Origin: an uncultured Acetobacteraceae bacterium | GTDB lineage: Bacteria; Pseudomonadota; Alphaproteobacteria; Acetobacterales; Acetobacteraceae | Assembly: GCA_903877125.1 (NCBI GenBank) | Contig: CAIRCM010000098.1 | Location: 1-64,000 of the forward strand | Direction of reading: 5' to 3' | DNA length: 64,000 nt | Part shown: one piece after another, positions 1-64,000 of the stretch | Numbering within the stretch: the first letter of the stretch is position 1 | Layout: each line of letters begins with the position of its first letter | Position numbers and translations under genes: made by a program | The notes under the pieces: generated by a model | Seen by the model: only the letters and a program-made list of their open reading frames with translations | Told to the model about the DNA's origin: nothing | Database searches by the model: none

Positions 1-29
1 CCACCTGTTGTGGCAGTGTGCCGCTATAG

Positions 30-179
30 GTGGCCCGGACGAGCCGGGCCATGACGATTTGGGAGGGGGCGGCCGACTCGTTTAATTTTGCGCGTTTCCT
101 TAGCGCCGCTGACGTTACAACATACAAAAACTACCTGCGCAAACTGATGCAAGACGCGTGCGACATTCGTGGTAGTTAA
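30..179 (+). CDS. small hypothetical ORF (VARTSRAMTIWEGAADSFNFARFLSAADVTTYKNYLRKLMQDACDIRGS)
   Basis: Open frame from GTG 30 (internal ATG 51) to TAA; no recognised family. Confidence 0.25.
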   Translation: MARTSRAMTIWEGAADSFNFARFLSAADVTTYKNYLRKLMQDACDIRGS

Positions 180-258
180 CTACATGTTTGTCGCGGCGCG
201 GTTTCGGGAACCGTAATCACCAGGACTAACGCGGTCGCTACTCCAGCGTCCGTGGCGC

Positions 259-732
259 TCAAACCGTTCCTTTGGCCTTGCGGATCGCAGCGACGTCGGC
301 GATGTCCTGCGCGCGTCCCGCCGCCAACTTGGCGGCTAAAAGGTCCTCGACCGAGATCACAGGGACCACAACGCCGCTCTCGGCGTCAATCGCCGTTTCG
401 ACACGCCGAGCCCAGGCAACGTCGAAATCGACGCCGCTGATCTCCGGCAAGATATCGACCATCAATGGCGGAGAACCCATTCGGAAAAACGAACCAGCTT
501 CGGCGAAGTCAGCGGGCTTCAGGTCGTCCAACGGCGCACCGAACTCTGCCAACGCCCGATAGAGCGCGGTCGCGTTGGCCCGCTCCGGCTTCACCCACAG
601 ATCGAGGTCTTTGGTTGCTCGCGGCTGCGCGTGGAAGGACACCGCATAGCCGCCGACGATCAAATACCGGACCTTATGCGCGTTTAAGATGGACAAGAGT
701 TCGTTGAAGTCTGGATACATGCGTCTCCGCAC
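259..732 (-). CDS. nucleotidyltransferase-fold protein (MNT/DUF6036-like, TA-type)
   Basis: YLIVGGYAVSFHAQPRATKDLDLWV motif typical of minimal nucleotidyltransferases; start may be internal ATG at 720. Confidence 0.75.
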   Translation of the reverse strand: MRRRMYPDFNELLSILNAHKVRYLIVGGYAVSFHAQPRATKDLDLWVKPERANATALYRALAEFGAPLDDLKPADFAEAGSFFRMGSPPLMVDILPEISGVDFDVAWARRVETAIDAESGVVVPVISVEDLLAAKLAAGRAQDIADVAAIRKAKGTV

Positions 733-880
733 CCTTCATACGAAACGCGTCGGTTGAAATCTCGGATGTCGCGGCCAGTCGTTCGTGCCCCGGCCGGTCC
801 TGCCAATAGGCATACTCATCCGCCTTCATCGCCTCGAAGGACGTGAAGCGACGTATCTTGAAACGGTCTGCTCGGTCCAC
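674..880 (-). CDS. small partner protein of the nucleotidyltransferase (antitoxin-like)
   Basis: GTG start at 880 preceded by GAAGGAAG RBS; RRFTSFEAMKADEYAYWQDRPGHERLAATSEI... family; C-terminus overlaps the nucleotidyltransferase start. Confidence 0.6.
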   Translation of the reverse strand: MDRADRFKIRRFTSFEAMKADEYAYWQDRPGHERLAATSEISTDAFRMKGAETHVSRLQRTLVHLKRA

Positions 881-930
881 TGAACTTCCTTCTCTTCTGA
901 TGCGTGCGGGTATGACGTTCAGGTTGCCCC

Positions 931-1308
931 TCATCCTGCGACTTTCACATCGTAGCGCATCCCCTCCATTGAAGGCGAGACACCATGTTCGCAGCACCAG
1001 CAGGCCGGCGTCGGCCGCAATGTTTCCTTGAAGGCAGCCCTGACAAAGGCATTGGTATCGACAACGACCCATCCGAATCGCGGCTGCACGGCATCCCGTT
1101 CTTCGTCGATGATGCGATCGATGTCCGCGTCCGACCATCCTTCCGCGATCGCGCGCGGGCGCGTGAATCGACGTACCTCGGCGAGCCAGGAAGCCGGTTC
1201 GATGGTGATCGTCACATGCTGGTCCGGCGCGATGCCAGGGCGCGCGCGTTCGGCCGCCACCTGTCCGGCGGTGCTTTCGAAGACTTGCGGGTCTACCGTT
1301 TTTGGCAT
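931..1308 (-). pseudogene. antitoxin fused to a truncated PIN-domain toxin remnant
   Basis: Antitoxin-like N-terminus ending DRIIDEERDAV..., then VVVDTNAFVRAAFKE (PIN start) and an unrelated short tail. Confidence 0.5.
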
Positions 1309-1378
1309 GTTATTCTTTCATATCCGGGACGGGGGAAGCCATCGACCCCGGACACCCCACCCCACCGTCCAGGCCCCG

Positions 1379-2521
1379 ATGCACCAGCACCTCCGCAACC
1401 TCCTGAACATAGACTTCCCCCTCTTCGCCTTCTCCCACTGCCGCGACGTCGTCGCCGCCGTATCCAAGGCCGGCGGCTTCGGCGTCTTCGGCGCGGCCGG
1501 CGTGACGCCGGAGGAATTGGAAACCGAACTCGCCTGGATCGACGCGCATGTCGACGGCAAGCCGTACGGGGTCGACCTCCTGATCCCCGAGAATCTGACC
1601 GTCCGCACCCAGCGCGGCATGACCCGCGGCGACCTCGCGGCCTCCATCCCCGATACCCACAAGACCTTCGTGAAAGACCTGCTCGCCCGGCATGGCGTCG
1701 ATGCCGATCGTCCGCTGCCGGACTATCGTCGCGACGACCCCAATCGCCCGCCGCCCTACCAGTTCGAAACCGGGGAGGCGCTGATGGATATCGCCTTCCG
1801 CCATCCGATCCGACTGATCGCCAACGCCCTTGGTGTGCCGCCCACTTCGATGTTGGAACGGGCGAAAAAGCACAACGTCCCCACCGCCGCCCTGGTCGGC
1901 GCCCGAGAACACGCCATCCGCCAGGTGGAGGCCGGGGTGGACATCATCGTCGCCCAAGGCACCGAAGCCGGCGGTCATTGCGGCGAAGTCTCGACCCTCG
2001 TGCTGATCCCCGAAGTCGTGCGCGCCATCGAGGGCATGCGCCCGGTCCCCGTGCTCGCGGCCGGCGGCATCATGACCGGGCGGCAGATGGCGGCCTGCAT
2101 GGCGATGGGCGCCGCCGGCGTCTGGACAGGCTCCGTCTGGCTGGCCACCGCCGAGGCCGAAACCTCGCCGGTGTTTCGCGACAAAATGGTCGCCGCCCGA
2201 TCCCGCGACACCGTCCGCTCGCGTGGCCGGACCGGCAAACCCGCCCGCCAGTTGAAATCCGCCTGGACCGACGCGTGGGAAGGCCCCGACAGCCCCGGCC
2301 CGCTGCCCATGCCGCTGCAAGGCATCGTCAGCGAACCGGCCATGCAGCGCGTGAACCGCGCCGCGGAAGCCGGCAACGAACAGGCCCGAGCGCTGGTCAG
2401 CTACTTCGTGGGGCAGGGCGTGGGGCTGGTGGACAGCGTGATCTCCGCCCGCCAGGTCGTTGCCGCGTTCATGGAGGAGTTCGCCGAAGCGCTGGAGGAC
2501 ATGCGCGGGTTCGTGCTATGA
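1379..2521 (+). CDS. nitronate monooxygenase (2-nitropropane dioxygenase family)
   Basis: GGFGVFGAAG, GTEAGGHCGEVSTLVLIPEV, AAGGIMTGRQMAACMAMGAAGVWTGSVW. Confidence 0.9.
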   Translation: MHQHLRNLLNIDFPLFAFSHCRDVVAAVSKAGGFGVFGAAGVTPEELETELAWIDAHVDGKPYGVDLLIPENLTVRTQRGMTRGDLAASIPDTHKTFVKDLLARHGVDADRPLPDYRRDDPNRPPPYQFETGEALMDIAFRHPIRLIANALGVPPTSMLERAKKHNVPTAALVGAREHAIRQVEAGVDIIVAQGTEAGGHCGEVSTLVLIPEVVRAIEGMRPVPVLAAGGIMTGRQMAACMAMGAAGVWTGSVWLATAEAETSPVFRDKMVAARSRDTVRSRGRTGKPARQLKSAWTDAWEGPDSPGPLPMPLQGIVSEPAMQRVNRAAEAGNEQARALVSYFVGQGVGLVDSVISARQVVAAFMEEFAEALEDMRGFVL

Positions 2522-2528
2522 AGACGTC

Positions 2529-3059
2529 ATGAGTGCCTCCCTCAAACCTCTGACCGTCGACGAGTTCCTCGCCTGGGAACGCGCGCAGCCGTTGCGCTAC
2601 GAGTTCGACGGCATCCAGCCCGTGGCGATGACGGGCGGGAGCACGCAACACTCCCGCATTCAAACGCGCGTCGTCGTCGCCCTCGCCACCCGTGTCGCCC
2701 CGCCCTGCGAGGCGCATGGGTCGGAGCTCAAGGTCGTGACCCCTATGCGGGTCCGCTACCCCGATGCGTCCGTGCTGTGCGGCAATAGCGACGACACGTC
2801 GGATGTCATCGAACCCACGGCGGTGTTCGAGGTTCTGTCCCCTTCGACCATGCTGACCGACCTTCGCGTCAAACCGAGGGACTATGCGTCGTTGCCGTCC
2901 ATCCAGGTCTACGTCGTGTTCGACGCCGAGAATCCGAAAGCGACCGCGATGCGCCGGTCCGGCGCATGGGAACCCGAAACCCATGTCGGTGTGGACACAG
3001 CGGTACCGCTGCCCGAGATCGGCATCGATCTGCCGATGGCGGCGATCTACCGGCGATAG
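2529..3059 (+). CDS. Uma2 family (DUF820) endonuclease-like protein
   Basis: LTVDEFLAWE..RYEFDG...YPDASV...VFEVLSPST. Confidence 0.85.
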   Translation: MSASLKPLTVDEFLAWERAQPLRYEFDGIQPVAMTGGSTQHSRIQTRVVVALATRVAPPCEAHGSELKVVTPMRVRYPDASVLCGNSDDTSDVIEPTAVFEVLSPSTMLTDLRVKPRDYASLPSIQVYVVFDAENPKATAMRRSGAWEPETHVGVDTAVPLPEIGIDLPMAAIYRR

Positions 3060-4330
3060 GACCGACCGGCCAACCACATCGCCGGTGGCAACAGAACCAG
3101 CCATGCGATCCGGGACTGATACCGGTCCGTCGGCCCCGACAGTGCGCCGGTCGTCGCCGCATTGGCCAACAGGCCCACGGCAACCAGCAATGTGAACCCC
3201 AGCAGCCGCCGGTCCCGCCGCCAGGACCACAGCAGTACCATCAGCGAAATGACCGCGCCGCCGGCCACGCACCTCGCATGCACATCCTGCCAGGGCGCCG
3301 CGATCGCCCGCAGTCCATCGCGCCTCTGCGCGCTGTCCATGAACCCCGCCAACTCCCACGCCGGGTAATGCGTCCGCAACGGCTCACCGACCCGCCGGTC
3401 ATAGTCAAAATCGGCGAAGGTGTGATCCATCCGCAGCATCGTCAGTTGGCGCCACGTGTTCCAACCCGCATCGCGTGCGACGTCGAGCGGGCGCGACAGG
3501 ATTGTGGCGGTAACGATACGGCTGGCTTCGGGAGCCAGACCGATGGGCCCGCCGGGATAGGTCCACACCGGTCCGTGCGGATCCCACAGGAACAGGTCGG
3601 ACTCGCCGGGAAAGCGCCCGACCCAGGCGCACAGCCGGAACTGCGGATCGGGGCAGGTTTGCGCCAGAAAATCCCGCGTCGGCCCGTCGGTCGTCAGACG
3701 CGCGAGCAAAAACACTGAACCATATGGGGACACCGCGACCTTGCCGTGCCCGCCAACGTTGGTGACAACCAGCACGCCAACCGCCACCACAAGCGGGACG
3801 GCGGCAAGCATCAAACGCCGCGGCTGCAACCACAGCACCGGCAGCAGGCAGGCAGCGGTCAGAGGCAGATGCGCCAGATGCGCGGCGATGCCGAACGTCG
3901 CCGTCATGAGGAGCGGAATCCGCCGCGCCCCCTCCGGCTGAAAGGTCAGCAGGAACAACGCCAGCACGGTGATCGGCGCGAAAATATCCGGCATCAGCAT
4001 CGCCGCGAACCAGGGTGCGGCGGAGGCCAGTGCCAGCAGCCCGCACAGACCCAGATGCCACAGGGCCGAGACTGGCCGAAACACGGCCTGCACAAGCCAG
4101 AGCATCCACGACAGCAACAACCCCTGCGTCAGTACCGGCAACCATAGGGTCAGGCTCAGCGACGTCACGACCACGACCGGACCGTAGACCCAGGGCTTGT
4201 CCCAAAGCATCACCGGCTGGAGCAGTTGCGCGATAAACGCCGCGGAGTCGCTGAACAGCAGCGGATAGCCATTCGCGAAGGCCGGCCAGATCAGCAGCAA
4301 CGCCCCCGCCAGGATGGCTGCCTTGTTCAC
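3047..4330 (-). CDS. multi-pass membrane protein, hypothetical
   Basis: Long ORF with many hydrophobic segments; overlaps the MFS gene by 4 nt. Confidence 0.65.
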   Translation of the reverse strand: MNKAAILAGALLLIWPAFANGYPLLFSDSAAFIAQLLQPVMLWDKPWVYGPVVVVTSLSLTLWLPVLTQGLLLSWMLWLVQAVFRPVSALWHLGLCGLLALASAAPWFAAMLMPDIFAPITVLALFLLTFQPEGARRIPLLMTATFGIAAHLAHLPLTAACLLPVLWLQPRRLMLAAVPLVVAVGVLVVTNVGGHGKVAVSPYGSVFLLARLTTDGPTRDFLAQTCPDPQFRLCAWVGRFPGESDLFLWDPHGPVWTYPGGPIGLAPEASRIVTATILSRPLDVARDAGWNTWRQLTMLRMDHTFADFDYDRRVGEPLRTHYPAWELAGFMDSAQRRDGLRAIAAPWQDVHARCVAGGAVISLMVLLWSWRRDRRLLGFTLLVAVGLLANAATTGALSGPTDRYQSRIAWLVLLPPAMWLAGRSYRR

Positions 4331-5595
4331 TCCCGTACCCGCTCCAACTTGCCGACGACAAAGATGTAGGACAACACGCCGAGCACCTCGATGATGGCAA
4401 TAAAGGTCAGTGGCGTGCGGAAGTCACCGCCTTTCAGCAGAAACCCGACGATGATCGGCGACAGCACGCCCGCCAGCCCGCCCATGAAATTGAACACCGA
4501 ACTCGTCAGCCCGATCAGCCGTTCCGGCGCGGTGGCGGAGACCAGCGACCAGTGGATCGAGGCAACCCCGTTGGCGAAAAACGCGAACGTCAAGAAGGCG
4601 ATGATCAGCGGCTGACTGTCGACATAATTGGCGCCGACGATCGTCGTGGCGCAGATCAGTCCGCCGATGATCGGCGCCTTACGGGAAAACGTCAGGCTGC
4701 AGCCGCGTCGCACCAGATAGTCCGAAACCGTGCCGGAAAACAGCACACCGAGGAACACTGCCAGAAACGGCAGCGATACATAGAAACCGGCCTTGATGAA
4801 GGTGAAATGCCGATAGGTGACCAGATAGGTCGGGAACCAGGTACGGAAGAACGTCCCAACCACACCCCATACGAAATGCCCGAAATAGATCCCCCACAGC
4901 TTCCGCCGGCCCAGCACGATGCCCAGATCCCGCCACAGATTCCCGCTCCCGGCCGCGCGATTGGTCAGGTCGGGCAGCCCGCCGCTTTCAGCGATATGCG
5001 CGATCTCGGCGGCGTTGACCCGGCGATCGTCGGCGGGATCGCGATAGGTCTGGAAGAAGACGAACGACCACGCCACACCCAGCGATCCCGTGAAGATGAA
5101 CACCGCCGGCCAGCCATATTCGACCTTCATCCAGGCCAGCACGGGGGTCAGGAAGGCCAACCCCACCGACTCCGCGGCCGTATACACAGCGATGCAGGTG
5201 GCGCGTTCCTTCTCCCCGAACCAGGTCGTGGCGATCCGGTTGTTGATCAGAAACGTCGGCACCTCGAAAAACCCCACCGCCATCCGCAGCGCGATCAGCA
5301 TCACCAACCCGTTCGCCAAGCCCAGCGACAGCGTGGCCAGCGACCAAAGCATGATCGCGATCGGATACAGCACCCGCGGCGAAACCCGATCCACCAGCCA
5401 TCCGCCTGGAAGTTGAAACGGCGTGTAGGTCCAACTGAACGCCGAGAACACCAGTCCCATTTGCACCGGATCGATATGAAAATCGGCCGCGATCGATGGC
5501 GCGGCGATCGAGATGTTGCTGCGGTCGAGGTAGTTGATCGTCACCGTGACGAACAACAGCCCCATGATGCGAAAGCGGCGATTGGTGGCCCGCAT
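4327..5595 (-). CDS. MFS transporter (anion:cation symporter-like)
   Basis: ITINYLDRSNISIAAPSI...; 12-TM MFS pattern. Confidence 0.85.
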   Translation of the reverse strand: MRATNRRFRIMGLLFVTVTINYLDRSNISIAAPSIAADFHIDPVQMGLVFSAFSWTYTPFQLPGGWLVDRVSPRVLYPIAIMLWSLATLSLGLANGLVMLIALRMAVGFFEVPTFLINNRIATTWFGEKERATCIAVYTAAESVGLAFLTPVLAWMKVEYGWPAVFIFTGSLGVAWSFVFFQTYRDPADDRRVNAAEIAHIAESGGLPDLTNRAAGSGNLWRDLGIVLGRRKLWGIYFGHFVWGVVGTFFRTWFPTYLVTYRHFTFIKAGFYVSLPFLAVFLGVLFSGTVSDYLVRRGCSLTFSRKAPIIGGLICATTIVGANYVDSQPLIIAFLTFAFFANGVASIHWSLVSATAPERLIGLTSSVFNFMGGLAGVLSPIIVGFLLKGGDFRTPLTFIAIIEVLGVLSYIFVVGKLERVRE

Positions 5596-5687
5596 GGCAT
5601 TCCTCCGGTTCGTTTTCCGGCAGGCTACCCCTGGTTGCCGCCGCTGGCCACGCGTGGCACGGTCGGGCGACCGAGCAACCTCAGTTC

Positions 5688-6620
5688 ATGGACATCGCCG
5701 TGACCAATATCCGGGCCAGCAGAGCCAACGTCTACTCCTCCTCCCCGCTCGACCGCATTCACACGCGCCGGGACGATCACGCCTGGATCGCCGAGAAGCT
5801 CGAGCACCCTGAAACGCTGTTCGTGCCGGTTTGGCGCAGCCGCAATCTGGTGCGCGGCGGGGACCGCCCCGAAGCGGTGTATATCGATGGGGAAACCGCC
5901 GCCGCGCTCCGCGCCAGTGGCGGCAATTGGGCGTTCCTCGGTCTGCTCGACGACAAGCCGGTCTTCGGTATCGACATCAGCCATCACGAGGACCCCACCC
6001 CGGTCGTCCCCGCCGACCTCGGCACCTTCGCCGATCTCCGTTCGGTCGGCTGGGGCGAACCGAAGCCCGAAGCCTCCATCCTCGCCCATGCCCGCGGCCT
6101 GCTGCACTGGCGCACCCGCCACCAGTTCTGCGGTGTCTGCGGCGGCAAGTGCGAATCCCGCTCATCGGGCCACGTGATGCACTGCACATCGTGCAACACC
6201 GACCATTTCCCGCGCACCGATCCCGCCGTCATCATGCTGGTCCACCGCGGCGACAAGGCTCTGCTCGGGCATTCCACCCGTTTCCCCCGCGCGACGATGT
6301 ATTCGACGCTCGCCGGCTTCGTCGAACCCGGCGAGACCCTGGAGGAAGCCGTCCGCCGCGAGGTGCTGGAAGAAACCGCCGTCGTCTGCGGCGACGTGCA
6401 CTACCACTCCAGCCAGCCCTGGCCGTTCCCCGGCAACGTCATGCTCGGCTTCTATGCCGAGGGCCTGACCGAGGAAATCACCTGGGACCCGGAAGAATTG
6501 AAGGACGCCCGCTGGTTCACCCGCGATCAGATGCGTCACTGCGATCAGCATGGTTTCGCGTTGCCGCGCGCCGACAGCATCGCCCGCCGCCTGATCGAAG
6601 ACTGGTTGGCCGCCGGCTGA
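5688..6620 (+). CDS. nudC: NAD(+) diphosphatase NudC
   Basis: Zinc ribbon CGVCGGKCE...CTSC and Nudix box GFVEPGETLEEAVRREVLEET. Confidence 0.9.
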   Translation: MDIAVTNIRASRANVYSSSPLDRIHTRRDDHAWIAEKLEHPETLFVPVWRSRNLVRGGDRPEAVYIDGETAAALRASGGNWAFLGLLDDKPVFGIDISHHEDPTPVVPADLGTFADLRSVGWGEPKPEASILAHARGLLHWRTRHQFCGVCGGKCESRSSGHVMHCTSCNTDHFPRTDPAVIMLVHRGDKALLGHSTRFPRATMYSTLAGFVEPGETLEEAVRREVLEETAVVCGDVHYHSSQPWPFPGNVMLGFYAEGLTEEITWDPEELKDARWFTRDQMRHCDQHGFALPRADSIARRLIEDWLAAG

Positions 6621-6621
6621 C

Positions 6622-7071
6622 ATGGCATCGGCCTCCCTGCTGACGATCGGCTACGAAGGCTGCACGATCGGTGGCGTGGTCGCGGCGTTGAAAGCCGCCG
6701 ATGCCACGCTGCTGATCGATGTCCGCGCGGTCGCGGCGTCCCGCAAGCCCGGCTTCTCCAAGCGCCAACTCGCCGCCGCGCTGGAGGAGGCCGGCATTCG
6801 CTACGTGCACCTGCAAGGACTTGGTACACCCAAGCCTGGCCGCGATGCCGTGCGTGCCGGCCATCCCGAACGGATGGTGCCGATCTTCAATGAACACATG
6901 ACGTCCGACCGCGCCCAGGCGGAACTCGCGATGGCGCGCGAACTCGCGCGCGACAGCCGCGCCTGTCTCTTGTGTTTCGAACGCGATCCCGCCCACTGCC
7001 ATCGCAGGATCGTTGCCGGATTGGTCTGCGAGGCAACCGGACAGGATGTGACCGATTTGATGGTTGAGTGA
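6622..7071 (+). CDS. DUF488 domain protein
   Basis: LLTIGYEG...LIDVRAVAASRKPGFSK...CLLCFERDPAHCHR. Confidence 0.9.
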   Translation: MASASLLTIGYEGCTIGGVVAALKAADATLLIDVRAVAASRKPGFSKRQLAAALEEAGIRYVHLQGLGTPKPGRDAVRAGHPERMVPIFNEHMTSDRAQAELAMARELARDSRACLLCFERDPAHCHRRIVAGLVCEATGQDVTDLMVE

Positions 7072-7092
7072 CGAATTCGCTGCTTTGCGGGA

Positions 7093-8058
7093 TTACCCCA
7101 CGAACCGGGCCAGCCGTACCGCCGTATGGCCCCGTGTCGGCCGAAGGCTTGGCATGACCAGCAGGCAATCGTCGTGCGGCGTGCGGAATTCAGTGTCCCC
7201 GTCATAAGCCAGCAGCGTATTGCGGTCCGGCACCACGACGCCGCCGCGCCACGGCTGCACGAAGGCGAACTTGTTGCTGGCCGCGGTAATGGTCAGCGTC
7301 ACCTCGGCCAACCGTTGCGCGACCGGCGCCGCAGCCGGCAGCGGCGCGGCGGCGTCGACCGAACCCAACCCGCGCAGCAGCCCGGCGACGCAGGCCAGGG
7401 CGATGTCCACCGTCGCCGGCTGCCAGTGCTGCCCGGCCTCGATCAGATTGGCCGAACACGCGGACCCCGGTTCCACGAACCGCGTATAATCGATGATGCG
7501 TTTGCCGTTGGCATGTCCGGAATCGGCGACAATCAGCGGCGGCACGCCAATCTTTCGTGCCATCGCCCTCCCGCGATCGGAACTGCCGCACAGCATCAGC
7601 GGATCGGCGTCCCACAGCATGGAATGGATGTCGAGCAACGCATCGACCGTATCGATCAGCGGACGCAATTCCCGAGCGCGATTGAGTTCGATGGAGTGTC
7701 GAGGCCCATCGAGCGTCGCTTCGTCCCAAACCCGGTTCAGATCCTCATCGACGAAGCGAGACGCTGTGGGATGGGCGGGATCGAAACGGTCGTAGGCAGA
7801 CAGGTTCCCGAACACGAACGACAGCTTCCCGGCCGCGGGCGTCAGCCCGCCGCGCAACAGCCGGTCCAGCGCGATCGCACCGGCGATCTCGTTGCCATGG
7901 GTGATTGCCAGCAGTGCCACATGCGGTCCGGGCTTGCCCGAATCCCGCGTTATGACGCCAGGGATTCCGGTATTGCCAGCGCGCCAGTCGTACAGATCGG
8001 GGGCGCTGACCCGAACCTCGAACGCCGGCAATGGTGCGGCATGTTGGCCCGTGCCCAT
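7093..8058 (-). CDS. succinylglutamate desuccinylase/aspartoacylase family protein
   Basis: GPHVALLAITHGNEIAGAIALDRLL; DEDLNRVW zinc carboxypeptidase-type motifs. Confidence 0.8.
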   Translation of the reverse strand: MGTGQHAAPLPAFEVRVSAPDLYDWRAGNTGIPGVITRDSGKPGPHVALLAITHGNEIAGAIALDRLLRGGLTPAAGKLSFVFGNLSAYDRFDPAHPTASRFVDEDLNRVWDEATLDGPRHSIELNRARELRPLIDTVDALLDIHSMLWDADPLMLCGSSDRGRAMARKIGVPPLIVADSGHANGKRIIDYTRFVEPGSACSANLIEAGQHWQPATVDIALACVAGLLRGLGSVDAAAPLPAAAPVAQRLAEVTLTITAASNKFAFVQPWRGGVVVPDRNTLLAYDGDTEFRTPHDDCLLVMPSLRPTRGHTAVRLARFVG

Positions 8059-8059
8059 G

Positions 8060-9244
8060 CTACACCAGCAGCCGGTCGGCCAACCGCCGGATGAAACTGT
8101 CGCAGGAATCGAGCTCCGACCGCGCGACGAACTCATCCGGCTGGTGGGCCTGTGCGATATGGCCGGGCCCGCAAATGATCGTGGGGATGCCGGCGTTCTG
8201 GTAGAACCCCCCCTCGGTCCCGTAGGCAACCTTGCCGGCGCTGTTGGAGCCGGTGAGTTGCTGGACGACGGATGTCAGGCGGTGATCCGCCGGCAACGCC
8301 ATGCCCGGCATTTCCAGCGTGATCTCATAGCTGAACCCGCAGGCCGGGTTCACCGCCTTCATCGCCGGCTCCAGGGTTTCGGCCACATATTTTTTCAGGC
8401 GCTCGACCTCCCGATAGGGATTGTCGCCGGGTATGGGCCGCCATTCCATGGCGAACGATGCGTGTTCAGGAATAATGTTCAGGATCGATCCGCCTTGCAT
8501 CGTACCCACGTGAATCGTGGTGTGGGGCGGGTCGAACCCGTCCTCGAACGGTCCTTGTTCGGCGAACCGACGCGCCTCCTGCTGCACCCACCCGATGGCG
8601 GCTGCCGCGGCATAGATGGCGTTGACGCCCTTGTCCGGTTCCGACGAATGCCCGGGCTGGCCTTTCACGTTCACCAGCAGGTTCAACTTCCCCTTATGCG
8701 CGAGGATGGGCTTCATGCCCGAGGGCTCCCCAACCACACACAGATCGGGTTTCAGTCCGGAATCGGCAAGGTCCTGAATCAGCCGTTTCGCGCCGCCGCA
8801 GCCGACTTCCTCGTCGTAACTGATGAACAGATGCAACGGCCGGACCAGACCGCTGGTCTGGAAGTCGGGCACGGCGGCAAGGCAAGACGCGACGAACCCC
8901 TTCATGTCGCAGGATCCGCGGGCGTAAAGCCGGCCGTCCTGTTCCCGTAGGGTGAACGGATCGGCGCTCCAGGCCTGGCCGTCCACGGGCACGGTATCGA
9001 CGTGACCCGACAGTGCCACCCCGCCCGCTGTCAGCGGTCCAACGATGGCATGAATGTTGGCCTTCTGCCCGCTCGGGTCCGCGCTGACGCGATAGGGTAC
9101 GCCATGCGCATCGAGGTAGGATCGCACGAAGTCGATCAACGCCAGATTGGAATTGCGGCTGGTTGTATCGAACGACACAAGCTTCGCCAGCATCTCTGTC
9201 GTGGTCAGCCGGTTGGGTGCGGGGGGCAACGTCATGCCCCACAC
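8060..9244 (-). CDS. argE: acetylornithine deacetylase ArgE
   Basis: M20 peptidase motifs SGHVDTVPVDGQAW, GSCDMKGF, SYDEEVGCGGA. Confidence 0.88.
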   Translation of the reverse strand: MWGMTLPPAPNRLTTTEMLAKLVSFDTTSRNSNLALIDFVRSYLDAHGVPYRVSADPSGQKANIHAIVGPLTAGGVALSGHVDTVPVDGQAWSADPFTLREQDGRLYARGSCDMKGFVASCLAAVPDFQTSGLVRPLHLFISYDEEVGCGGAKRLIQDLADSGLKPDLCVVGEPSGMKPILAHKGKLNLLVNVKGQPGHSSEPDKGVNAIYAAAAAIGWVQQEARRFAEQGPFEDGFDPPHTTIHVGTMQGGSILNIIPEHASFAMEWRPIPGDNPYREVERLKKYVAETLEPAMKAVNPACGFSYEITLEMPGMALPADHRLTSVVQQLTGSNSAGKVAYGTEGGFYQNAGIPTIICGPGHIAQAHQPDEFVARSELDSCDSFIRRLADRLLV

Positions 9245-9286
9245 TCTATACCGGTCCGCGAAGCCGGCAACCGCACCCGCGTGGAG

Positions 9287-10495
9287 TCAGAAAAGGGAAA
9301 GTTGTGCCTGCTGAGCGCCAGCCGGAACATCGGGGACCGCGAAGCTGGTGCAATTCAGGCCTTCCCGCGATTCGTCCAGACCCCACTGCCGCGCCGCGCG
9401 GGTGAACCGGCGCATCAGCAGATCCGCATACACGCCCTGACCCGAGAAACGGTGGTGGAACCGCGAGTCGTTCATCGCACCACCCCTGGTATCCCGCACA
9501 AGGCTCAGCACATGCTTTGCCCGATCGGGAAAATGGGTATGCAGCCACGCTTCAAACATCTCACGAATTTCATGTGGCAGCCGCAAAAGCACATAGCCCG
9601 CGTGCCGCGCACCGGCGCGAGAGGCCGCCTCCAGCAGCTTTTCCATCTCCATGTCGTTCAGCCCCGGAATCATCGGCGCCGTCAAAACCCCCGTGGGCAC
9701 GCCCGCTCGGGTCAATTCCCCGATCGCGTGCAACCGCCGCGCCGGCGTGGCGGCACGTGGCTCCATGACCCGCGCGAGCTTCGTGTCGAGCGTCGTGAGC
9801 GAAATATAGACGCGGGCGAGATTTCGTTTGGCCATGGACGCGAGGATGTCCAGGTCCCGCAATACCCCCGCCGATTTGGTCACGATACGCACGGGGTGGT
9901 TGAACCGGTCCATCACCTCCAGGATCGACCGTGTCAGTTGCAGCGTGCGCTCGACCGGTTGGTAGGGGTCGGTATTGGACCCAAGCGCCAAGGTCCGCGC
10001 CTGGTATCCAGGCTTGCGCAATTCCTTCTCCAGGAGGTCGGCGACATCCGGCTTGTAGGTCAGCTTCGTTTCGAAATCGAGGCCGGGGGAGTAACCGAGA
10101 TAGGCATGGGTGGGCCTGGCGAAACAGTAGACGCAGCCATGTTCGCAGCCGCGATAGGGGTTGATCGAACGGTCGAACCCGACATCGGGAGAGGTATTCC
10201 AACTGATCGCCGACTTCGCATTGTCCTTCGTCAGGCTGGTCGGGAGCTTCGGCAATACCGCGAAATCGGCGGTCAGAGTCTCCCACCCGTCGTCGAACGG
10301 GCTGGCGGCGCGCTGCTCGAAGCGAACCGGCGGGTTGACGACCGATCCCCGCCCGTGATGCTGCATCGACGGCATTGCCGCTTTCGGTTCTTCGTCCGGC
10401 GCCCCCGCCAGTTCGATCGTCGCGATGGCATCCCGATCTAAGATGGTTTTGGTTTTTCCCGTTCGGGGATTTCCTGTCGAGGTCCGCGCCAGCAT
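9287..10495 (-). CDS. PA0069-family radical SAM protein
   Basis: SINPYRGCEHGCVYCFARPTHAYLG, Cx3Cx2C motif; start chosen at MLARTS. Confidence 0.88.
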   Translation of the reverse strand: MLARTSTGNPRTGKTKTILDRDAIATIELAGAPDEEPKAAMPSMQHHGRGSVVNPPVRFEQRAASPFDDGWETLTADFAVLPKLPTSLTKDNAKSAISWNTSPDVGFDRSINPYRGCEHGCVYCFARPTHAYLGYSPGLDFETKLTYKPDVADLLEKELRKPGYQARTLALGSNTDPYQPVERTLQLTRSILEVMDRFNHPVRIVTKSAGVLRDLDILASMAKRNLARVYISLTTLDTKLARVMEPRAATPARRLHAIGELTRAGVPTGVLTAPMIPGLNDMEMEKLLEAASRAGARHAGYVLLRLPHEIREMFEAWLHTHFPDRAKHVLSLVRDTRGGAMNDSRFHHRFSGQGVYADLLMRRFTRAARQWGLDESREGLNCTSFAVPDVPAGAQQAQLSLF

Positions 10496-10567
10496 GATGC
10501 GTTCTCCGTCCGTTCGCTTCGATTTTGTCGCACGCTCGTGCATTCGGGTCAAGAACACAATGGGAAC

Positions 10568-11239
10568 ATGAGTCAGAAAATCGCACTCGCCGTGGTCATC
10601 CCGACCTTGAATGCCGCGCGAACCCTGCCGGCCACGCTGGCGGCTCTGGGACCGGTGTCCGAGGTGATCGTCAGCGACGGTGGCAGTTCGGATGCGACCC
10701 GCCAGATCGCAATCGATGCCGGCGCACGCGTCATCGCCGCGCCCGCGGGCCGAGGGTCGCAAATCGCCGCCGGGATCGGCGCTGCCGAGCAACCGTGGTT
10801 GCTGATCCTTCACGCCGACACGTGCCTGCGAGATGGATGGCAGACGGACGTCTCGGCGCATATGGTGGAAAACCCTGCCAAGGCCGGCTATTTCCGTTTC
10901 GCCGTCCGCAGCGCCGATCCCCGTGCCCGGCGACTGGAGCGCATGGTGGCGTGGCGCTGCCGGGTGCTCGCGCTGCCTTATGGTGATCAGGGCCTGCTGA
11001 TCCACCGCGACCTGCTGTGCGCGGTGGGCGGCATGGGCGACCTGCCGTTGATGGAGGATGTGGATCTGATCCGCCGTCTGGGACGCCGCCGGCTGGTCGC
11101 GTTGGACGCCGTTGCCCTCACCTCGGCCGAAAAATGGCATCGCGACGGGTGGTATCGGCGTTCGGCGCGCAATCTCGGTTGTCTCCTGCTGTGGTTCGCC
11201 GGACTGCCGCCACGGTGGATCGTTCGGCTCTACGGATGA
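10568..11239 (+). CDS. TIGR04283-like GT2 glycosyltransferase (arsenosugar-type)
   Basis: VVIPTLNAARTLPATLAAL...VSDGGSSDAT...LILHADT; followed by its usual DUF2064-type partner. Confidence 0.8.
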   Translation: MSQKIALAVVIPTLNAARTLPATLAALGPVSEVIVSDGGSSDATRQIAIDAGARVIAAPAGRGSQIAAGIGAAEQPWLLILHADTCLRDGWQTDVSAHMVENPAKAGYFRFAVRSADPRARRLERMVAWRCRVLALPYGDQGLLIHRDLLCAVGGMGDLPLMEDVDLIRRLGRRRLVALDAVALTSAEKWHRDGWYRRSARNLGCLLLWFAGLPPRWIVRLYG

Positions 11240-11817
11240 AGAACACCGCCATCGTCTTCGCCCGGATTCCCCGCCTGGGCACCGTAAAACGCCGCCTCGC
11301 ACGCGAACTCGGACACCGCGCCGCGCTGCGCTTCCACACCCGCACGCTGCGGCGGTTGTTGCAGTCGCTGTGCGCGGACCGGACCTTCCGCACGGTGCTC
11401 GCGCTGACGCCGGACCGGGGCCGGCTTCGCCTGCCATGCAAGGTGCAGCGGATATCGCAAGGCTTCGGCGATATCGGCGTTCGCATGGATCGTGCGCTGC
11501 GCCGCTTTCCCGCCGGCAATGCCCTCATCGTCGGCTGCGACATCCCCGCCGCCAACGCGGCGGATGTCCGTGCTGCGTTCCGGCTTCTGGGCCGGGCGGA
11601 TGCGGTGTTCGGACCAGCCGAGGATGGTGGCTATTGGCTCGTCGGGGTCGGACCGCGGCGGCCGGCCCGACCTTTCGCCAACGTCCGTTGGTCGGGTCCG
11701 CACGCCCTGGCGGATACGCTGACCAACTTCGCCGGGCGCCGCGTCGCGCGCATCAGAACTCTGCGCGATGTCGATACCGCCGCCGATTATGCCGCCGAGA
11801 GTGCTTTCACCACCTGA
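11236..11817 (+). CDS. TIGR04282/DUF2064 glycosyltransferase
   Basis: VFARIPRLGTVKRRLAREL...GCDIPA...GPAEDGGYWLVG; ATGA overlap with upstream gene. Confidence 0.8.
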   Translation: MKNTAIVFARIPRLGTVKRRLARELGHRAALRFHTRTLRRLLQSLCADRTFRTVLALTPDRGRLRLPCKVQRISQGFGDIGVRMDRALRRFPAGNALIVGCDIPAANAADVRAAFRLLGRADAVFGPAEDGGYWLVGVGPRRPARPFANVRWSGPHALADTLTNFAGRRVARIRTLRDVDTAADYAAESAFTT

Positions 11818-12569
11818 CCGGTTAGCCTGTCCGGCAGTTCCTCGGTGTAGTCGTCCGCCCGGAATGGGCCAAGCCGAGGCATCTCGTCTTCCTCCCCATC
11901 CGGAGAGCGGATCATGTAGCCGCGGCCCCACACCGTCCCAATCATCCCTTCGGCGCCCGCCTTCGCCATCTTGCGGCGCAGTTTGCAGACGAAGACATCG
12001 ACGATCTTCATCTCCGGCTCGTCCAGGCCACCATAGAGGTGATTCAGAAACGCCTCCTTGGCCAGTACCATCCCCTTGCGCAGCACCAGCAGTTCCAGGA
12101 TCGAGTATTCCTTGCCCGTCAGCCGCAGTTCCTTCCCGTCGACGGTCACTTCCCGGCTATCGAGGTTCAGTTCCACCGGCCCGACCCGCAGGATCGGTTG
12201 GCTGAATCCCTTTGCTCGGCGCACAACCGCCTGCATGCGGGCCAGCAATTCCGCATTGTCGAAGGGTTTGGTGATGAAATCGTCAGCACCCAGACCAAGC
12301 GCTTTGACCTTGGCTGACGCTCGGACGACCCCCGAGAGGACCAGCACCGGCGTCTCATTGCGGGACACCCGCATGCGCCGCACCACCTCGAACCCGTCGA
12401 TGTCCGGGAGCATGAGGGCAAGCAGTACGATATCGTATTCGTAGTGCTTGGTCAGTTCGACCGCCTCCTCGCCCAAGGAGGAATGTTCCACGACGGCGCC
12501 AGCGGTGCGCAGCATCAGGACGATTGCACGGGCGGCTGTCAGGTCGTCTTCGATAAGCAGGACACGCAT
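11787..12569 (-). CDS. ctrA: CtrA-type OmpR-family response regulator with phosphoacceptor Asp replaced by Ala
   Basis: MRVLLIEDD..., LTGKEYSILELLVLRKGMVLAKEAFLNHLYGGLDEPEMKIVDVFVCKLRRK, VWGRGYMIRSP; ends ...SAA; receiver shows LLALMLPD. Confidence 0.9.
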   Translation of the reverse strand: MRVLLIEDDLTAARAIVLMLRTAGAVVEHSSLGEEAVELTKHYEYDIVLLALMLPDIDGFEVVRRMRVSRNETPVLVLSGVVRASAKVKALGLGADDFITKPFDNAELLARMQAVVRRAKGFSQPILRVGPVELNLDSREVTVDGKELRLTGKEYSILELLVLRKGMVLAKEAFLNHLYGGLDEPEMKIVDVFVCKLRRKMAKAGAEGMIGTVWGRGYMIRSPDGEEDEMPRLGPFRADDYTEELPDRLTGQVVKALSAA

Positions 12570-12727
12570 GAGGCCTTCGCTCCTTCGCCTCGGTGAATAC
12601 CACTATTGCGTGCATAAAGCTATAGGATTTTAGCCGAAAAAGTGTGTATTCTCAGAATTGGCGATCATAATTCCGTCGGTGTGAGAATGAACATAGAACA
12701 TGAGTCCCAAATTACGTGTAGCGTATC

Positions 12728-14077
12728 ATGAAACGGGGATTTCTCGCCGGCCGGCTTCGCGCCTGCACAGGGGCGCTGCGCGATATCGCGGCTTTCGCCC
12801 CCGAAGGCCGCGTCGTCAGTGTGACCGGGCTCGCCGTGGATGTCGAAGGCTTGGCCGGCTTGCTCGCCGTCGGTGACCGGCTCGAACTCTCGGGCCGTGC
12901 TGGCCGGCCCATCCCCGCCGAGGTCGTCGGGTTCGGGCCCCGTGCCGCGCGGGCGATGCCTTTCGAAGCTGTGGACGGGATCGGTCCCGGCAACCTCGTC
13001 CGCCGCTGCGCGGGCAACGGGGGCACTTTTGCCGTCTCCAACGAATGGCTGGGCCGTGTCATCGATCCGCTCGGTCGCCCAGTCGACGGGAAGGGTGCCT
13101 TGCCACCCGGCCGCACCCCGCGCCCGATCCGCGCCAAACCGCCGGAAGCGACCGGCCGCACCCGTCTTGGCCCGCGCCTCGATCTGGGCGTGCGGGCGCT
13201 CGATTGCTTCGCAACGTGCCGCCGAGGCCAAAGGCTGGGCCTTTTCGCCGGATCCGGCGTCGGCAAGTCCACTTTATTGGGCATGCTCGCACGTGGTGCC
13301 GGCTGCGACGTCGCCGTGCTCGCGCTCGTTGGCGAGCGGGGCAGGGAGGTCCGTGATTTCCTGGAAGACGAGCTGGGGCCGGACGGGCTGGCGCGGTCGG
13401 TCGTGGTCGTCGCGACTTCCGACGCGTCCCCGCTGCTGCGTCGTCAGGCCGCCGAGTCCGCCATGACGGTTGCCGAACACTTCCGCGACCAGGGGAAAAG
13501 TGTGCTGCTGCTGATGGACAGCCTCACCCGCTATTGCCTTGCGTTGCGGGAGATCGGGCTGGCGGCCGGTGAACCCCCGGCGACCCGCGGCTACCCGCCC
13601 AGCGTCTTCTCCGAACTGCCGCGCCTGCTCGAACGGGCGGGACCAGGTACCCACGAGGGCTCGATCACGGCCTTGTTCACCGTGCTGGTCGAGGGGGATG
13701 ACACCAACGAACCGGTTTCCGATGCCGTGCGCGGCATTCTCGATGGCCATGTCGTGCTCGACCGCCGGATCGCCGAGGCCGGCCGCTACCCGCCAATCGA
13801 TGTTCTGCGGTCCCTTTCCCGGGCCGCCGCGGGCTGCCTTTCGGCCGAGGAAATCGCGCTGGTGCGTCGCGCCCGCGGGATCATCGCCGTGCACACCGAC
13901 ATCGCCGACCTCGTGCGGCTTGGTGCCTATCGGCCAGGCTCCGATTCCGCCGCCGATGAAGCCATCGCCTTGATGCCGGGGATCGAGGCGGTGCTGCGCC
14001 AGGACCGCACCCAGTGGACCCCGCTTTCCGATGCCTTCGCCATGTTGAAATCAGCAATGGAGCGCCAGCGTGTCTGA
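12728..14077 (+). CDS. fliI: flagellum-specific ATP synthase FliI
   Basis: Walker A FAGSGVGKSTLLGM, LLLMDSLTRYCLALREIGLAAGEPPATRGYPPSVF. Confidence 0.92.
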   Translation: MKRGFLAGRLRACTGALRDIAAFAPEGRVVSVTGLAVDVEGLAGLLAVGDRLELSGRAGRPIPAEVVGFGPRAARAMPFEAVDGIGPGNLVRRCAGNGGTFAVSNEWLGRVIDPLGRPVDGKGALPPGRTPRPIRAKPPEATGRTRLGPRLDLGVRALDCFATCRRGQRLGLFAGSGVGKSTLLGMLARGAGCDVAVLALVGERGREVRDFLEDELGPDGLARSVVVVATSDASPLLRRQAAESAMTVAEHFRDQGKSVLLLMDSLTRYCLALREIGLAAGEPPATRGYPPSVFSELPRLLERAGPGTHEGSITALFTVLVEGDDTNEPVSDAVRGILDGHVVLDRRIAEAGRYPPIDVLRSLSRAAAGCLSAEEIALVRRARGIIAVHTDIADLVRLGAYRPGSDSAADEAIALMPGIEAVLRQDRTQWTPLSDAFAMLKSAMERQRV

Positions 14078-14506
14078 TCCCTTACCCGTCGCCGCCCGAC
14101 TGCGCCATCTCGCGGTGAATGACGCACGCCGCGCATTGGCCGAGTGCCTGACCGCCGAGGCCGGCGCCGTGGAGACACTGCGGCTGGTCGATGCCGCGAT
14201 CGTCGCCGAGACCGAGGCCGCGGGGACCCGGCGGGCGACGACCAGTCGGTGGAGGATTTCGCCAACTGGCTCCGCCGTATCCGCATCGAACGCCATGCCG
14301 CGGTTGTTGCCCTGGAAACCGCGGAGTTGCGATCGAACGAGGCACGCACTGCCCTGATCGCCTGCCGTACAGCCGCGCGTGCCATGGATGAAATACTGCA
14401 CAACCGGGACGTTGCGCGGAAGGCGGAGGCCGATCGCAAGACCCAGATCGGGTTGGAGGAAGCTGCGCGTCACCGTGCTGGGCCGCATAAAGGTGCACTG
14501 GAATAG
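14070..14506 (+). pseudogene. fliJ: fliJ-like flagellar export protein, frameshifted
   Basis: N-terminal frame (14070-) to ...VAETEAAG, continues in a second frame GDDQSVEDFANWLRRIRIERHAAVVALETAELRSNEAR...; adding one G at GGGG 14222-14225 restores the frame. Confidence 0.6.
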
Positions 14507-14557
14507 TCGCGCCGGTTGTGCTGAATCGCCCAGCGTCGGCACGAGGGGAAATATACG

Positions 14558-15865
14558 GTGCGCATCACGATGATTGGCGGCGGCTACGTCGGACTCGTCT
14601 CCGGCGCCTGTTTCGCGGAATTCGGCACGGACGTCACGGTCATGGAGACCGATTCCGGCAAGCTCGACGCCCTGCGCGCCGGACGCATGCCGATCTACGA
14701 ACCGGGCCTCGACAAGCTGGTCGAAGAGAACGTCAAGGCCGGCCGCTTGACCTTCACCGGCGATCTGGCCGAGGCGCTGAAAGGCACCGAGGCGGTTTTC
14801 ATCGCCGTCGGCACGCCGACACGCCGTGGTGACGGACATGCCGACCTGACCTACGTCTACGCGGCCGCCGAACAGGTCGCCAAGGCTTTGACCACCTATG
14901 CGGTGATCGTCACCAAATCCACCGTCCCCGTCGGTACCGGCCGGCGCATCGCCGAAATTGTGCGCGCTGCCCGCCCCGATCTGGATTTCGATGTCGCCTC
15001 CAATCCCGAATTCCTGCGCGAAGGCAACGCGATCGGTGACTTCATGCGACCCGACCGGGTGGTGATCGGCGCGGAATCGGAACGCGCGCGCGACGTGCTG
15101 CGCAAGCTCTACCGCCCGCTCTATCTCATCGAGGCGCCGATTGTTTTCACCGGCATCGAAACGGCGGAGTTGACCAAATATGCCGCGAACGCCTTCCTCG
15201 CGATGAAGGTCACCTTCATCAACGAAATGGCCGATCTGTGCGAGAAGGTCGGCGCCGACGTCCACGACGTCGCTCGCGGCATCGGGCTCGATGGCCGCAT
15301 CGGCCGGAAGTTCCTCCATCCCGGCCCCGGCTATGGCGGGTCCTGCTTCCCGAAGGACACGCTGGCGTTGGTGCGCACCGCGCAGGACTACGGCGCTCCA
15401 TCACGGCTGGTGGAAGCGACCGTCGCCGTCAACGACGCCCGCAAATCCAGCATGGCAATGCGGGTCATCGCCGCCTGCGGCGGATCCGTGCGTGGCAAAA
15501 AGATCGCCGTGCTGGGCCTCACGTTCAAACCCGAAACCGACGACATGCGCGACGCCCCCTCGCTGTCGATCGTCTCCCGGCTGGTCGGCGACGGCGCGGT
15601 GATCCGTGCCTACGACCCCGAGGGGATGGAGCAGGCTCGCCCGCTGCTGCCGGCAGCTGTCGAATACTGCAAGGATACCATGGATGCCGTTGCCGGTGCC
15701 GATGCCTTGCTGCTGATCACCGAATGGAACGAATTCCGCGCACTCTCGCCCGTCAAACTGCGGGAGGCGATGGCCGGGAACGTGATGGTCGATCTGCGGA
15801 ATGTTTATGATCCCGTGGCGATGCGCGGCGCGGGGTTCGCCTATTACGGCGTCGGACGAGGATAG
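14558..15865 (+). CDS. ugd: UDP-glucose 6-dehydrogenase
   Basis: MRITMIGGGYVGLVSGACFAEFG; GPGYGGSCFPKDT. Confidence 0.93.
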   Translation: MRITMIGGGYVGLVSGACFAEFGTDVTVMETDSGKLDALRAGRMPIYEPGLDKLVEENVKAGRLTFTGDLAEALKGTEAVFIAVGTPTRRGDGHADLTYVYAAAEQVAKALTTYAVIVTKSTVPVGTGRRIAEIVRAARPDLDFDVASNPEFLREGNAIGDFMRPDRVVIGAESERARDVLRKLYRPLYLIEAPIVFTGIETAELTKYAANAFLAMKVTFINEMADLCEKVGADVHDVARGIGLDGRIGRKFLHPGPGYGGSCFPKDTLALVRTAQDYGAPSRLVEATVAVNDARKSSMAMRVIAACGGSVRGKKIAVLGLTFKPETDDMRDAPSLSIVSRLVGDGAVIRAYDPEGMEQARPLLPAAVEYCKDTMDAVAGADALLLITEWNEFRALSPVKLREAMAGNVMVDLRNVYDPVAMRGAGFAYYGVGRG

Positions 15866-17271
15866 TGCGGGCGGGCAGCGGCTGGCGCGGCCTCGATCCC
15901 GCGCCTTTCGTCGCCTTTTGCGTGGTCTTCTGCTTGATCCTGTGCCTGCCGGCGGTCCTCAACGACAGCGACACGCTCTGGCTGATCCGCGCCGGTGAGT
16001 GGATCCTCGATCACGGCGCCATCCCGCACGCGGACCCCTTCGGTTACACCACCGGTGGTCTGCGTTGGTACGCGCACGAATGGGGGGCCCAGGTGATGCT
16101 GGCACTTGTTTGGCGTGCGGGGGGGATGACCGGTGTGATGGTGTTGACCGCCGCCGCCATCGGATCGACCGCGGCACTGCTTCTCTACCGCATGCGCGCT
16201 TTTCTGCCTGATCGCTACGCCACGCTTGGGTTGTTCGTCGCGTTGTCGAACGCCGCCGGGGCGATGCTGGCCCGTCCGCATGTGCTGTCCTGGCCGTTCC
16301 TCTGCATCTGGTGCGGCGGTCTGCTGGCGGCCCGCGCCCGTAAGGCCGCGCCTTCGCGTTGGCTCATCGTGGCGTTGGTCCCCTGGGTGAACCTTCATGG
16401 CAGTTTTCCGGTCGGGCTGGTACTGGCCGGTGCTTTGGCGGTCGAGGCGCTCGTGGAGCCGGGTGCCGACCGTCCCCGTGTGCTGCGCGACTGGGGTGTA
16501 TTCCTGGCGATGAGCGGCATTGCCTGTCTCGCCAATCCGGATTTCGTCGCCGGAGCCTTGTTCCCGCTGCACATGCTGAGCCTCACGGCGGTGCAATGGA
16601 CCGGTGACTGGGGGCCCATGAATTTTTCTCAGATGTAGCCGATGGAGGTGGTCATTCTGGGGGCGATCGCGCTGGGTATGGGCAGCGGTGTCCGGCTTCC
16701 AGCGATCCGGTTGCTGCTGCTGTTGGGCCTGATTCATGCTGCGCTTGCCCACCGGCGGCATGATCAACTGCTGGGCCTCATAGGGGCCCTGATCCTGGCC
16801 GAACCACTGGGTGCGGCGGTCGGGCGTGGTGCGGCGCCCAGCTTGCGGGGCGGGTTGCTGATACCGGGTGCCATTGTCCTCGCGATGCTTGGCGCGGCCT
16901 TGCGTCTGTCGATCCCGCTGGCACCGGCTCGTACCGGCGCCGCCTTCGCCGCCGCGATGGCGCAGGTCCCGGACGCCATCAGGTCCCAACCGGTGTTGAA
17001 CGATTTCGTGCTGGGTGGGCAGTTGATCTTCGATGGCGAGCGCCCGTTCATCGACAGCCGGACCGATCTTTATTCCGAAGGTTTCGAGGTTCTTTACCGC
17101 CGGCTCATGTCCCCCGACCGGGCGACACTGGCAAAAGTCATCTCCGACTACGGCATTGCCTGGACTGTTTTCCGAGCGGATCAGCCGGTGGAGCAACTGC
17201 TCGACACTGAACCGGGTTGGCGGCGGTTGGGTACGTTCGATGGGATAGCCGTTCACGTCAGGGCGGAGTGA
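15865..17271 (+). pseudogene. multi-pass membrane protein interrupted by one in-frame TAG (16636-16638)
   Basis: 15865-16638 and 16642-17271 are in the same frame, joined only by TAG; both halves read as one protein (N-terminal TM region, C-terminal soluble domain). Confidence 0.7.
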
Positions 17272-17324
17272 CGCACCGGCCTTCCTCAGGGGGTGCGCGG
17301 TTGCAATAAAAAATATGCGGGTTG

Positions 17325-17339
17325 TTAACGCTTTCTAAA
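17325..17339 (+). promoter_or_regulatory. CtrA-box-like motif TTAA-N7-TAAA
   Basis: gTTAACGCTTTCTAAAcc, one mismatch from TTAA-N7-TTAA; upstream of GT2 gene. Confidence 0.3.
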
Positions 17340-17364
17340 CCTTTCCGTGCCTAACCTCGCGGGC

Positions 17365-18279
17365 ATGGACCTTACAGTTTGCCTCTGCACCCACAACCGC
17401 CCGCGCTATGTGGCCGACTGCCTCGATGGGCTGGCCCGCCAAACCGTCGCACCCGGGCGGTTTCGAACGGTGATGGTGGACAGTGGGTCGAACGAGGCGA
17501 CGCGGCTGGAACTGCGGCGGCTGGCCGATCTTCATCCCAATACCGATTTGATCCGCGTCGATGAGCCCGGTGTGTCCCTGGCCCGCAATGCCGGGGCCGC
17601 CGCGGCAACCACCCGGTTCGTCGCCTACATCGACGACGACGCGATTCCAGACCCCACTTGGGTTGAAGCGATATTGCGCACGCTCGATGAACCGGGCCCT
17701 CATCCAGCGGTGATCGGCGGGCGCATCCTGCCAAGATGGGAGGCACCTTTACCGCCCTGGTGGCCGGAATCGCTGCGCGGAGTGTTGTCGATCATCGAGC
17801 ATCAGGGGCAGGGCGAATACCGGACTCCCGACGTGCCGGCGACACTGGAACCCTACGCCGCCAACATGGTGGTCGATGTCCCGGCAATGCTGGAGATCGG
17901 CGGGTTCGGCGGTCAACTGGGCAGGCATGGCACCACGCTGCTGTCGGATGAGGAAGTGCAACTCACTTGGCGCCTGCAGGACATGGGGCGCAGCGTGCGC
18001 TACGATTCCCGGATTGTCGTGCATCACCAGATACAGGCGACGCGGCTGCGGCCGGAATGGCTGCTCGCGCGGCTGTTCTGGCAGGGATTTTCGACCGTGC
18101 TGACACGTCGGACGCTGGGCTATCGAATAGCGATCTGGCGGGAAATGCCGCGTCGCCTGGCGGTCGCGGCGCTGTGTGCACCGCTGGCGATCCTGCCGCG
18201 CTCGTCGGCGCGTTTCATCGATTTGCGCTGGCGGTTGGCTTATGCCACCGGCTTCCTGAAAGCGGTCCTGAGCTCATGA
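17365..18279 (+). CDS. GT2 family glycosyltransferase
   Basis: LTVCLCTHNRPRYVADCLDGL...YIDDDAIPDPTWVEA. Confidence 0.88.
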   Translation: MDLTVCLCTHNRPRYVADCLDGLARQTVAPGRFRTVMVDSGSNEATRLELRRLADLHPNTDLIRVDEPGVSLARNAGAAAATTRFVAYIDDDAIPDPTWVEAILRTLDEPGPHPAVIGGRILPRWEAPLPPWWPESLRGVLSIIEHQGQGEYRTPDVPATLEPYAANMVVDVPAMLEIGGFGGQLGRHGTTLLSDEEVQLTWRLQDMGRSVRYDSRIVVHHQIQATRLRPEWLLARLFWQGFSTVLTRRTLGYRIAIWREMPRRLAVAALCAPLAILPRSSARFIDLRWRLAYATGFLKAVLSS

Positions 18280-19199
18280 TCCTGTATCGCTGGCAAGGCC
18301 CGGCCCGCAATTTTGGCGATGAGCTGAATACCGTCTTGTGGCCTGCGCTCCTGCCGGATTTCTTCGACGACGACCCGGCGGAACGGTTCATCGGCATCGG
18401 ATCGGTGCTCGATCGCCGGCACAACGGCGGCTGCGCGAAGCTGGTCGCGGGTTCGGGTTACGGGGGCTACCAGGAATTGCCGGAGCTTGGGGACGCCTGG
18501 ACGATCAGTTGGGTTCGCGGCCCACGTACCGCCCGGCTGTTGGGCCTGCCCGACGGGTTTGGTATCGGCGATCCCGCGTCGCTCCTGCCGCTTACTGGGC
18601 TGGTACCGGTGGGACCGACGGTGCGTATCGCGTTCATGCCGCATTTCGAAAGCGCGGCCGTCGGCGCATGGGATGCCGCGACCGCCGCCAGCGGGATCGT
18701 CCTGATCGATCCCAGGGGCGAGCCGCTGGAGATTGCCGCTGCGATCGCGGGCTGCGACGTACTCATGAGCGAGGCGATGCACGGCGCGATCGTCGCCGAT
18801 GCGATGGGTGTGCCCTGGATCGCGATCGAGCCGCTCGCCCCGATCCATCGGGCCAAATGGCAGGATTGGGCGGATACATTGGCACTGACGATCCGCTTCC
18901 AGCGACTGCCGCCGTCGTCATTGCTGGAACGGGCAAGATTGTCGCGCGTGTCGGCCTATCACACCGGCCGAGCGCTGTTGGACCGGCACGCCGGAATCCT
19001 TCGCGCGATCGGTTCGGCTCGGTATATCGACGATGCGGCGTCGGCGCTTCGCCGCACGGCCAGGGCGGCCCCACAATTGTCCAGCCGGACCGCGCTCGAT
19101 CGTTGCCAGACCCGGATGCTCGATCGGCTGCATCTGCTGCGGCGCGTGCCCTTGCATGCTGGCCAGGGAAGCAGTTACCACCCTGTACCGCTGTCGTGA
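18276..19199 (+). CDS. polysaccharide pyruvyl transferase-like protein
   Basis: LYRWQGPARNFGDELN...IGIGSVL...VRGPRTARLLGLP...IAGCDVLMSEAMHGAIVADAMGVPW. Confidence 0.75.
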   Translation: MILYRWQGPARNFGDELNTVLWPALLPDFFDDDPAERFIGIGSVLDRRHNGGCAKLVAGSGYGGYQELPELGDAWTISWVRGPRTARLLGLPDGFGIGDPASLLPLTGLVPVGPTVRIAFMPHFESAAVGAWDAATAASGIVLIDPRGEPLEIAAAIAGCDVLMSEAMHGAIVADAMGVPWIAIEPLAPIHRAKWQDWADTLALTIRFQRLPPSSLLERARLSRVSAYHTGRALLDRHAGILRAIGSARYIDDAASALRRTARAAPQLSSRTALDRCQTRMLDRLHLLRRVPLHAGQGSSYHPVPLS

Positions 19200-19246
19200 G
19201 GCACGCGGACAGCCCGGTTATCTGCCCGAAAGAGCGTCCAATCCCG

Positions 19247-20920
19247 ATGCCACCTGCCCCGCAACAGCCCGCCGCCGACCTTCTGCAACGTATCCCGCTC
19301 TCCGCGCTGACAGTCCTGGACGTCGGCTGCGGTCAGGGGGAACTCGGCATCGCGTTCAAACGTTCCAGTCCGGCCGCCAGGGTGATGGGCATCGAGCGGA
19401 ATGCCGAACTCGCCGCTATCGCCGCGACCCATTTGGACGAGGTCGCGGTCATGGACCCCGAGGCCGGAGACCCGCCATTTTCGGTGCCCGAAGGTTACGA
19501 CTGCATCATCTACAGCTTCGCCCTTGCGCATATGCGGGACCCCTTCGCGGTGATCCGCCGGCATGCGGAGCTGTTGCACCCCGATGGCACGATGCTGATG
19601 TGCGTGCCAAACGTCGAACATTGGAGCTTCGTCGAACGGTTGCTGCGCGGCACCTTCGATTAGGAACCAGCCGGTCTGTTGGACCGGGGCCATCTGCGCT
19701 GGTTCAGCCTGGAAAGCATGCGCAAGGGCCTGGTTGAGGCCGGGATATTCCTTTGCGACGCAACCCCTCGGGTGTTCGACGGCGACTCGGCGCGCCGCTT
19801 CGCCGCCGCGATCGCCCCGGGGCTGACCGCGTTGGGGATCGATCCGCAGGCCTATGCGCGCCGCGCCTCGGCGCTTCAGTACATCTGGCGGGTTCGCAAA
19901 AAGGAACGGGAGCGCATGAGCATCGCCGGCACCATGCTGGCGCCGGTCGGCGGGGTGTCCCATGTCCGCGTCGTGCAACCGTTCCAGGCGATGGCGACGG
20001 ACCCGATGGTCAGCGTCAACCTGAGCAATGAAGTCGACCTGTCGAAACCGCATGATGGATCGCCGCATATTTTCGTATTGCACCGCCCCTCCCTCGCGGG
20101 TCCTCAGGGCCGGGATTTGTTGCGCCTACTGACCGAAGCCGGTTGGGTCGTGATTACCGAATTCGACGACCACCCCGACTTCTTCTCCGGTATGCAGGAT
20201 CAGGAGCAACTGACGTTCCGCGGCGTGCATGCAATCCAGACCACGACCCCGGCCCTGGCCGAGGTGCTTCGCACGCGCAATCCCGAGGTGGCGGTTTTCC
20301 CGAACGCCATCGAATCCCTGCCAGAGGTGCGGAATTTTAAGGACAAACGGGCATTGACGCTGTTTTTCGGCGCCTTGAACCGGGAGCAGGACTGGCGCGA
20401 TTACCTGCCGGTGATCAACGACGTAGCCAATATGGCGGGTGATCGGCTGCGGTTCCAGGTCGTGCACGATGAAGGCTTCTTCAACGCGCTGACCAGCCCG
20501 CACAAAGTCTTCACCCCGCTCTGCGACTACCCAACCTACAATGAAATTCTGGGCCGTTGTGAGATATCGTTCATGCCGCTCGCCGATAATGGCTTCAACC
20601 GGGCGAAATCGGACCTGAAATTCATCGAGGCCGCTTCCCATCGCGTCGTCTCGCTGGCCAGTGGCGTGGTCTATGGCGACAGCATCGTCGACGGGCAGAC
20701 CGGATGTTTGTTCCGCGACCCGCAGGAATTGCGCAGCCGCCTGATGCGGTTGATCGTGATGCCCGAACTTGCCCAGGCGATCGCCGACCGCGGCCGCGAT
20801 TATGTCGCGAGGGAACGCATGCTCGCCTATCAGGTCAAACCGCGGCTGGATTGGTACCGGTCCCTCTGGGCGCGCCGGGACGAACTCGCGGCCCAGGTGC
20901 GCGCGCGTTTGATGGGGTAG
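19247..20920 (+). pseudogene. methyltransferase-glycosyltransferase fusion interrupted by in-frame TAG (19661-19663)
   Basis: LDVGCGQGELG SAM motif; RLLRGTFD[TAG]EPAGLLDRGHLRWFS where the family normally has DYE..GLLDRTHLRFF; same frame both sides. Confidence 0.75.
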
Positions 20921-20924
20921 CTCG

Positions 20925-21692
20925 GTGGTTCCGGGACCGGATGTCGCCATTTTCTCGCATTACGATCGTCACGGGACGATCCGTCCGGACAGTCTGCGCG
21001 GTATCCGGGAACTGCGGGCCGCGGGCTTTTCGGTCCTCGTCGTATCCAACGGCGGTGCCCTGAAGGCCGAAGCATTGGCGCTCCTGGAGGCCCTTGGCGG
21101 ACAGACGATCGTGCGGCCCAATATCGGATTGGATTTCGGTGCCTGGCGCGCGGGTTTGCGGAACCTTGGTTTGCCGCGCCCCGACACACGCCGCATCCTC
21201 TTGTTCAACGACAGTGTCTACGGTCCATTGATGCCCCTCGGTCCTCTCCTGGCCGACATGACAGAAGATGGTGCCGATCTTTGGGGGCTGACGGACAGCA
21301 TCGAGCGCGGCTGGCACCTGCAATCGTATTTCCTGCTGGCGCATGCCCGCCTGTTCCGCGATGCGGCATGGCGGGATTTCTGGCCGGGCGTTGTCCCGTT
21401 GCCGCTCAAGCGCTGGACGGTCGGACGTTACGAAATTGGCCTGTCACGGCGCGTGGTCGGTGCGGGATTTCGCGCGCGGGCGTTGTTTCCGCACGACACG
21501 ATCGTGCCCGACGGGTCGGTTGCCAACCCGACGCTGGGGGGATGGCACGCACTTCTGGACGCCGGATTCCCGTTCCTGAAGCGGGAACTGCTCCGCGATA
21601 ACCCCACGAAGGTCGCGGATCTCGCCAGTTGGCGTGACGTGGTGCCCCCCGAGTATGTGACGGAGATCGAGGCGGACCTCCGCCGCCGGTAA
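20925..21692 (+). CDS. rhamnan synthesis F (RgpF)-like protein
   Basis: VAIFSHYDRHGTIRPDSLRGIRELRAAGFSVLVVSN...PNIGLDFGAWRAGL...LFNDSVYGP. Confidence 0.75.
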   Translation: MVPGPDVAIFSHYDRHGTIRPDSLRGIRELRAAGFSVLVVSNGGALKAEALALLEALGGQTIVRPNIGLDFGAWRAGLRNLGLPRPDTRRILLFNDSVYGPLMPLGPLLADMTEDGADLWGLTDSIERGWHLQSYFLLAHARLFRDAAWRDFWPGVVPLPLKRWTVGRYEIGLSRRVVGAGFRARALFPHDTIVPDGSVANPTLGGWHALLDAGFPFLKRELLRDNPTKVADLASWRDVVPPEYVTEIEADLRRR

Positions 21693-22091
21693 TCAGTGGG
21701 GCGACGGAGCCCGCTCCGGCAGCCAGGCATTGGTCCAGCCGCTGACATTGGGTTTATCGGACACCCGCACCTCGGTTCGGCCAGGTCCGGCGCGCTGCAC
21801 GATCTGGATGGCCGTGGCGACACGCACAGGCTGACAGTTCACCGGCCCGTCGACGGGGTCCCCGTTCTGTCGGGCAGCCAAGCGGGCCAGATCGGCCTCT
21901 GTCCGGCAAAGAAACGCACCGGGATCGAGTCTGGGCCACGCCTGCGGCGACGCTTTGACGTCGGGTGCCCGCTGTGGGCCTTGCTTTCCAATGAGCCCAG
22001 GCGCGGACAGTCTTACCCGGCTGTCGTCGTCCACCGCCAAAGCGGGGTGAGTCAGCGCCACAAGGGCTAGAAGCAGCAGCCGTGAACGCAT
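21693..22091 (-). CDS. small secreted hypothetical protein
   Basis: N-terminal signal peptide MRSRLLLLALVALTHPALAV. Confidence 0.5.
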   Translation of the reverse strand: MRSRLLLLALVALTHPALAVDDDSRVRLSAPGLIGKQGPQRAPDVKASPQAWPRLDPGAFLCRTEADLARLAARQNGDPVDGPVNCQPVRVATAIQIVQRAGPGRTEVRVSDKPNVSGWTNAWLPERAPSPH

Positions 22092-22308
22092 GGGCGATCC
22101 TGACGTGAAACAGAGGTTTGATCAGTGTATAGGCATTGGCGGCGTTGGTTCGCAACCATCGGCGCCGTTCAGCCTTGCCCATTGAGATGTGGAAGGCCTG
22201 AGGCAGAAAATCGGTCGAGTGGCTCGCCGCGCAATGCCGTTCGATAATCGGCGACATGCCGGGTACCGCCCCTTGCGTACCGCGACAACCTGCGCATATG
22301 CTCGACTC

Positions 22309-22371
22309 ATGGACCGAACGCTCACGCCCGTCGCACGATTTTGGTACCGCTGGTACAGCCCGGCGGCCTAG
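22309..22371 (+). CDS. aromatic-amino-acid leader peptide MDRTLTPVARFWYRWYSPAA
   Basis: Short ORF with FWYRWY run directly upstream of an intrinsic terminator and DAHP synthase. Confidence 0.7.
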   Translation: MDRTLTPVARFWYRWYSPAA

Positions 22372-22397
22372 GATCGTGCACTCGTAAGCAAGACCCC

Positions 22398-22430
22398 AAA
22401 GCCGCCCAACCCAGGCGGCTTTTGCTTTTT
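22398..22430 (+). terminator. Rho-independent attenuator terminator
   Basis: AAAGCCGCC-caaccca-GGCGGCTTTT then gcttttt; GGCGGC near 22359-22364 can compete for GCCGCC as antiterminator. Confidence 0.75.
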
Positions 22431-22497
22431 CTGCGTTCACGGCAATCGCGAAATCCCGCCCGAGTTGGTCGGTCCCCTTTTACCCAAGGAGACGACC

Positions 22498-23859
22498 ATG
22501 ACCTGGACCCCGCAAACCTGGCGCGCACTGCCGATCCGGCAGATGCCCAACTACCCTGATCCCGCTGCGCTCGAACGCGCGGAAGCCGATCTGCGGGCCA
22601 TGCCCCCGCTGATTTTCGCCGGCGAGGCGCGTGCCCTGAAGTCCGCATTGGCCAAGGTCGCGCAAGGTGAAGCGTTCCTGCTGCAAGGCGGCGACTGCGC
22701 GGAATCCTTCGGCGAATTCCACGCCAACAACGTGCGCGACTCCGTCAAGGTGCTGCTGCAGATGGCGGTGGTCCTGAGTTACGGCGGGGCGATGCCGGTG
22801 GTGAAACTGGCGCGCATGGCCGGGCAGTTCGCCAAGCCCCGGTCCTCGGATACCGAAACGCGGGGCGATGTCGTGCTGCCGTCCTACCGTGGCGACATCA
22901 TCAACGGCGATGACTTCACCGCCGAGGCGCGGATCCCCGATCCCAGCCGAATGGCGCGCGCCTACAGCCAGTCGGCGATCACGATGAACCTGCTGCGTGC
23001 CTTCGCCCAGGGCGGTTTCGCCGACCTGCGCATGGTGCATCAATGGAACCAGGACTTCGTCGCGGCGTCGGCGCAAGGGGAGCAATATACCGCGTTGTCC
23101 CGCCGCATCGGCGAGTCCATGGCATTCATGGCGGCCTGCGGCATCGATTCCCCCGCGATGCGGACCGTCGACCTCTACACCAGCCATGAAGCGCTTCTGC
23201 TGCCCTACGAGGAGGCTCTGACCCGCCAGGACAGCCTCACCGGCGACTGGTACGGCTGTTCGGCGCATCTGTTATGGATCGGCGACCGAACCCGCCAGCA
23301 TGACCACGCGCATGTCGAATTCCTGCGCGGCGTGAAAAACCCCATCGCGATGAAATGCGGCCCGTCGCTGCAACCCGATGATCTCTTGCGGCTGCTGGAT
23401 ATTCTCAATCCGCGGAACGAACCCGGCCGCATGACCTTGATCTGCCGGATGGGTGAGTCGACGTTGGGCGAGAACCTGCCGTCGCTGATCCGCGCGGTGC
23501 GGCGGGAGGGCAGGGTGGTCGGATGGGTGTCCGATCCGATGCACGGCAACACGATCTCGACTCCCTCCGGCCGAAAGACCCGTCCGTTCTCCCGCATTCT
23601 GGCGGAAATCAAGGCGTTTTTCGCGATCCACGCGGCCGAGGGCACGCACGCCGGTGGCATCCATGTCGAAATGACCGGCAAGGATGTGACCGAGTGCACC
23701 GGCGGTGCGGAAGGCCTGGACGATGCGGGGCTGGAGGCGCGGTATCACACACTCTGCGACCCGCGGCTCAACGGATCGCAGTCGCTGGAGCTGGCTTTTT
23801 TGGTGGCCGACATGATGCGGCGGTCGCGTCAGGGCGGGCTGCCGATGGCGGCGGAGTAA
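22498..23859 (+). CDS. class II 3-deoxy-7-phosphoheptulonate synthase
   Basis: [51 protein letters not shown]. Confidence 0.93.
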
Positions 23860-23864
23860 ATTCA

Positions 23865-24614
23865 CTACTGAAACTTGAACCCCCGGCGCGCGAAAATCTC
23901 GTGTGCCTGGGGGCCTTCAAGGAACGACATCAGGGCCCGAGCCTCGGCGGTGTCGCCGGTTTTCAGGACGGCGAAGGGGTAGGCGACGGGGTCGTGGGTA
24001 TTGTCGGGGAAGGTGCCGGCGATGCGCACGCCGGTCGAAACCGCGGCATCCGTCGCATAGACGATGCCAGCCGGCGCTTCGCCCAGTTCGACGAAGCGCA
24101 ATGCGGCGCGGACGTCCTCGGCGCGGGCCAGACGTGACTGGACCGCGTCCCACATGCCCAGTTTCCGCAACGATTGCTCGGCATAGAGGCCAACCGGCAC
24201 ATGGGCGGGGTCGCCGACCGCGAGGCGGCCGTCCGCGCCGAGCAGGCCCAAAAGATCGAAACCCGGCGCGATGACGACGTGTTGCGGCTTGTTGGCGGGT
24301 ACGATCAGCACGACATCGTTGCCCAGCAAATCCTTGCGGGTGTCGGCGGCGATCAGCTTGCGATCGGCGAGGTAGTCCATCCATTTCTCGTCGGCCGAAG
24401 CAAACACGTTGGCGGGTGCACCCTGTTCGATCTGGCGGGCGAGGGTGGAACTGGCACCGACGGACAGGCGCAGCGGCATGTGGCCAGCTTTTTCCCAGGC
24501 GGTGGAGATGTCCTTGAAGGCGTCTGTCAGGCTGGCGGCGGCGAAGACGGTCAGCGCCTGGGCATGCGCGGTAAGGGGGGCGAGGAGAAGGACGATGATC
24601 AGGAGCATGCGCAT
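23865..24614 (-). CDS. modA: molybdate ABC transporter substrate-binding protein ModA
   Basis: LTVFAAASLTDAFKDIS..., QGAPANVFASADEKWMD. Confidence 0.9.
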   Translation of the reverse strand: MRMLLIIVLLLAPLTAHAQALTVFAAASLTDAFKDISTAWEKAGHMPLRLSVGASSTLARQIEQGAPANVFASADEKWMDYLADRKLIAADTRKDLLGNDVVLIVPANKPQHVVIAPGFDLLGLLGADGRLAVGDPAHVPVGLYAEQSLRKLGMWDAVQSRLARAEDVRAALRFVELGEAPAGIVYATDAAVSTGVRIAGTFPDNTHDPVAYPFAVLKTGDTAEARALMSFLEGPQAHEIFARRGFKFQ

Positions 24615-24651
24615 CGCTGTGGGTGCTTTCCGAGCGGGTGTTTGCGGCAGG

Positions 24652-24678
24652 ACGATATATACTATTGGATATAACGAC
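24652..24678 (+). promoter_or_regulatory. ModE-like operator
   Basis: aCGATATATActattgGATATAACGAc, close to ATCGnTATATA-N6-TATATAnCGAT, between divergent modA and modE-like genes. Confidence 0.65.
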
Positions 24679-24727
24679 AAGTGGACCGCTTGCACCGCCG
24701 GGGCGGCCTGTGATTGTCTGAGGCATC

Positions 24728-25105
24728 ATGCCGAAAGCCAAAAAAACAACCACGTCCGGTGAGCGGGATTGCCTGAGCATCCGCGTGGACCTCGCCTGCG
24801 GGGTTCGCATCGGACCGGGCAAGATCGCTGTGCTGGAGGCGATTGCCCGTTCCGGTTCGATATCGGCGGCGGGGCGGGCGTTGCGAATGTCTTATCGGCG
24901 GACGTGGGAACTGGTGGAGGATTTGAACCGAGGGCTCGGCAGCCCCGTGGTGACGACGGCCGCGGGCGGCAGCGGCGGCGGCGGTGCCAGTCTGACAGCG
25001 GTTGGGGCGGCGGTGGTCGAGCGGTATCGCGCGATCGAGGCCGATGCGGACGCCGCTGCGAAGCAGCATCTGGAGGCGTTGAGCGCAGTACGGGCCGGGG
25101 TTTAA
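24728..25105 (+). CDS. ModE N-terminal-type winged-helix regulator without Mop domains
   Basis: GPGKIAVLEAIARSGSISAAGRALRMSYRRTWELVEDLNRGLGSPVVTTAAGGSGGGGASLTA; only 125 aa. Confidence 0.85.
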   Translation: MPKAKKTTTSGERDCLSIRVDLACGVRIGPGKIAVLEAIARSGSISAAGRALRMSYRRTWELVEDLNRGLGSPVVTTAAGGSGGGGASLTAVGAAVVERYRAIEADADAAAKQHLEALSAVRAGV

Positions 25106-25220
25106 TTGCCTTGTTATATCGACGCATGATCACGACCGGCGGACGCTATCGCTTCCGGTTTACCGCGTGGCGTACCAGTCAATTTGTATTGCAATATAAA
25201 AACATTTACAACGATCGAAA

Positions 25221-26633
25221 TCAAAACCGGTAGGTCGTGAACAAGGCGAAGAAGGTCACGTTTTTCCCGACCGCCTGTTGGATCGCCGGCCCGGCCAGGA
25301 ATTCCGCGGCGATCGCCCCGACCAGCAGATGCTCGTCAACGCGCCAGCGGACATCGGCGGATAACTCCGTGCCGACCAGGGACCCGGAAACTTTGTTGGT
25401 GTTGGCATATAAAGCCATGCCGCTGCCATAAAGACCATCGGTGTTCGATGCCCGCCAGAGGGTATCCCAGCCGAACGTCGCCGTCACGTCGGGGCGCGGC
25501 GACACGCTAAAGACCGGGCGGATATCCATGACATTGGCCGGCACGAGCAGCGACGTTTCGGCGAAATAGGGCAGCCGTGGAAACATTGCGTTGAATGTGC
25601 CGATGGCGGACGAACGGCTGTTGTCGCCGCTTGCCGCGTTCGCCTCCAGCCCGATCCGCGGGTGCCAGGCCGTATTGGCGAACGTATAGCCGAAGATCGC
25701 GGCCGCCATGCCGGCGCGAATTGGGAGGTTGCGATACGTCCCCGTCTGCCACGCGGCTTCGACATTCCAATCGAATCCCCCAGACGCACCGAACAGCCGA
25801 ACGCCGTAGGTCTGCCGCTGCTCGGCCCCTGTCAGACCACGGTATTTCGCCAAATTGTTTGCATAATGCAGCATATACAAATCGGCCTTCAGCACTGGTC
25901 CGATCGGCAGTGTGAGGTAGCCCCCCCAAAGCATCTGCGCCTGATTGGCACGATCGTCCAACAAGCCCTGCCCGTCGGTCACCGGTCGTACCGCGATCAG
26001 GTCGATCGTGACATCGCCCCAATGGTCGTTGAACCGAATTCCGTCGAAATCGCGGCGAACATTGGGGCCCTCCCGAACCGCGATCAGGCGCTGAAACCCA
26101 AAGAGCAGCTCCTCCCGCCCAACCCGGACAATCGGCGCATCGTCCAGCAATGGCGGCGGTTTGACGTCGACGAAAGCCTGCATGATGTCAAAATGATTGA
26201 CGTCGGTCGTTGAGGCGATACCCCGGCTTCCCAGCCGTTCCATTTCGCCGACCTGCACGAACACCCGAAGGAAGTCGGTCGCATGCACATCGGCGTTCAA
26301 CAGCAAACGGTGCAGGACATAGGCGTTGGACATCGGCGCTTTGATGCCGAAATTCGGCGCGAGGTTGCTTTCCGCACGTTCCCGGAGTTCCCCGCCCAGG
26401 CTGAGCCAGGTGGGGCCGAACCGCCCGTTGGCGATGCCAATGTATTTGATGGGAGCCCAGAAATCATGCGGAGCGGTCTGCCCCGCCAAGCCCGAGAAGT
26501 CGTCATTGTACCGAAGAGAATGATAGGTCGGGTCGCCGGGTTCGGGGCTGGCGGCGTGTGCCGATGCAAGGGCGATAAGAGCCAGGCCCGCCAGCAGCAG
26601 GCAAGCCATTCGGCGAACAACCGCGTTTTGCAT
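25221..26633 (-). CDS. alginate-export (AlgE-like) family outer-membrane protein
   Basis: Signal peptide; FGPTWLSLGGELRERAESN, FDIMQAFVDV, RVGREELLFGFQRLIAVREGPNVRRDFDG; C-terminal F. Confidence 0.8.
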   Translation of the reverse strand: MQNAVVRRMACLLLAGLALIALASAHAASPEPGDPTYHSLRYNDDFSGLAGQTAPHDFWAPIKYIGIANGRFGPTWLSLGGELRERAESNLAPNFGIKAPMSNAYVLHRLLLNADVHATDFLRVFVQVGEMERLGSRGIASTTDVNHFDIMQAFVDVKPPPLLDDAPIVRVGREELLFGFQRLIAVREGPNVRRDFDGIRFNDHWGDVTIDLIAVRPVTDGQGLLDDRANQAQMLWGGYLTLPIGPVLKADLYMLHYANNLAKYRGLTGAEQRQTYGVRLFGASGGFDWNVEAAWQTGTYRNLPIRAGMAAAIFGYTFANTAWHPRIGLEANAASGDNSRSSAIGTFNAMFPRLPYFAETSLLVPANVMDIRPVFSVSPRPDVTATFGWDTLWRASNTDGLYGSGMALYANTNKVSGSLVGTELSADVRWRVDEHLLVGAIAAEFLAGPAIQQAVGKNVTFFALFTTYRF

Positions 26634-26974
26634 CGAAACTCCTGATGGGCGCTCGATCGTCGGCGTCGAAAGCGCCGGTCATGATCCTATCGTGGGCAAA
26701 AGCTGGCAAGCTGACCACACAATGATCACCCTGACACCCCTGGCCAGTTCCAACGGGGGCGTGACACTTCCCGACAATGAAGCGGCCAACGGCCACCCGA
26801 ATCCCGGTGTAAGCCCCGCGCAGCGTGTTCGGATTGACCGCTACGTTCCTCCGTTGTGTGACGCTGCCGCGCATCCCCTCCCGCGAGCCATCGCGGCCGA
26901 TCCCTCAAGGTCGGTATGGCAAAAGGCCCCTTTCCCTCAAGCCGACTCCGCCGAACCTCTGCTAGCGTGACCCT

Positions 26975-28777
26975 GTGAGCGACCCAATCCTGCCGCTGTT
27001 GGTGATGATCGTCGTCGCCCTCCTGGCGCTTGGGGTGGTGGCACGCTTTCTCGCGTTCGGTAGCCGGCAGGCTGTCGGACTGGCGGGGGCCGGCCTGTGC
27101 GGTCTGGGATTCATGCTCACATTCCTGGCACTGATCGTCGGACAGGACCCGGGAAGCATGGCGTTGCCGCTGGGCTTGCCCGGTATGCCGCTGGTGCTGG
27201 CGTTCGATCCCCTCGCCGCGTTCTTCCTGTTGCCGATCTTCCTCACGGGTACGACGAGCATGGCCTTCGCCGCCGAGATCGCCGATGCCGCGCCAAAAGC
27301 CAGTCTCGCGGGGCTGGCGCTGTGTCTGGCCGGGGTCGTGTTGGCGATACTGGCGGCCGATGGCGTGGTTCTGACCATCGGCTTGGCGATGGCGAGCGGT
27401 GCGGTCTGGGCAATGGGCGATCCGGGAGCCGGGCGCGTGCCCTTGCTCGCCGCAACGGGACTGGCCGCGCTGTCGGTGCTCGGGGCGACAGCCGCGTCCG
27501 GCTTCGGCTTCGCGGCGATGCGCGGCCATCCGGTCTGGCCGTTCCTGTTCTATGGCCTGGCTTTGGTTGGGCCGGGCGCGCTCGCGGGGTTGGCGCCGTT
27601 TCATGCCTGGCTGATCCCGGCGCATGCGGCTTCACCGTCCCGCGGCGCGGCGCTGTTGTCGGGGGCCATTCAGCCGTTGGCCTATTACGTTTTGATCCGC
27701 ATGCTGCTGGACCTCGGCGATCCGCTGGCGCCGGGCTGGTGGAGTGTGCCGGTCCTGGCCTCGGGTCTGGTCACCGCGTTGATCGGCGGATGGCGGGGGG
27801 CTTCGGATATGGATCTTGGGGCTTCGCTCGCCGGGCTGGCGCAGCGGCAAAGCGGACTGGTCGCGATCGGCGTCGGTCTGGTCATGGTCGGCCGTGCCGC
27901 CGACCTCGCGGGGCTTGGTGGGTTTGCGCTGGCGGCGGTTCTGATGCTGGCGGCAACGCAAACGGTGTGCGGGACATTGGCGCAACTCGCCGCGGGCGCC
28001 GTTCAGGCCGAGGCCGGTAGCCGGCGCATCGTCCTGCTCGGCGGGCTCATCCAATCGATGCCGGTCGTGGCCGCTGGCATGGGCGCTGCGCTGCTGGGAT
28101 GGGTCGCCCTTCCCGCGGGGGCCGGGTTCGCCGCGGTTTGGTTGCTGTTCCAGGCTTTGCTGGTTGTCCCGCACGCACCCTGGTTCGTCTTGATCGCGGC
28201 GGGTGTGGCGGTGTCCGCGGCTTTGGCCGGCGTGGCGCTGGTCCGCATCTTCGGTGTCGCGTTCCTTGGCCGCCCACGTGGCCCGCGTGCCGCCGGCGCG
28301 ATGGATATCGCCCGTTCCGCGCGGCCGGCGATGTGGGCTTTGGTCGGGGTTTCGGTGGGGATCGGTCTGTTTCCCGGGCTGTTTCTGTCGCTCGCCGATG
28401 CCGCGGTTCATCAACTGCTGGGCGTTTGGCCGGATGATCGTGGCATTCTATTCGGCTGGAGCGGTTATCCGGTTCTGCCGCTGTTGCTGGCGGCTGTCGC
28501 GATCGGAGTGACGGTGGCGCAATTGATACGGCGCAGCGGTGCCCCGCCGCCGCGGGAGGCAGCCGCTTGGCACGACGGTTTCGCGCCGGCGCCGGCTTGG
28601 CTGCCATTCGGCGATCCGTTGACACAGTCGGCGGGAGCGGGGTTCCTGCCGCGCCTGCCGGCCATTCCGGTCTTGCCGCGCTGGCGTTGGTGGCCGCGCG
28701 TGAACTGGGGCCTGCCCACGCTGTTGGTCGCCGTCGCGATGCTGCTGATCGCGTTGTGGTGGATCGGACGGGCATGA
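26975..28777 (+). CDS. HyfB/NuoL-like antiporter-type subunit, channel residues not conserved
   Basis: FDPLAAFFLLPIFL, PFHAWLIPAHAASPSRGAALLSGA, LGGLIQSMP...ALPAGAGFAAVWLLFQALL align to the HyfB family. Confidence 0.8.
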   Translation: MSDPILPLLVMIVVALLALGVVARFLAFGSRQAVGLAGAGLCGLGFMLTFLALIVGQDPGSMALPLGLPGMPLVLAFDPLAAFFLLPIFLTGTTSMAFAAEIADAAPKASLAGLALCLAGVVLAILAADGVVLTIGLAMASGAVWAMGDPGAGRVPLLAATGLAALSVLGATAASGFGFAAMRGHPVWPFLFYGLALVGPGALAGLAPFHAWLIPAHAASPSRGAALLSGAIQPLAYYVLIRMLLDLGDPLAPGWWSVPVLASGLVTALIGGWRGASDMDLGASLAGLAQRQSGLVAIGVGLVMVGRAADLAGLGGFALAAVLMLAATQTVCGTLAQLAAGAVQAEAGSRRIVLLGGLIQSMPVVAAGMGAALLGWVALPAGAGFAAVWLLFQALLVVPHAPWFVLIAAGVAVSAALAGVALVRIFGVAFLGRPRGPRAAGAMDIARSARPAMWALVGVSVGIGLFPGLFLSLADAAVHQLLGVWPDDRGILFGWSGYPVLPLLLAAVAIGVTVAQLIRRSGAPPPREAAAWHDGFAPAPAWLPFGDPLTQSAGAGFLPRLPAIPVLPRWRWWPRVNWGLPTLLVAVAMLLIALWWIGRA

Positions 28778-29667
28778 CGATCCTGCTGTCCATTCTCGCT
28801 CAACTGCTGCACATGGCGGCGGTGCTGGTCGCAGCCCCGTTGTTGACTGGTCTCGTCGACCGGCTGTCACATCGCCGCGCCGCGCCGGACGTGCTGTTGC
28901 CCTGGAATGCGGTCCTGCGCCTGCTGCGCAAGCAGCCCATTCGCGCTATCGGTACCTCCGCCATCGCCCGCGGTGGCCCCGTGCTGGCGGTGACCTTCGC
29001 CATCCTGACCGCATTTTTGATTCCGTCGTTCTGCGTCGGAATGGTGTCGGCGCCCTCGGCCGATCTGCTGACTATCGCCGGATTGTTCCTCATCGGGCGG
29101 GTGGTGCTGGTGCTGATGGCGATGGATACTGGAACCGGGGGCGGCGCAGTATCCGCCACCGAGATTGCCCGTCTTGGACTGACCGCCGAGCCGGTACTGC
29201 TGCTCGCGGTCCTGGCGATTGGTCTGGCGTCGGGGACGGGCAATCTCGATAGTATCCTGGCCATGCGGGCCGATGGACTGGTGCCCGGCACGCCAGCGAT
29301 CACGCTGGCACTGGCCGCCCTGGCATTGGTGGGGTGGAGCTACGGGCAAACGCCCAGCATCGATGCGTGGTTCAGTGGCCCCGATTTGGCGTTGCTGCGG
29401 GTCTCCGACCAGATTCGGCTGCTGGCATGGTGCGATCTGGTAGGGGCCTTGGCGCTGCCCTTTGGGATGGCGACGGTGACGGGCGGGTTTAAGGCCTGGG
29501 TCATCGGTATTCTGGCTTGGATCGGCCGAACGCTGCTGGCGGCCCTGCTGCTCGCCATCGTACGAACCGTCGGGGCGAGGTCGCGGGTGCGAACCGTGCT
29601 GGCCCTCGCCGCCGCACTGTGCGGGATCGCGGCGGTGTTGGCATTCGCGGGCGGGGATCCGACATGA
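28774..29667 (+). CDS. HyfC/NuoH-like membrane subunit
   Basis: RRAAPDVLLPWNAVLRLLRKQ; MDTGTGGGAVSATEIARLGLTAEPVLLL aligns to HyfC; ATGA overlap with previous gene. Confidence 0.8.
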   Translation: MTILLSILAQLLHMAAVLVAAPLLTGLVDRLSHRRAAPDVLLPWNAVLRLLRKQPIRAIGTSAIARGGPVLAVTFAILTAFLIPSFCVGMVSAPSADLLTIAGLFLIGRVVLVLMAMDTGTGGGAVSATEIARLGLTAEPVLLLAVLAIGLASGTGNLDSILAMRADGLVPGTPAITLALAALALVGWSYGQTPSIDAWFSGPDLALLRVSDQIRLLAWCDLVGALALPFGMATVTGGFKAWVIGILAWIGRTLLAALLLAIVRTVGARSRVRTVLALAAALCGIAAVLAFAGGDPT

Positions 29668-30152
29668 TCGTCACCGCTTCCGGGCCAGTGCTGGTTCTGT
29701 CCGCATCACTATTGGTCTGCCGGCGCCCCAATGTCGCGTTGGCGGTGGTCGTTGCGCAGGCTGCCGTGCTGGCGGTTGCGGCGTTGTTGCAGCGGCATTT
29801 TCTCGCGGCGGCGCTCCTCGCGGTGCTCAATGCCGGTGGGGCAGGGGTGCTGCTTTTCGCACCTGTACCGACCAATGTGCTGAAACCGAGGATCGCACTC
29901 CCCTTCGGGCTTGCAGTCGCATCTGTCCTGGCCGCGCTGGCCGCCCCGATCAGCGTGCGGCTGGCGGTGGTTCTGCTGGGGATCCTGGCGACTGCCGCGT
30001 CACGCGACCGGACCATCCAGGTCATGGGTCTGCTGGCAATGCAGAACGGCATCGCGCTGGCGGGGTTCGGCTTGGGCACACCGGAACAGATCGCCGCGAT
30101 CCTGCCGGTGATTCCCGGTCTCGCGCTGGCTGCGCGGTGGAGGGCCGCGTGA
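29664..30152 (+). CDS. HyfE-like membrane subunit
   Basis: Position in operon; hydrophobic; VMGLLAMQNGIALAGFG matches HyfE-type C-terminus. Confidence 0.65.
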   Translation: MIVTASGPVLVLSASLLVCRRPNVALAVVVAQAAVLAVAALLQRHFLAAALLAVLNAGGAGVLLFAPVPTNVLKPRIALPFGLAVASVLAALAAPISVRLAVVLLGILATAASRDRTIQVMGLLAMQNGIALAGFGLGTPEQIAAILPVIPGLALAARWRAA

Positions 30153-31177
30153 TCCCGATCTTGACCGAACCGCGACTGGCCCGGATCAGCGCTTGGCTGG
30201 ACCTTGCGTTCAACCTGCTTGGCTTGGTCATCGTGTTCGGCTGCGTCTGGGCCCCCCCTGCGCCAATGCCGTTGCTGCGGTTGGATCGCTTCGGGCTGTT
30301 CGCGGCTGGTCTGGTCATCGTCGCCGCGCTGGGGGCCGGACGCGGCGATGGCTATGGCAGGAAATATGTCATGCTGGCCGGCATGTTGCTGGCCGCGTTG
30401 GCGGCGCATCCGCTGTTGCGGGTCGCCGCCTTGGCGCTGAGCACCGCTGCCGCGCTCGAACCGCATATGCGCACGGGATGGCATCGGGTGCCGTTCGCCG
30501 GTGCCGGCCTGGGGCTCCTGCTGTTCGGCACGATCCTGCCGGTATCGCCGCTCGGGGCCGGCTGCGCGATTTTGGGATTGGCGGTGCTTGCCGTGGCCGC
30601 ACCGGCGCTGCTGCCGGTTCTGCCGTTGCTGGCCGCCCGCTATGCCGGCCCCGAGTTGGTCGCGCTGGGTCTGCTCGCGGTCGTGGGATGCGGCATGGCG
30701 CTGCTCCTGTGGCCGGCGCGGCGGTCATACGCGCCATGGGTCGCACTGGGGCAAGCGGGCGTGGTCGCCGTGGCGTTCGGTCTGCCGGGGCCGGACGCGA
30801 TCTTCGCCGGGCTGGTGCTCTTGGCGCTGCTGGTTCTGAGCCAAGCCGCTCGAAATCTGGCCGCCGGGAACGGTTTGGCCGCGCTGGTCGCCTCGGCGGG
30901 GCTGGCCGGTCTGCCGCCGTTCGGCGTTTTCCCGGGTATCGCGCTGGTCCTCGCGGCCGTGGCCGGGGCGTCGCCCTGGCTGTTGCCGCCGCTACTGGTG
31001 GGGGTTGCGGTATTGGGATGGGCGTCGATCCGCGATCTGCCGCCCCCGAGGCTCGTCGTTTCCGACCGCTGGTCGGCCGCCTGGATTCCGTTGCTGGCCG
31101 GCCTGCTGATCGGTTGGTGCATGCCCGGTGCGGTCGCCATTTGGCTGCATGCCGCCGCGACGGGAGTTCACGGATGA
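30149..31177 (+). CDS. shortened HyfF/NuoN-like antiporter-type subunit
   Basis: GLPPFGVFPGIALVLAAVAG motif; only about 340 aa; GTGA overlap start. Confidence 0.6.
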   Translation: MIPILTEPRLARISAWLDLAFNLLGLVIVFGCVWAPPAPMPLLRLDRFGLFAAGLVIVAALGAGRGDGYGRKYVMLAGMLLAALAAHPLLRVAALALSTAAALEPHMRTGWHRVPFAGAGLGLLLFGTILPVSPLGAGCAILGLAVLAVAAPALLPVLPLLAARYAGPELVALGLLAVVGCGMALLLWPARRSYAPWVALGQAGVVAVAFGLPGPDAIFAGLVLLALLVLSQAARNLAAGNGLAALVASAGLAGLPPFGVFPGIALVLAAVAGASPWLLPPLLVGVAVLGWASIRDLPPPRLVVSDRWSAAWIPLLAGLLIGWCMPGAVAIWLHAAATGVHG

Positions 31178-32526
31178 CCCGCGCGGCGGAGATCGTGAAA
31201 GGCGCGCCGGCGGTGGATTGCCGGCCTTGGCCGCGCCATATCCTGACCATGGACCAATGGGCCGAGCTGGCGCGCGAGCCGCTGGTGCTGCTGGCGGCCT
31301 GGGCGGATACGGTTCAGGTCCACGCGCTGTATCGCGATGGGCAGTCGGTTGTGCCGGTCTCGATCGAGCCTGACGCGGCGTTCTACCCGGCGTTATCGCC
31401 ATACCACCCCAGCGCAAGACTGTTCGAGCGCACAATCCGCGACCTCTGGGGGCATATGGCGGCTGGCGGGGATGACGGCGCATGGCTGGATCACGGCCAC
31501 TGGCCGCACAGCAAACCGCTTTCGATCCGCCCCGGCCCACGGCCGCCGACGGCCGACCCGCCCGAATTTTTGCCGGTCGAGGACGACCGTTTGATGCATT
31601 GGCCGATCGGCCCGGTGGGATCGGGTGTTGGGGAGGCCTACCACCTCCGACTGACGCTGGATGGCAGCCGGATCGTGCGGGCGGAAAGCCGTCTTGGCTA
31701 CACCCACAAGGGGATACTGACGCTGATGCGTGCCAAGTCCCCGCGCATCGCCGCCCGTTTCGCGGCCCGTTTGGCTGGAGATGGCACCGTTGCCCACTCG
31801 ATCGCCTTTGCCCGAGCGACCGAGGCAGCGATGTCGGTCGAAGCGCCGCCGCGTGCCGCGGCCCTGCGCACGCTGATGCTTCACCTGGAGCGCGTCGCGA
31901 CACACCTCGACGATCTCGGAATCGTCGCCGGGATGGCTGGATCGGCCGACGCACAGGGCAGATCCGGTGTGCAGCAGGAGTATCTGCGCCGCGGTTTGGC
32001 GGCGACGTTCGGGCACCGGTTGATGATGGATGTCGTTGTTCCCGGCGGCGTATCCGCGGACGCCGATGCGATCGGGCTGTCGGGGATGCGGCAGGTCCTG
32101 GGCGCTGTCCTGGCCGAGGTGCCAATCCTTGATGCGTTGTTCGCGACAGGCGCTCTCGCCGCGCGTTTAACCGGGGTGGGAGACTGCGCCGCGGGTGACG
32201 CCGTGCGGCGCTGCCAAGCCCGCTTGGACGCCATCCATCGTGACACCGAAGCAGCGATCGCGCTGCTGACGGATTTGCCGGAGGGGCCGCTCACCGTCGC
32301 TCTCCCCGCCGAAAGTGGCGAAGGCATCGGCTGGGCACCATCCGCTCGGGGGGGCATCTGGCATTGGCTACGGCTGGATCATGGGCAGATCGCCGCGGTG
32401 TTTCCGCGCGATCCCGGCTGGGACCTCTGGCCAATGGCCGAGGCGGCGCTTGCAGGGCAGGACGCCGGCGATGCAGCGCTGATCTGCGCATCGTTCGGGC
32501 TGCCGGTTTCGGGGATGGATCTGTGA
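31174..32526 (+). CDS. group 4 [NiFe]-hydrogenase large-subunit-like protein (NuoCD-like) lacking NiFe ligand cysteines
   Basis: LGYTHKGILTLM...RLAGDGTVAHSIAFARATE...LHLERVATHLDDLG aligns to HycE/HyfG-type proteins. Confidence 0.85.
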   Translation: MTRAAEIVKGAPAVDCRPWPRHILTMDQWAELAREPLVLLAAWADTVQVHALYRDGQSVVPVSIEPDAAFYPALSPYHPSARLFERTIRDLWGHMAAGGDDGAWLDHGHWPHSKPLSIRPGPRPPTADPPEFLPVEDDRLMHWPIGPVGSGVGEAYHLRLTLDGSRIVRAESRLGYTHKGILTLMRAKSPRIAARFAARLAGDGTVAHSIAFARATEAAMSVEAPPRAAALRTLMLHLERVATHLDDLGIVAGMAGSADAQGRSGVQQEYLRRGLAATFGHRLMMDVVVPGGVSADADAIGLSGMRQVLGAVLAEVPILDALFATGALAARLTGVGDCAAGDAVRRCQARLDAIHRDTEAAIALLTDLPEGPLTVALPAESGEGIGWAPSARGGIWHWLRLDHGQIAAVFPRDPGWDLWPMAEAALAGQDAGDAALICASFGLPVSGMDL

Positions 32527-32539
32527 AGGGGCGATACGC

Positions 32540-33055
32540 ATGTTGAAACTGCCTGCCCGCCGGCCGCCTTTGCCTGGCGCCGAATTACCCGATCCCATCG
32601 ATGGCGATACCGTCGCCGCATTGGTCGAGCGGCTGGACATGGCATCGCAGCGGCGGTTAGGGCGAGCACTGGCGATCCGCCACGTGAACACTGGAAGTTG
32701 CAACGGATGCGAGATGGAGGTCCGGGCACTGACCGGCGTGCTGTACGATCTCACGCGGTTCGGCCTGCGGTTTGTCGATTCTCCGCTTCACGCGGATGTG
32801 CTGGTGGTAACCGGGCCGTTGACCCGCAATCTGCGCCAAGCCTTGGAGCAGGCATGGGACGCCACGCCAGACCCCAAATGGGTCGTCGCATTGGGCGATT
32901 GTGCGGTGGACGGCGGCGTTTTCAGAGGTAGCTACGCGGTCATGGACGGAGTTGGCACGGGCGTTCCCGTGAACCTCACGATCAGCGGCTGCCCGCCATC
33001 GCCGGTGCGGATTCTGTCCGGGCTGCGCGCCCTTTTGGAGGCGAGCAGCCGATGA
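32540..33055 (+). CDS. HyfI/NuoB-like Fe-S small subunit
   Basis: GSCNGCEMEVRAL, GDCAVDGGVF, SGCPPSPVRIL Cys motifs retained. Confidence 0.88.
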   Translation: MLKLPARRPPLPGAELPDPIDGDTVAALVERLDMASQRRLGRALAIRHVNTGSCNGCEMEVRALTGVLYDLTRFGLRFVDSPLHADVLVVTGPLTRNLRQALEQAWDATPDPKWVVALGDCAVDGGVFRGSYAVMDGVGTGVPVNLTISGCPPSPVRILSGLRALLEASSR

Positions 33056-33071
33056 CCCGCGAAAATAGAAC

Positions 33072-33172
33072 CTGATCGCCAGAGTGTGGAATCACACAGC
33101 GGCGTGAATCACGCGATCAAACAAAGCCTTATAGACCAGGATAGGGTCAACTTAACCTGATCGTGCTCTAGC
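33072..33172. repeat. dispersed double-hairpin repeat, copy 1
   Basis: tgatcgccagagtGTGTGgaatCACACagcgGCGTGaatCACGCgatcaaacaa..ttatag; similar to 60873-60942. Confidence 0.7.
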
Positions 33173-33365
33173 GGACGACGGCGTGCGCCCGATGGACCCG
33201 GTGATGAACCACACGGTGATGAAGCGCGACGTGATGGACAGGATGGCGATGCACGGCATGCGCGGGCCGGCGAGGCGTCGTCGCCATGGCGGGCGCGGAG
33301 GCCAGACCAACGAACGGCATCGCTACGGCGAGCGCGATAAGGAGGGAGGTGATTTTCGTGGTCAC
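33168..33365 (-). CDS. small secreted His-rich protein
   Basis: GTG start with GGAG upstream; signal peptide then AHAVHRHPVHHVALHHRVVHHRVHRAHAVVR. Confidence 0.5.
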   Translation of the reverse strand: MTTKITSLLIALAVAMPFVGLASAPAMATTPRRPAHAVHRHPVHHVALHHRVVHHRVHRAHAVVR

Positions 33366-33629
33366 GTGATTGCTCCGGGGCAAGGCGAGTGAAGCGTCCA
33401 ATGGGTTGTCGCTGATGGGGCGTTCACAGGACAGGCGAGGAACGCATCATAATTGACTGACATCTTTATGCATGATCTCGGTATGTTCGGCAAGTACAAT
33501 CGACCTGACATGCCGCGCGGGTCTGGGTCCGAAGACCCGCGGCCGGGTAAGGCTTGCTGACCGGTGGACGCTCGCATACCATGCGACGACAATTGCGAAT
33601 CACTCGCAGCTTCAAGGATGCGCCCAACT

Positions 33630-33854
33630 ATGCGGCAGGACAACAACATCGCCCGGCGTTGCGAGCGCGCCGTGGTTACCGCGTACCGTGAATTGCGCCA
33701 TATCGGGTCTGACGATCTTTCGGCCTTCCAGGCTTGCACTGCGCTCTATCGCATTCATCACCCCGAGGCCTCCATCAACGAAGCCCGCAGGCTGGTCGCG
33801 GAATGGATCGATTGCCACGTGGTGCGCAAGAATGAGGCGTCCCCGCTACACTGA
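33630..33854 (+). CDS. small hypothetical protein
   Basis: MRQDNNIARRCERAVVTAYRELRHIGSDDLSAFQACTALYRIHHPEASINEARRLVAEWID, helical, well-formed ORF. Confidence 0.5.
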   Translation: MRQDNNIARRCERAVVTAYRELRHIGSDDLSAFQACTALYRIHHPEASINEARRLVAEWIDCHVVRKNEASPLH

Positions 33855-34820
33855 TCGCAGCGCCGGCTGAATCGCCGCCAGAACGGCGGCAACCGTGATG
33901 CGTGCGGTTCCCCCCTGCTTTTCGTAACCCCCTGGGGGCTCGATCGGCACGATCCGGGCACTGTGAGAGATCGGTTCGGTGGCGCCGAACATGCCGAAGG
34001 TCTGGCACCCCACCGCCGCGGCGATGTTCATCACCCCAGTATCGTTGCCCACGTAAAACGCCGAAGCCGAACATAGCGCGGCGACCTCGGCAAGGTTCCA
34101 GCCGATGGCGGGAACGACGCCATCCAGACCGGCGGCGATCGCGTTCGCCAGTCCATCCTCGGCCGGACCGCCGGACAGCACCACCCGAATGTTTCCGTTT
34201 CGCAGCACGGCTTCGGCCAGCGCTCGGAATTTTTCCGCGCCCCATTGCTTATACGGTTCGGAGCTGCCGATGCCGAACACAACGAACCGGCCTGTGCCGA
34301 TGCGCGATACGATTTTGTCCAAAGCCAAGGGCGACACGGGCAGGATCGGTTCGGGATCGGCAATCGGGATGCCGGCCTTGTTCAGCCACAGCGTCGCCTG
34401 CTGAAACGGATGCCGCTTGAGATCCGGCGCGGCGAGGAACGGGCGGCGATTGAGGAACAGGCGCTGTACCCCGAACCCATAGCCGTAGCGTTCGGGAATC
34501 CCGGCCAAAGCGGTGTAGACCGCCAGTGTCTTGCTGTGGTGCAGCAGATAGACCCGATCGAACCGGCGCGCGCGCAGCCGTGCGATGAAGCTGACCGCGC
34601 CCAGGCCTTCGTCTCGCCCGCGCCGGTTTTCCGGGTTGCGATCAATCCACAGGCAGTCGGAAACCGTGGTCTCGGCACTGAAAATCTGGTCCGCGGCGGA
34701 GCGGGGCTTGGTCACGAGGGTAACCGGACCGCCGGTATACGCGGCAATGGCTCTGATATGCGGCAGATGCCAGATCGTGTCGCCGATACCGGGCAAGGGC
34801 TGGATGACCGCGACTTTCAT
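33846..34820 (-). CDS. glycosyltransferase family 9 (heptosyltransferase-like)
   Basis: MKVAVIQPLPGIGDTIWHLPHIRAIA...VLSGGPAEDGLA...CSASAFYVGNDTGVMNIAAAVG. Confidence 0.88.
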   Translation of the reverse strand: MKVAVIQPLPGIGDTIWHLPHIRAIAAYTGGPVTLVTKPRSAADQIFSAETTVSDCLWIDRNPENRRGRDEGLGAVSFIARLRARRFDRVYLLHHSKTLAVYTALAGIPERYGYGFGVQRLFLNRRPFLAAPDLKRHPFQQATLWLNKAGIPIADPEPILPVSPLALDKIVSRIGTGRFVVFGIGSSEPYKQWGAEKFRALAEAVLRNGNIRVVLSGGPAEDGLANAIAAGLDGVVPAIGWNLAEVAALCSASAFYVGNDTGVMNIAAAVGCQTFGMFGATEPISHSARIVPIEPPGGYEKQGGTARITVAAVLAAIQPALRSV

Positions 34821-36076
34821 TGGGGTTTGGCGCGCCCATGGGCCTCGGCCATCGCCCAGCCCAGCAGCAGATAGAACCAGCCACTCATGGGCATGGTCCA
34901 GAAGGACGGGGTGGACTGGATCGGGAACAACTGGGACAGCATCGCCGCGAAAAGGCCCACGCGCATTGGGTCGGGATCGCGCCAAAGGCCGCGACCCAGC
35001 CGGATCAGGCAGGCGAGACCGAAGGCGCAGAACAGCAGCAGGCCGGGCACGCCGCCGTCGGCCAGCGCCTGGGCATAGAAATTATGCGGATGGTTCCAAC
35101 AGATGTCCTTGCCGCCCCCGTCCGGCACCGACCCGTCGAAACTGGGCCGAAAATAGCGCGGGTCGGGACAGCCGACACGGAAACCGTCGAACCCCAGGCC
35201 ACTGACCGGATTCTGCCGCCCGATCTCATAGGCACGATTGTACATCTCGCCATAGGCCCCAACCGCGAAGCCGGCCGCCATGGTTTCCGAACGAGTAACC
35301 ATATGCTCGTAGGTTTTGGGCGAGATCACAGCGAAGCTGGGGATGAGCAGAACCATGAGCGCCAGCCCCGCCAGCGCCATCGGTCGCATACGGCGGATGA
35401 GCAGCGCGGCGGTTGCCACGCTGCCGATCATGATCAACACCGGAATGCGCTGCCCCACGATGACCACGACCGCGATGCCACCCAGCAGGATGATGTATGG
35501 CAGGAAGCGGCGGTCGAGGTAGCGGGCAGCAAACGGTATGATCGTCGGCGGCAATATGCGCGCCATCAACGGCGCCGCGCGGGCGGTGCCAAACGGGCCG
35601 GTCAACAGCGTGTCCCAGGCCTTGGGCACGCCGTACAGGCTGACCCCGAAGATGAACTGGAACACCAGATGCACCGCCACGTACGCGGCACAGCCGGCGA
35701 TCAGGTTGAACATCCAGCGCCGCTGCCGTTCGTCGCGCAGCACGCCGAAGGCCAGCGACGCGGCGAACATCGGATAGCGCAAAGCCATCGCACCCTGCGC
35801 CAAGCCGCGTGGGCCATCCTCCCCCAGACTTAGGGCGGGAATTGGCAGCGAGCAGATGACCAGCCACGCCCACCAGGCCAGCCCGAGCACCACCCATGGC
35901 GTTTTGAGCCAGCCCCATGCGCCGGTCGCGGCGCAGCGTAACAGAAAGCAGACTGCCGCGACGGACACCGTGGCCTCGGCGATCCCGTGTGCGTGCATGA
36001 GTGCCAGCGGTGTCAGGAACGCCGCGATCAGTGCCGCGCGGTCGACCGATGGCAGGAATCTGGGATCGTTCAGCAT
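34817..36076 (-). CDS. O-antigen ligase family protein
   Basis: Polytopic; NRAYEIGRQNPVSGLGFDGFRVGCPD...HPHNFYAQALADGGVPGLLLF. Confidence 0.85.
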   Translation of the reverse strand: MLNDPRFLPSVDRAALIAAFLTPLALMHAHGIAEATVSVAAVCFLLRCAATGAWGWLKTPWVVLGLAWWAWLVICSLPIPALSLGEDGPRGLAQGAMALRYPMFAASLAFGVLRDERQRRWMFNLIAGCAAYVAVHLVFQFIFGVSLYGVPKAWDTLLTGPFGTARAAPLMARILPPTIIPFAARYLDRRFLPYIILLGGIAVVVIVGQRIPVLIMIGSVATAALLIRRMRPMALAGLALMVLLIPSFAVISPKTYEHMVTRSETMAAGFAVGAYGEMYNRAYEIGRQNPVSGLGFDGFRVGCPDPRYFRPSFDGSVPDGGGKDICWNHPHNFYAQALADGGVPGLLLFCAFGLACLIRLGRGLWRDPDPMRVGLFAAMLSQLFPIQSTPSFWTMPMSGWFYLLLGWAMAEAHGRAKPQ

Positions 36077-36370
36077 CGGGCGCGTGGTGCCAGCCGCCGC
36101 GTCCGGGGGCAAGGGGTATCCGTCAGGACCCGCAGCTTTGGGTGCCGAGCCAGATGCCCAAAGCGGTGCTGTCGAGGGTTTGAGGCGGCTTGCGAACGCA
36201 GATGACGATATGGCCCTCGACGATACCAAGGGCCACGAGGACGCCTTTTTAGACCTCAGGCACATCGGGACCGAGCTTGCCGCGCACAACCAGAGAAATG
36301 CGCCTCGGACCGGACGTCGATCCGATCGCAATGTCGGTCGCGTTTAAGGATTATTCCTATATCGATATGT

Positions 36371-36398
36371 AACCGAACCGGACAATTCACGTTCGGTT
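36371..36398. promoter_or_regulatory. inverted repeat AACCGAAC-N12-GTTCGGTT
   Basis: Perfect 8-bp arms upstream of the 36464 hydrolase. Confidence 0.4.
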
Positions 36399-36463
36399 GA
36401 CTTGAATGGGCTGGTCCTGGTTTCATAATTCCGACGTACGGTCGAGGCACCTCAGGGGGGCGA

Positions 36464-37282
36464 ATGGCGCACGAAATGTGGAACCCGGTGCCGGTGCCGG
36501 CGCAAGTCCCGGTGACCGAGGGACACGTGGATGTCCGGGGTACGAAATTGTGGTACTGGGATACGGGGGGCGATGGCCACCCGGTGATCCTTCTGCATGC
36601 GGGCACGCAGAGCGCGGCCGGCTGGGTCTATCAGCAGCCCGCGCTGGCGCAAGCAGGATACCGGGCGATCGGCTATTCCCGGCGAGGGTATTTCCAATCC
36701 GATTCAACAACAGATGACGCTTGGACGGTCGCCGACGATCTCCACCATCTGGTCACGCAACTGGATTTGTCCAAGGTAGACCTGGTCGGTGCCGCGCAAG
36801 GCGGGTTCGTGGCTTTGGACTACCTTTTCGCGCATCCCGAACGGGTCCGCGGGGTCGCGATCGTGTCGTCCTATATGGGAATCCAGGAACCCGACTACGC
36901 AGCGGTCAACGCCCGCCTGCGCCCGCCGTTTTTCGCCTCCCTGCCGCACGATTTTCAGGAACTCTCGCCGTCCTACCGCGCCGGCAATCCTCAGGGTGTG
37001 GCGGACTGGCATGCGGAAGAACGACGCGCGGTCACCGGAAAACGCATCGCGCCGGTTTTGGGAACGACCCCGACTTGGGCACGGCTGGAAGCGATCCGCC
37101 ACAAGGTCCTGCTGGCAACCGGCGATTCCGATCTCTACGTGCCGCCGTCGCTGTTGCGCATGCAGGCGAGCCATATTCCTGGCGCCGAAACACATATCGT
37201 GCCGGAGGCAGGGCATTCGCCCTATTGGGAACAGCCGGACCTGTTCAACAGGATATTGCTGGCATTCCTGGGACGGCTATAG
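36464..37282 (+). CDS. alpha/beta hydrolase
   Basis: GGDGHPVILLHAGTQSAAGW...VDLVGAAQGGFVALDYL. Confidence 0.85.
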   Translation: MAHEMWNPVPVPAQVPVTEGHVDVRGTKLWYWDTGGDGHPVILLHAGTQSAAGWVYQQPALAQAGYRAIGYSRRGYFQSDSTTDDAWTVADDLHHLVTQLDLSKVDLVGAAQGGFVALDYLFAHPERVRGVAIVSSYMGIQEPDYAAVNARLRPPFFASLPHDFQELSPSYRAGNPQGVADWHAEERRAVTGKRIAPVLGTTPTWARLEAIRHKVLLATGDSDLYVPPSLLRMQASHIPGAETHIVPEAGHSPYWEQPDLFNRILLAFLGRL

Positions 37283-37283
37283 G

Positions 37284-39488
37284 TCAATAGCCGATCGCCG
37301 CCCCAGCCGGGCGGCGGGGATCGCTGGCACCGTAAAACAAACCGGGCCGCATCCCGCCCGTCGCCGACTCATCGTTGCCCGCCGATCCCGCCTGCTGCTC
37401 GGCGAGCGTGCCGCCGACGACGATCAGGGCCGCGGCGCCCCAGGGCCGTTGTTCGACGATCTTGTATCCCATCGCCGTCAGCGCGGCCTTGGTGTCGGCC
37501 GACAGCGCGAAGGGTTCGGCGACGATCCGGTCAGGCAGCCATTGGTGATGGATCCGCGGGGCATCGACCGCGGCCTGCGGCGCCATGCCGTGATCGATCG
37601 CGTTCAACGCCACCTGGAGCACGATGGTGATAATCCGCGGACCCCCGGGGGAGCCCAGCACCATCGACAGATGACCGTCATGCAGCACGATGGTCGGTGT
37701 CATGGAGGACAAGGGCCGCTTGCCCGGCGCGATCGCGTTGTTGGTGCCCTGCACCAGACCGAACAGATTGGCGCTGCCGGGTTTGGTCGTGAAGTCATCC
37801 ATCTCGTCGTTCAGCAGAAACCCCGCCCCGGGCGCGATCACGTTGGCGCCGAAGGCACCGTTCAGGGTGAACGTCACCGCGACCGCGTTGCCGCGTTCGT
37901 CGGCCACCGAATAATGCGTCGTCTCCGGATGTTCGTGCGGCGCGACTCCGGCCCCCAGTGCCTCGGACGGCGTCGCCTTGTCGGTGATCGCCCCCCGGAT
38001 GCCCGCCGCGTGTTCCGGTGAAAGCAGCCACTCCACCGGATTGGCGACGAAGGCGGGATCGCCGAGATAGGTATTGCGGTCGAAGAAGCCGTGCCGCATC
38101 GCTTCCGCGATCGGATGGATCGTGGCCGCGGCATTGAACCCGCCGGCGCGCAGATCGTAGCCCTGCAACACCCCCAGGATTTCGCACAAAGCGACGCCGC
38201 CCGAGGACGGCGGCGGCGCCGACAAAAACACATAGCCGCGATACGAGCAGGATAACGGTTCGGACTGTGCGATTTTATAGGCCGCGAAATCGGCTGAGGT
38301 CAGCGCGCCGTGCGATGCCGCTTCGATCCTGGCGGGGATCGCACCATGGTAGAAAGCGTCGGGACCTTGCGTGGCGATAGCGGCCAAGGTCGCGGCCAGT
38401 TCCGGTTGGACCAGACGTTCCCCCGTCCGGTATGGCGCGCCGTCCGGGTGAAGAAAGATGCGGGCAACGTCGGTATCGCGGCGCAGCTTGGCCGCCCCGC
38501 GCGCGAAAAGATCGGCATCGGCGTTGGTCAGGACAAACCCATCCCTGGCCAGCGCGATGGCTGGCGCCATGACCGTCGCGCGCGGCAAGGTGCCATATTG
38601 CACCAGCGCCGCATCCAGACCGGCAACCGTGCCGGGCACCCCGACGGCCTTCCAGCCATGCAGGCTGGCGTCCGGGATGAGCTTGCCCTGCGCATCGAGA
38701 AACATCGTCGCGGTCGCGGCGGCGGGCGCGGTTTCGCGAAAATTGATGAAAATGCTCCGCCCGTCGCCCAACCGGGCAACCAGGAAGCCTCCGCCGCCGA
38801 TGTTGCCGCAGCAGGGGTTCGTGACAGCCTCGGCGTATCCCACCGCCACCGCCGCATCGACGGCGTTGCCGCCCTGTTTCAGGATCGCGACACCGGCCTC
38901 GGTCGCCAGACGGTGGCCGGAGACGACCATGCCATGCTGTGCTTCCACAGCCGGAGGCGACGCCGCATGCGCCCCGGCCACCAGGAACAGGGCCTGAAAC
39001 CCGCTGACAATGGCCAGTCCGATCCGCACGGCAACCGCATCGCCGCCGAACGCGCCCAGGCCGCGGAGCGCGAGCAGCACGCCGGCCGCCATCGCACCGG
39101 CGATGACATCGTCGGCCATCACGCCCGCCGGCGTATGCCACCGGTCCGCCCAGCCAACCGGCCCGGGTTTCCAAATGTCGAACAGGCGGAACAAGGCGAA
39201 GGCGGCGAGCAAACCCAACCACGAGAGGGCGCCAAGACCGAGCAGGGCGATCCATTGCCCGGCGAATTCGTCGATGACGATCCAGCCGGGATCCCCCTTG
39301 GCCTCGCTGGCCTGAACGGCCCACACGCCGCCGGCCGCGATCGCCACCGCCGCGCCCGCCAGCAACCAGGGTGATTGGGAGAAAAGAAGGGCCCCCAGGG
39401 CCAGCGCGACCAGCGACCCAGCCGTACCCGGCGCCACCGGAAAATACCCCGACCCGCAGCCGCTGGCGATGAAACGGGCGATTGTCAT
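37284..39488 (-). CDS. in-frame PgpA (phosphatidylglycerophosphatase A)-gamma-glutamyltransferase fusion ORF
   Basis: N-term GSGYFPVAPGTAGSLVAL, DEFAGQW, ADDVIAG (PgpA); C-term TEAGVAILKQGGNAVDAAVA, TTHYSVADERGNAVAVTFTLN, GSPGGPRI (GGT); possible internal GTG start at 39029. Confidence 0.85.
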   Translation of the reverse strand: MTIARFIASGCGSGYFPVAPGTAGSLVALALGALLFSQSPWLLAGAAVAIAAGGVWAVQASEAKGDPGWIVIDEFAGQWIALLGLGALSWLGLLAAFALFRLFDIWKPGPVGWADRWHTPAGVMADDVIAGAMAAGVLLALRGLGAFGGDAVAVRIGLAIVSGFQALFLVAGAHAASPPAVEAQHGMVVSGHRLATEAGVAILKQGGNAVDAAVAVGYAEAVTNPCCGNIGGGGFLVARLGDGRSIFINFRETAPAAATATMFLDAQGKLIPDASLHGWKAVGVPGTVAGLDAALVQYGTLPRATVMAPAIALARDGFVLTNADADLFARGAAKLRRDTDVARIFLHPDGAPYRTGERLVQPELAATLAAIATQGPDAFYHGAIPARIEAASHGALTSADFAAYKIAQSEPLSCSYRGYVFLSAPPPSSGGVALCEILGVLQGYDLRAGGFNAAATIHPIAEAMRHGFFDRNTYLGDPAFVANPVEWLLSPEHAAGIRGAITDKATPSEALGAGVAPHEHPETTHYSVADERGNAVAVTFTLNGAFGANVIAPGAGFLLNDEMDDFTTKPGSANLFGLVQGTNNAIAPGKRPLSSMTPTIVLHDGHLSMVLGSPGGPRIITIVLQVALNAIDHGMAPQAAVDAPRIHHQWLPDRIVAEPFALSADTKAALTAMGYKIVEQRPWGAAALIVVGGTLAEQQAGSAGNDESATGGMRPGLFYGASDPRRPAGAAIGY

Positions 39489-40315
39489 GCGAGAAACCTA
39501 TCCAATGCGGCGGCGACCGGAACCTCGGCCAGGGAAGGCGCGTGCCCGATCCCGGGCAGGCTCACCACGATCATGTCAGGCCGCTGGGCCCGCATTCGCG
39601 CGACGGTGTCGGGCGCCAGCACGGTGCTGACCGCGCCGTGGACCAACATCAGCGGCACCGAGGCCAATGCGCCGAACAAAGGCCAGAGGTCGCGTCGCGG
39701 TTCGTCGAGAAGCTGGGCCACCCGCAGATCCCAGTTGGGATGAAAGCGCCCGTCATCGCCGCGGCAGAAGGTCAGGGCCGCCATTTCGGCCCAGTCCGCG
39801 TCGGTTTCCAGCGACAGCGGTGGCAGGTGGGTGCGCAGCCAGGCGACGCAGGATGCGGCGTCCGGCAGCGCCGGATCGGTGCCGACGATCGCTTTGATAT
39901 CGGCCACGCCGCCAGAGGGAACGTCGGGACCGATATCGTTCAATACCACGCGCCGGATCAGCCCGGGCCGGGCGGCGGCGAGACCCATGGACAGCAGCCC
40001 ACCGAAACTGGTGCCGATGGCGATGGCATGCGGGACATGCAGCGCGGCGCAAACGTCCAGCACATCCCGCAGGCATGCCTCCGGCCCGTAGCGTGCGATG
40101 CCGCGGGCACGGCCCGAAGCGCCGCGTCCGGCGTAATCCAACGAGATCACGCGCCGCTTCGTTCCGTGCCGAGCGGCCAGCGTGGCGAAATCGCCGGCCG
40201 TGCGCACCAGGCCGGGGAGGCACAGCAGCGGCAGTGCCTGATTGCCATCAGCCCATTCGCGCGCGACCAGCGGCAAACCATCCGTCGCAGTGATACGATG
40301 GGTCAGTTCGCCCAT
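39485..40315 (-). CDS. alpha/beta hydrolase
   Basis: LLCLPGLVRTAGDF...SLDYAGRGASGRA...AIGTSFGGLLSMGLAAARP. Confidence 0.85.
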   Translation of the reverse strand: MGELTHRITATDGLPLVAREWADGNQALPLLCLPGLVRTAGDFATLAARHGTKRRVISLDYAGRGASGRARGIARYGPEACLRDVLDVCAALHVPHAIAIGTSFGGLLSMGLAAARPGLIRRVVLNDIGPDVPSGGVADIKAIVGTDPALPDAASCVAWLRTHLPPLSLETDADWAEMAALTFCRGDDGRFHPNWDLRVAQLLDEPRRDLWPLFGALASVPLMLVHGAVSTVLAPDTVARMRAQRPDMIVVSLPGIGHAPSLAEVPVAAALDRFLA

Positions 40316-42147
40316 TGCGCCAGGAGCACTGGCGCGGCGGACCCGAGGCGGGCGCGATAGATCACCGCATTCTCCAGCACCCGCTGCACGTAGTTGCGGG
40401 TTTCCGCGAAGGGGATCAATTCCAGCCAATCGGTCATCGCGACGCCGTTCGCGCGGGGATCACCGTTGTCGGCAAGCCATTGGTCCACCCGGTGCGGCCC
40501 CGCGTTGTAGGCGGCGGCGGCCAAAGGCAGGGACCCACCGAACCGGTCCAGAACCTCCTGCAGATAGGACGTGCCCAGCAGCATGTTCTCCTGCGCGTCG
40601 ATGGTCAGTGTCGGGATCGACACGGGCCGTCCCAGCTTTTTGGCCACGGCTTTGGCGGTAAACGGCATCAGTTGCATCAGCCCGCGTGCCCCCGAAGGAC
40701 TGATGGCGCCGACATCGAAGTTGCTTTCCTGCCGGATGATGCTCAGGGATGTCGCCTCATCCGGCGGCATCGGCGGGTGAAGTGGAACCGGCCAACCCGC
40801 GCGCGGCAGCGACAGGCCGTCTCGGCCCATGCGGCGTGCGATCATGATGGCGGCGTCCGGTAACCCCAGGCGTATCGCCAGATCGGCGGTCAGCGCGCGT
40901 TCGGCCGGATCGGGGGCCAATTCGTCCATCCGCGCGAGGAAATATCGCGCCCGCGGTGCGTCGCCCCAGGCCACCAGCCAAGACGCGGCGCGGACGACTT
41001 CATGTCCGGCGAATGCCTGCGCGGTGTCCTTGCTCCAGACGGGGTCGCTCGCGTCGTTGATGCGCTTGTTCAGCGCCGCGGTGTCCTCACCTAACGCCAC
41101 CGCGGCGAGCTGGCCGTAGAACGTGGTGGTCCAGGCCGCGGCCTGTTCGTACTCAGGCTTGGGATCCTGGCCCATCGCCGCCAGCGTGCGACCCAGCCAG
41201 TAATGTGCCCGCCCCTGGGTGATCGCGGCGGGAGAAACAGCCGCGAGCGTCTTGAAATGCGCCAGTGCCTGCGCGGGTTGCTTAAGTCGGCGCAACGCGA
41301 TGAAGCCGGCCAGAAATTCCGCATCCGCCACCTGCTCGGCGCCGGTCTGACCATGTGCGAGCGTCAGATCGTACGCTGCCTGATCCTGACCTCGTTTCAA
41401 CAGGGCCCGCACGAGGAACTGCCGTTCGTTCCAGAACGCGACCTGATGGTCGGCCGCCTGTTGCTGGGCCGTCTGGGCCTGTTGCTTCCAAAGCACGAGC
41501 GCGCCCGTGATATCCTCGGCGGCGCGCAGTGACTTCGCCTGGCCAAGGACCACGGCCGGCGCCGTCGCCACCATGGCTTTGTGCGCGGCGTCCAGGCGGG
41601 CGATCTGCCGGTCCGCGGCTTGCGGCGATGACCATGCGAGATTCGCGTATCGGGTCCATTCGTCGTCCGCCGTCAGCACGCTCGCCCAGCGTTGCAGAAA
41701 GGCGACTTCGGTCGCCGGATCGGTGATCCCGGTCGTCCAGGCTTGGCGGGCGAGGTCGGGAGCGTTCAATTCCGCCGCGCAGCGGATCAGTGCCGCGGTC
41801 ATTGTCGGTTTCGGCGTTGTGCATTGGGCGACGGCAACGGCGCGATCCGGTTCGAGGGCCAATGCTTCCTGCCGGCGACGTTCGAGCAGCGCCTGGGCCG
41901 GCCAGTCCGGGTTCGCGGCGATGAAACTCGCGATCTCGGCGGTGTGGGCGGCGTTGGGTGCGATCATGCGGTAGAAGCGCACCAGCTTCGCGGCGACGGG
42001 GTCGGCGATCCCCGCCACCGCGGCCTGGGCTTCAGCCCAGCGATCCGCTCGGATCAGCGGTACGGGGCTTGGCGAATCGGCGCGCGCGACTTGGCTGGCG
42101 CCGAACAGCGCGAGAGAAGCGACAATCGAACGGCTGATGCTGCGCAT
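40303..42147 (-). CDS. soluble lytic murein transglycosylase
   Basis: C-terminal SLT domain SIIRQESNFDVGAISPSGARGLMQLMPFTAKAVAKKLG...AAAYNAGPHRVDQW. Confidence 0.9.
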   Translation of the reverse strand: MRSISRSIVASLALFGASQVARADSPSPVPLIRADRWAEAQAAVAGIADPVAAKLVRFYRMIAPNAAHTAEIASFIAANPDWPAQALLERRRQEALALEPDRAVAVAQCTTPKPTMTAALIRCAAELNAPDLARQAWTTGITDPATEVAFLQRWASVLTADDEWTRYANLAWSSPQAADRQIARLDAAHKAMVATAPAVVLGQAKSLRAAEDITGALVLWKQQAQTAQQQAADHQVAFWNERQFLVRALLKRGQDQAAYDLTLAHGQTGAEQVADAEFLAGFIALRRLKQPAQALAHFKTLAAVSPAAITQGRAHYWLGRTLAAMGQDPKPEYEQAAAWTTTFYGQLAAVALGEDTAALNKRINDASDPVWSKDTAQAFAGHEVVRAASWLVAWGDAPRARYFLARMDELAPDPAERALTADLAIRLGLPDAAIMIARRMGRDGLSLPRAGWPVPLHPPMPPDEATSLSIIRQESNFDVGAISPSGARGLMQLMPFTAKAVAKKLGRPVSIPTLTIDAQENMLLGTSYLQEVLDRFGGSLPLAAAAYNAGPHRVDQWLADNGDPRANGVAMTDWLELIPFAETRNYVQRVLENAVIYRARLGSAAPVLLAQWAN

Positions 42148-42287
42148 AGCCTTCTTGTAGCCCGTTGGCGCTTAAGAAGGAACCGCGAAGACAGGCCTCG
42201 CGATGAACGCTTCGCGCGGGACCACCGTCGTGGGAACCTGTTGGTCTGGATCGTCGGACCGGACCGCCCGCTCAAGCCCGGTCCTGC

Positions 42288-42724
42288 TTAATCCCGCTTG
42301 GTGCCGAGCCCGATGCTTTTCGCGAGTTCAGACCGCCGCTCCGCGTAATCCGGGGCGACCATCGGGTAGTTCGGCGGCAAATCCCAGCGCGCACGGTAGG
42401 CCTCGGGCGTCAATCCGTGCGCGCTTGCAGATGCCGTTTCAGTGTTTTCTGCTTTTTGCCATCTTCCAGGCAGATAATGTATTCGTTGAAAACGGAAGCC
42501 TCGGGCGGCACCGCTGGAACCAACGCCTCATGCTCATGCTCATGCTCCTGTTCATGATGCGCTTCGGTCTGGTGCGCGTCGCCGCCGACGCTGCTCAATG
42601 CTTCGTATGCCGAACGGATTAAATCGGGTAATTCATCCGCGCTGACCGTGTTATGCCCGACATGGGCGACGACGACGCGGGCGGTCAGTGCGAGAACAGT
42701 TGTGTTGTCGGACGAATCGTCCAT
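42288..42724 (-). pseudogene. mucR: MucR/Ros family transcriptional regulator, frameshifted at the zinc finger
   Basis: Frame 1 ends [23 protein letters not shown]; other frame continues [44 protein letters not shown]. Confidence 0.8.
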
Positions 42725-42820
42725 TGTTTGCCCTTTCGGCGACTATGATTGGGCCCATATAAGGCAGAGAAATGGCAGCCGGCAATACGCTGAAGACCAG
42801 TATATTATGAAGGATCAGTC

Positions 42821-43081
42821 ATGGCATCAGAGCAAACCGAGGCGGATACGGTACCCGACCGCGAGATCGATATCACCGGCGATTTATGCCCCATGACCTT
42901 CGTGCGTACGCGTCTCGCGCTCGATCGTATGTCGGCGGGTCAGGTACTGAAGGTGCGCTTGCGCGGGGATGAACCGCTACGAAACGTTCCGCGCACCGCT
43001 CAAGAGCAGGGTCATGCCGTGATATCGTTAAAAATGGGCACTGATGGGATCGCTACGTTGTATCTGCGCCGGGGCGCTTGA
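42821..43081 (+). CDS. TusA-family sulfurtransferase
   Basis: IDITGDLCPMTFVRTRLALDRMSAGQVLKVRLRGDEPLRNVPRTAQEQGH. Confidence 0.88.
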   Translation: MASEQTEADTVPDREIDITGDLCPMTFVRTRLALDRMSAGQVLKVRLRGDEPLRNVPRTAQEQGHAVISLKMGTDGIATLYLRRGA

Positions 43082-43502
43082 GCACGAGGCGCATCACCAA
43101 AGCGTCGTCGCCGTTGGAATAATAGCGTTTTCGCCGGCCAATCTCGTCGAAATGCAGGGCTTTATACAACTGGCGTGCGGCGAGGTTTTCCTCCGCCACT
43201 TCAAGGTACATCACGTCCGCGCCTGCTGCCGCGGCGTGCCGCATCGCCGCTTGCATCAATTCCCGGCCAAGACCCTGCCGCTGTGCCTGCGGGATCACCG
43301 CGATGGTCAGGATTTCCGCTTCGTCCATCGTGGTACGCGCGAGAATCATGCCGCCGCGCTTGTCGATGTAACCAAAGCCGCCGGGCTGCTCGACGTGTAA
43401 AGAAATGACTTTCGACAACCACGCTTCCTCTGGCGGAAACGCGGCCGCGTTGATGGCCGCCATCGCATCGGCGTGGGCGATGGATACGGGTTCGGCGGTC
43501 AT
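43053..43502 (-). CDS. rimI: ribosomal protein alanine N-acetyltransferase RimI
   Basis: GNAT motif AEILTIAVIPQAQRQGLGRELM; next to tsaB. Confidence 0.85.
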   Translation of the reverse strand: MTAEPVSIAHADAMAAINAAAFPPEEAWLSKVISLHVEQPGGFGYIDKRGGMILARTTMDEAEILTIAVIPQAQRQGLGRELMQAAMRHAAAAGADVMYLEVAEENLAARQLYKALHFDEIGRRKRYYSNGDDALVMRLVLKRPGADTT

Positions 43503-44155
43503 GGCGCCGGCGGCGGTCGTAGCCCGCCGGCGGGCAGCTTTGCCTCGGGCGGATCGACATAAAGCGGTTGCGCGGCCCGCGCCGGCATGCGCCCAGCAAA
43601 CCGTTCGACGGCCGCCAGCGCGATGCCAAGAGACGTCGGCAGGAAAGCATCCGTGAGCAGGACGTCGAAATCCCGAGCAGCTAGGCGGGCGGCGACGGCA
43701 ATCGCCGAGTCGCCGGCGACCGCGACCGGGCCGGTTGGCGCCGGTAGCGACAGCAGTTCGTGCGCGGCGACGGTGTCGCCGGTTTCCAGAAAAACCCGGC
43801 CCCGACGGCTGTCCGTGACCGCCCATAACACCCGGCCGGGCCGGCGCGCCAACGAAAGCGACAACGCCTCCCCCACGGTGACGCCGATCACCGGAACGCC
43901 CAGACCCGATGCGATGCCATGTGCCAACGCCAATCCGGCTCGAATGCCGGTGAAACTGCCGGGGCCCACCGTCACCGCCACGAAATCCAGCGTGCACGGC
44001 GCTTCATCCAGCACCGCGCGCGCCATGACCGGCAGCAAGGCGGCGTGTCCGCGCGTGGTGTCCTCGGTCCGTTGCGCAACCACCGCCGGCCCCGCGACGA
44101 TCGCCGCGGAACAACGTCCGAGTGCGGCATCAAGCGCGAGGACGCGCCAAGTCAT
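43499..44155 (-). CDS. tsaB: tRNA threonylcarbamoyladenosine biosynthesis protein TsaB
   Basis: [15 protein letters not shown]...[25 protein letters not shown]. Confidence 0.9.
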
Positions 44156-44739
44156 GCGAGCAGGCACGCCTCATCGAAGTCGAGCCGGGGGGAGCGGCCG
44201 AAGACGCCCTCGGGGTCGCCATGCCCAATATTCACCAGGAAATTGGACCGCCAACCGGAATAAGCGAAAAACTCAGCATCGACCTTGGCATTGTCGAAGC
44301 CCGACATGCCGCCGACATCGAGGCCGAGCGACCGTGCCGCAATCATCAAATACGCACCCTGCAACGTACCGTTGCGAAATGCGGTCGTCGCCGCCAATGA
44401 ATCGTTGCTCGTAAACCAACTTGCCGCATCGAGGTTGTGCGGAAACAGTTTCGGCAATTTTTCGAAGAATTTCGGGTCGTAGGCGACGATCGCGGTCACC
44501 GGCGCCGACATCGTCTTCGCCATGTTGCCCGACGACAGAGCCGGTGCGAGCCGTTCCTTGCCTTCCTTGGTCCGGATGAACACGAACCGTGCCGGCGACG
44601 AATTGGCCGACGTCGGACCGAATTTCAAGAGGTCGTAGAGTTCGTGCAAAGTCTCATCCGAGACCGGCTCGTCCTTCCACTTGTTCTGGCTGCGGGCTTC
44701 GCGAAACAGCAGGTCGAGGCCCGCGGCGTCGATCGTCAT
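44152..44739 (-). CDS. malonic semialdehyde reductase/nitroreductase (RutE-like)
   Basis: [45 protein letters not shown]. Confidence 0.88.
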
Positions 44740-44776
44740 GGCATTCTCCAACAAATTGCGTGATGGCCGGCGATGA

Positions 44777-45337
44777 TTAGTACATCACCTGCTCGACCGC
44801 CACCACTTCGGGGACGTAGTGCTTGAGCATGTTTTCGATCCCGTGCTTCAGCGTCGCGCTGGACGACGGGCATCCCGAGCATGCACCCTGCATATGGAGC
44901 CGGACGATCCCGTCGCGGTAGCCTCGGAAGACGATATCGCCACCGTCGCCGGCCACCGCCGGGCGCACCCTCGTATCGAGCAGTTCCTTGATCTGATCGA
45001 CGACCTCCTGATCCGCGGGGTCCGTGTCTTCCTCGGCATCCGGATCGGCGCCCCCCTCGATCACGGGGCGGCCGGCGACGAAATGCTCCATGATCGCGCC
45101 AAGCACCTGCGGCTTGAGCGAGGTCCAGGCGATTTCCTCGGTCTTGGTGACAGTGATGAAATCCCCGCCGAGGAAGACCCGAGCGACACCCGGCAGCGCG
45201 AACAGAGCAGTGGCGAGGGGGCTACGGCCGGCGGAGTCGGCCGATGCGAAGTCCGCCGTGGAGAACCCCATCACATCCTGACCGGGCAGGAATTTCAGCG
45301 TGGCCGGGTTGGGCGTGCCTTCGGTTTCGATGAACAT
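44777..45337 (-). CDS. NifU-family Fe-S scaffold (NfuA-like)
   Basis: [20 protein letters not shown]...[16 protein letters not shown]...[13 protein letters not shown]. Confidence 0.92.
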
Positions 45338-45453
45338 GGTGCGGGTGCCTGTTCGCTGGAAGTGGAAACAGGACCGGAGCGGTCCTGGACGACGTACCCG
45401 CTACATCGTGCCAAATGGACCGAATGACAAGGGGGCGCGAAAATCGATCGGCG

Positions 45454-45468
45454 TTAACCTTTCCTTTA
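45454..45468 (+). promoter_or_regulatory. CtrA-box-like motif TTAA-N7-TTTA
   Basis: gTTAACCTTTCCTTTAcc; resembles 17325-17339. Confidence 0.3.
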
Positions 45469-45512
45469 CCCTTTCGTGCGCAGGATGAGCGCGAAAGGGT
45501 TCCGCACCGCCG

Positions 45513-46862
45513 ATGTCCTTCGCCTCATATGGGTTCCTGTTCGCATTCCTGCCGCTCGCGCTCGGCGGATACTGGTTGGCCACCCGGTTGGGGCCGGCCA
45601 CGGCGATGGCATGGCTGCTCGTCTGTTCCGTCGCGTTCTACCCGATGGCCCATTGGCCCGTGCTCGCCGCCTCCCTCGGGGCGAACGCGCTGTTGGGCCG
45701 CTGGGTACGGGTAACCGAGGGACGACCGGCCCAACAATGGGTTTTGGCGTTCGCCGTCGCGCTCAACCTCGGCGGCATGGCACTCGGCCGTTCGATGGCC
45801 GCCGCGCCGCCAGGGATCAGTTTCATCGCCTTCACCCAGATCGGCTGGCTGCTGGACCAGCGCGGCGCGCCGGAATCGCGGGGTGGGCGGCTGGTCTATC
45901 CGTTGCTGGTGCTGTTTTTCCCGCATCTGATCGCCGGCCCGATCCTGCGCCTGCGCGATGTGGAGCAGCAGTTCGCCGACCCCGCCATTTGGCGGATACG
46001 GGGCGAAAACCTCATGATCGGGGGGATCGGGCTGTTGATCGGTCTGCTCAAGAAAACCCTCCTGGCCAATCCGCTTGGTGCCATTGTGACCCCTGGGTTC
46101 GAGAATCCGGACTCGTTGGGCCTCCTGCCCGCTTGGGGCACGGCGCTGGCCTGGTCCTTCCAGTTGTATTTCGACTTCTCCGGCTATTCCGACATGGCGA
46201 TCGGCGTCGCACGCATGTTCGGGGTGAAGCTGCCGGTCAATTTCGCCTCCCCCTACAAAGCGCAAAGCGTCGTCGATTACTGGCAGCGCTGGCACATGAC
46301 CCTGACACAGTTCCTGGTGAGCGCGGTGTTCAACCCGATGGCGATGGCCACGATGCGCTGGCGGCGGTCGAAGGTGCTGCTGCTGGGCCCGTTGGTCGCG
46401 ACGATGGTGCTGGCCGGGCTGTGGCATGGTGCGACGGTGCCATACTTGGTGTTCGGCCTGATGCACGCGGCTTTTCTGGCGATCAACCACATCTGGCGCA
46501 CCCTGCGGCCCGGCGCGCGCGGGCAGGACAGGATATCCGTCGTTGGTCGGGTTGTGCTGACCTATGCGTGCGTGCTCGTGGCCTCGGTGATTTTCCGTGC
46601 GCCGACCCTGGACGTGGCGGGCGCGTTGCTGGCCGGCATGATCGGACTGCATGCGGGCGGCGCCTACATGCACGGGGCGCTGCATGCGCTTTGGCTCGCC
46701 GGTCTGGGCGGCATCGTGTGGTTCATGCCGAATACCCAGGAGATCGTCGCGCATGGCGAATGGCGACCGAACTGGACCTGGGCCGTCGCCGCGGGATGTG
46801 CCGCCACCCTGGGGATCCTGTCGCTGGGGGGAACGCATGAGTTCGTCTATTTCCAGTTCTGA
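45513..46862 (+). CDS. MBOAT family O-acyltransferase (AlgI-like)
   Basis: FFPHLIAGPILR, FSGYSDMAIGVARMFGVKLPVNFASPYKAQSVVDYWQRWHMTL, GLWHGA. Confidence 0.9.
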   Translation: MSFASYGFLFAFLPLALGGYWLATRLGPATAMAWLLVCSVAFYPMAHWPVLAASLGANALLGRWVRVTEGRPAQQWVLAFAVALNLGGMALGRSMAAAPPGISFIAFTQIGWLLDQRGAPESRGGRLVYPLLVLFFPHLIAGPILRLRDVEQQFADPAIWRIRGENLMIGGIGLLIGLLKKTLLANPLGAIVTPGFENPDSLGLLPAWGTALAWSFQLYFDFSGYSDMAIGVARMFGVKLPVNFASPYKAQSVVDYWQRWHMTLTQFLVSAVFNPMAMATMRWRRSKVLLLGPLVATMVLAGLWHGATVPYLVFGLMHAAFLAINHIWRTLRPGARGQDRISVVGRVVLTYACVLVASVIFRAPTLDVAGALLAGMIGLHAGGAYMHGALHALWLAGLGGIVWFMPNTQEIVAHGEWRPNWTWAVAAGCAATLGILSLGGTHEFVYFQF

Positions 46863-47919
46863 CCCCAAACGCTTCTTCGCGATGGCCGCGGCCACCTGCG
46901 CGGTGACGTTCCTGCTGGTCTGGGTCTGGGTGCTCGCCATGCCGCTGGCGTTTCTGGAACCTGAATACGCATCCTGGCGCGCCAAGCAGATGCTGTTGGC
47001 GCAATGCGACCTCGGTGACGTGCTCGTCCTCGGCGATTCCCGCGCCAGTGTCGGCATCATCCCCGCTCGGTTGCCCATGAAGACAACCAATCTGGCGGTC
47101 GGCGGCGGGGAGGCGGTGGAGGCATACACGATCCTGACCCATGCGCTCGCCTGCCCGGACAAGCCCAAGCTGGTCGTCCTCTCGCTCGACGCGGTACATT
47201 TCTCCCGTCCGGACCTGTTCTGGGAGCGGACGATGCGTTTCGGTTTCCTGAATGCGGCGGAACTCGCGGATTTGCGTGACACGTCCGCGGCGCTGGGCGA
47301 CCCCTCGGTTTACGAGGAACGGCACACCGACGGGATCCCCTCCGGGCTGCGGGACCGCCTGTACCTCGCACATTTCCCGCCATACTACTTCGCCAGCCTG
47401 ATCGAGGGGCGGCTGCTGTGGCGTTGGCGGCACAATCGGGAAGGGCTGGCGGCGTCGCTGGCCGCGCGTGGCCAGTACTATTTCGGCACCGACCCCGGCT
47501 CCAGCGTCGTCGCGGCCGATGGCACATTGGAAGCGTTTCGGCCCCTGCCGGTCCTGGACCGGTATTTCGACCGGATTCTCGCCCTGTTGGCCGAACGGGG
47601 GATACCCAGTGTGTTCGTGGCGATGCCGATGAACGAAACGACGGCGCGCGCGGTGCGCCCGGCGGTTCGGGACGGGTTCGCCGCGTGGCTCGCGAGGTAT
47701 GAAGCTCGCTATCCCCAATTCCACGTCGCCGGGCCGGTGGTGCGGGCCTGGCCCGACCGGTGGTTCGGCGATGGGTTTTCCCACCTCAATCCAGCGGGGG
47801 CGGAGCGGTTTTCGACCTCCGCCACCTTTCAGGGAGATATCGCCGCCGGGGTTGCCGTGGGGTTGGGTCGGGAAGCCCTGTCAGCGGCTGCAGGCGGCGC
47901 CGCCAAGTACGCAGAATGA
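46837..47919 (+). CDS. SGNH-like/AlgX-type partner of MBOAT acyltransferase
   Basis: GDVLVLGDSRASVGI...; DGFSHLNPAGAERFS; N-terminal TM; overlaps algI-like gene. Confidence 0.65.
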   Translation: MSSSISSSDPKRFFAMAAATCAVTFLLVWVWVLAMPLAFLEPEYASWRAKQMLLAQCDLGDVLVLGDSRASVGIIPARLPMKTTNLAVGGGEAVEAYTILTHALACPDKPKLVVLSLDAVHFSRPDLFWERTMRFGFLNAAELADLRDTSAALGDPSVYEERHTDGIPSGLRDRLYLAHFPPYYFASLIEGRLLWRWRHNREGLAASLAARGQYYFGTDPGSSVVAADGTLEAFRPLPVLDRYFDRILALLAERGIPSVFVAMPMNETTARAVRPAVRDGFAAWLARYEARYPQFHVAGPVVRAWPDRWFGDGFSHLNPAGAERFSTSATFQGDIAAGVAVGLGREALSAAAGGAAKYAE

Positions 47920-48828
47920 CGCGCAGTACGGATGGTTCAGCGCGACCGAACCGGATGCCTCCTTCAATGTGCGGCCCATCTCGAACCCGGTATCGTAGGG
48001 GACCAGGGTGCATGCGACGACGGCGGGGGCATCGGCGCCCCTGCGTTTGACCACCATGCGGGCCGAGGCGCACATCACGTCATCCGGCGATTTGTGCAGA
48101 ATGCCCCAGCAGGCCGTGGTGATCTCGGGTACATCGGACACCGGGTCCATTTCCGGGAACAGCATCAGCCGCACGGGGTCGAACGCGTCCACGGGCACGC
48201 CGAGCGCGTTGAACAGGCGCCCGTAGCCGGCACGCAGCGATTCCTCCGGTTCGGCGGTCAGCTTGCGGCCGGCGACGTCGATCGCGAACCCGTTTTCGGC
48301 GAGCCAGACGAGGCCATCGATTGTCGGTTGCCAACTGCGGGCCCCGCGTTCGGATTCGTGCCCGTCCGGCGTGTAGTGATCCAGCGAAACACGGATTTTC
48401 AGGCGGTTTCCATACGACCGGTGCAACGCCCGCAGCGGGGCCTGCAGCTTTCGCATCGGCAGCATCGCATTCGTCAGCACCAGCGCGTGCAGCCCCGATG
48501 ACAGCACGTCTTCCAGCATGCCGATCAGTTCGGGGTTCATGAACGGCTCCCCGCCCGTAAAGCCGATCAGGCTCGTTGGAAGACGTTCGGCCGCGATTTC
48601 AGCCAGGTAGGTCCGCACTTCGCCCCGCGTCAGATACGCCAACCGGTCGTTGCGGGGGGAAGATTCGATGTAACAGCCGTTGCAACTCAGGTTGCACAGC
48701 GTGCCGGTGTTGAGCCAGAGCGTATCTAGCTGCCTCAGCCCGACCGTGGCGCGGACTTCGCCCTTCGCGGTCAGGCGGGGGTCGCGGAATTTGGCTTGGT
48801 CCAAACGGGGTTTGACGAGCACATCCAT
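47881..48828 (-). CDS. radical SAM protein
   Basis: NTGTLCNLSCNGCYIESSP Cx3Cx2C; FTGGEPFMN; extra C-terminal cysteines. Confidence 0.85.
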   Translation of the reverse strand: MDVLVKPRLDQAKFRDPRLTAKGEVRATVGLRQLDTLWLNTGTLCNLSCNGCYIESSPRNDRLAYLTRGEVRTYLAEIAAERLPTSLIGFTGGEPFMNPELIGMLEDVLSSGLHALVLTNAMLPMRKLQAPLRALHRSYGNRLKIRVSLDHYTPDGHESERGARSWQPTIDGLVWLAENGFAIDVAGRKLTAEPEESLRAGYGRLFNALGVPVDAFDPVRLMLFPEMDPVSDVPEITTACWGILHKSPDDVMCASARMVVKRRGADAPAVVACTLVPYDTGFEMGRTLKEASGSVALNHPYCASFCVLGGAACSR

Positions 48829-48875
48829 TCGCCCATGATGCCCGAACCGCATCGTGCGGGAAACGGGGGGGTGGT

Positions 48876-50024
48876 ATGGCTGGGGCGTTGGAGCATCTGC
48901 TGGTTCTGGATCTGACCAGCCATCTGTCCGGGCCGTACTGTGCGATGCTGCTGGCCGATCATGGCGCGGAGGTTCTGAAGATCGAGCCGCCGGCCGGCGA
49001 TTCCGCCCGCAACATGCCGCCGTTCATCAATGGCGAGAGCGCCCCGTTCATGACCTGGAACCGCAACAAGCGGTCGGTTGTGCTCGACCTGAAGCAGGAT
49101 GCGGACAAGGAAGCGCTGTGGTCGCTGATCGACCGCGCCGACATAGTGGTTGAGAACTATCGCCCCGGCGTGCTGGCGCGCCTGGGGTTTGGGTGGGATG
49201 TGCTGCACGCGCGCAATCCCCGGCTGGTGCTGGCTTCGATCTCCGGCTTCGGGCAGACCGGTCCCTATGCCAAACGCGGGGGCTTCGACCTGATCACCCA
49301 GGCGATGTCTGGCCTCATGAGCACCAACGGGCCCGCCGACGGTCCGCCCCACCGGCTGCCGATCGCCATTTCCGACGTGACCGCGGGGATGTTTCTCGCG
49401 TTCGGCGTCCTAGCGGCGGTGGAATCCCGCCATCGCACCGGCCTGGGCCAGCACGTGGAGACATCCTTGCTGGAGGCCGCGACATCCCTCGCGGTCTACG
49501 AATCCGCGCATTACTTCGCCACCGGAACGCGGCCGGAGCGGATCGGGCAGGCGCATCGCGGCAGCGCCCCCTACCAATGCTTCCAGACGGCGGACGGCTA
49601 CATCGCGTTCGGCGCGTCGCAGCAGCATTTCTTCCGGTCATTGTGCGAAATCGTCGGCCGTCCCGAACTGTTCGACGATCCCCGGTTCGCGACCAATGCG
49701 GATCGCGTGAAGCACAACGACGTGCTGGTGGACATGCTGCAGGCCGCGATGCGCGACAAAAGCTCAGCGCACTGGCTGGACGCGCTGGAAGCGGCCGGGA
49801 TCCCCGCGGGGCCGGTGCTGCATTACGATGAGGTGCTGACCGATCCGCATATCCTCGCCCGCGATATGGTCGTGCGCACCGACCATCCGGTCACCGGCCC
49901 GTTCCATACACTGGGTGTGACGGTGAAACTGTCGGATACGCCGGGCGCGGTGCGCCTGCCGGCACCCCGGCTTGGGGAGCACACGGCGGAAGTGCTAAAC
50001 CGGCGCGAAGCCGCCGCGGAGTAA
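48876..50024 (+). CDS. CaiB/BaiF family class III CoA-transferase
   Basis: LLVLDLTSHLSGPYCAMLLADHGAEVLKIEPP, GFGQTGPYAKRGGFDLITQAMSGLM. Confidence 0.92.
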   Translation: MAGALEHLLVLDLTSHLSGPYCAMLLADHGAEVLKIEPPAGDSARNMPPFINGESAPFMTWNRNKRSVVLDLKQDADKEALWSLIDRADIVVENYRPGVLARLGFGWDVLHARNPRLVLASISGFGQTGPYAKRGGFDLITQAMSGLMSTNGPADGPPHRLPIAISDVTAGMFLAFGVLAAVESRHRTGLGQHVETSLLEAATSLAVYESAHYFATGTRPERIGQAHRGSAPYQCFQTADGYIAFGASQQHFFRSLCEIVGRPELFDDPRFATNADRVKHNDVLVDMLQAAMRDKSSAHWLDALEAAGIPAGPVLHYDEVLTDPHILARDMVVRTDHPVTGPFHTLGVTVKLSDTPGAVRLPAPRLGEHTAEVLNRREAAAE

Positions 50025-50028
50025 AACC

Positions 50029-50223
50029 ATGCGTTTTCTGATGTTTCCCATCCTGCTGTGCCTCAGCGCCTGCGGTGCTGGCCCTCAGGCCTTGGGCATT
50101 ACCGGACCAGGCGCGGTGCGGGAGCAACCGAAGCCGGCCGAGGAGGCGATACCGGGCGGCGATCTGCGTATCCAGCAGACGACGCCGAATTCCGGCAACG
50201 GGAATTTCTGGGGTTACAATTAG
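50029..50223 (+). CDS. small putative lipoprotein
   Basis: Lipobox LLCLSAC. Confidence 0.6.
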   Translation: MRFLMFPILLCLSACGAGPQALGITGPGAVREQPKPAEEAIPGGDLRIQQTTPNSGNGNFWGYN

Positions 50224-50258
50224 TTCGTTGCAATAATCTAAGGGAGCGAGAACGGCCG

Positions 50259-51008
50259 ATGCCATTCTACGAACGAGGCGATGTACGAATTCGGTACGAA
50301 GAGGCCGGCACCGGCTTCCCCCTTTTGCTGGTACCGGGCGGCGGTCTGAACTCGCGCATCAGCAATTGGACGACCGCGGTGTTCAATTCGATGGAGATTT
50401 TCAAGGACGAGTTCCGCTGCATCACCATGGATCAGCGCAACGCCAACGGCGGCGAGTCCAGCGGCCCGATACCCGCCAGCAACCCATGGGATGCCTTCGC
50501 CGACGATCAACTGGGGTTGTTGGATTATCTCGGCGTCGATCGATTCCTGTTCATGGGCAACTGCATCGGCGGTTGCTTCGCGATGAAGCTGTTGGAACGC
50601 GCGCCGGAACGGGTCACCGGTGCGGTGCTCGTGCAGACGGTTGGTCATCATCCGCAACATCCTGACTACATGTTCAATTCCGGCCGCGACGTCTGGGCGC
50701 CGGAACTGTTGGCGCGGCGGCCCGACCTTAAGCAGGATCAGATCGAGCCTTACCTCCACGCATTATATCGGGACCGGCCCGAGTTCGTGTACAGCGTCTC
50801 GCCCGATTTCGCACGCTCCTGCGAGACCCCGATTCTGGTGCTGCCGGATGAAACGCCAGCGCACCCCTATGTGACCTCCGTCGACGTGGCGTCGTTCTGC
50901 CCGAATGCGGAAATCACGGTCTTCCCATGGCGCGACCCGCCGGAGTTGAAGGCGCGGACGATCGAGCGGGTGCGGCGGTTTTTACGAACCAACCGGCCCG
51001 CCGCCTGA
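50259..51008 (+). CDS. alpha/beta hydrolase with Cys at the nucleophile elbow
   Basis: FPLLLVPGGGLNSR...FLFMGNCIGGCFAMKLLERAP. Confidence 0.8.
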   Translation: MPFYERGDVRIRYEEAGTGFPLLLVPGGGLNSRISNWTTAVFNSMEIFKDEFRCITMDQRNANGGESSGPIPASNPWDAFADDQLGLLDYLGVDRFLFMGNCIGGCFAMKLLERAPERVTGAVLVQTVGHHPQHPDYMFNSGRDVWAPELLARRPDLKQDQIEPYLHALYRDRPEFVYSVSPDFARSCETPILVLPDETPAHPYVTSVDVASFCPNAEITVFPWRDPPELKARTIERVRRFLRTNRPAA

Positions 51009-51025
51009 GCATCGGATCGGCTCGG

Positions 51026-51175
51026 TCACCCCTGCCGACAGGTGCTGAACCCAAACGGCAGGTAGCCAGGGCACCAACCGATGGCACCGGTGCCCAATGG
51101 CACGACCCCGATCCAGCCCCACACGCCGATGACGATCCGCAGAACGCGGTCGATGCCGCCAATGTTACGATTCAT
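51026..51175 (-). CDS. DUF2892 (YgaP-like) small membrane protein
   Basis: MNRNIGGIDRVLRIVIGVWGWIGVVPLGTGAIGWCPGYLPFGFSTC. Confidence 0.75.
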   Translation of the reverse strand: MNRNIGGIDRVLRIVIGVWGWIGVVPLGTGAIGWCPGYLPFGFSTCRQG

Positions 51176-51263
51176 CGTATTAGCCCGTTGCGTACGTCCA
51201 ACGGGAGGGATGGTCGGTCTCATACCAACCGCCCCAACCATTGACGCATCGGCCTTCCACCCG

Positions 51264-51297
51264 CGTCATGCCGGCGAATGCCGGTATCCACGAATGT
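51264..51297. repeat. REP-like palindrome at end of truncated crp
   Basis: CGTCATGCCGGCGAATGCCGGTATCCACGAAT with stem CCGGC-GAAT-GCCGG. Confidence 0.5.
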
Positions 51298-51544
51298 CGG
51301 TTTCGGTTACCCCCTCCGCGTCGTAGTCGACGCCGGCCATCAGGCAGACGGTGGTGACGACACAGATTTCGACGGGTTCGACGCGGTAAAGGACGATCTC
51401 GCGGCCATTCGCGCCGGTCTTGCGAACGCGAATCTGGCCGGACAGGAGGATCAGGTAGTTCGCGCAGGCGCTGCCTTCGGCGAAAATACGCGCCCCGGCA
51501 ATTCTCGACTTGTCGCAATTGCAGGCTGGGGCCACCGTTGGCAT
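51266..51544 (-). pseudogene. Crp/Fnr family regulator, truncated before the HTH
   Basis: LILLSGQIRVRKTGANGREIVLYRVEPVEICVVTTVCLMAGVDYDAEGVTETDI, then REP-like hairpin and stop. Confidence 0.65.
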
Positions 51545-51857
51545 CGCCGTGGCAGAGCCCGCGCCGGATGATTGTGACTGGGTCGGATCCGGACCGGTTG
51601 GCAAAGAATTGCTGTGATGGAACGGGGTGATATTTGGCTTGTCTCCCTCGACCCGACACACGGCCATGAGCGGCAGGGGCGGCCGGTTCTGGTGGTCTCT
51701 CCGGGTGCGTTCAACCGGCTCACGAAAGTCCCGGTGGTGCTGCCGATCACCAGCGGCGGCAATTTCGCGCGCAACGCGTGGGGCGCGGAGAGTGGAAAGC
51801 GTGCCGACGTTGATTATGGATGAGGTGCTTGCCAGGCTGGCGCCCATTTTCGAGTAG
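51543..51857 (+). pseudogene. decayed MazEF/PemIK toxin-antitoxin locus
   Basis: Antitoxin tail AEPAPDDCDWVGSGPVGKELL*, TGATG overlap, toxin MERGDIWLVSLDPTHGHERQGRPVLVVSPGAFNRLTKVPVVLPITSGGNFAR, then deleted core and frameshifted tail RRVESVPTLIMDEVLARLAPIFE*. Confidence 0.65.
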
Positions 51858-51990
51858 GCGGGGCGCGATGAGGGTTATTTTGGCGCGCGGGTGACGCGCG
51901 ATCACGAACATAGGCCGCTACCCCACGACGATCGTCAACGACAACGGTGGCCGACGGGGAGAGTCACAGCTCCCCCCACCCAACTCCCCT

Positions 51991-53574
51991 CTAAGAAGCC
52001 AAAGCCACCGGTTCCGTCCGCTCCCGCTTCACCAGCAGCTTGTTCAGCGCATGGATATAAGCCCGCGCCGACGCCACGATCGTGTCGGTATCCGCACCCT
52101 GCCCATCCACCATCTTGCCGTTCTCCTCCAGTCGCACGGTGGTCCGAGCCTGCGCGTCCGTACCTTCCGTCACCGCACCGACCGAGAACAGCGTCAGATT
52201 GGCGGTATGCGGGAAGATCGCCTGGATCGCCTTGAACGTCGCGTCCACCGGACCGTCGCCCGACGACACCCCGGACTTCACCACCCCATCGATTTCCAGC
52301 TCCAGCTCGGCCCGCGGCGGGTTCTTCGACCCCGCATGCAGATCCAGCGAGACGAAACGAATACGCTCATGATCGCGCATCACCTCATCGTCGACCAGCG
52401 CAACGACGTCGTCGTCGAACACCACCTTCTTTCGGTCGGCCAGATCCTTGAACCGCCGAAACGCATCCTCCAACTGGTTTGCCCCGACATTGTACCCCAG
52501 CGTGTTCAGCTTATCGCGGAACGCCGCTCGGCCCGAGTGCTTGCCCAGCACCAGGCTGTTCGTCTTCCAACCCACGCTTTCCGGAGTCATGATCTCATAC
52601 GTCGCGGCATCCTTCAGCACGCCGTCCTGGTGGATACCGGCTTCGTGCGCGAAGGCGTTGCGGCCGACGATTGCCTTGTTCGGCTGCACGTCAAAACCTG
52701 TGATGGTCGCCAGCAGCTTCGACGTCTTCAGCAGGTTGGTCGTCTTGATGTTGTTCTTCCGGGGGATCGCGTCCTGGCGGGTGCGGATCGCCATGACGAT
52801 CTCCTCCAGCGACGCATTGCCCGCCCGCTCGCCGATCCCGTTGATCGTGGTTTCGACCTGCCGGGCACCGGCCTCGATGGCGGCGAGCGTGTTGGCCACG
52901 CCCATGCCCAGATCGTTGTGGTTATGCGTGGACAGGATCACCTTCTCGATCCCCGGCACGCGATTGCGGATGTTCTGATACATCCGAACCATATCGGCCG
53001 GCAGCGCGTAACCCACGGTGTCCGGCAGGTTGATCGTGGTCGCCCCCGCCTTGATCGCGGCTTCGACGACCCGCGCCAGAAAATCCGGATCGGACCGTGT
53101 GGCGTCTTCCGCCGACCATTCCACGTCGTCGGCGTGCTGCCGAGCCAGATGGATGGAGTCCACCGTCTGCTGGATCACTTCCTCCGGTGTCAGCCGCAGC
53201 TTGACCTTCATGTGCAGGTCGGACGTCGCGATCACGATGTGAATGCGGCGACGCTTGGCCGATTTCAGCGCCTCGGCCGCCCGCAGCACGTCCATCTGGC
53301 CCGCCCGGGCCAGGCTGGCGATCACCGGGGTGTCGTCGCGCTGGCCGACGCTTTCGGCAATGGTCTTCACGCTCTCGAAATCGCCGGGCGACGCGATGGC
53401 GAAACCCGCTTCCAGCACATCGACGCCGAGTTCGGTCAGCGCCTCGGCCATGCGGATCTTCTCCGACAGGTTCATCGAAAAGCCGGGCGACTGCTCGCCG
53501 TCCCGCAACGTGGTGTCGAAGATGATGATGCGGCTGTCGTCCAGCGTGCCGAAGCTGGGATGGTTGATGCTCAT
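51991..53574 (-). CDS. leuA: 2-isopropylmalate synthase
   Basis: IIFDTTLRDGEQSPGFSMNLSEKIRMAEAL, STHNHNDLGMGVANTLAAIEAGARQVETTINGIGERAGN. Confidence 0.94.
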   Translation of the reverse strand: MSINHPSFGTLDDSRIIIFDTTLRDGEQSPGFSMNLSEKIRMAEALTELGVDVLEAGFAIASPGDFESVKTIAESVGQRDDTPVIASLARAGQMDVLRAAEALKSAKRRRIHIVIATSDLHMKVKLRLTPEEVIQQTVDSIHLARQHADDVEWSAEDATRSDPDFLARVVEAAIKAGATTINLPDTVGYALPADMVRMYQNIRNRVPGIEKVILSTHNHNDLGMGVANTLAAIEAGARQVETTINGIGERAGNASLEEIVMAIRTRQDAIPRKNNIKTTNLLKTSKLLATITGFDVQPNKAIVGRNAFAHEAGIHQDGVLKDAATYEIMTPESVGWKTNSLVLGKHSGRAAFRDKLNTLGYNVGANQLEDAFRRFKDLADRKKVVFDDDVVALVDDEVMRDHERIRFVSLDLHAGSKNPPRAELELEIDGVVKSGVSSGDGPVDATFKAIQAIFPHTANLTLFSVGAVTEGTDAQARTTVRLEENGKMVDGQGADTDTIVASARAYIHALNKLLVKRERTEPVALAS

Positions 53575-53608
53575 TGGTCCGGTCCTTGGGATGATTTCAC
53601 GACTATAA

Positions 53609-53666
53609 CCTCAGGGGTCCCCCTGAGCGTAACCGGCGTTCAACGACCCGGCGCAGCGCTCAGGGG
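53609..53666 (-). promoter_or_regulatory. leuA leader: nested alternative inverted repeats
   Basis: On the minus strand CCCCTGAGCG (53666-53657), CGCTCAGGGGG (53629-53619), CCCCTGAGG (53617-53609): middle arm can pair with either flank. Confidence 0.6.
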
Positions 53667-53776
53667 CGGCTAAGTCGAAGGAGAAGGAGGCCGCCAAATG
53701 GCGGACGCGGCGCGCGTGCTCGGCCGGTCGCGGATGCGACGGCGATCTGTCTGGCAATATGCGCGCCGATGGACAT
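53660..53776 (-). CDS. putative leucine-rich leader peptide MSIGAHIARQIAVASATGRARAPRPPFGGLLLLRLSRP
   Basis: Ends GGLLLLRLSRP* at the first arm of the nested repeats upstream of leuA. Confidence 0.5.
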   Translation of the reverse strand: MSIGAHIARQIAVASATGRARAPRPPFGGLLLLRLSRP

Positions 53777-53891
53777 ACAGCCTGTATAATGGATGCGTGA
53801 TTGGGTGCGCAAGAGGGCGGCATTGGCGTCACAACGGTTGACGCACAATTATAAGTTGTGTTGGATCGCCCGACGGCAAAAGGAGAGCAGG

Positions 53892-54284
53892 TTGATCAAC
53901 CCGACAACGGATGTGATTGCCGAAAGTGTACCGAAACTGGAAGAGGCGTTGCGCGATGTCAGCGCGCGCGCGATGGAAAGCGAAACGCAATTCCCGCTGC
54001 GTTTGCAGTTTTTTCAGATCGTCCCAATGGTCGCGGCCACGCTGCGCGATTTTCGCAAATGCGCCGATATGGCGATCGGTCTGCCAATGGAACTCGCGGT
54101 CCTGCTGGGGCAGGTGAGGGCGGATGCCAGCCAACTGCTGCAAGATCCCAATCTTGACCGAGAGAACGTGCTCCCTCTGCTCACCGTCATCGAGCAACTG
54201 GTGGATCAGACGCTTCTCGGCCTCGCGCCGCCCGCCCCGCCACCGCCAACCGTGCGCCGGGGCAGGCGCGCGGCCCGGCATTAA
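53892..54284 (+). CDS. hypothetical protein
   Basis: Well-formed ORF with RBS-like AGGAGAG before TTG start; helical. Confidence 0.5.
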   Translation: MINPTTDVIAESVPKLEEALRDVSARAMESETQFPLRLQFFQIVPMVAATLRDFRKCADMAIGLPMELAVLLGQVRADASQLLQDPNLDRENVLPLLTVIEQLVDQTLLGLAPPAPPPPTVRRGRRAARH

Positions 54285-54328
54285 CATCCGGGACCGCGAC
54301 CCGTGGCCCGAACATAGGGGAGGATGCG

Positions 54329-54781
54329 ATGCTGGAAACCAGGGAAGGCGGCTGCCATTGCGGGCGGGTGCGGCTCCGCGCGGCGGTGGACCTCGATCTT
54401 CTGTCGCAATGCAGTTGCACCGTCTGCACGAAGAAGGGGATACTGCACCTGCCGATTTTGCTGTCGGACTTCCAATTGCTGCAAGGTCGCGACGCGCTGA
54501 CGGTCTACACATTCGAAACGGGCGTGGCGCAGCACCCGTTCTGTCGCCATTGCGGGATGCATCCGTTCTATATCCCGCGTTCCCAGCCGGACAAGGTCAC
54601 GGTGAACGCCCGCTGCCTGGACGGCATCGACGGGCCCGCGCTGAAACCCGTCCGGTTTTTCGACGGCCGGCACTGGGAAGACGCCCAGCGTAACCGGATC
54701 GCGACCGGCGGCCATGTATCGCCGCCGGGATATCGCGGGGCGGACACGCTGCGGCGCATACTCAAGGCCGCCGCGGCATAA
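54329..54781 (+). CDS. GFA (glutathione-dependent formaldehyde-activating) family protein
   Basis: GGCHCGRVRLRA...CSCTVCTKKGILH...FCRHCGMHPFYIPRS. Confidence 0.9.
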   Translation: MLETREGGCHCGRVRLRAAVDLDLLSQCSCTVCTKKGILHLPILLSDFQLLQGRDALTVYTFETGVAQHPFCRHCGMHPFYIPRSQPDKVTVNARCLDGIDGPALKPVRFFDGRHWEDAQRNRIATGGHVSPPGYRGADTLRRILKAAAA

Positions 54782-54947
54782 AACGCCCCGCCGCACCACA
54801 GTCCGAATTGACTCGCCGCGGCGTCTTCGCCAGTTATGCCGCCACAGGAAATAAGGCTCGCCAGAGTCGCTTAACAGGGATGAGGAATCGTATGACCGGC
54901 GCCAGGCGCATAGACCCATACCGGGCCACAGAAGCGCGCGCGCTGTC

Positions 54948-55738
54948 ATGATGGCGGATACGGCTGAGCCGTTGCTGCGAATCGCTGGGGTGAAAATGCG
55001 CTTCGGCGGCGTCGTTGCCTTGGGTGGCGTGTCCTTCGACGTGGGCCATCGCCAGATCCGCGGCCTGATCGGACCCAACGGGTCCGGCAAGACCACCCTC
55101 TTCAACTGCATCAGCGGCATCTACCGCTTCGTCGAGGGCGATATCCTGTTCGAAGGCCGATCCCTCGCCAACGTGCCGCGTCACGGCATGGCCAATGTCG
55201 GCCTCGGCCGCACCTTCCAGAATGTCGCGCTGTTCAAGCCATTGTCGGTGCGCGACAACATCCTGGTCGGCGCCCATCACCTCGCGCATTCCGGCTTCAT
55301 CGCCAATGCCCTGCGCCTGCCCGCCGTCCGCCGGGAGGCCCAGGCCGCGGAGGAACGGCTGAACGACCTCATGACCTTGCTCGATCTGCATGCCGTTGCC
55401 GACACCCCGGCCGGCGCCCTGCCCTTCGGCACCCAAAAGCGCGTCGAAATGGCGCGCGCCCTGATCGGCCAGCCCAAGCTGCTGCTGCTGGACGAACCGG
55501 CCGCCGGCCTGAACCACAGCGAGGTCGACGAACTTGCCGAACTGATCCTCCAGGTGCGCGATCATTTCAGCCTCAGCGTCCTGCTGGTCGAACATCACAT
55601 GAGCCTCGTGATGCGCGTGTCCGACAAGGTCGTGGCGCTGGAATTCGGCCTCAAAATCGCCGACGGCACGCCCGATGAGGTGCGCGCCGAACCGGAAGTC
55701 ATCAGAGCCTATTTGGGCGACACGCATCAGGGGCACGG

Positions 55739-55742
<4 letters not shown>
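54948..55742 (+). CDS. livG: branched-chain amino acid-type ABC transporter ATP-binding protein LivG
   Basis: GPNGSGKTTLFNCISGIY...LLLDEPAAGLNHSE. Confidence 0.9.
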
Positions 55743-56452
<710 letters not shown>

Positions 56453-56463
56453 GGGACACGCCG

Positions 56464-57333
56464 TTGGAAGGTTTCATCCATCAGATCATCTCCGGCATCG
56501 CGACGGGCGGCATCTATGCCAGCGTCGCCCTGGCGCTCGTGATGATCTACCAGGCCACCCACCACGTGAACTTCGCGCAGGGGGAAATGGCGACATTCTC
56601 CACCTATATCACCCTGGTATTGATCAATCTGGGACTGCCGTACTGGGTGGCGTTCATCGGCGCCTTCTCGATCTCCTTCGTCATCGGGGTGCTGGTCGAA
56701 CGGGTTCTCATGCGCCCCGTTGCCAACGCGCCGGTGCTGACCTCGGTCGGCGTGTTCATCGGGCTGCTGTTGATCGTCAACAGCATGACCGGCTGGATAT
56801 TCGATTACACGATCAAGCAGTTTCCAAGCCCCTTCCCGGACAAGGCGCTGTTCGGCGGGTTCGTGTCCGGGCATGAGCTGGGATCGACCGGGGTAACCCT
56901 GACGGTCCTGATCCTGGTCTACCTGTTTTTCCGCCACACACGGCTCGGTCTGGCGATGCGGGCGGCGGCGTTCAATCCCGTGTCGTCGCGGCTTGTGGGT
57001 GTGCGCGTGGGCTGGATGCTCGCCTTGGGCTGGGGCCTCGCCGCCGCGATCGGGTCGGTCGCCGGCTGTATGGTCGCCCCCGTCGTCTTCCTCGATCCCA
57101 ACATGATGTCCGGTATTCTGCTCTACGCCTTCGCCGGCGCGCTGCTGGGCGGCATCGACTCGCCGCTGGGTGCCGTGCTCGGCGGCTTCATGGTGGGCAT
57201 CATCGAGAACCTTGGCGGTGCCTACGTCGTCGGGACGGAATTGAAACTGACTTTGGCGCTGGTCATCATCATCACGGTGCTGACATTGAAACCCTCCGGC
57301 CTGATGGGCCGCAAAGTCTATAGCCGGGTGTAA
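56464..57333 (+). CDS. livH: ABC transporter permease LivH
   Basis: GIATGGIYASVALALVMIYQATHHVNFAQGEMATFSTY. Confidence 0.9.
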   Translation: MEGFIHQIISGIATGGIYASVALALVMIYQATHHVNFAQGEMATFSTYITLVLINLGLPYWVAFIGAFSISFVIGVLVERVLMRPVANAPVLTSVGVFIGLLLIVNSMTGWIFDYTIKQFPSPFPDKALFGGFVSGHELGSTGVTLTVLILVYLFFRHTRLGLAMRAAAFNPVSSRLVGVRVGWMLALGWGLAAAIGSVAGCMVAPVVFLDPNMMSGILLYAFAGALLGGIDSPLGAVLGGFMVGIIENLGGAYVVGTELKLTLALVIIITVLTLKPSGLMGRKVYSRV

Positions 57334-57337
57334 CGAA

Positions 57338-58288
57338 ATGCGGACTTCCTGGCTGATCGCGATTTTCGTGCTGTTGGCGGCGGCGGTGCCCACACTGCTG
57401 TTCAGCGGCTATCATTTGTTCCAGATGACGATGGTCGTGGTCTACGGCATCGCCATTCTGGGCTTGGCGATCCTGACCGGGATCAACGGCCAGATCTCCC
57501 TCGGTCACGGCGCGTTCTATGCCATCGGCGCTTATACGACGGCGATTCTGATGTCGAGTTGGGATGTCCCGTACTGGGCGACGCTGCCGGTCTCGGCGGC
57601 GGTCTGCGCCACGGTCGGTTTCCTCGTCGGCCTGCCCGCGTTGCGCCTCGGCGGCCTCTATTTGGCCCTGACCACCTTCGCCCTGGCCGTTGCCATCCCG
57701 CAGATCCTCAAACACAAATTGTTCGAGGATTGGACCGGCGGCGTGCAGGGGCTGGTCATCGACAAGCCGGAGGCGCCCTTCGGTTTGCCGCTGTCCGCCG
57801 ACCAGTGGCTTTATCTGTTCACCCTGGCGGTGGGCGTGTTTCTGTATGCGTTGGCCGTCAATCTCACCCAGGGCCGGATTGGCCGAGCGATGCGGGCCGT
57901 GCGGGATCATCCGGTGGCGGCGGAGGCGATGGGCATCAACCTCGCGATGCTCAAAACCCGTACCTTCGCCGTCAGCGCGATGTACACCGGCGTTGCCGGA
58001 TCGCTGGGTGCGATCGCGGTCGCGTTCGTGGCGCCGGACAGTTTCTCGGTGTTTCTGTCCATCACCTTCTTTGTCGGCCTCGTGGCCGGTGGGGCGGCGT
58101 CGATCGGCGGGACCATCGTCGGCGGCGTATTCATCGAATTCGTGCCGAATCTCGCCGACCTCGTCTCAAAGGCCGCGCCGGGCGCGGTCTACGGGGTGAT
58201 CCTGATCGCAATGATGTTCCTGATGCCGCAGGGCGCCGGCGGGTTCATCGCATCGTTGTGGCGGCGGGCCGGCCGGCCCGGGCGATGA
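57338..58288 (+). CDS. livM: ABC transporter permease LivM
   Basis: GIAILGLAILTGINGQISLGHGAFYAIGAYTTAIL. Confidence 0.9.
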   Translation: MRTSWLIAIFVLLAAAVPTLLFSGYHLFQMTMVVVYGIAILGLAILTGINGQISLGHGAFYAIGAYTTAILMSSWDVPYWATLPVSAAVCATVGFLVGLPALRLGGLYLALTTFALAVAIPQILKHKLFEDWTGGVQGLVIDKPEAPFGLPLSADQWLYLFTLAVGVFLYALAVNLTQGRIGRAMRAVRDHPVAAEAMGINLAMLKTRTFAVSAMYTGVAGSLGAIAVAFVAPDSFSVFLSITFFVGLVAGGAASIGGTIVGGVFIEFVPNLADLVSKAAPGAVYGVILIAMMFLMPQGAGGFIASLWRRAGRPGR

Positions 58289-58368
58289 TCGGGACCTGAA
58301 CCCGGGGCGAGGGCTTCTCCCCCTCGCCAACCCACCCTACACTGTTCCCAACGCATTGGAGGAAACGC

Positions 58369-59187
58369 ATGCTCAGCATGGCGGGTAAGGTCGCGATCGT
58401 GTCGGGTGCCGGGCAGGTCGGTCCGGTCGACGGAAAAGTCTGGGGCAACGGCAAGGCCACCGCCACGCTGCTGGCTCGGCAGGGCGCGTCGGTGTTCCTG
58501 CTGGACATCAACAAGGACGCAGTGGAAGCCACCCGCGCCGGCATCGAAGCCGAGGGAGGCACCGCGGCCACCCATATCTGCGACATGACCATAGCCGCCG
58601 ACGTGCAGGAAATGGTGCAGGCCTGTCTGAACCGCTTCAAGAAAATCGATATCCTGGTGAACAATGTCGGCGGTTCCGCCCCCGGCGATCCCGTGTCGAT
58701 GACGGAAGAGGTGTGGGACCGGCAGATCAACGCCAACCTGAAAACCGCTTTCCTGGGCTGCAAGTATGTGATCCCGGCGATGCTCGAAACCGGCGGCGGG
58801 GCGATCGTGAACATCGCGTCGGTGGCGGGCATGCGCAACGATTTCGCCTCGGGCCGCTCGCACGTCGGGTACAGCGCGTCGAAAGCGGGGGTGATCCAGC
58901 TGTCGAAATCCGTCGCCGGCACCTACGCGAAAAAAGGCATCCGGGTGAACACGGTCGTGCCGGGCCTCATGCACACCGCGCTGGTGGAATACCGCCTCGC
59001 GGCCACCGTCGGCGGCAACGATCTGGACAAGCTGATCCAGGCGCGTCACGCCGCCGTGCCGATGGGGCACATGGGCGACGCCTGGGATATCGCCCATGCC
59101 GTGCTGTTCCTCGCTTCCGATGAGGCCCGCTACATCACGGCCACCGAAATCGTCGTGGACGGCGGCCTGACGTCGTTCATGCCCTGA
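58369..59187 (+). CDS. SDR family oxidoreductase
   Basis: VNNVGGSAPG, YSASKAGVIQLSK, GLTSFMP terminus. Confidence 0.9.
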   Translation: MLSMAGKVAIVSGAGQVGPVDGKVWGNGKATATLLARQGASVFLLDINKDAVEATRAGIEAEGGTAATHICDMTIAADVQEMVQACLNRFKKIDILVNNVGGSAPGDPVSMTEEVWDRQINANLKTAFLGCKYVIPAMLETGGGAIVNIASVAGMRNDFASGRSHVGYSASKAGVIQLSKSVAGTYAKKGIRVNTVVPGLMHTALVEYRLAATVGGNDLDKLIQARHAAVPMGHMGDAWDIAHAVLFLASDEARYITATEIVVDGGLTSFMP

Positions 59188-59223
59188 TAAACCCCCGCCC
59201 TGAAAAACAAAGGAGACTCCAAC

Positions 59224-59784
59224 ATGGCGCAACGTTTCCCGCAGCTTGAGCCCGCGAATTTCACCCCTCGCCAGAAAGAGGTCGCCGATGCCATCCAGTC
59301 CGGCCCCCGCGGCGGCGGACTGCGCGGCCCGTTCAACGCGCTGCTCCGCAGCCCCGAACTGTGCGACCTCGTGCAGCGCGTGGGCGCCTATGTGCGATAC
59401 GGCTCATCCATTCCTGCCGCGCTGAACGAACTCGCGATCTGCATGGCCGGCCGGAAATGGACCGCGCAGTACGAATTCTACGCACACCGCAAACTCGCGA
59501 TCGACGCCGGCCTGAACCCGGCGATCCTCGACGCCGTGGCCGAGGGCAAAACACCCGCGAACATGAGCGCCGATGAAGCGATCGTCTACAACTTCGTCAC
59601 CGCCTTGCTGGCCAACGGCAGCGTGCCGGACGCGCAATACCAGCCGGCGCTGGATCGTTTCGGTGAAAACGGCGTGATGGATATCGTCGGCGCCGTTGGC
59701 TACTACAGCCTGGTGTCGATGGTGCTGAACGTCGCCGATGTGCAGTTGCCCGCCGGCGAGCCCAAGCCGCTGAAGCCCCTCTAA
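59224..59784 (+). CDS. carboxymuconolactone decarboxylase family protein
   Basis: RGPFNALLRSPELCDLVQRVGAYVRYGSSIPAALNELAICMAGRKWTAQYEFYAH. Confidence 0.85.
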   Translation: MAQRFPQLEPANFTPRQKEVADAIQSGPRGGGLRGPFNALLRSPELCDLVQRVGAYVRYGSSIPAALNELAICMAGRKWTAQYEFYAHRKLAIDAGLNPAILDAVAEGKTPANMSADEAIVYNFVTALLANGSVPDAQYQPALDRFGENGVMDIVGAVGYYSLVSMVLNVADVQLPAGEPKPLKPL

Positions 59785-59790
59785 CCCGCC

Positions 59791-60456
59791 ATGGCACTGC
59801 TCGGCGAGGCCATCCTGGCTGTATGGAACGAAGTCGCTCCGGTCGACGAGGCCGACTTCGCCGAGTGGTACGTGCGGGAGCATCTCCCCGAACGCACGTC
59901 CGTCCCCGGTATGACAAGGGGACGGAAATATCGCGCGATCGACGGTGGATCGCCCGCCAACATGGCGCTGTATGAGGCACGGTCGCTCGATGTGCTGACC
60001 TCCGGCGCCTATCGGACGCAACTCGCGAACCCGACGGAATGGACGAAGCGCGTGACCTCTCGCTTCACCTTCATGCGGCGGGCCATCTGTTCAGTCGTTG
60101 CCGATGCCGGGCAGGGCGAGGGCGGTTTCGCCACGGTGTTCCATGTCACCCCCACCGAGGCAGCGCGAGCCTGGGTGGAACGATTGGTGCCCGAACTGGT
60201 GACCATGCCTGGGATCGTCGCGGCGCATTGCTGGGTCGCGGCAGAGGGTGAGCCGGCTACGCCGACCTCGCGGCTGTCGGCAGCGGCGGTGTCGGACCCG
60301 CCGGTGAGCTGGGTGCTGGCGATCGAAGCGATCGATACCGCTGCCCTACGGGCCGCATCCGATGCCGTCACACAAGGCGATGCCGCTGAACGCGGCGGCG
60401 CGATGGTGGGCGGCTATCCAATCTATCGGTTGCAGTTTGCGCTGACGGTGGGATGA
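59791..60456 (+). CDS. hypothetical protein, EthD/ABM-like
   Basis: DEADFAEWYVREHLPERTSVPGMTRGRKYRAI resembles dimeric alpha-beta barrel proteins. Confidence 0.5.
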   Translation: MALLGEAILAVWNEVAPVDEADFAEWYVREHLPERTSVPGMTRGRKYRAIDGGSPANMALYEARSLDVLTSGAYRTQLANPTEWTKRVTSRFTFMRRAICSVVADAGQGEGGFATVFHVTPTEAARAWVERLVPELVTMPGIVAAHCWVAAEGEPATPTSRLSAAAVSDPPVSWVLAIEAIDTAALRAASDAVTQGDAAERGGAMVGGYPIYRLQFALTVG

Positions 60457-60471
60457 CGCCCGGAAACGGAA

Positions 60472-60858
60472 TTAGATCCGAACCGCCCGCCGCGAGATAT
60501 CCGACGCGAAGCACAGCAGATTCCCGTCGGGATCGTTCACGATCAAGCTGCGCATGCCCCATGGTTCATCGCGCGGCAACTGGCGGATGAGTGCACCGGC
60601 TGACAGTAAGGACTGGTACAGCGCGTCAATATCCGAAACCTCGATGAACGCGCTCAGCAGATCAACCCCGGCGCTATGGTCGATCGCCGGTTTGACCACA
60701 TGGCGGAGCGCCAGGATCGCCCCGTCCCGTGCCACATGGGCATAGAACGGGACGTCGCCGTACACGAACAGTGGATGAAAACCGAGCGGCCCAGTGTAGT
60801 AGGCGAGCGCGGCCGGGAAATTCTGGACGAAAATATTGGGAATGGCGGGTTTCAACAT
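60472..60858 (-). CDS. VOC/glyoxalase family protein
   Basis: IPNIFVQNFPAALAYYTGPLGFHPLFVYGDVPFYAHVARDGAILALR. Confidence 0.85.
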   Translation of the reverse strand: MLKPAIPNIFVQNFPAALAYYTGPLGFHPLFVYGDVPFYAHVARDGAILALRHVVKPAIDHSAGVDLLSAFIEVSDIDALYQSLLSAGALIRQLPRDEPWGMRSLIVNDPDGNLLCFASDISRRAVRI

Positions 60859-60872
60859 CGGTTGTCCTGAGA

Positions 60873-60942
60873 GCGTGATCGCCAGAGGTGGAATCACACG
60901 GCGGCGTGAAACACGCTATCAAACAAGGATTTATAGAGCACC
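60873..60942. repeat. dispersed double-hairpin repeat, copy 2
   Basis: gtgatcgccagagGTGgaatCACacggcgGCGTGaaaCACGCtatcaaacaaggatttatagagca. Confidence 0.7.
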
Positions 60943-62022
60943 GGCATCGCTCGCCGCGCTCTCCCCCCGCAGCACGTCCAGCGCGACCAGCGCGCCGTCG
61001 CGCTCAAAATGCCAGAACGTCCAGCCGTTGCAGGACGGCGCATGCTGCAAAGCCGCCCCGACCTTATGAATCGACCCCTGCAGATCGCCCGCGACCAGGG
61101 AGCCATCCGCCATCACCGTCGCGGCTACCCGCCGCAGCTTGTCCGTCACCCGTGTGCCGGGCTCGATCAACCCACGTTCCACCAAGCTGCCGAACGGCAC
61201 CCGGGGGATGTCGCGCTTGGTCGGTGTTGTCTCGCCCGCGCCCTCACCGGCCTTGGTGCGCCGCACGCGGCCAATCGCGGCCTCCGCATAGGCCGGGTGA
61301 CGTTCGATACTGATGAAATGCCGGTGCAGCCGTTTGGCGACCGCCGCCGTGGTACCGGTCCCCGCGAACGGATCGAGCACGATATCCCCAGGCGACGTGC
61401 TTGCCAGCATCACCCGGTGCAGCAGTGCTTCCGGCTTCTGCGTTGGATGCAGCTTCAGCCCGTGCTGGTTGCGCAGCCGCTCGGCGCCGGTGCACAGCGG
61501 GATGAACCAGTCCGACCGCATCTGGATGTCGTCGTTCAGCGATTTCATCGCCTGATAGTTGAACTTGTAGCGGGAATCGCGTTCGCGCGCGGCCCAGATC
61601 ATGGTCTCGTGCGCATTGGTGAAGCGCCGGCCGCGGAAATTCGGCATCGGGTTGGCCTTGCGCCAGACCACGTCGTTGAGGATCCAGAACCCGAGGTCCT
61701 GGAGGATCGCACCGATCCGAAAAATGTTGTGATACGACCCGATGACCCAGATCGTCCCGTCCTTGCGCAGCAGCCGCCGGCACTCCAGCAGCCAGCGGCG
61801 GGTGAAGTCGTCGTAGGCGGGCAGATCGGTGAAGCGGTCCCATTCCTCATCGACGCCGTCCACGAGACTGTCGTCCGGCCGCCGCAACTCCCCCCGCAGT
61901 TGCAGGTTGTACGGCGGGTCGGCGAAGACGCAGTGTACCGACGCGGTCGGCAGCATGCCCATCAATTGCACGCAGTCGCCGAGCAGGATCTGATCCAGCG
62001 GCAGTTCTCTAACGATTTCCAA
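60931..62022 (-). CDS. ccrM: adenine-specific DNA methyltransferase CcrM (GANTC type)
   Basis: [40 protein letters not shown]-terminal RAMA-like domain. Confidence 0.92.
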
Positions 62023-62083
62023 CAGGGCTTCCAGACGGCGAATGAGACGTTCGGCCTACCTTGGCGAACCCGCCGAAGTCGCG

Positions 62084-62707
62084 TCAACAGGGGTTTGACT
62101 CCCGAGTCGTGAAATTTGGCACCGGACCGAACCCCGGCCTGTGATGCGGAGTCGGTCCGAGTCGCAGCAGCACCGCGCGATGGGCCGCCGTCGGGTAGCC
62201 GGCGTTGCCGTCCCACCCATACGCGGGATACCGGATCGCGAGCCGTGCCATCGCTCGGTCCCGGATGACTTTGGCAACGATAGAGGCAGCGGCGATCGAC
62301 AGGCTCTTGCCATCCCCGCCGACCACGCATTGCGTTGGGCACGCCAGCCGGGGCGGCCGGTTGCCGTCGATCAGCGCGAGATCGGGGAGTGTCGAAAGCC
62401 GCGACACCGCCCGCTGCATGGCCAGCAATGACGCGCCAAGGATGTTCAGCCGCGATATCTCCGCCACCGACGCGGCGCCAACGCCGATATCGATGTCCAG
62501 GCAGGCGCGCAGGGCGGCGAAGGCGGTTTCGCGGCGGGCGGGAGAGAGTTTCTTGGAATCGTCCAGCAACCCGGCCAATATCGCGGGAACGTCGCATGGG
62601 AATACCACGGCAGCGGCGACAACCGGACCGGCCAGGGGGCCTCGGCCCGCCTCGTCTACCCCCGCGACACGGCCGCCAGCTTGTTCTTCGAGCGCGAAAT
62701 CAGGCAT
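62084..62707 (-). CDS. rnhB: ribonuclease HII
   Basis: [21 protein letters not shown]...[12 protein letters not shown]. Confidence 0.93.
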
Positions 62708-62817
62708 GTAATGGGGCTAGCAGACCGTGAAACACGGCGCCAGACAGCGGGTCTGGGCGGCCGTCAATGACCGGTGTAGACAATGCCCTCGACTTTCACT
62801 CACCTTAGAAGCGCACC

Positions 62818-63567
62818 ATGGCTGGCCATTCCCACGCGAAAAACATCATGCACCGCAAAGGCGTCCAGGACGCCAAGCGCGGACGTATCTATGCCAAGCT
62901 CATCCGCGAAATCACCGTCTCCGCCCGCCAGGGCTTGCCCGACCCGGCGTTCAACCCACGCCTGCGCGCCGCGATGGCCGCTGCCCGGCAGGCGAACATG
63001 ACCAAGGACACGATCGATCGCGCGGTCAACAAGGCCTCCGGCGCCGCGGGCGGGGAGGATTACGTGGAAGTCCGCTACGAAGGATACGGACCCAACGGCG
63101 TCGCGGTCATCGTTGAAACCCTGACCGACAACCGCAACCGAACCGCCGGCGACGTCCGCTCCGCCTTCGTCAAATACGGCGGCGCGCTGGGCGAAACCAA
63201 TTCCGTCAGCTTCCTCTTCAACCGTCTCGGCGCGATCCGCGACCCCGCCGCCGTGGCATCCGCCGACGCCATGCTGGAAGCCGCGATCGAAGCCGGTGCC
63301 GACGACGTCCAAAGCGACGACGAGGCGCATGAGGTCACCTGCGGCATCGACGATTTCTTCGCCGTCCGCGACGCGCTGGAAACAAGGATCGGTGCCCCGG
63401 AAAGCGCCAAGCTGGACTGGCGCCCGACAACCGAGGTCACGTTGGACGAGGAAAAGGCGCGCGGCGTGCTCAAGCTGCTGGACGTGCTCGAAGACAACGA
63501 CGACGTGCAGAACGTCTACGCCAATTTCGACATCCCCGAAGACGTGATGCAGCGTCTGTCGGCCTGA
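62818..63567 (+). CDS. yebC: YebC/PmpR family transcriptional regulator
   Basis: [37 protein letters not shown]. Confidence 0.94.
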
Positions 63568-63578
63568 GGAAGAAACCA

Positions 63579-64000
63579 TTGGAACAGGTCGATTGTATCG
63601 TTGTCGGGGCCGGCGTCGTCGGCCTCGCCGTTGCGCGCTCATTGGCGATGGCCGGGCGCGAGGTCATCGTACTGGAAGCGGCGGAGGGGATCGGCACCGA
63701 AACCTCCTCACGCAATTCCGAGGTCATTCACGCCGGCATCTATTATCCCGCCAACAGTCTGATGGCGCGCTTCTGCGTGGCCGGGCGGCGGATGCTCTAT
63801 CCCTACTGCATCGAGAAGGGCGTGCCGCACCGCAACTGCGGCAAGCTGATCGTCGCCACCAACGAACGCGAAGACGCCATGCTCGCCGGTATCAAAGGCC
63901 GGGCGGAAGCCAACGGGGTGGAAGGGATGCGGGTGCTGACCGCGGCCGAGGCGATTGCCATGGAGCCGAACCTCCATTGCACCAGTGCGCTCCACTCGCC
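63579..64000 (+). CDS. NAD(P)/FAD-dependent oxidoreductase (LhgO-like), runs off window
   Basis: TTG start; [49 protein letters not shown]. Confidence 0.85.

Follow-up and report, generated by a model that had tools for sequence, protein, structure and literature searches.

The closest described system is the Hyq "endo-hydrogenase" of Azorhizobium caulinodans, which is encoded by the operon hyqRBCEFGI (PMC2650096). Sprecher (2012) reported that the HyqG large subunits of eight genera have neither CxxC motif, and suggested that three further conserved cysteines might provide a substitute site (PMC3357923); the absence of the NiFe ligands in Hyq is already known. The energy-converting hydrogenase-related (Ehr) complexes are likewise related to group 4 hydrogenases, with the Ni/Fe ligands absent (PMC6349859). 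For the Acetobacteraceae themselves, PMC10715153 describes a "deranged" ligand-less bc1 complex and a COX1-like protein, for which a structural role was proposed; its text mentions hydrogenase once (type 1) and appears not to describe Hyq.

The window, i.e., the whole stretch of 64,000 nucleotides that was analyzed, carries a hyqBCEFGI operon at 26975-33055 (Table 1). The hyqG gene is the fifth of six, and the first five genes overlap by a few bases. The gene set and its order are those found in the Hyq operons of Azorhizobium and Rhizobium johnstonii, the latter being our aligned representative of the Azorhizobium-type Hyq. The Pfam matches exceeded the cut-off for HyqB, HyqC, HyqG, and HyqI, while HyqE and HyqF are too divergent, HyqE having no match in Pfam or NCBIfam. 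The AlphaFold2 (AF2) model of HyqB, which like the other AF2 models rests on alignments that include pump-type homologs, reached a pLDDT of 85.6, retains the antiporter-like fold, and has E. coli HycC (7z0s_C) as its top PDB match.

Table 1. Genes of the hyq operon in the window.
Gene	Similarity	Coordinates	Strand	Length	Evidence
hyqB	HyfB/HycC/NuoL-like	26975..28777	+	600 aa	Pfam Proton_antipo_M, 63.1 bits
hyqC	HyfC/NuoH-like	28774..29667	+	297 aa	Pfam NADHdh, 29.8 bits
hyqE	HyfE-like	29664..30152	+	162 aa	Operon position and alignment
hyqF	HyfF/NuoM-like	30137..31177	+	346 aa	NCBIfam hydrogenase 4 subunit F, 28 bits (weak); alignment
hyqG	HycE/HyfG/NuoCD-like large subunit	31174..32526	+	450 aa	phmmer, Pfam, alignment, AF2
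hyqI	HyfI/NuoB-like small subunit	32540..33055	+	171 aa	Pfam Oxidored_q6, 102.9 bits

The hyqG frame runs from an ATG at 31174 to a stop at 32526 and shares 4 bp with the upstream gene. Its product belongs to the large subunits of this superfamily, since phmmer searches against the PDB matched HycE (7z0s_E, 1.9e-26) and the MBH large subunit (6cfw_L, 3.3e-20) far past chance, and the Pfam NiFeSe_Hases score (35.5 bits) was above the cut-off. The AF2 model (mean pLDDT 83.7, with residues 127-178 poorly modeled) gave HycE 7z0s_E (4.8e-22) and E. coli NuoCD as top PDB matches. The stretch RLAGDGTVAHSIAF (HyqG residues 199-212, nt 31768-31809) holds the N-terminal motif RLAGDGTVAHS, in which Ala201 and Gly204 are aligned with the Cys positions of E. 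coli HycE RVCGICGFAHS. The C-terminus, ICASFGLPVSGMDL (SFGLPVSG), has Pro444 and Gly447 at the Cys positions of SFDPCxxC, and all four NiFe cysteines are replaced in the alignment. The surrounding GYTHKG, VAHS, and HLERVATHLDDLG (HLER) are still there. These results agree with the preliminary description of this DNA, made from its letters alone, which had read a group 4 hydrogenase-like large subunit with both CxxC motifs erased and the flanking scaffold intact. The Cys to Ala and Cys to Gly changes that it gave for the N-terminal motif also hold, and its reference string, RICGICPVAHS, differs from that of HycE/HyfG, a small slip. The large subunit does not present the Nqo4-type quinone ligands either: NuoCD GPNHPSAHG and RIEYL are aligned to GPVGSGVGE and RLAGD. 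We take these ligands of NuoD to be His38 and Tyr87 in the T. thermophilus Nqo4 numbering.

Genome contigs, related genomes, and plasmids yielded about 100 large subunits, none of which has either CxxC motif; thus, an isolated decay of the NiFe site in this genome is ruled out, and the close relatives with four cysteines that the preliminary description had raised as a possible objection do not appear in the collection. Its second possible objection, a placement among normal hydrogenases, is not borne out by the tree, in which a 100/100 branch splits the Hyq clade from HycE/HyfG, EchE-like proteins, and NuoD. A protein encoded on a Burkholderia cenocepacia plasmid (L157), annotated as a "nickel-dependent hydrogenase large subunit", ends with ASFGLTIAGCAR and has no usual C-terminal DPCxxC, and may thus represent a further relative of the hydrogenases without ligands.

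The preliminary description went on to state that the protein cannot be a hydrogenase. This holds for a standard [NiFe] hydrogenase, but the wording is too broad, because the Azorhizobium HyqG operons are tied genetically to H2 metabolism, and we have narrowed the claim to the standard enzyme. In fact, a deletion of the Azorhizobium Hyq alters H2 evolution despite a HyqG without CxxC motifs (PMC2650096, PMC3357923), and the complex of the window could still make or use H2, as proposed for Azorhizobium, through an undescribed site in HyqG and without pumping. The retention of the pocket core would fit with this idea: the window keeps His178, Asp203, and Arg282, of which the His and the Arg are found in all the loci scored and the Asp in all save L029 (Glu) and the L045/L085/L099 group (Gly/Ser). 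Nevertheless, we consider that H2 chemistry is very improbable here. The three HyqG cysteines called "completely conserved" (Cys258, Cys491, and Cys497 of Azorhizobium) are replaced by Ala, Ile, and Leu in the window, and they are missing also from Roseococcus and several other pump-type operons, so that they are not a universal Hyq feature. The published Hyq activity comes from genetics and not from a purified enzyme. Moreover, HypD was not found in the genome of the window (97.9% complete) or in the six other clade-A genomes, being present in 9 of the 33 genomes of the genus, and NifH was above the cut-off in five of these 33, with neither the genome of the window nor any other clade-A genome among them. 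Without NifH or HypD, both a standard NiFe hydrogenase and a nitrogenase-linked H2 recycling fail to fit. A place in the nif regulon, a trait of Hyq, is likewise not seen for the operon of the window, whose genome gave no NifH match. We also noticed that all three family cysteines are absent from the pump-type HyqG of loci L058, L067, L070, L089, L090, and L012.

The feature that distinguishes this locus from most of its Hyq relatives is the loss of the predicted proton-translocation residues from the four membrane subunits. We scored 18 proton-path columns in HyqB, HyqC, HyqE, and HyqF, using E. coli Hyf, R. johnstonii Hyq, and canonical Acetobacteraceae Hyq as references. Canonical Hyq operons keep 17-18 of these residues, and the window keeps none (0-3 in clade A, to which it belongs, and 0-1 in clade B). 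All six channel residues are gone from HyqB, with TM5 Glu changed to Ala, TM7 Lys to Leu, TM8 Lys to Pro, and TM12 His/Lys to Leu/Gly. In the HyqC alignment, the E-channel block ENARIPVDNPATHLELTMVHEAMVLEYSG is replaced and about 17 residues are deleted. The Glu of SLENGL in HyqE has become Gln (AMQNGI), in a protein of 162 aa versus 221 aa in R. johnstonii, and the Glu/Lys/Lys/Lys proton-path residues of HyqF have disappeared from a protein about 140 aa shorter (346 vs. 487 aa). A relocated proton path is ruled out, since no new conserved charged residue was found in HyqB, HyqC, HyqE, or HyqF. None of the 18 mechanistic residues is kept, compared with about 20% of the other conserved membrane columns (p 0.018); the proton-path residues were lost just somewhat beyond those columns, and thus a general decay of that arm would explain the data nearly as well as a targeted loss of pumping. 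It is therefore possible that the arm has eroded as a whole rather than by removal of the pump residues in particular.

The pump-less operons form a single clade in the tree, which was built from the large subunit alone, with the membrane subunits left out. This clade has a support of 100/99, appears in 100% of the bootstrap trees, and is nested inside the pump-type Acetobacteraceae Hyq. The erased pump state has a single origin with graded intermediates: L088, located near the pump-less clade, keeps 11 of the 18 proton-path residues, and among the basal members L045 and L099 keep 5, L040 and L091 keep 2-3, and L084 keeps 3 of 12 readable ones. Partial losses of the HyqB residues are also seen in other Acetobacteraceae genera at loci off the tree, i.e., L166 (GQKKHK), L177 (AQGKQI), and L178 (EKKTHK), and these are possibly independent. 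In a family-wide search the HyqB score does not separate pump from pump-less proteins, and hence the states were read from the loci themselves; a pump-less HyqB, always with 0/6 channel residues, is present in 26 of the 33 genomes of the genus, 7 of them with the clade A form and 19 with that of clade B. Clades A and B are mutually exclusive in these genomes and look like orthologs. No canonical copy is found among the matches listed for 7 of the 26, including the genome of the window, and thus a role of the pump-less locus as paralogous partner of a canonical Hyq is not general. Locus L023, from the isolate Acidisphaera sp. S103, does share its genome with a pump-type copy. Several MAGs with the operon bear the titles Asaia bogorensis or Nitrosovibrio, but by their Hyq genes they fall with Rhodopila-like or Roseomonas-like sequences, and the titles look unreliable.

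The redox subunits have followed another course. HyqI keeps all four cysteines of the N2-type [4Fe-4S] cluster (Cys54, Cys57, Cys121, and Cys151, in CNGCE, GDC, and GCPP), and they are kept in pump-type and pump-less operons wherever HyqI was read correctly (rows such as L035, L044, and L095, which gave a wrong frame or a fragment, are not counted). The canonical conserved columns are retained at 51/69 in HyqI and 88/172 in HyqG, compared with 32/105 in HyqB, 27/106 in HyqC, 13/123 in HyqF, and 4/54 in HyqE, i.e., 76/388 for the membrane subunits together (Fisher p 2e-22). The median dN/dS values, which are approximate since they derive from pairwise Nei-Gojobori estimates, are 0.31 (B), 0.25 (C), 0.33 (E), 0.32 (F), 0.17 (G), and 0.09 (I) in the pump-less group, and 0.25, 0.17, 0.15, 0.17, 0.16, and 0.14, respectively, in canonical Hyq. 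Purifying selection acts on all six genes; HyqG and HyqI are as constrained as before, HyqI being the best conserved subunit, and the constraint on the membrane arm has loosened without reaching neutrality.

This pattern bears on two other explanations. An operon that has lost its use and is eroding, in which frameshifts have not yet arisen, would account for the relaxed constraint on HyqB, HyqC, HyqE, and HyqF, for the shortening of HyqE and HyqF, and for the graded loss on the tree. Such a slow pseudogenization seems to us rather improbable, given that all six frames are open in every clade A and clade B operon examined, that dN/dS stays well below 1 in all the subunits and is unchanged in HyqG and HyqI, and that the operon persists across most of the genus, in seven genomes as the only Hyq copy among the matches listed. 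A structural or regulatory relic without redox chemistry, kept to stabilize other respiratory complexes or their assembly, is unlikely, though less so than pseudogenization. The membrane arm does persist after its mechanistic residues have gone, and the deranged enzymes of PMC10715153 provide a precedent within the Acetobacteraceae. Against it, the strongest constraint falls on HyqI, which retains all its cluster ligands, four in number, and the pocket of HyqG persists; the deranged bc1 complex, unlike HyqI, lost its cofactor ligands.

The neighboring genes do not reveal a function, since they are conserved within subclades only. The operon contains no electron donor gene, and its flanks hold no conserved functional partner. 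The clade A operons adjoin glycosyltransferase/O-antigen-ligase-like genes, and the clade B operons adjoin hpnDCBA-like genes on the opposite strand. Downstream of L023-L025, L027, L029, L031, L032, L043, L069, and L087 the genes are convergent and are predicted to be hpnDCBA, for hopanoid synthesis. In the pump-type loci L033, L041, L039, and L050, hpnBA lie upstream; as they occur near pump-type relatives too, this arrangement looks like an old, inherited synteny. Upstream of the operon, the window carries at 23865-26633 a modA-like molybdate-binding gene (-), a short ModE-type regulator (24728-25105, +), and an Alginate_exp-type porin (25221-26633, -). None of the three is conserved beside the operon in relatives, and the molybdate genes (modE-like, modA) were therefore rejected as a clue to its function.

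The explanation that we favor, at about even confidence, is that the locus encodes a conserved pump-less Hyq derivative, i.e., a redox module anchored in the membrane and no longer coupled to the pumping of ions. In this scheme, HyqG and HyqI with a single N2-type cluster would constitute a working redox module that would exchange electrons with a partner at the old large-subunit cavity, and HyqB, HyqC, HyqE, and HyqF would now serve as a membrane anchor that has lost the known means of proton translocation; the reaction would then run downhill, uncoupled from the proton gradient. The complex would thus assemble, carry its cluster, and be redox-active without pumping. The uncoupled redox activity is inferred from the constraint on HyqG and HyqI, and a structural or regulatory role would conserve both too. 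Given that the genes and the iron-sulfur subunit are under selection, Hyq probably survives as an electron-transfer unit freed from energy conservation. Somewhat more tentatively, at just under even confidence, we propose that a member of the complex I superfamily has had its pump removed stepwise while its redox module was kept, yielding a natural, clade-wide uncoupled oxidoreductase whose intermediates would record the order of loss.

Coupling in complex I is usually probed with point mutants. The Hyq operons offer natural, graded versions of a single complex that retain 18, 11, 5, 2-3, and 0 of the 18 proton-path residues, with the cluster ligands intact wherever the small subunit was read. 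With this series, it becomes testable what the HyqG cavity does in the absence of NiFe, and whether a functioning redox module is left after the loss of the pump. A search of the open-access literature revealed no Hyq, Ehr, or complex I-like complex whose pump had been dismantled, and an earlier account elsewhere is possible. It should also be noted that "hydrogenase 4 subunit" and "nickel-dependent hydrogenase large subunit" are misleading automatic names for the Hyq family.

When compared with the known systems, the locus shares with the Azorhizobium Hyq the B-C-E-F-G-I order, a HyqG without CxxC motifs, and the N2-type cysteines of HyqI. In contrast to the Azorhizobium-type Hyq, it lacks all 18 proton-path residues, as well as the E-channel block of HyqC and the three cysteines of HyqG, and HyqF, HyqE, and HyqG are shorter by about 140, 60, and 50 aa, respectively; in addition, no hyqR was identified beside the operon and no nif genes were found in the genome. 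With E. coli Hyf/Hyc (PDB 7z0s) it has in common the folds of the large and antiporter-like subunits and a homologous six-subunit core, but not the NiFe ligands, HyfA/HyfD/HyfH, formate dehydrogenase, maturation genes in the operon, or the proton-path residues, and no HypD was found in the genome. The resemblance to Ehr suggested in the preliminary description is well founded, both being kin of group 4 hydrogenases with the metal ligands absent; Ehr is thought to move ions through Mrp-like subunits, whereas the corresponding subunits of the window, with 0/18 residues, would not be equipped to do so. Finally, the deranged bc1 complex and COX1-like protein (PMC10715153) represent a parallel case in which the same bacterial family keeps a respiratory complex after its mechanistic residues are lost; they have lost their cofactor ligands, whereas the Hyq of the window keeps its cluster ligands and has lost the pump.
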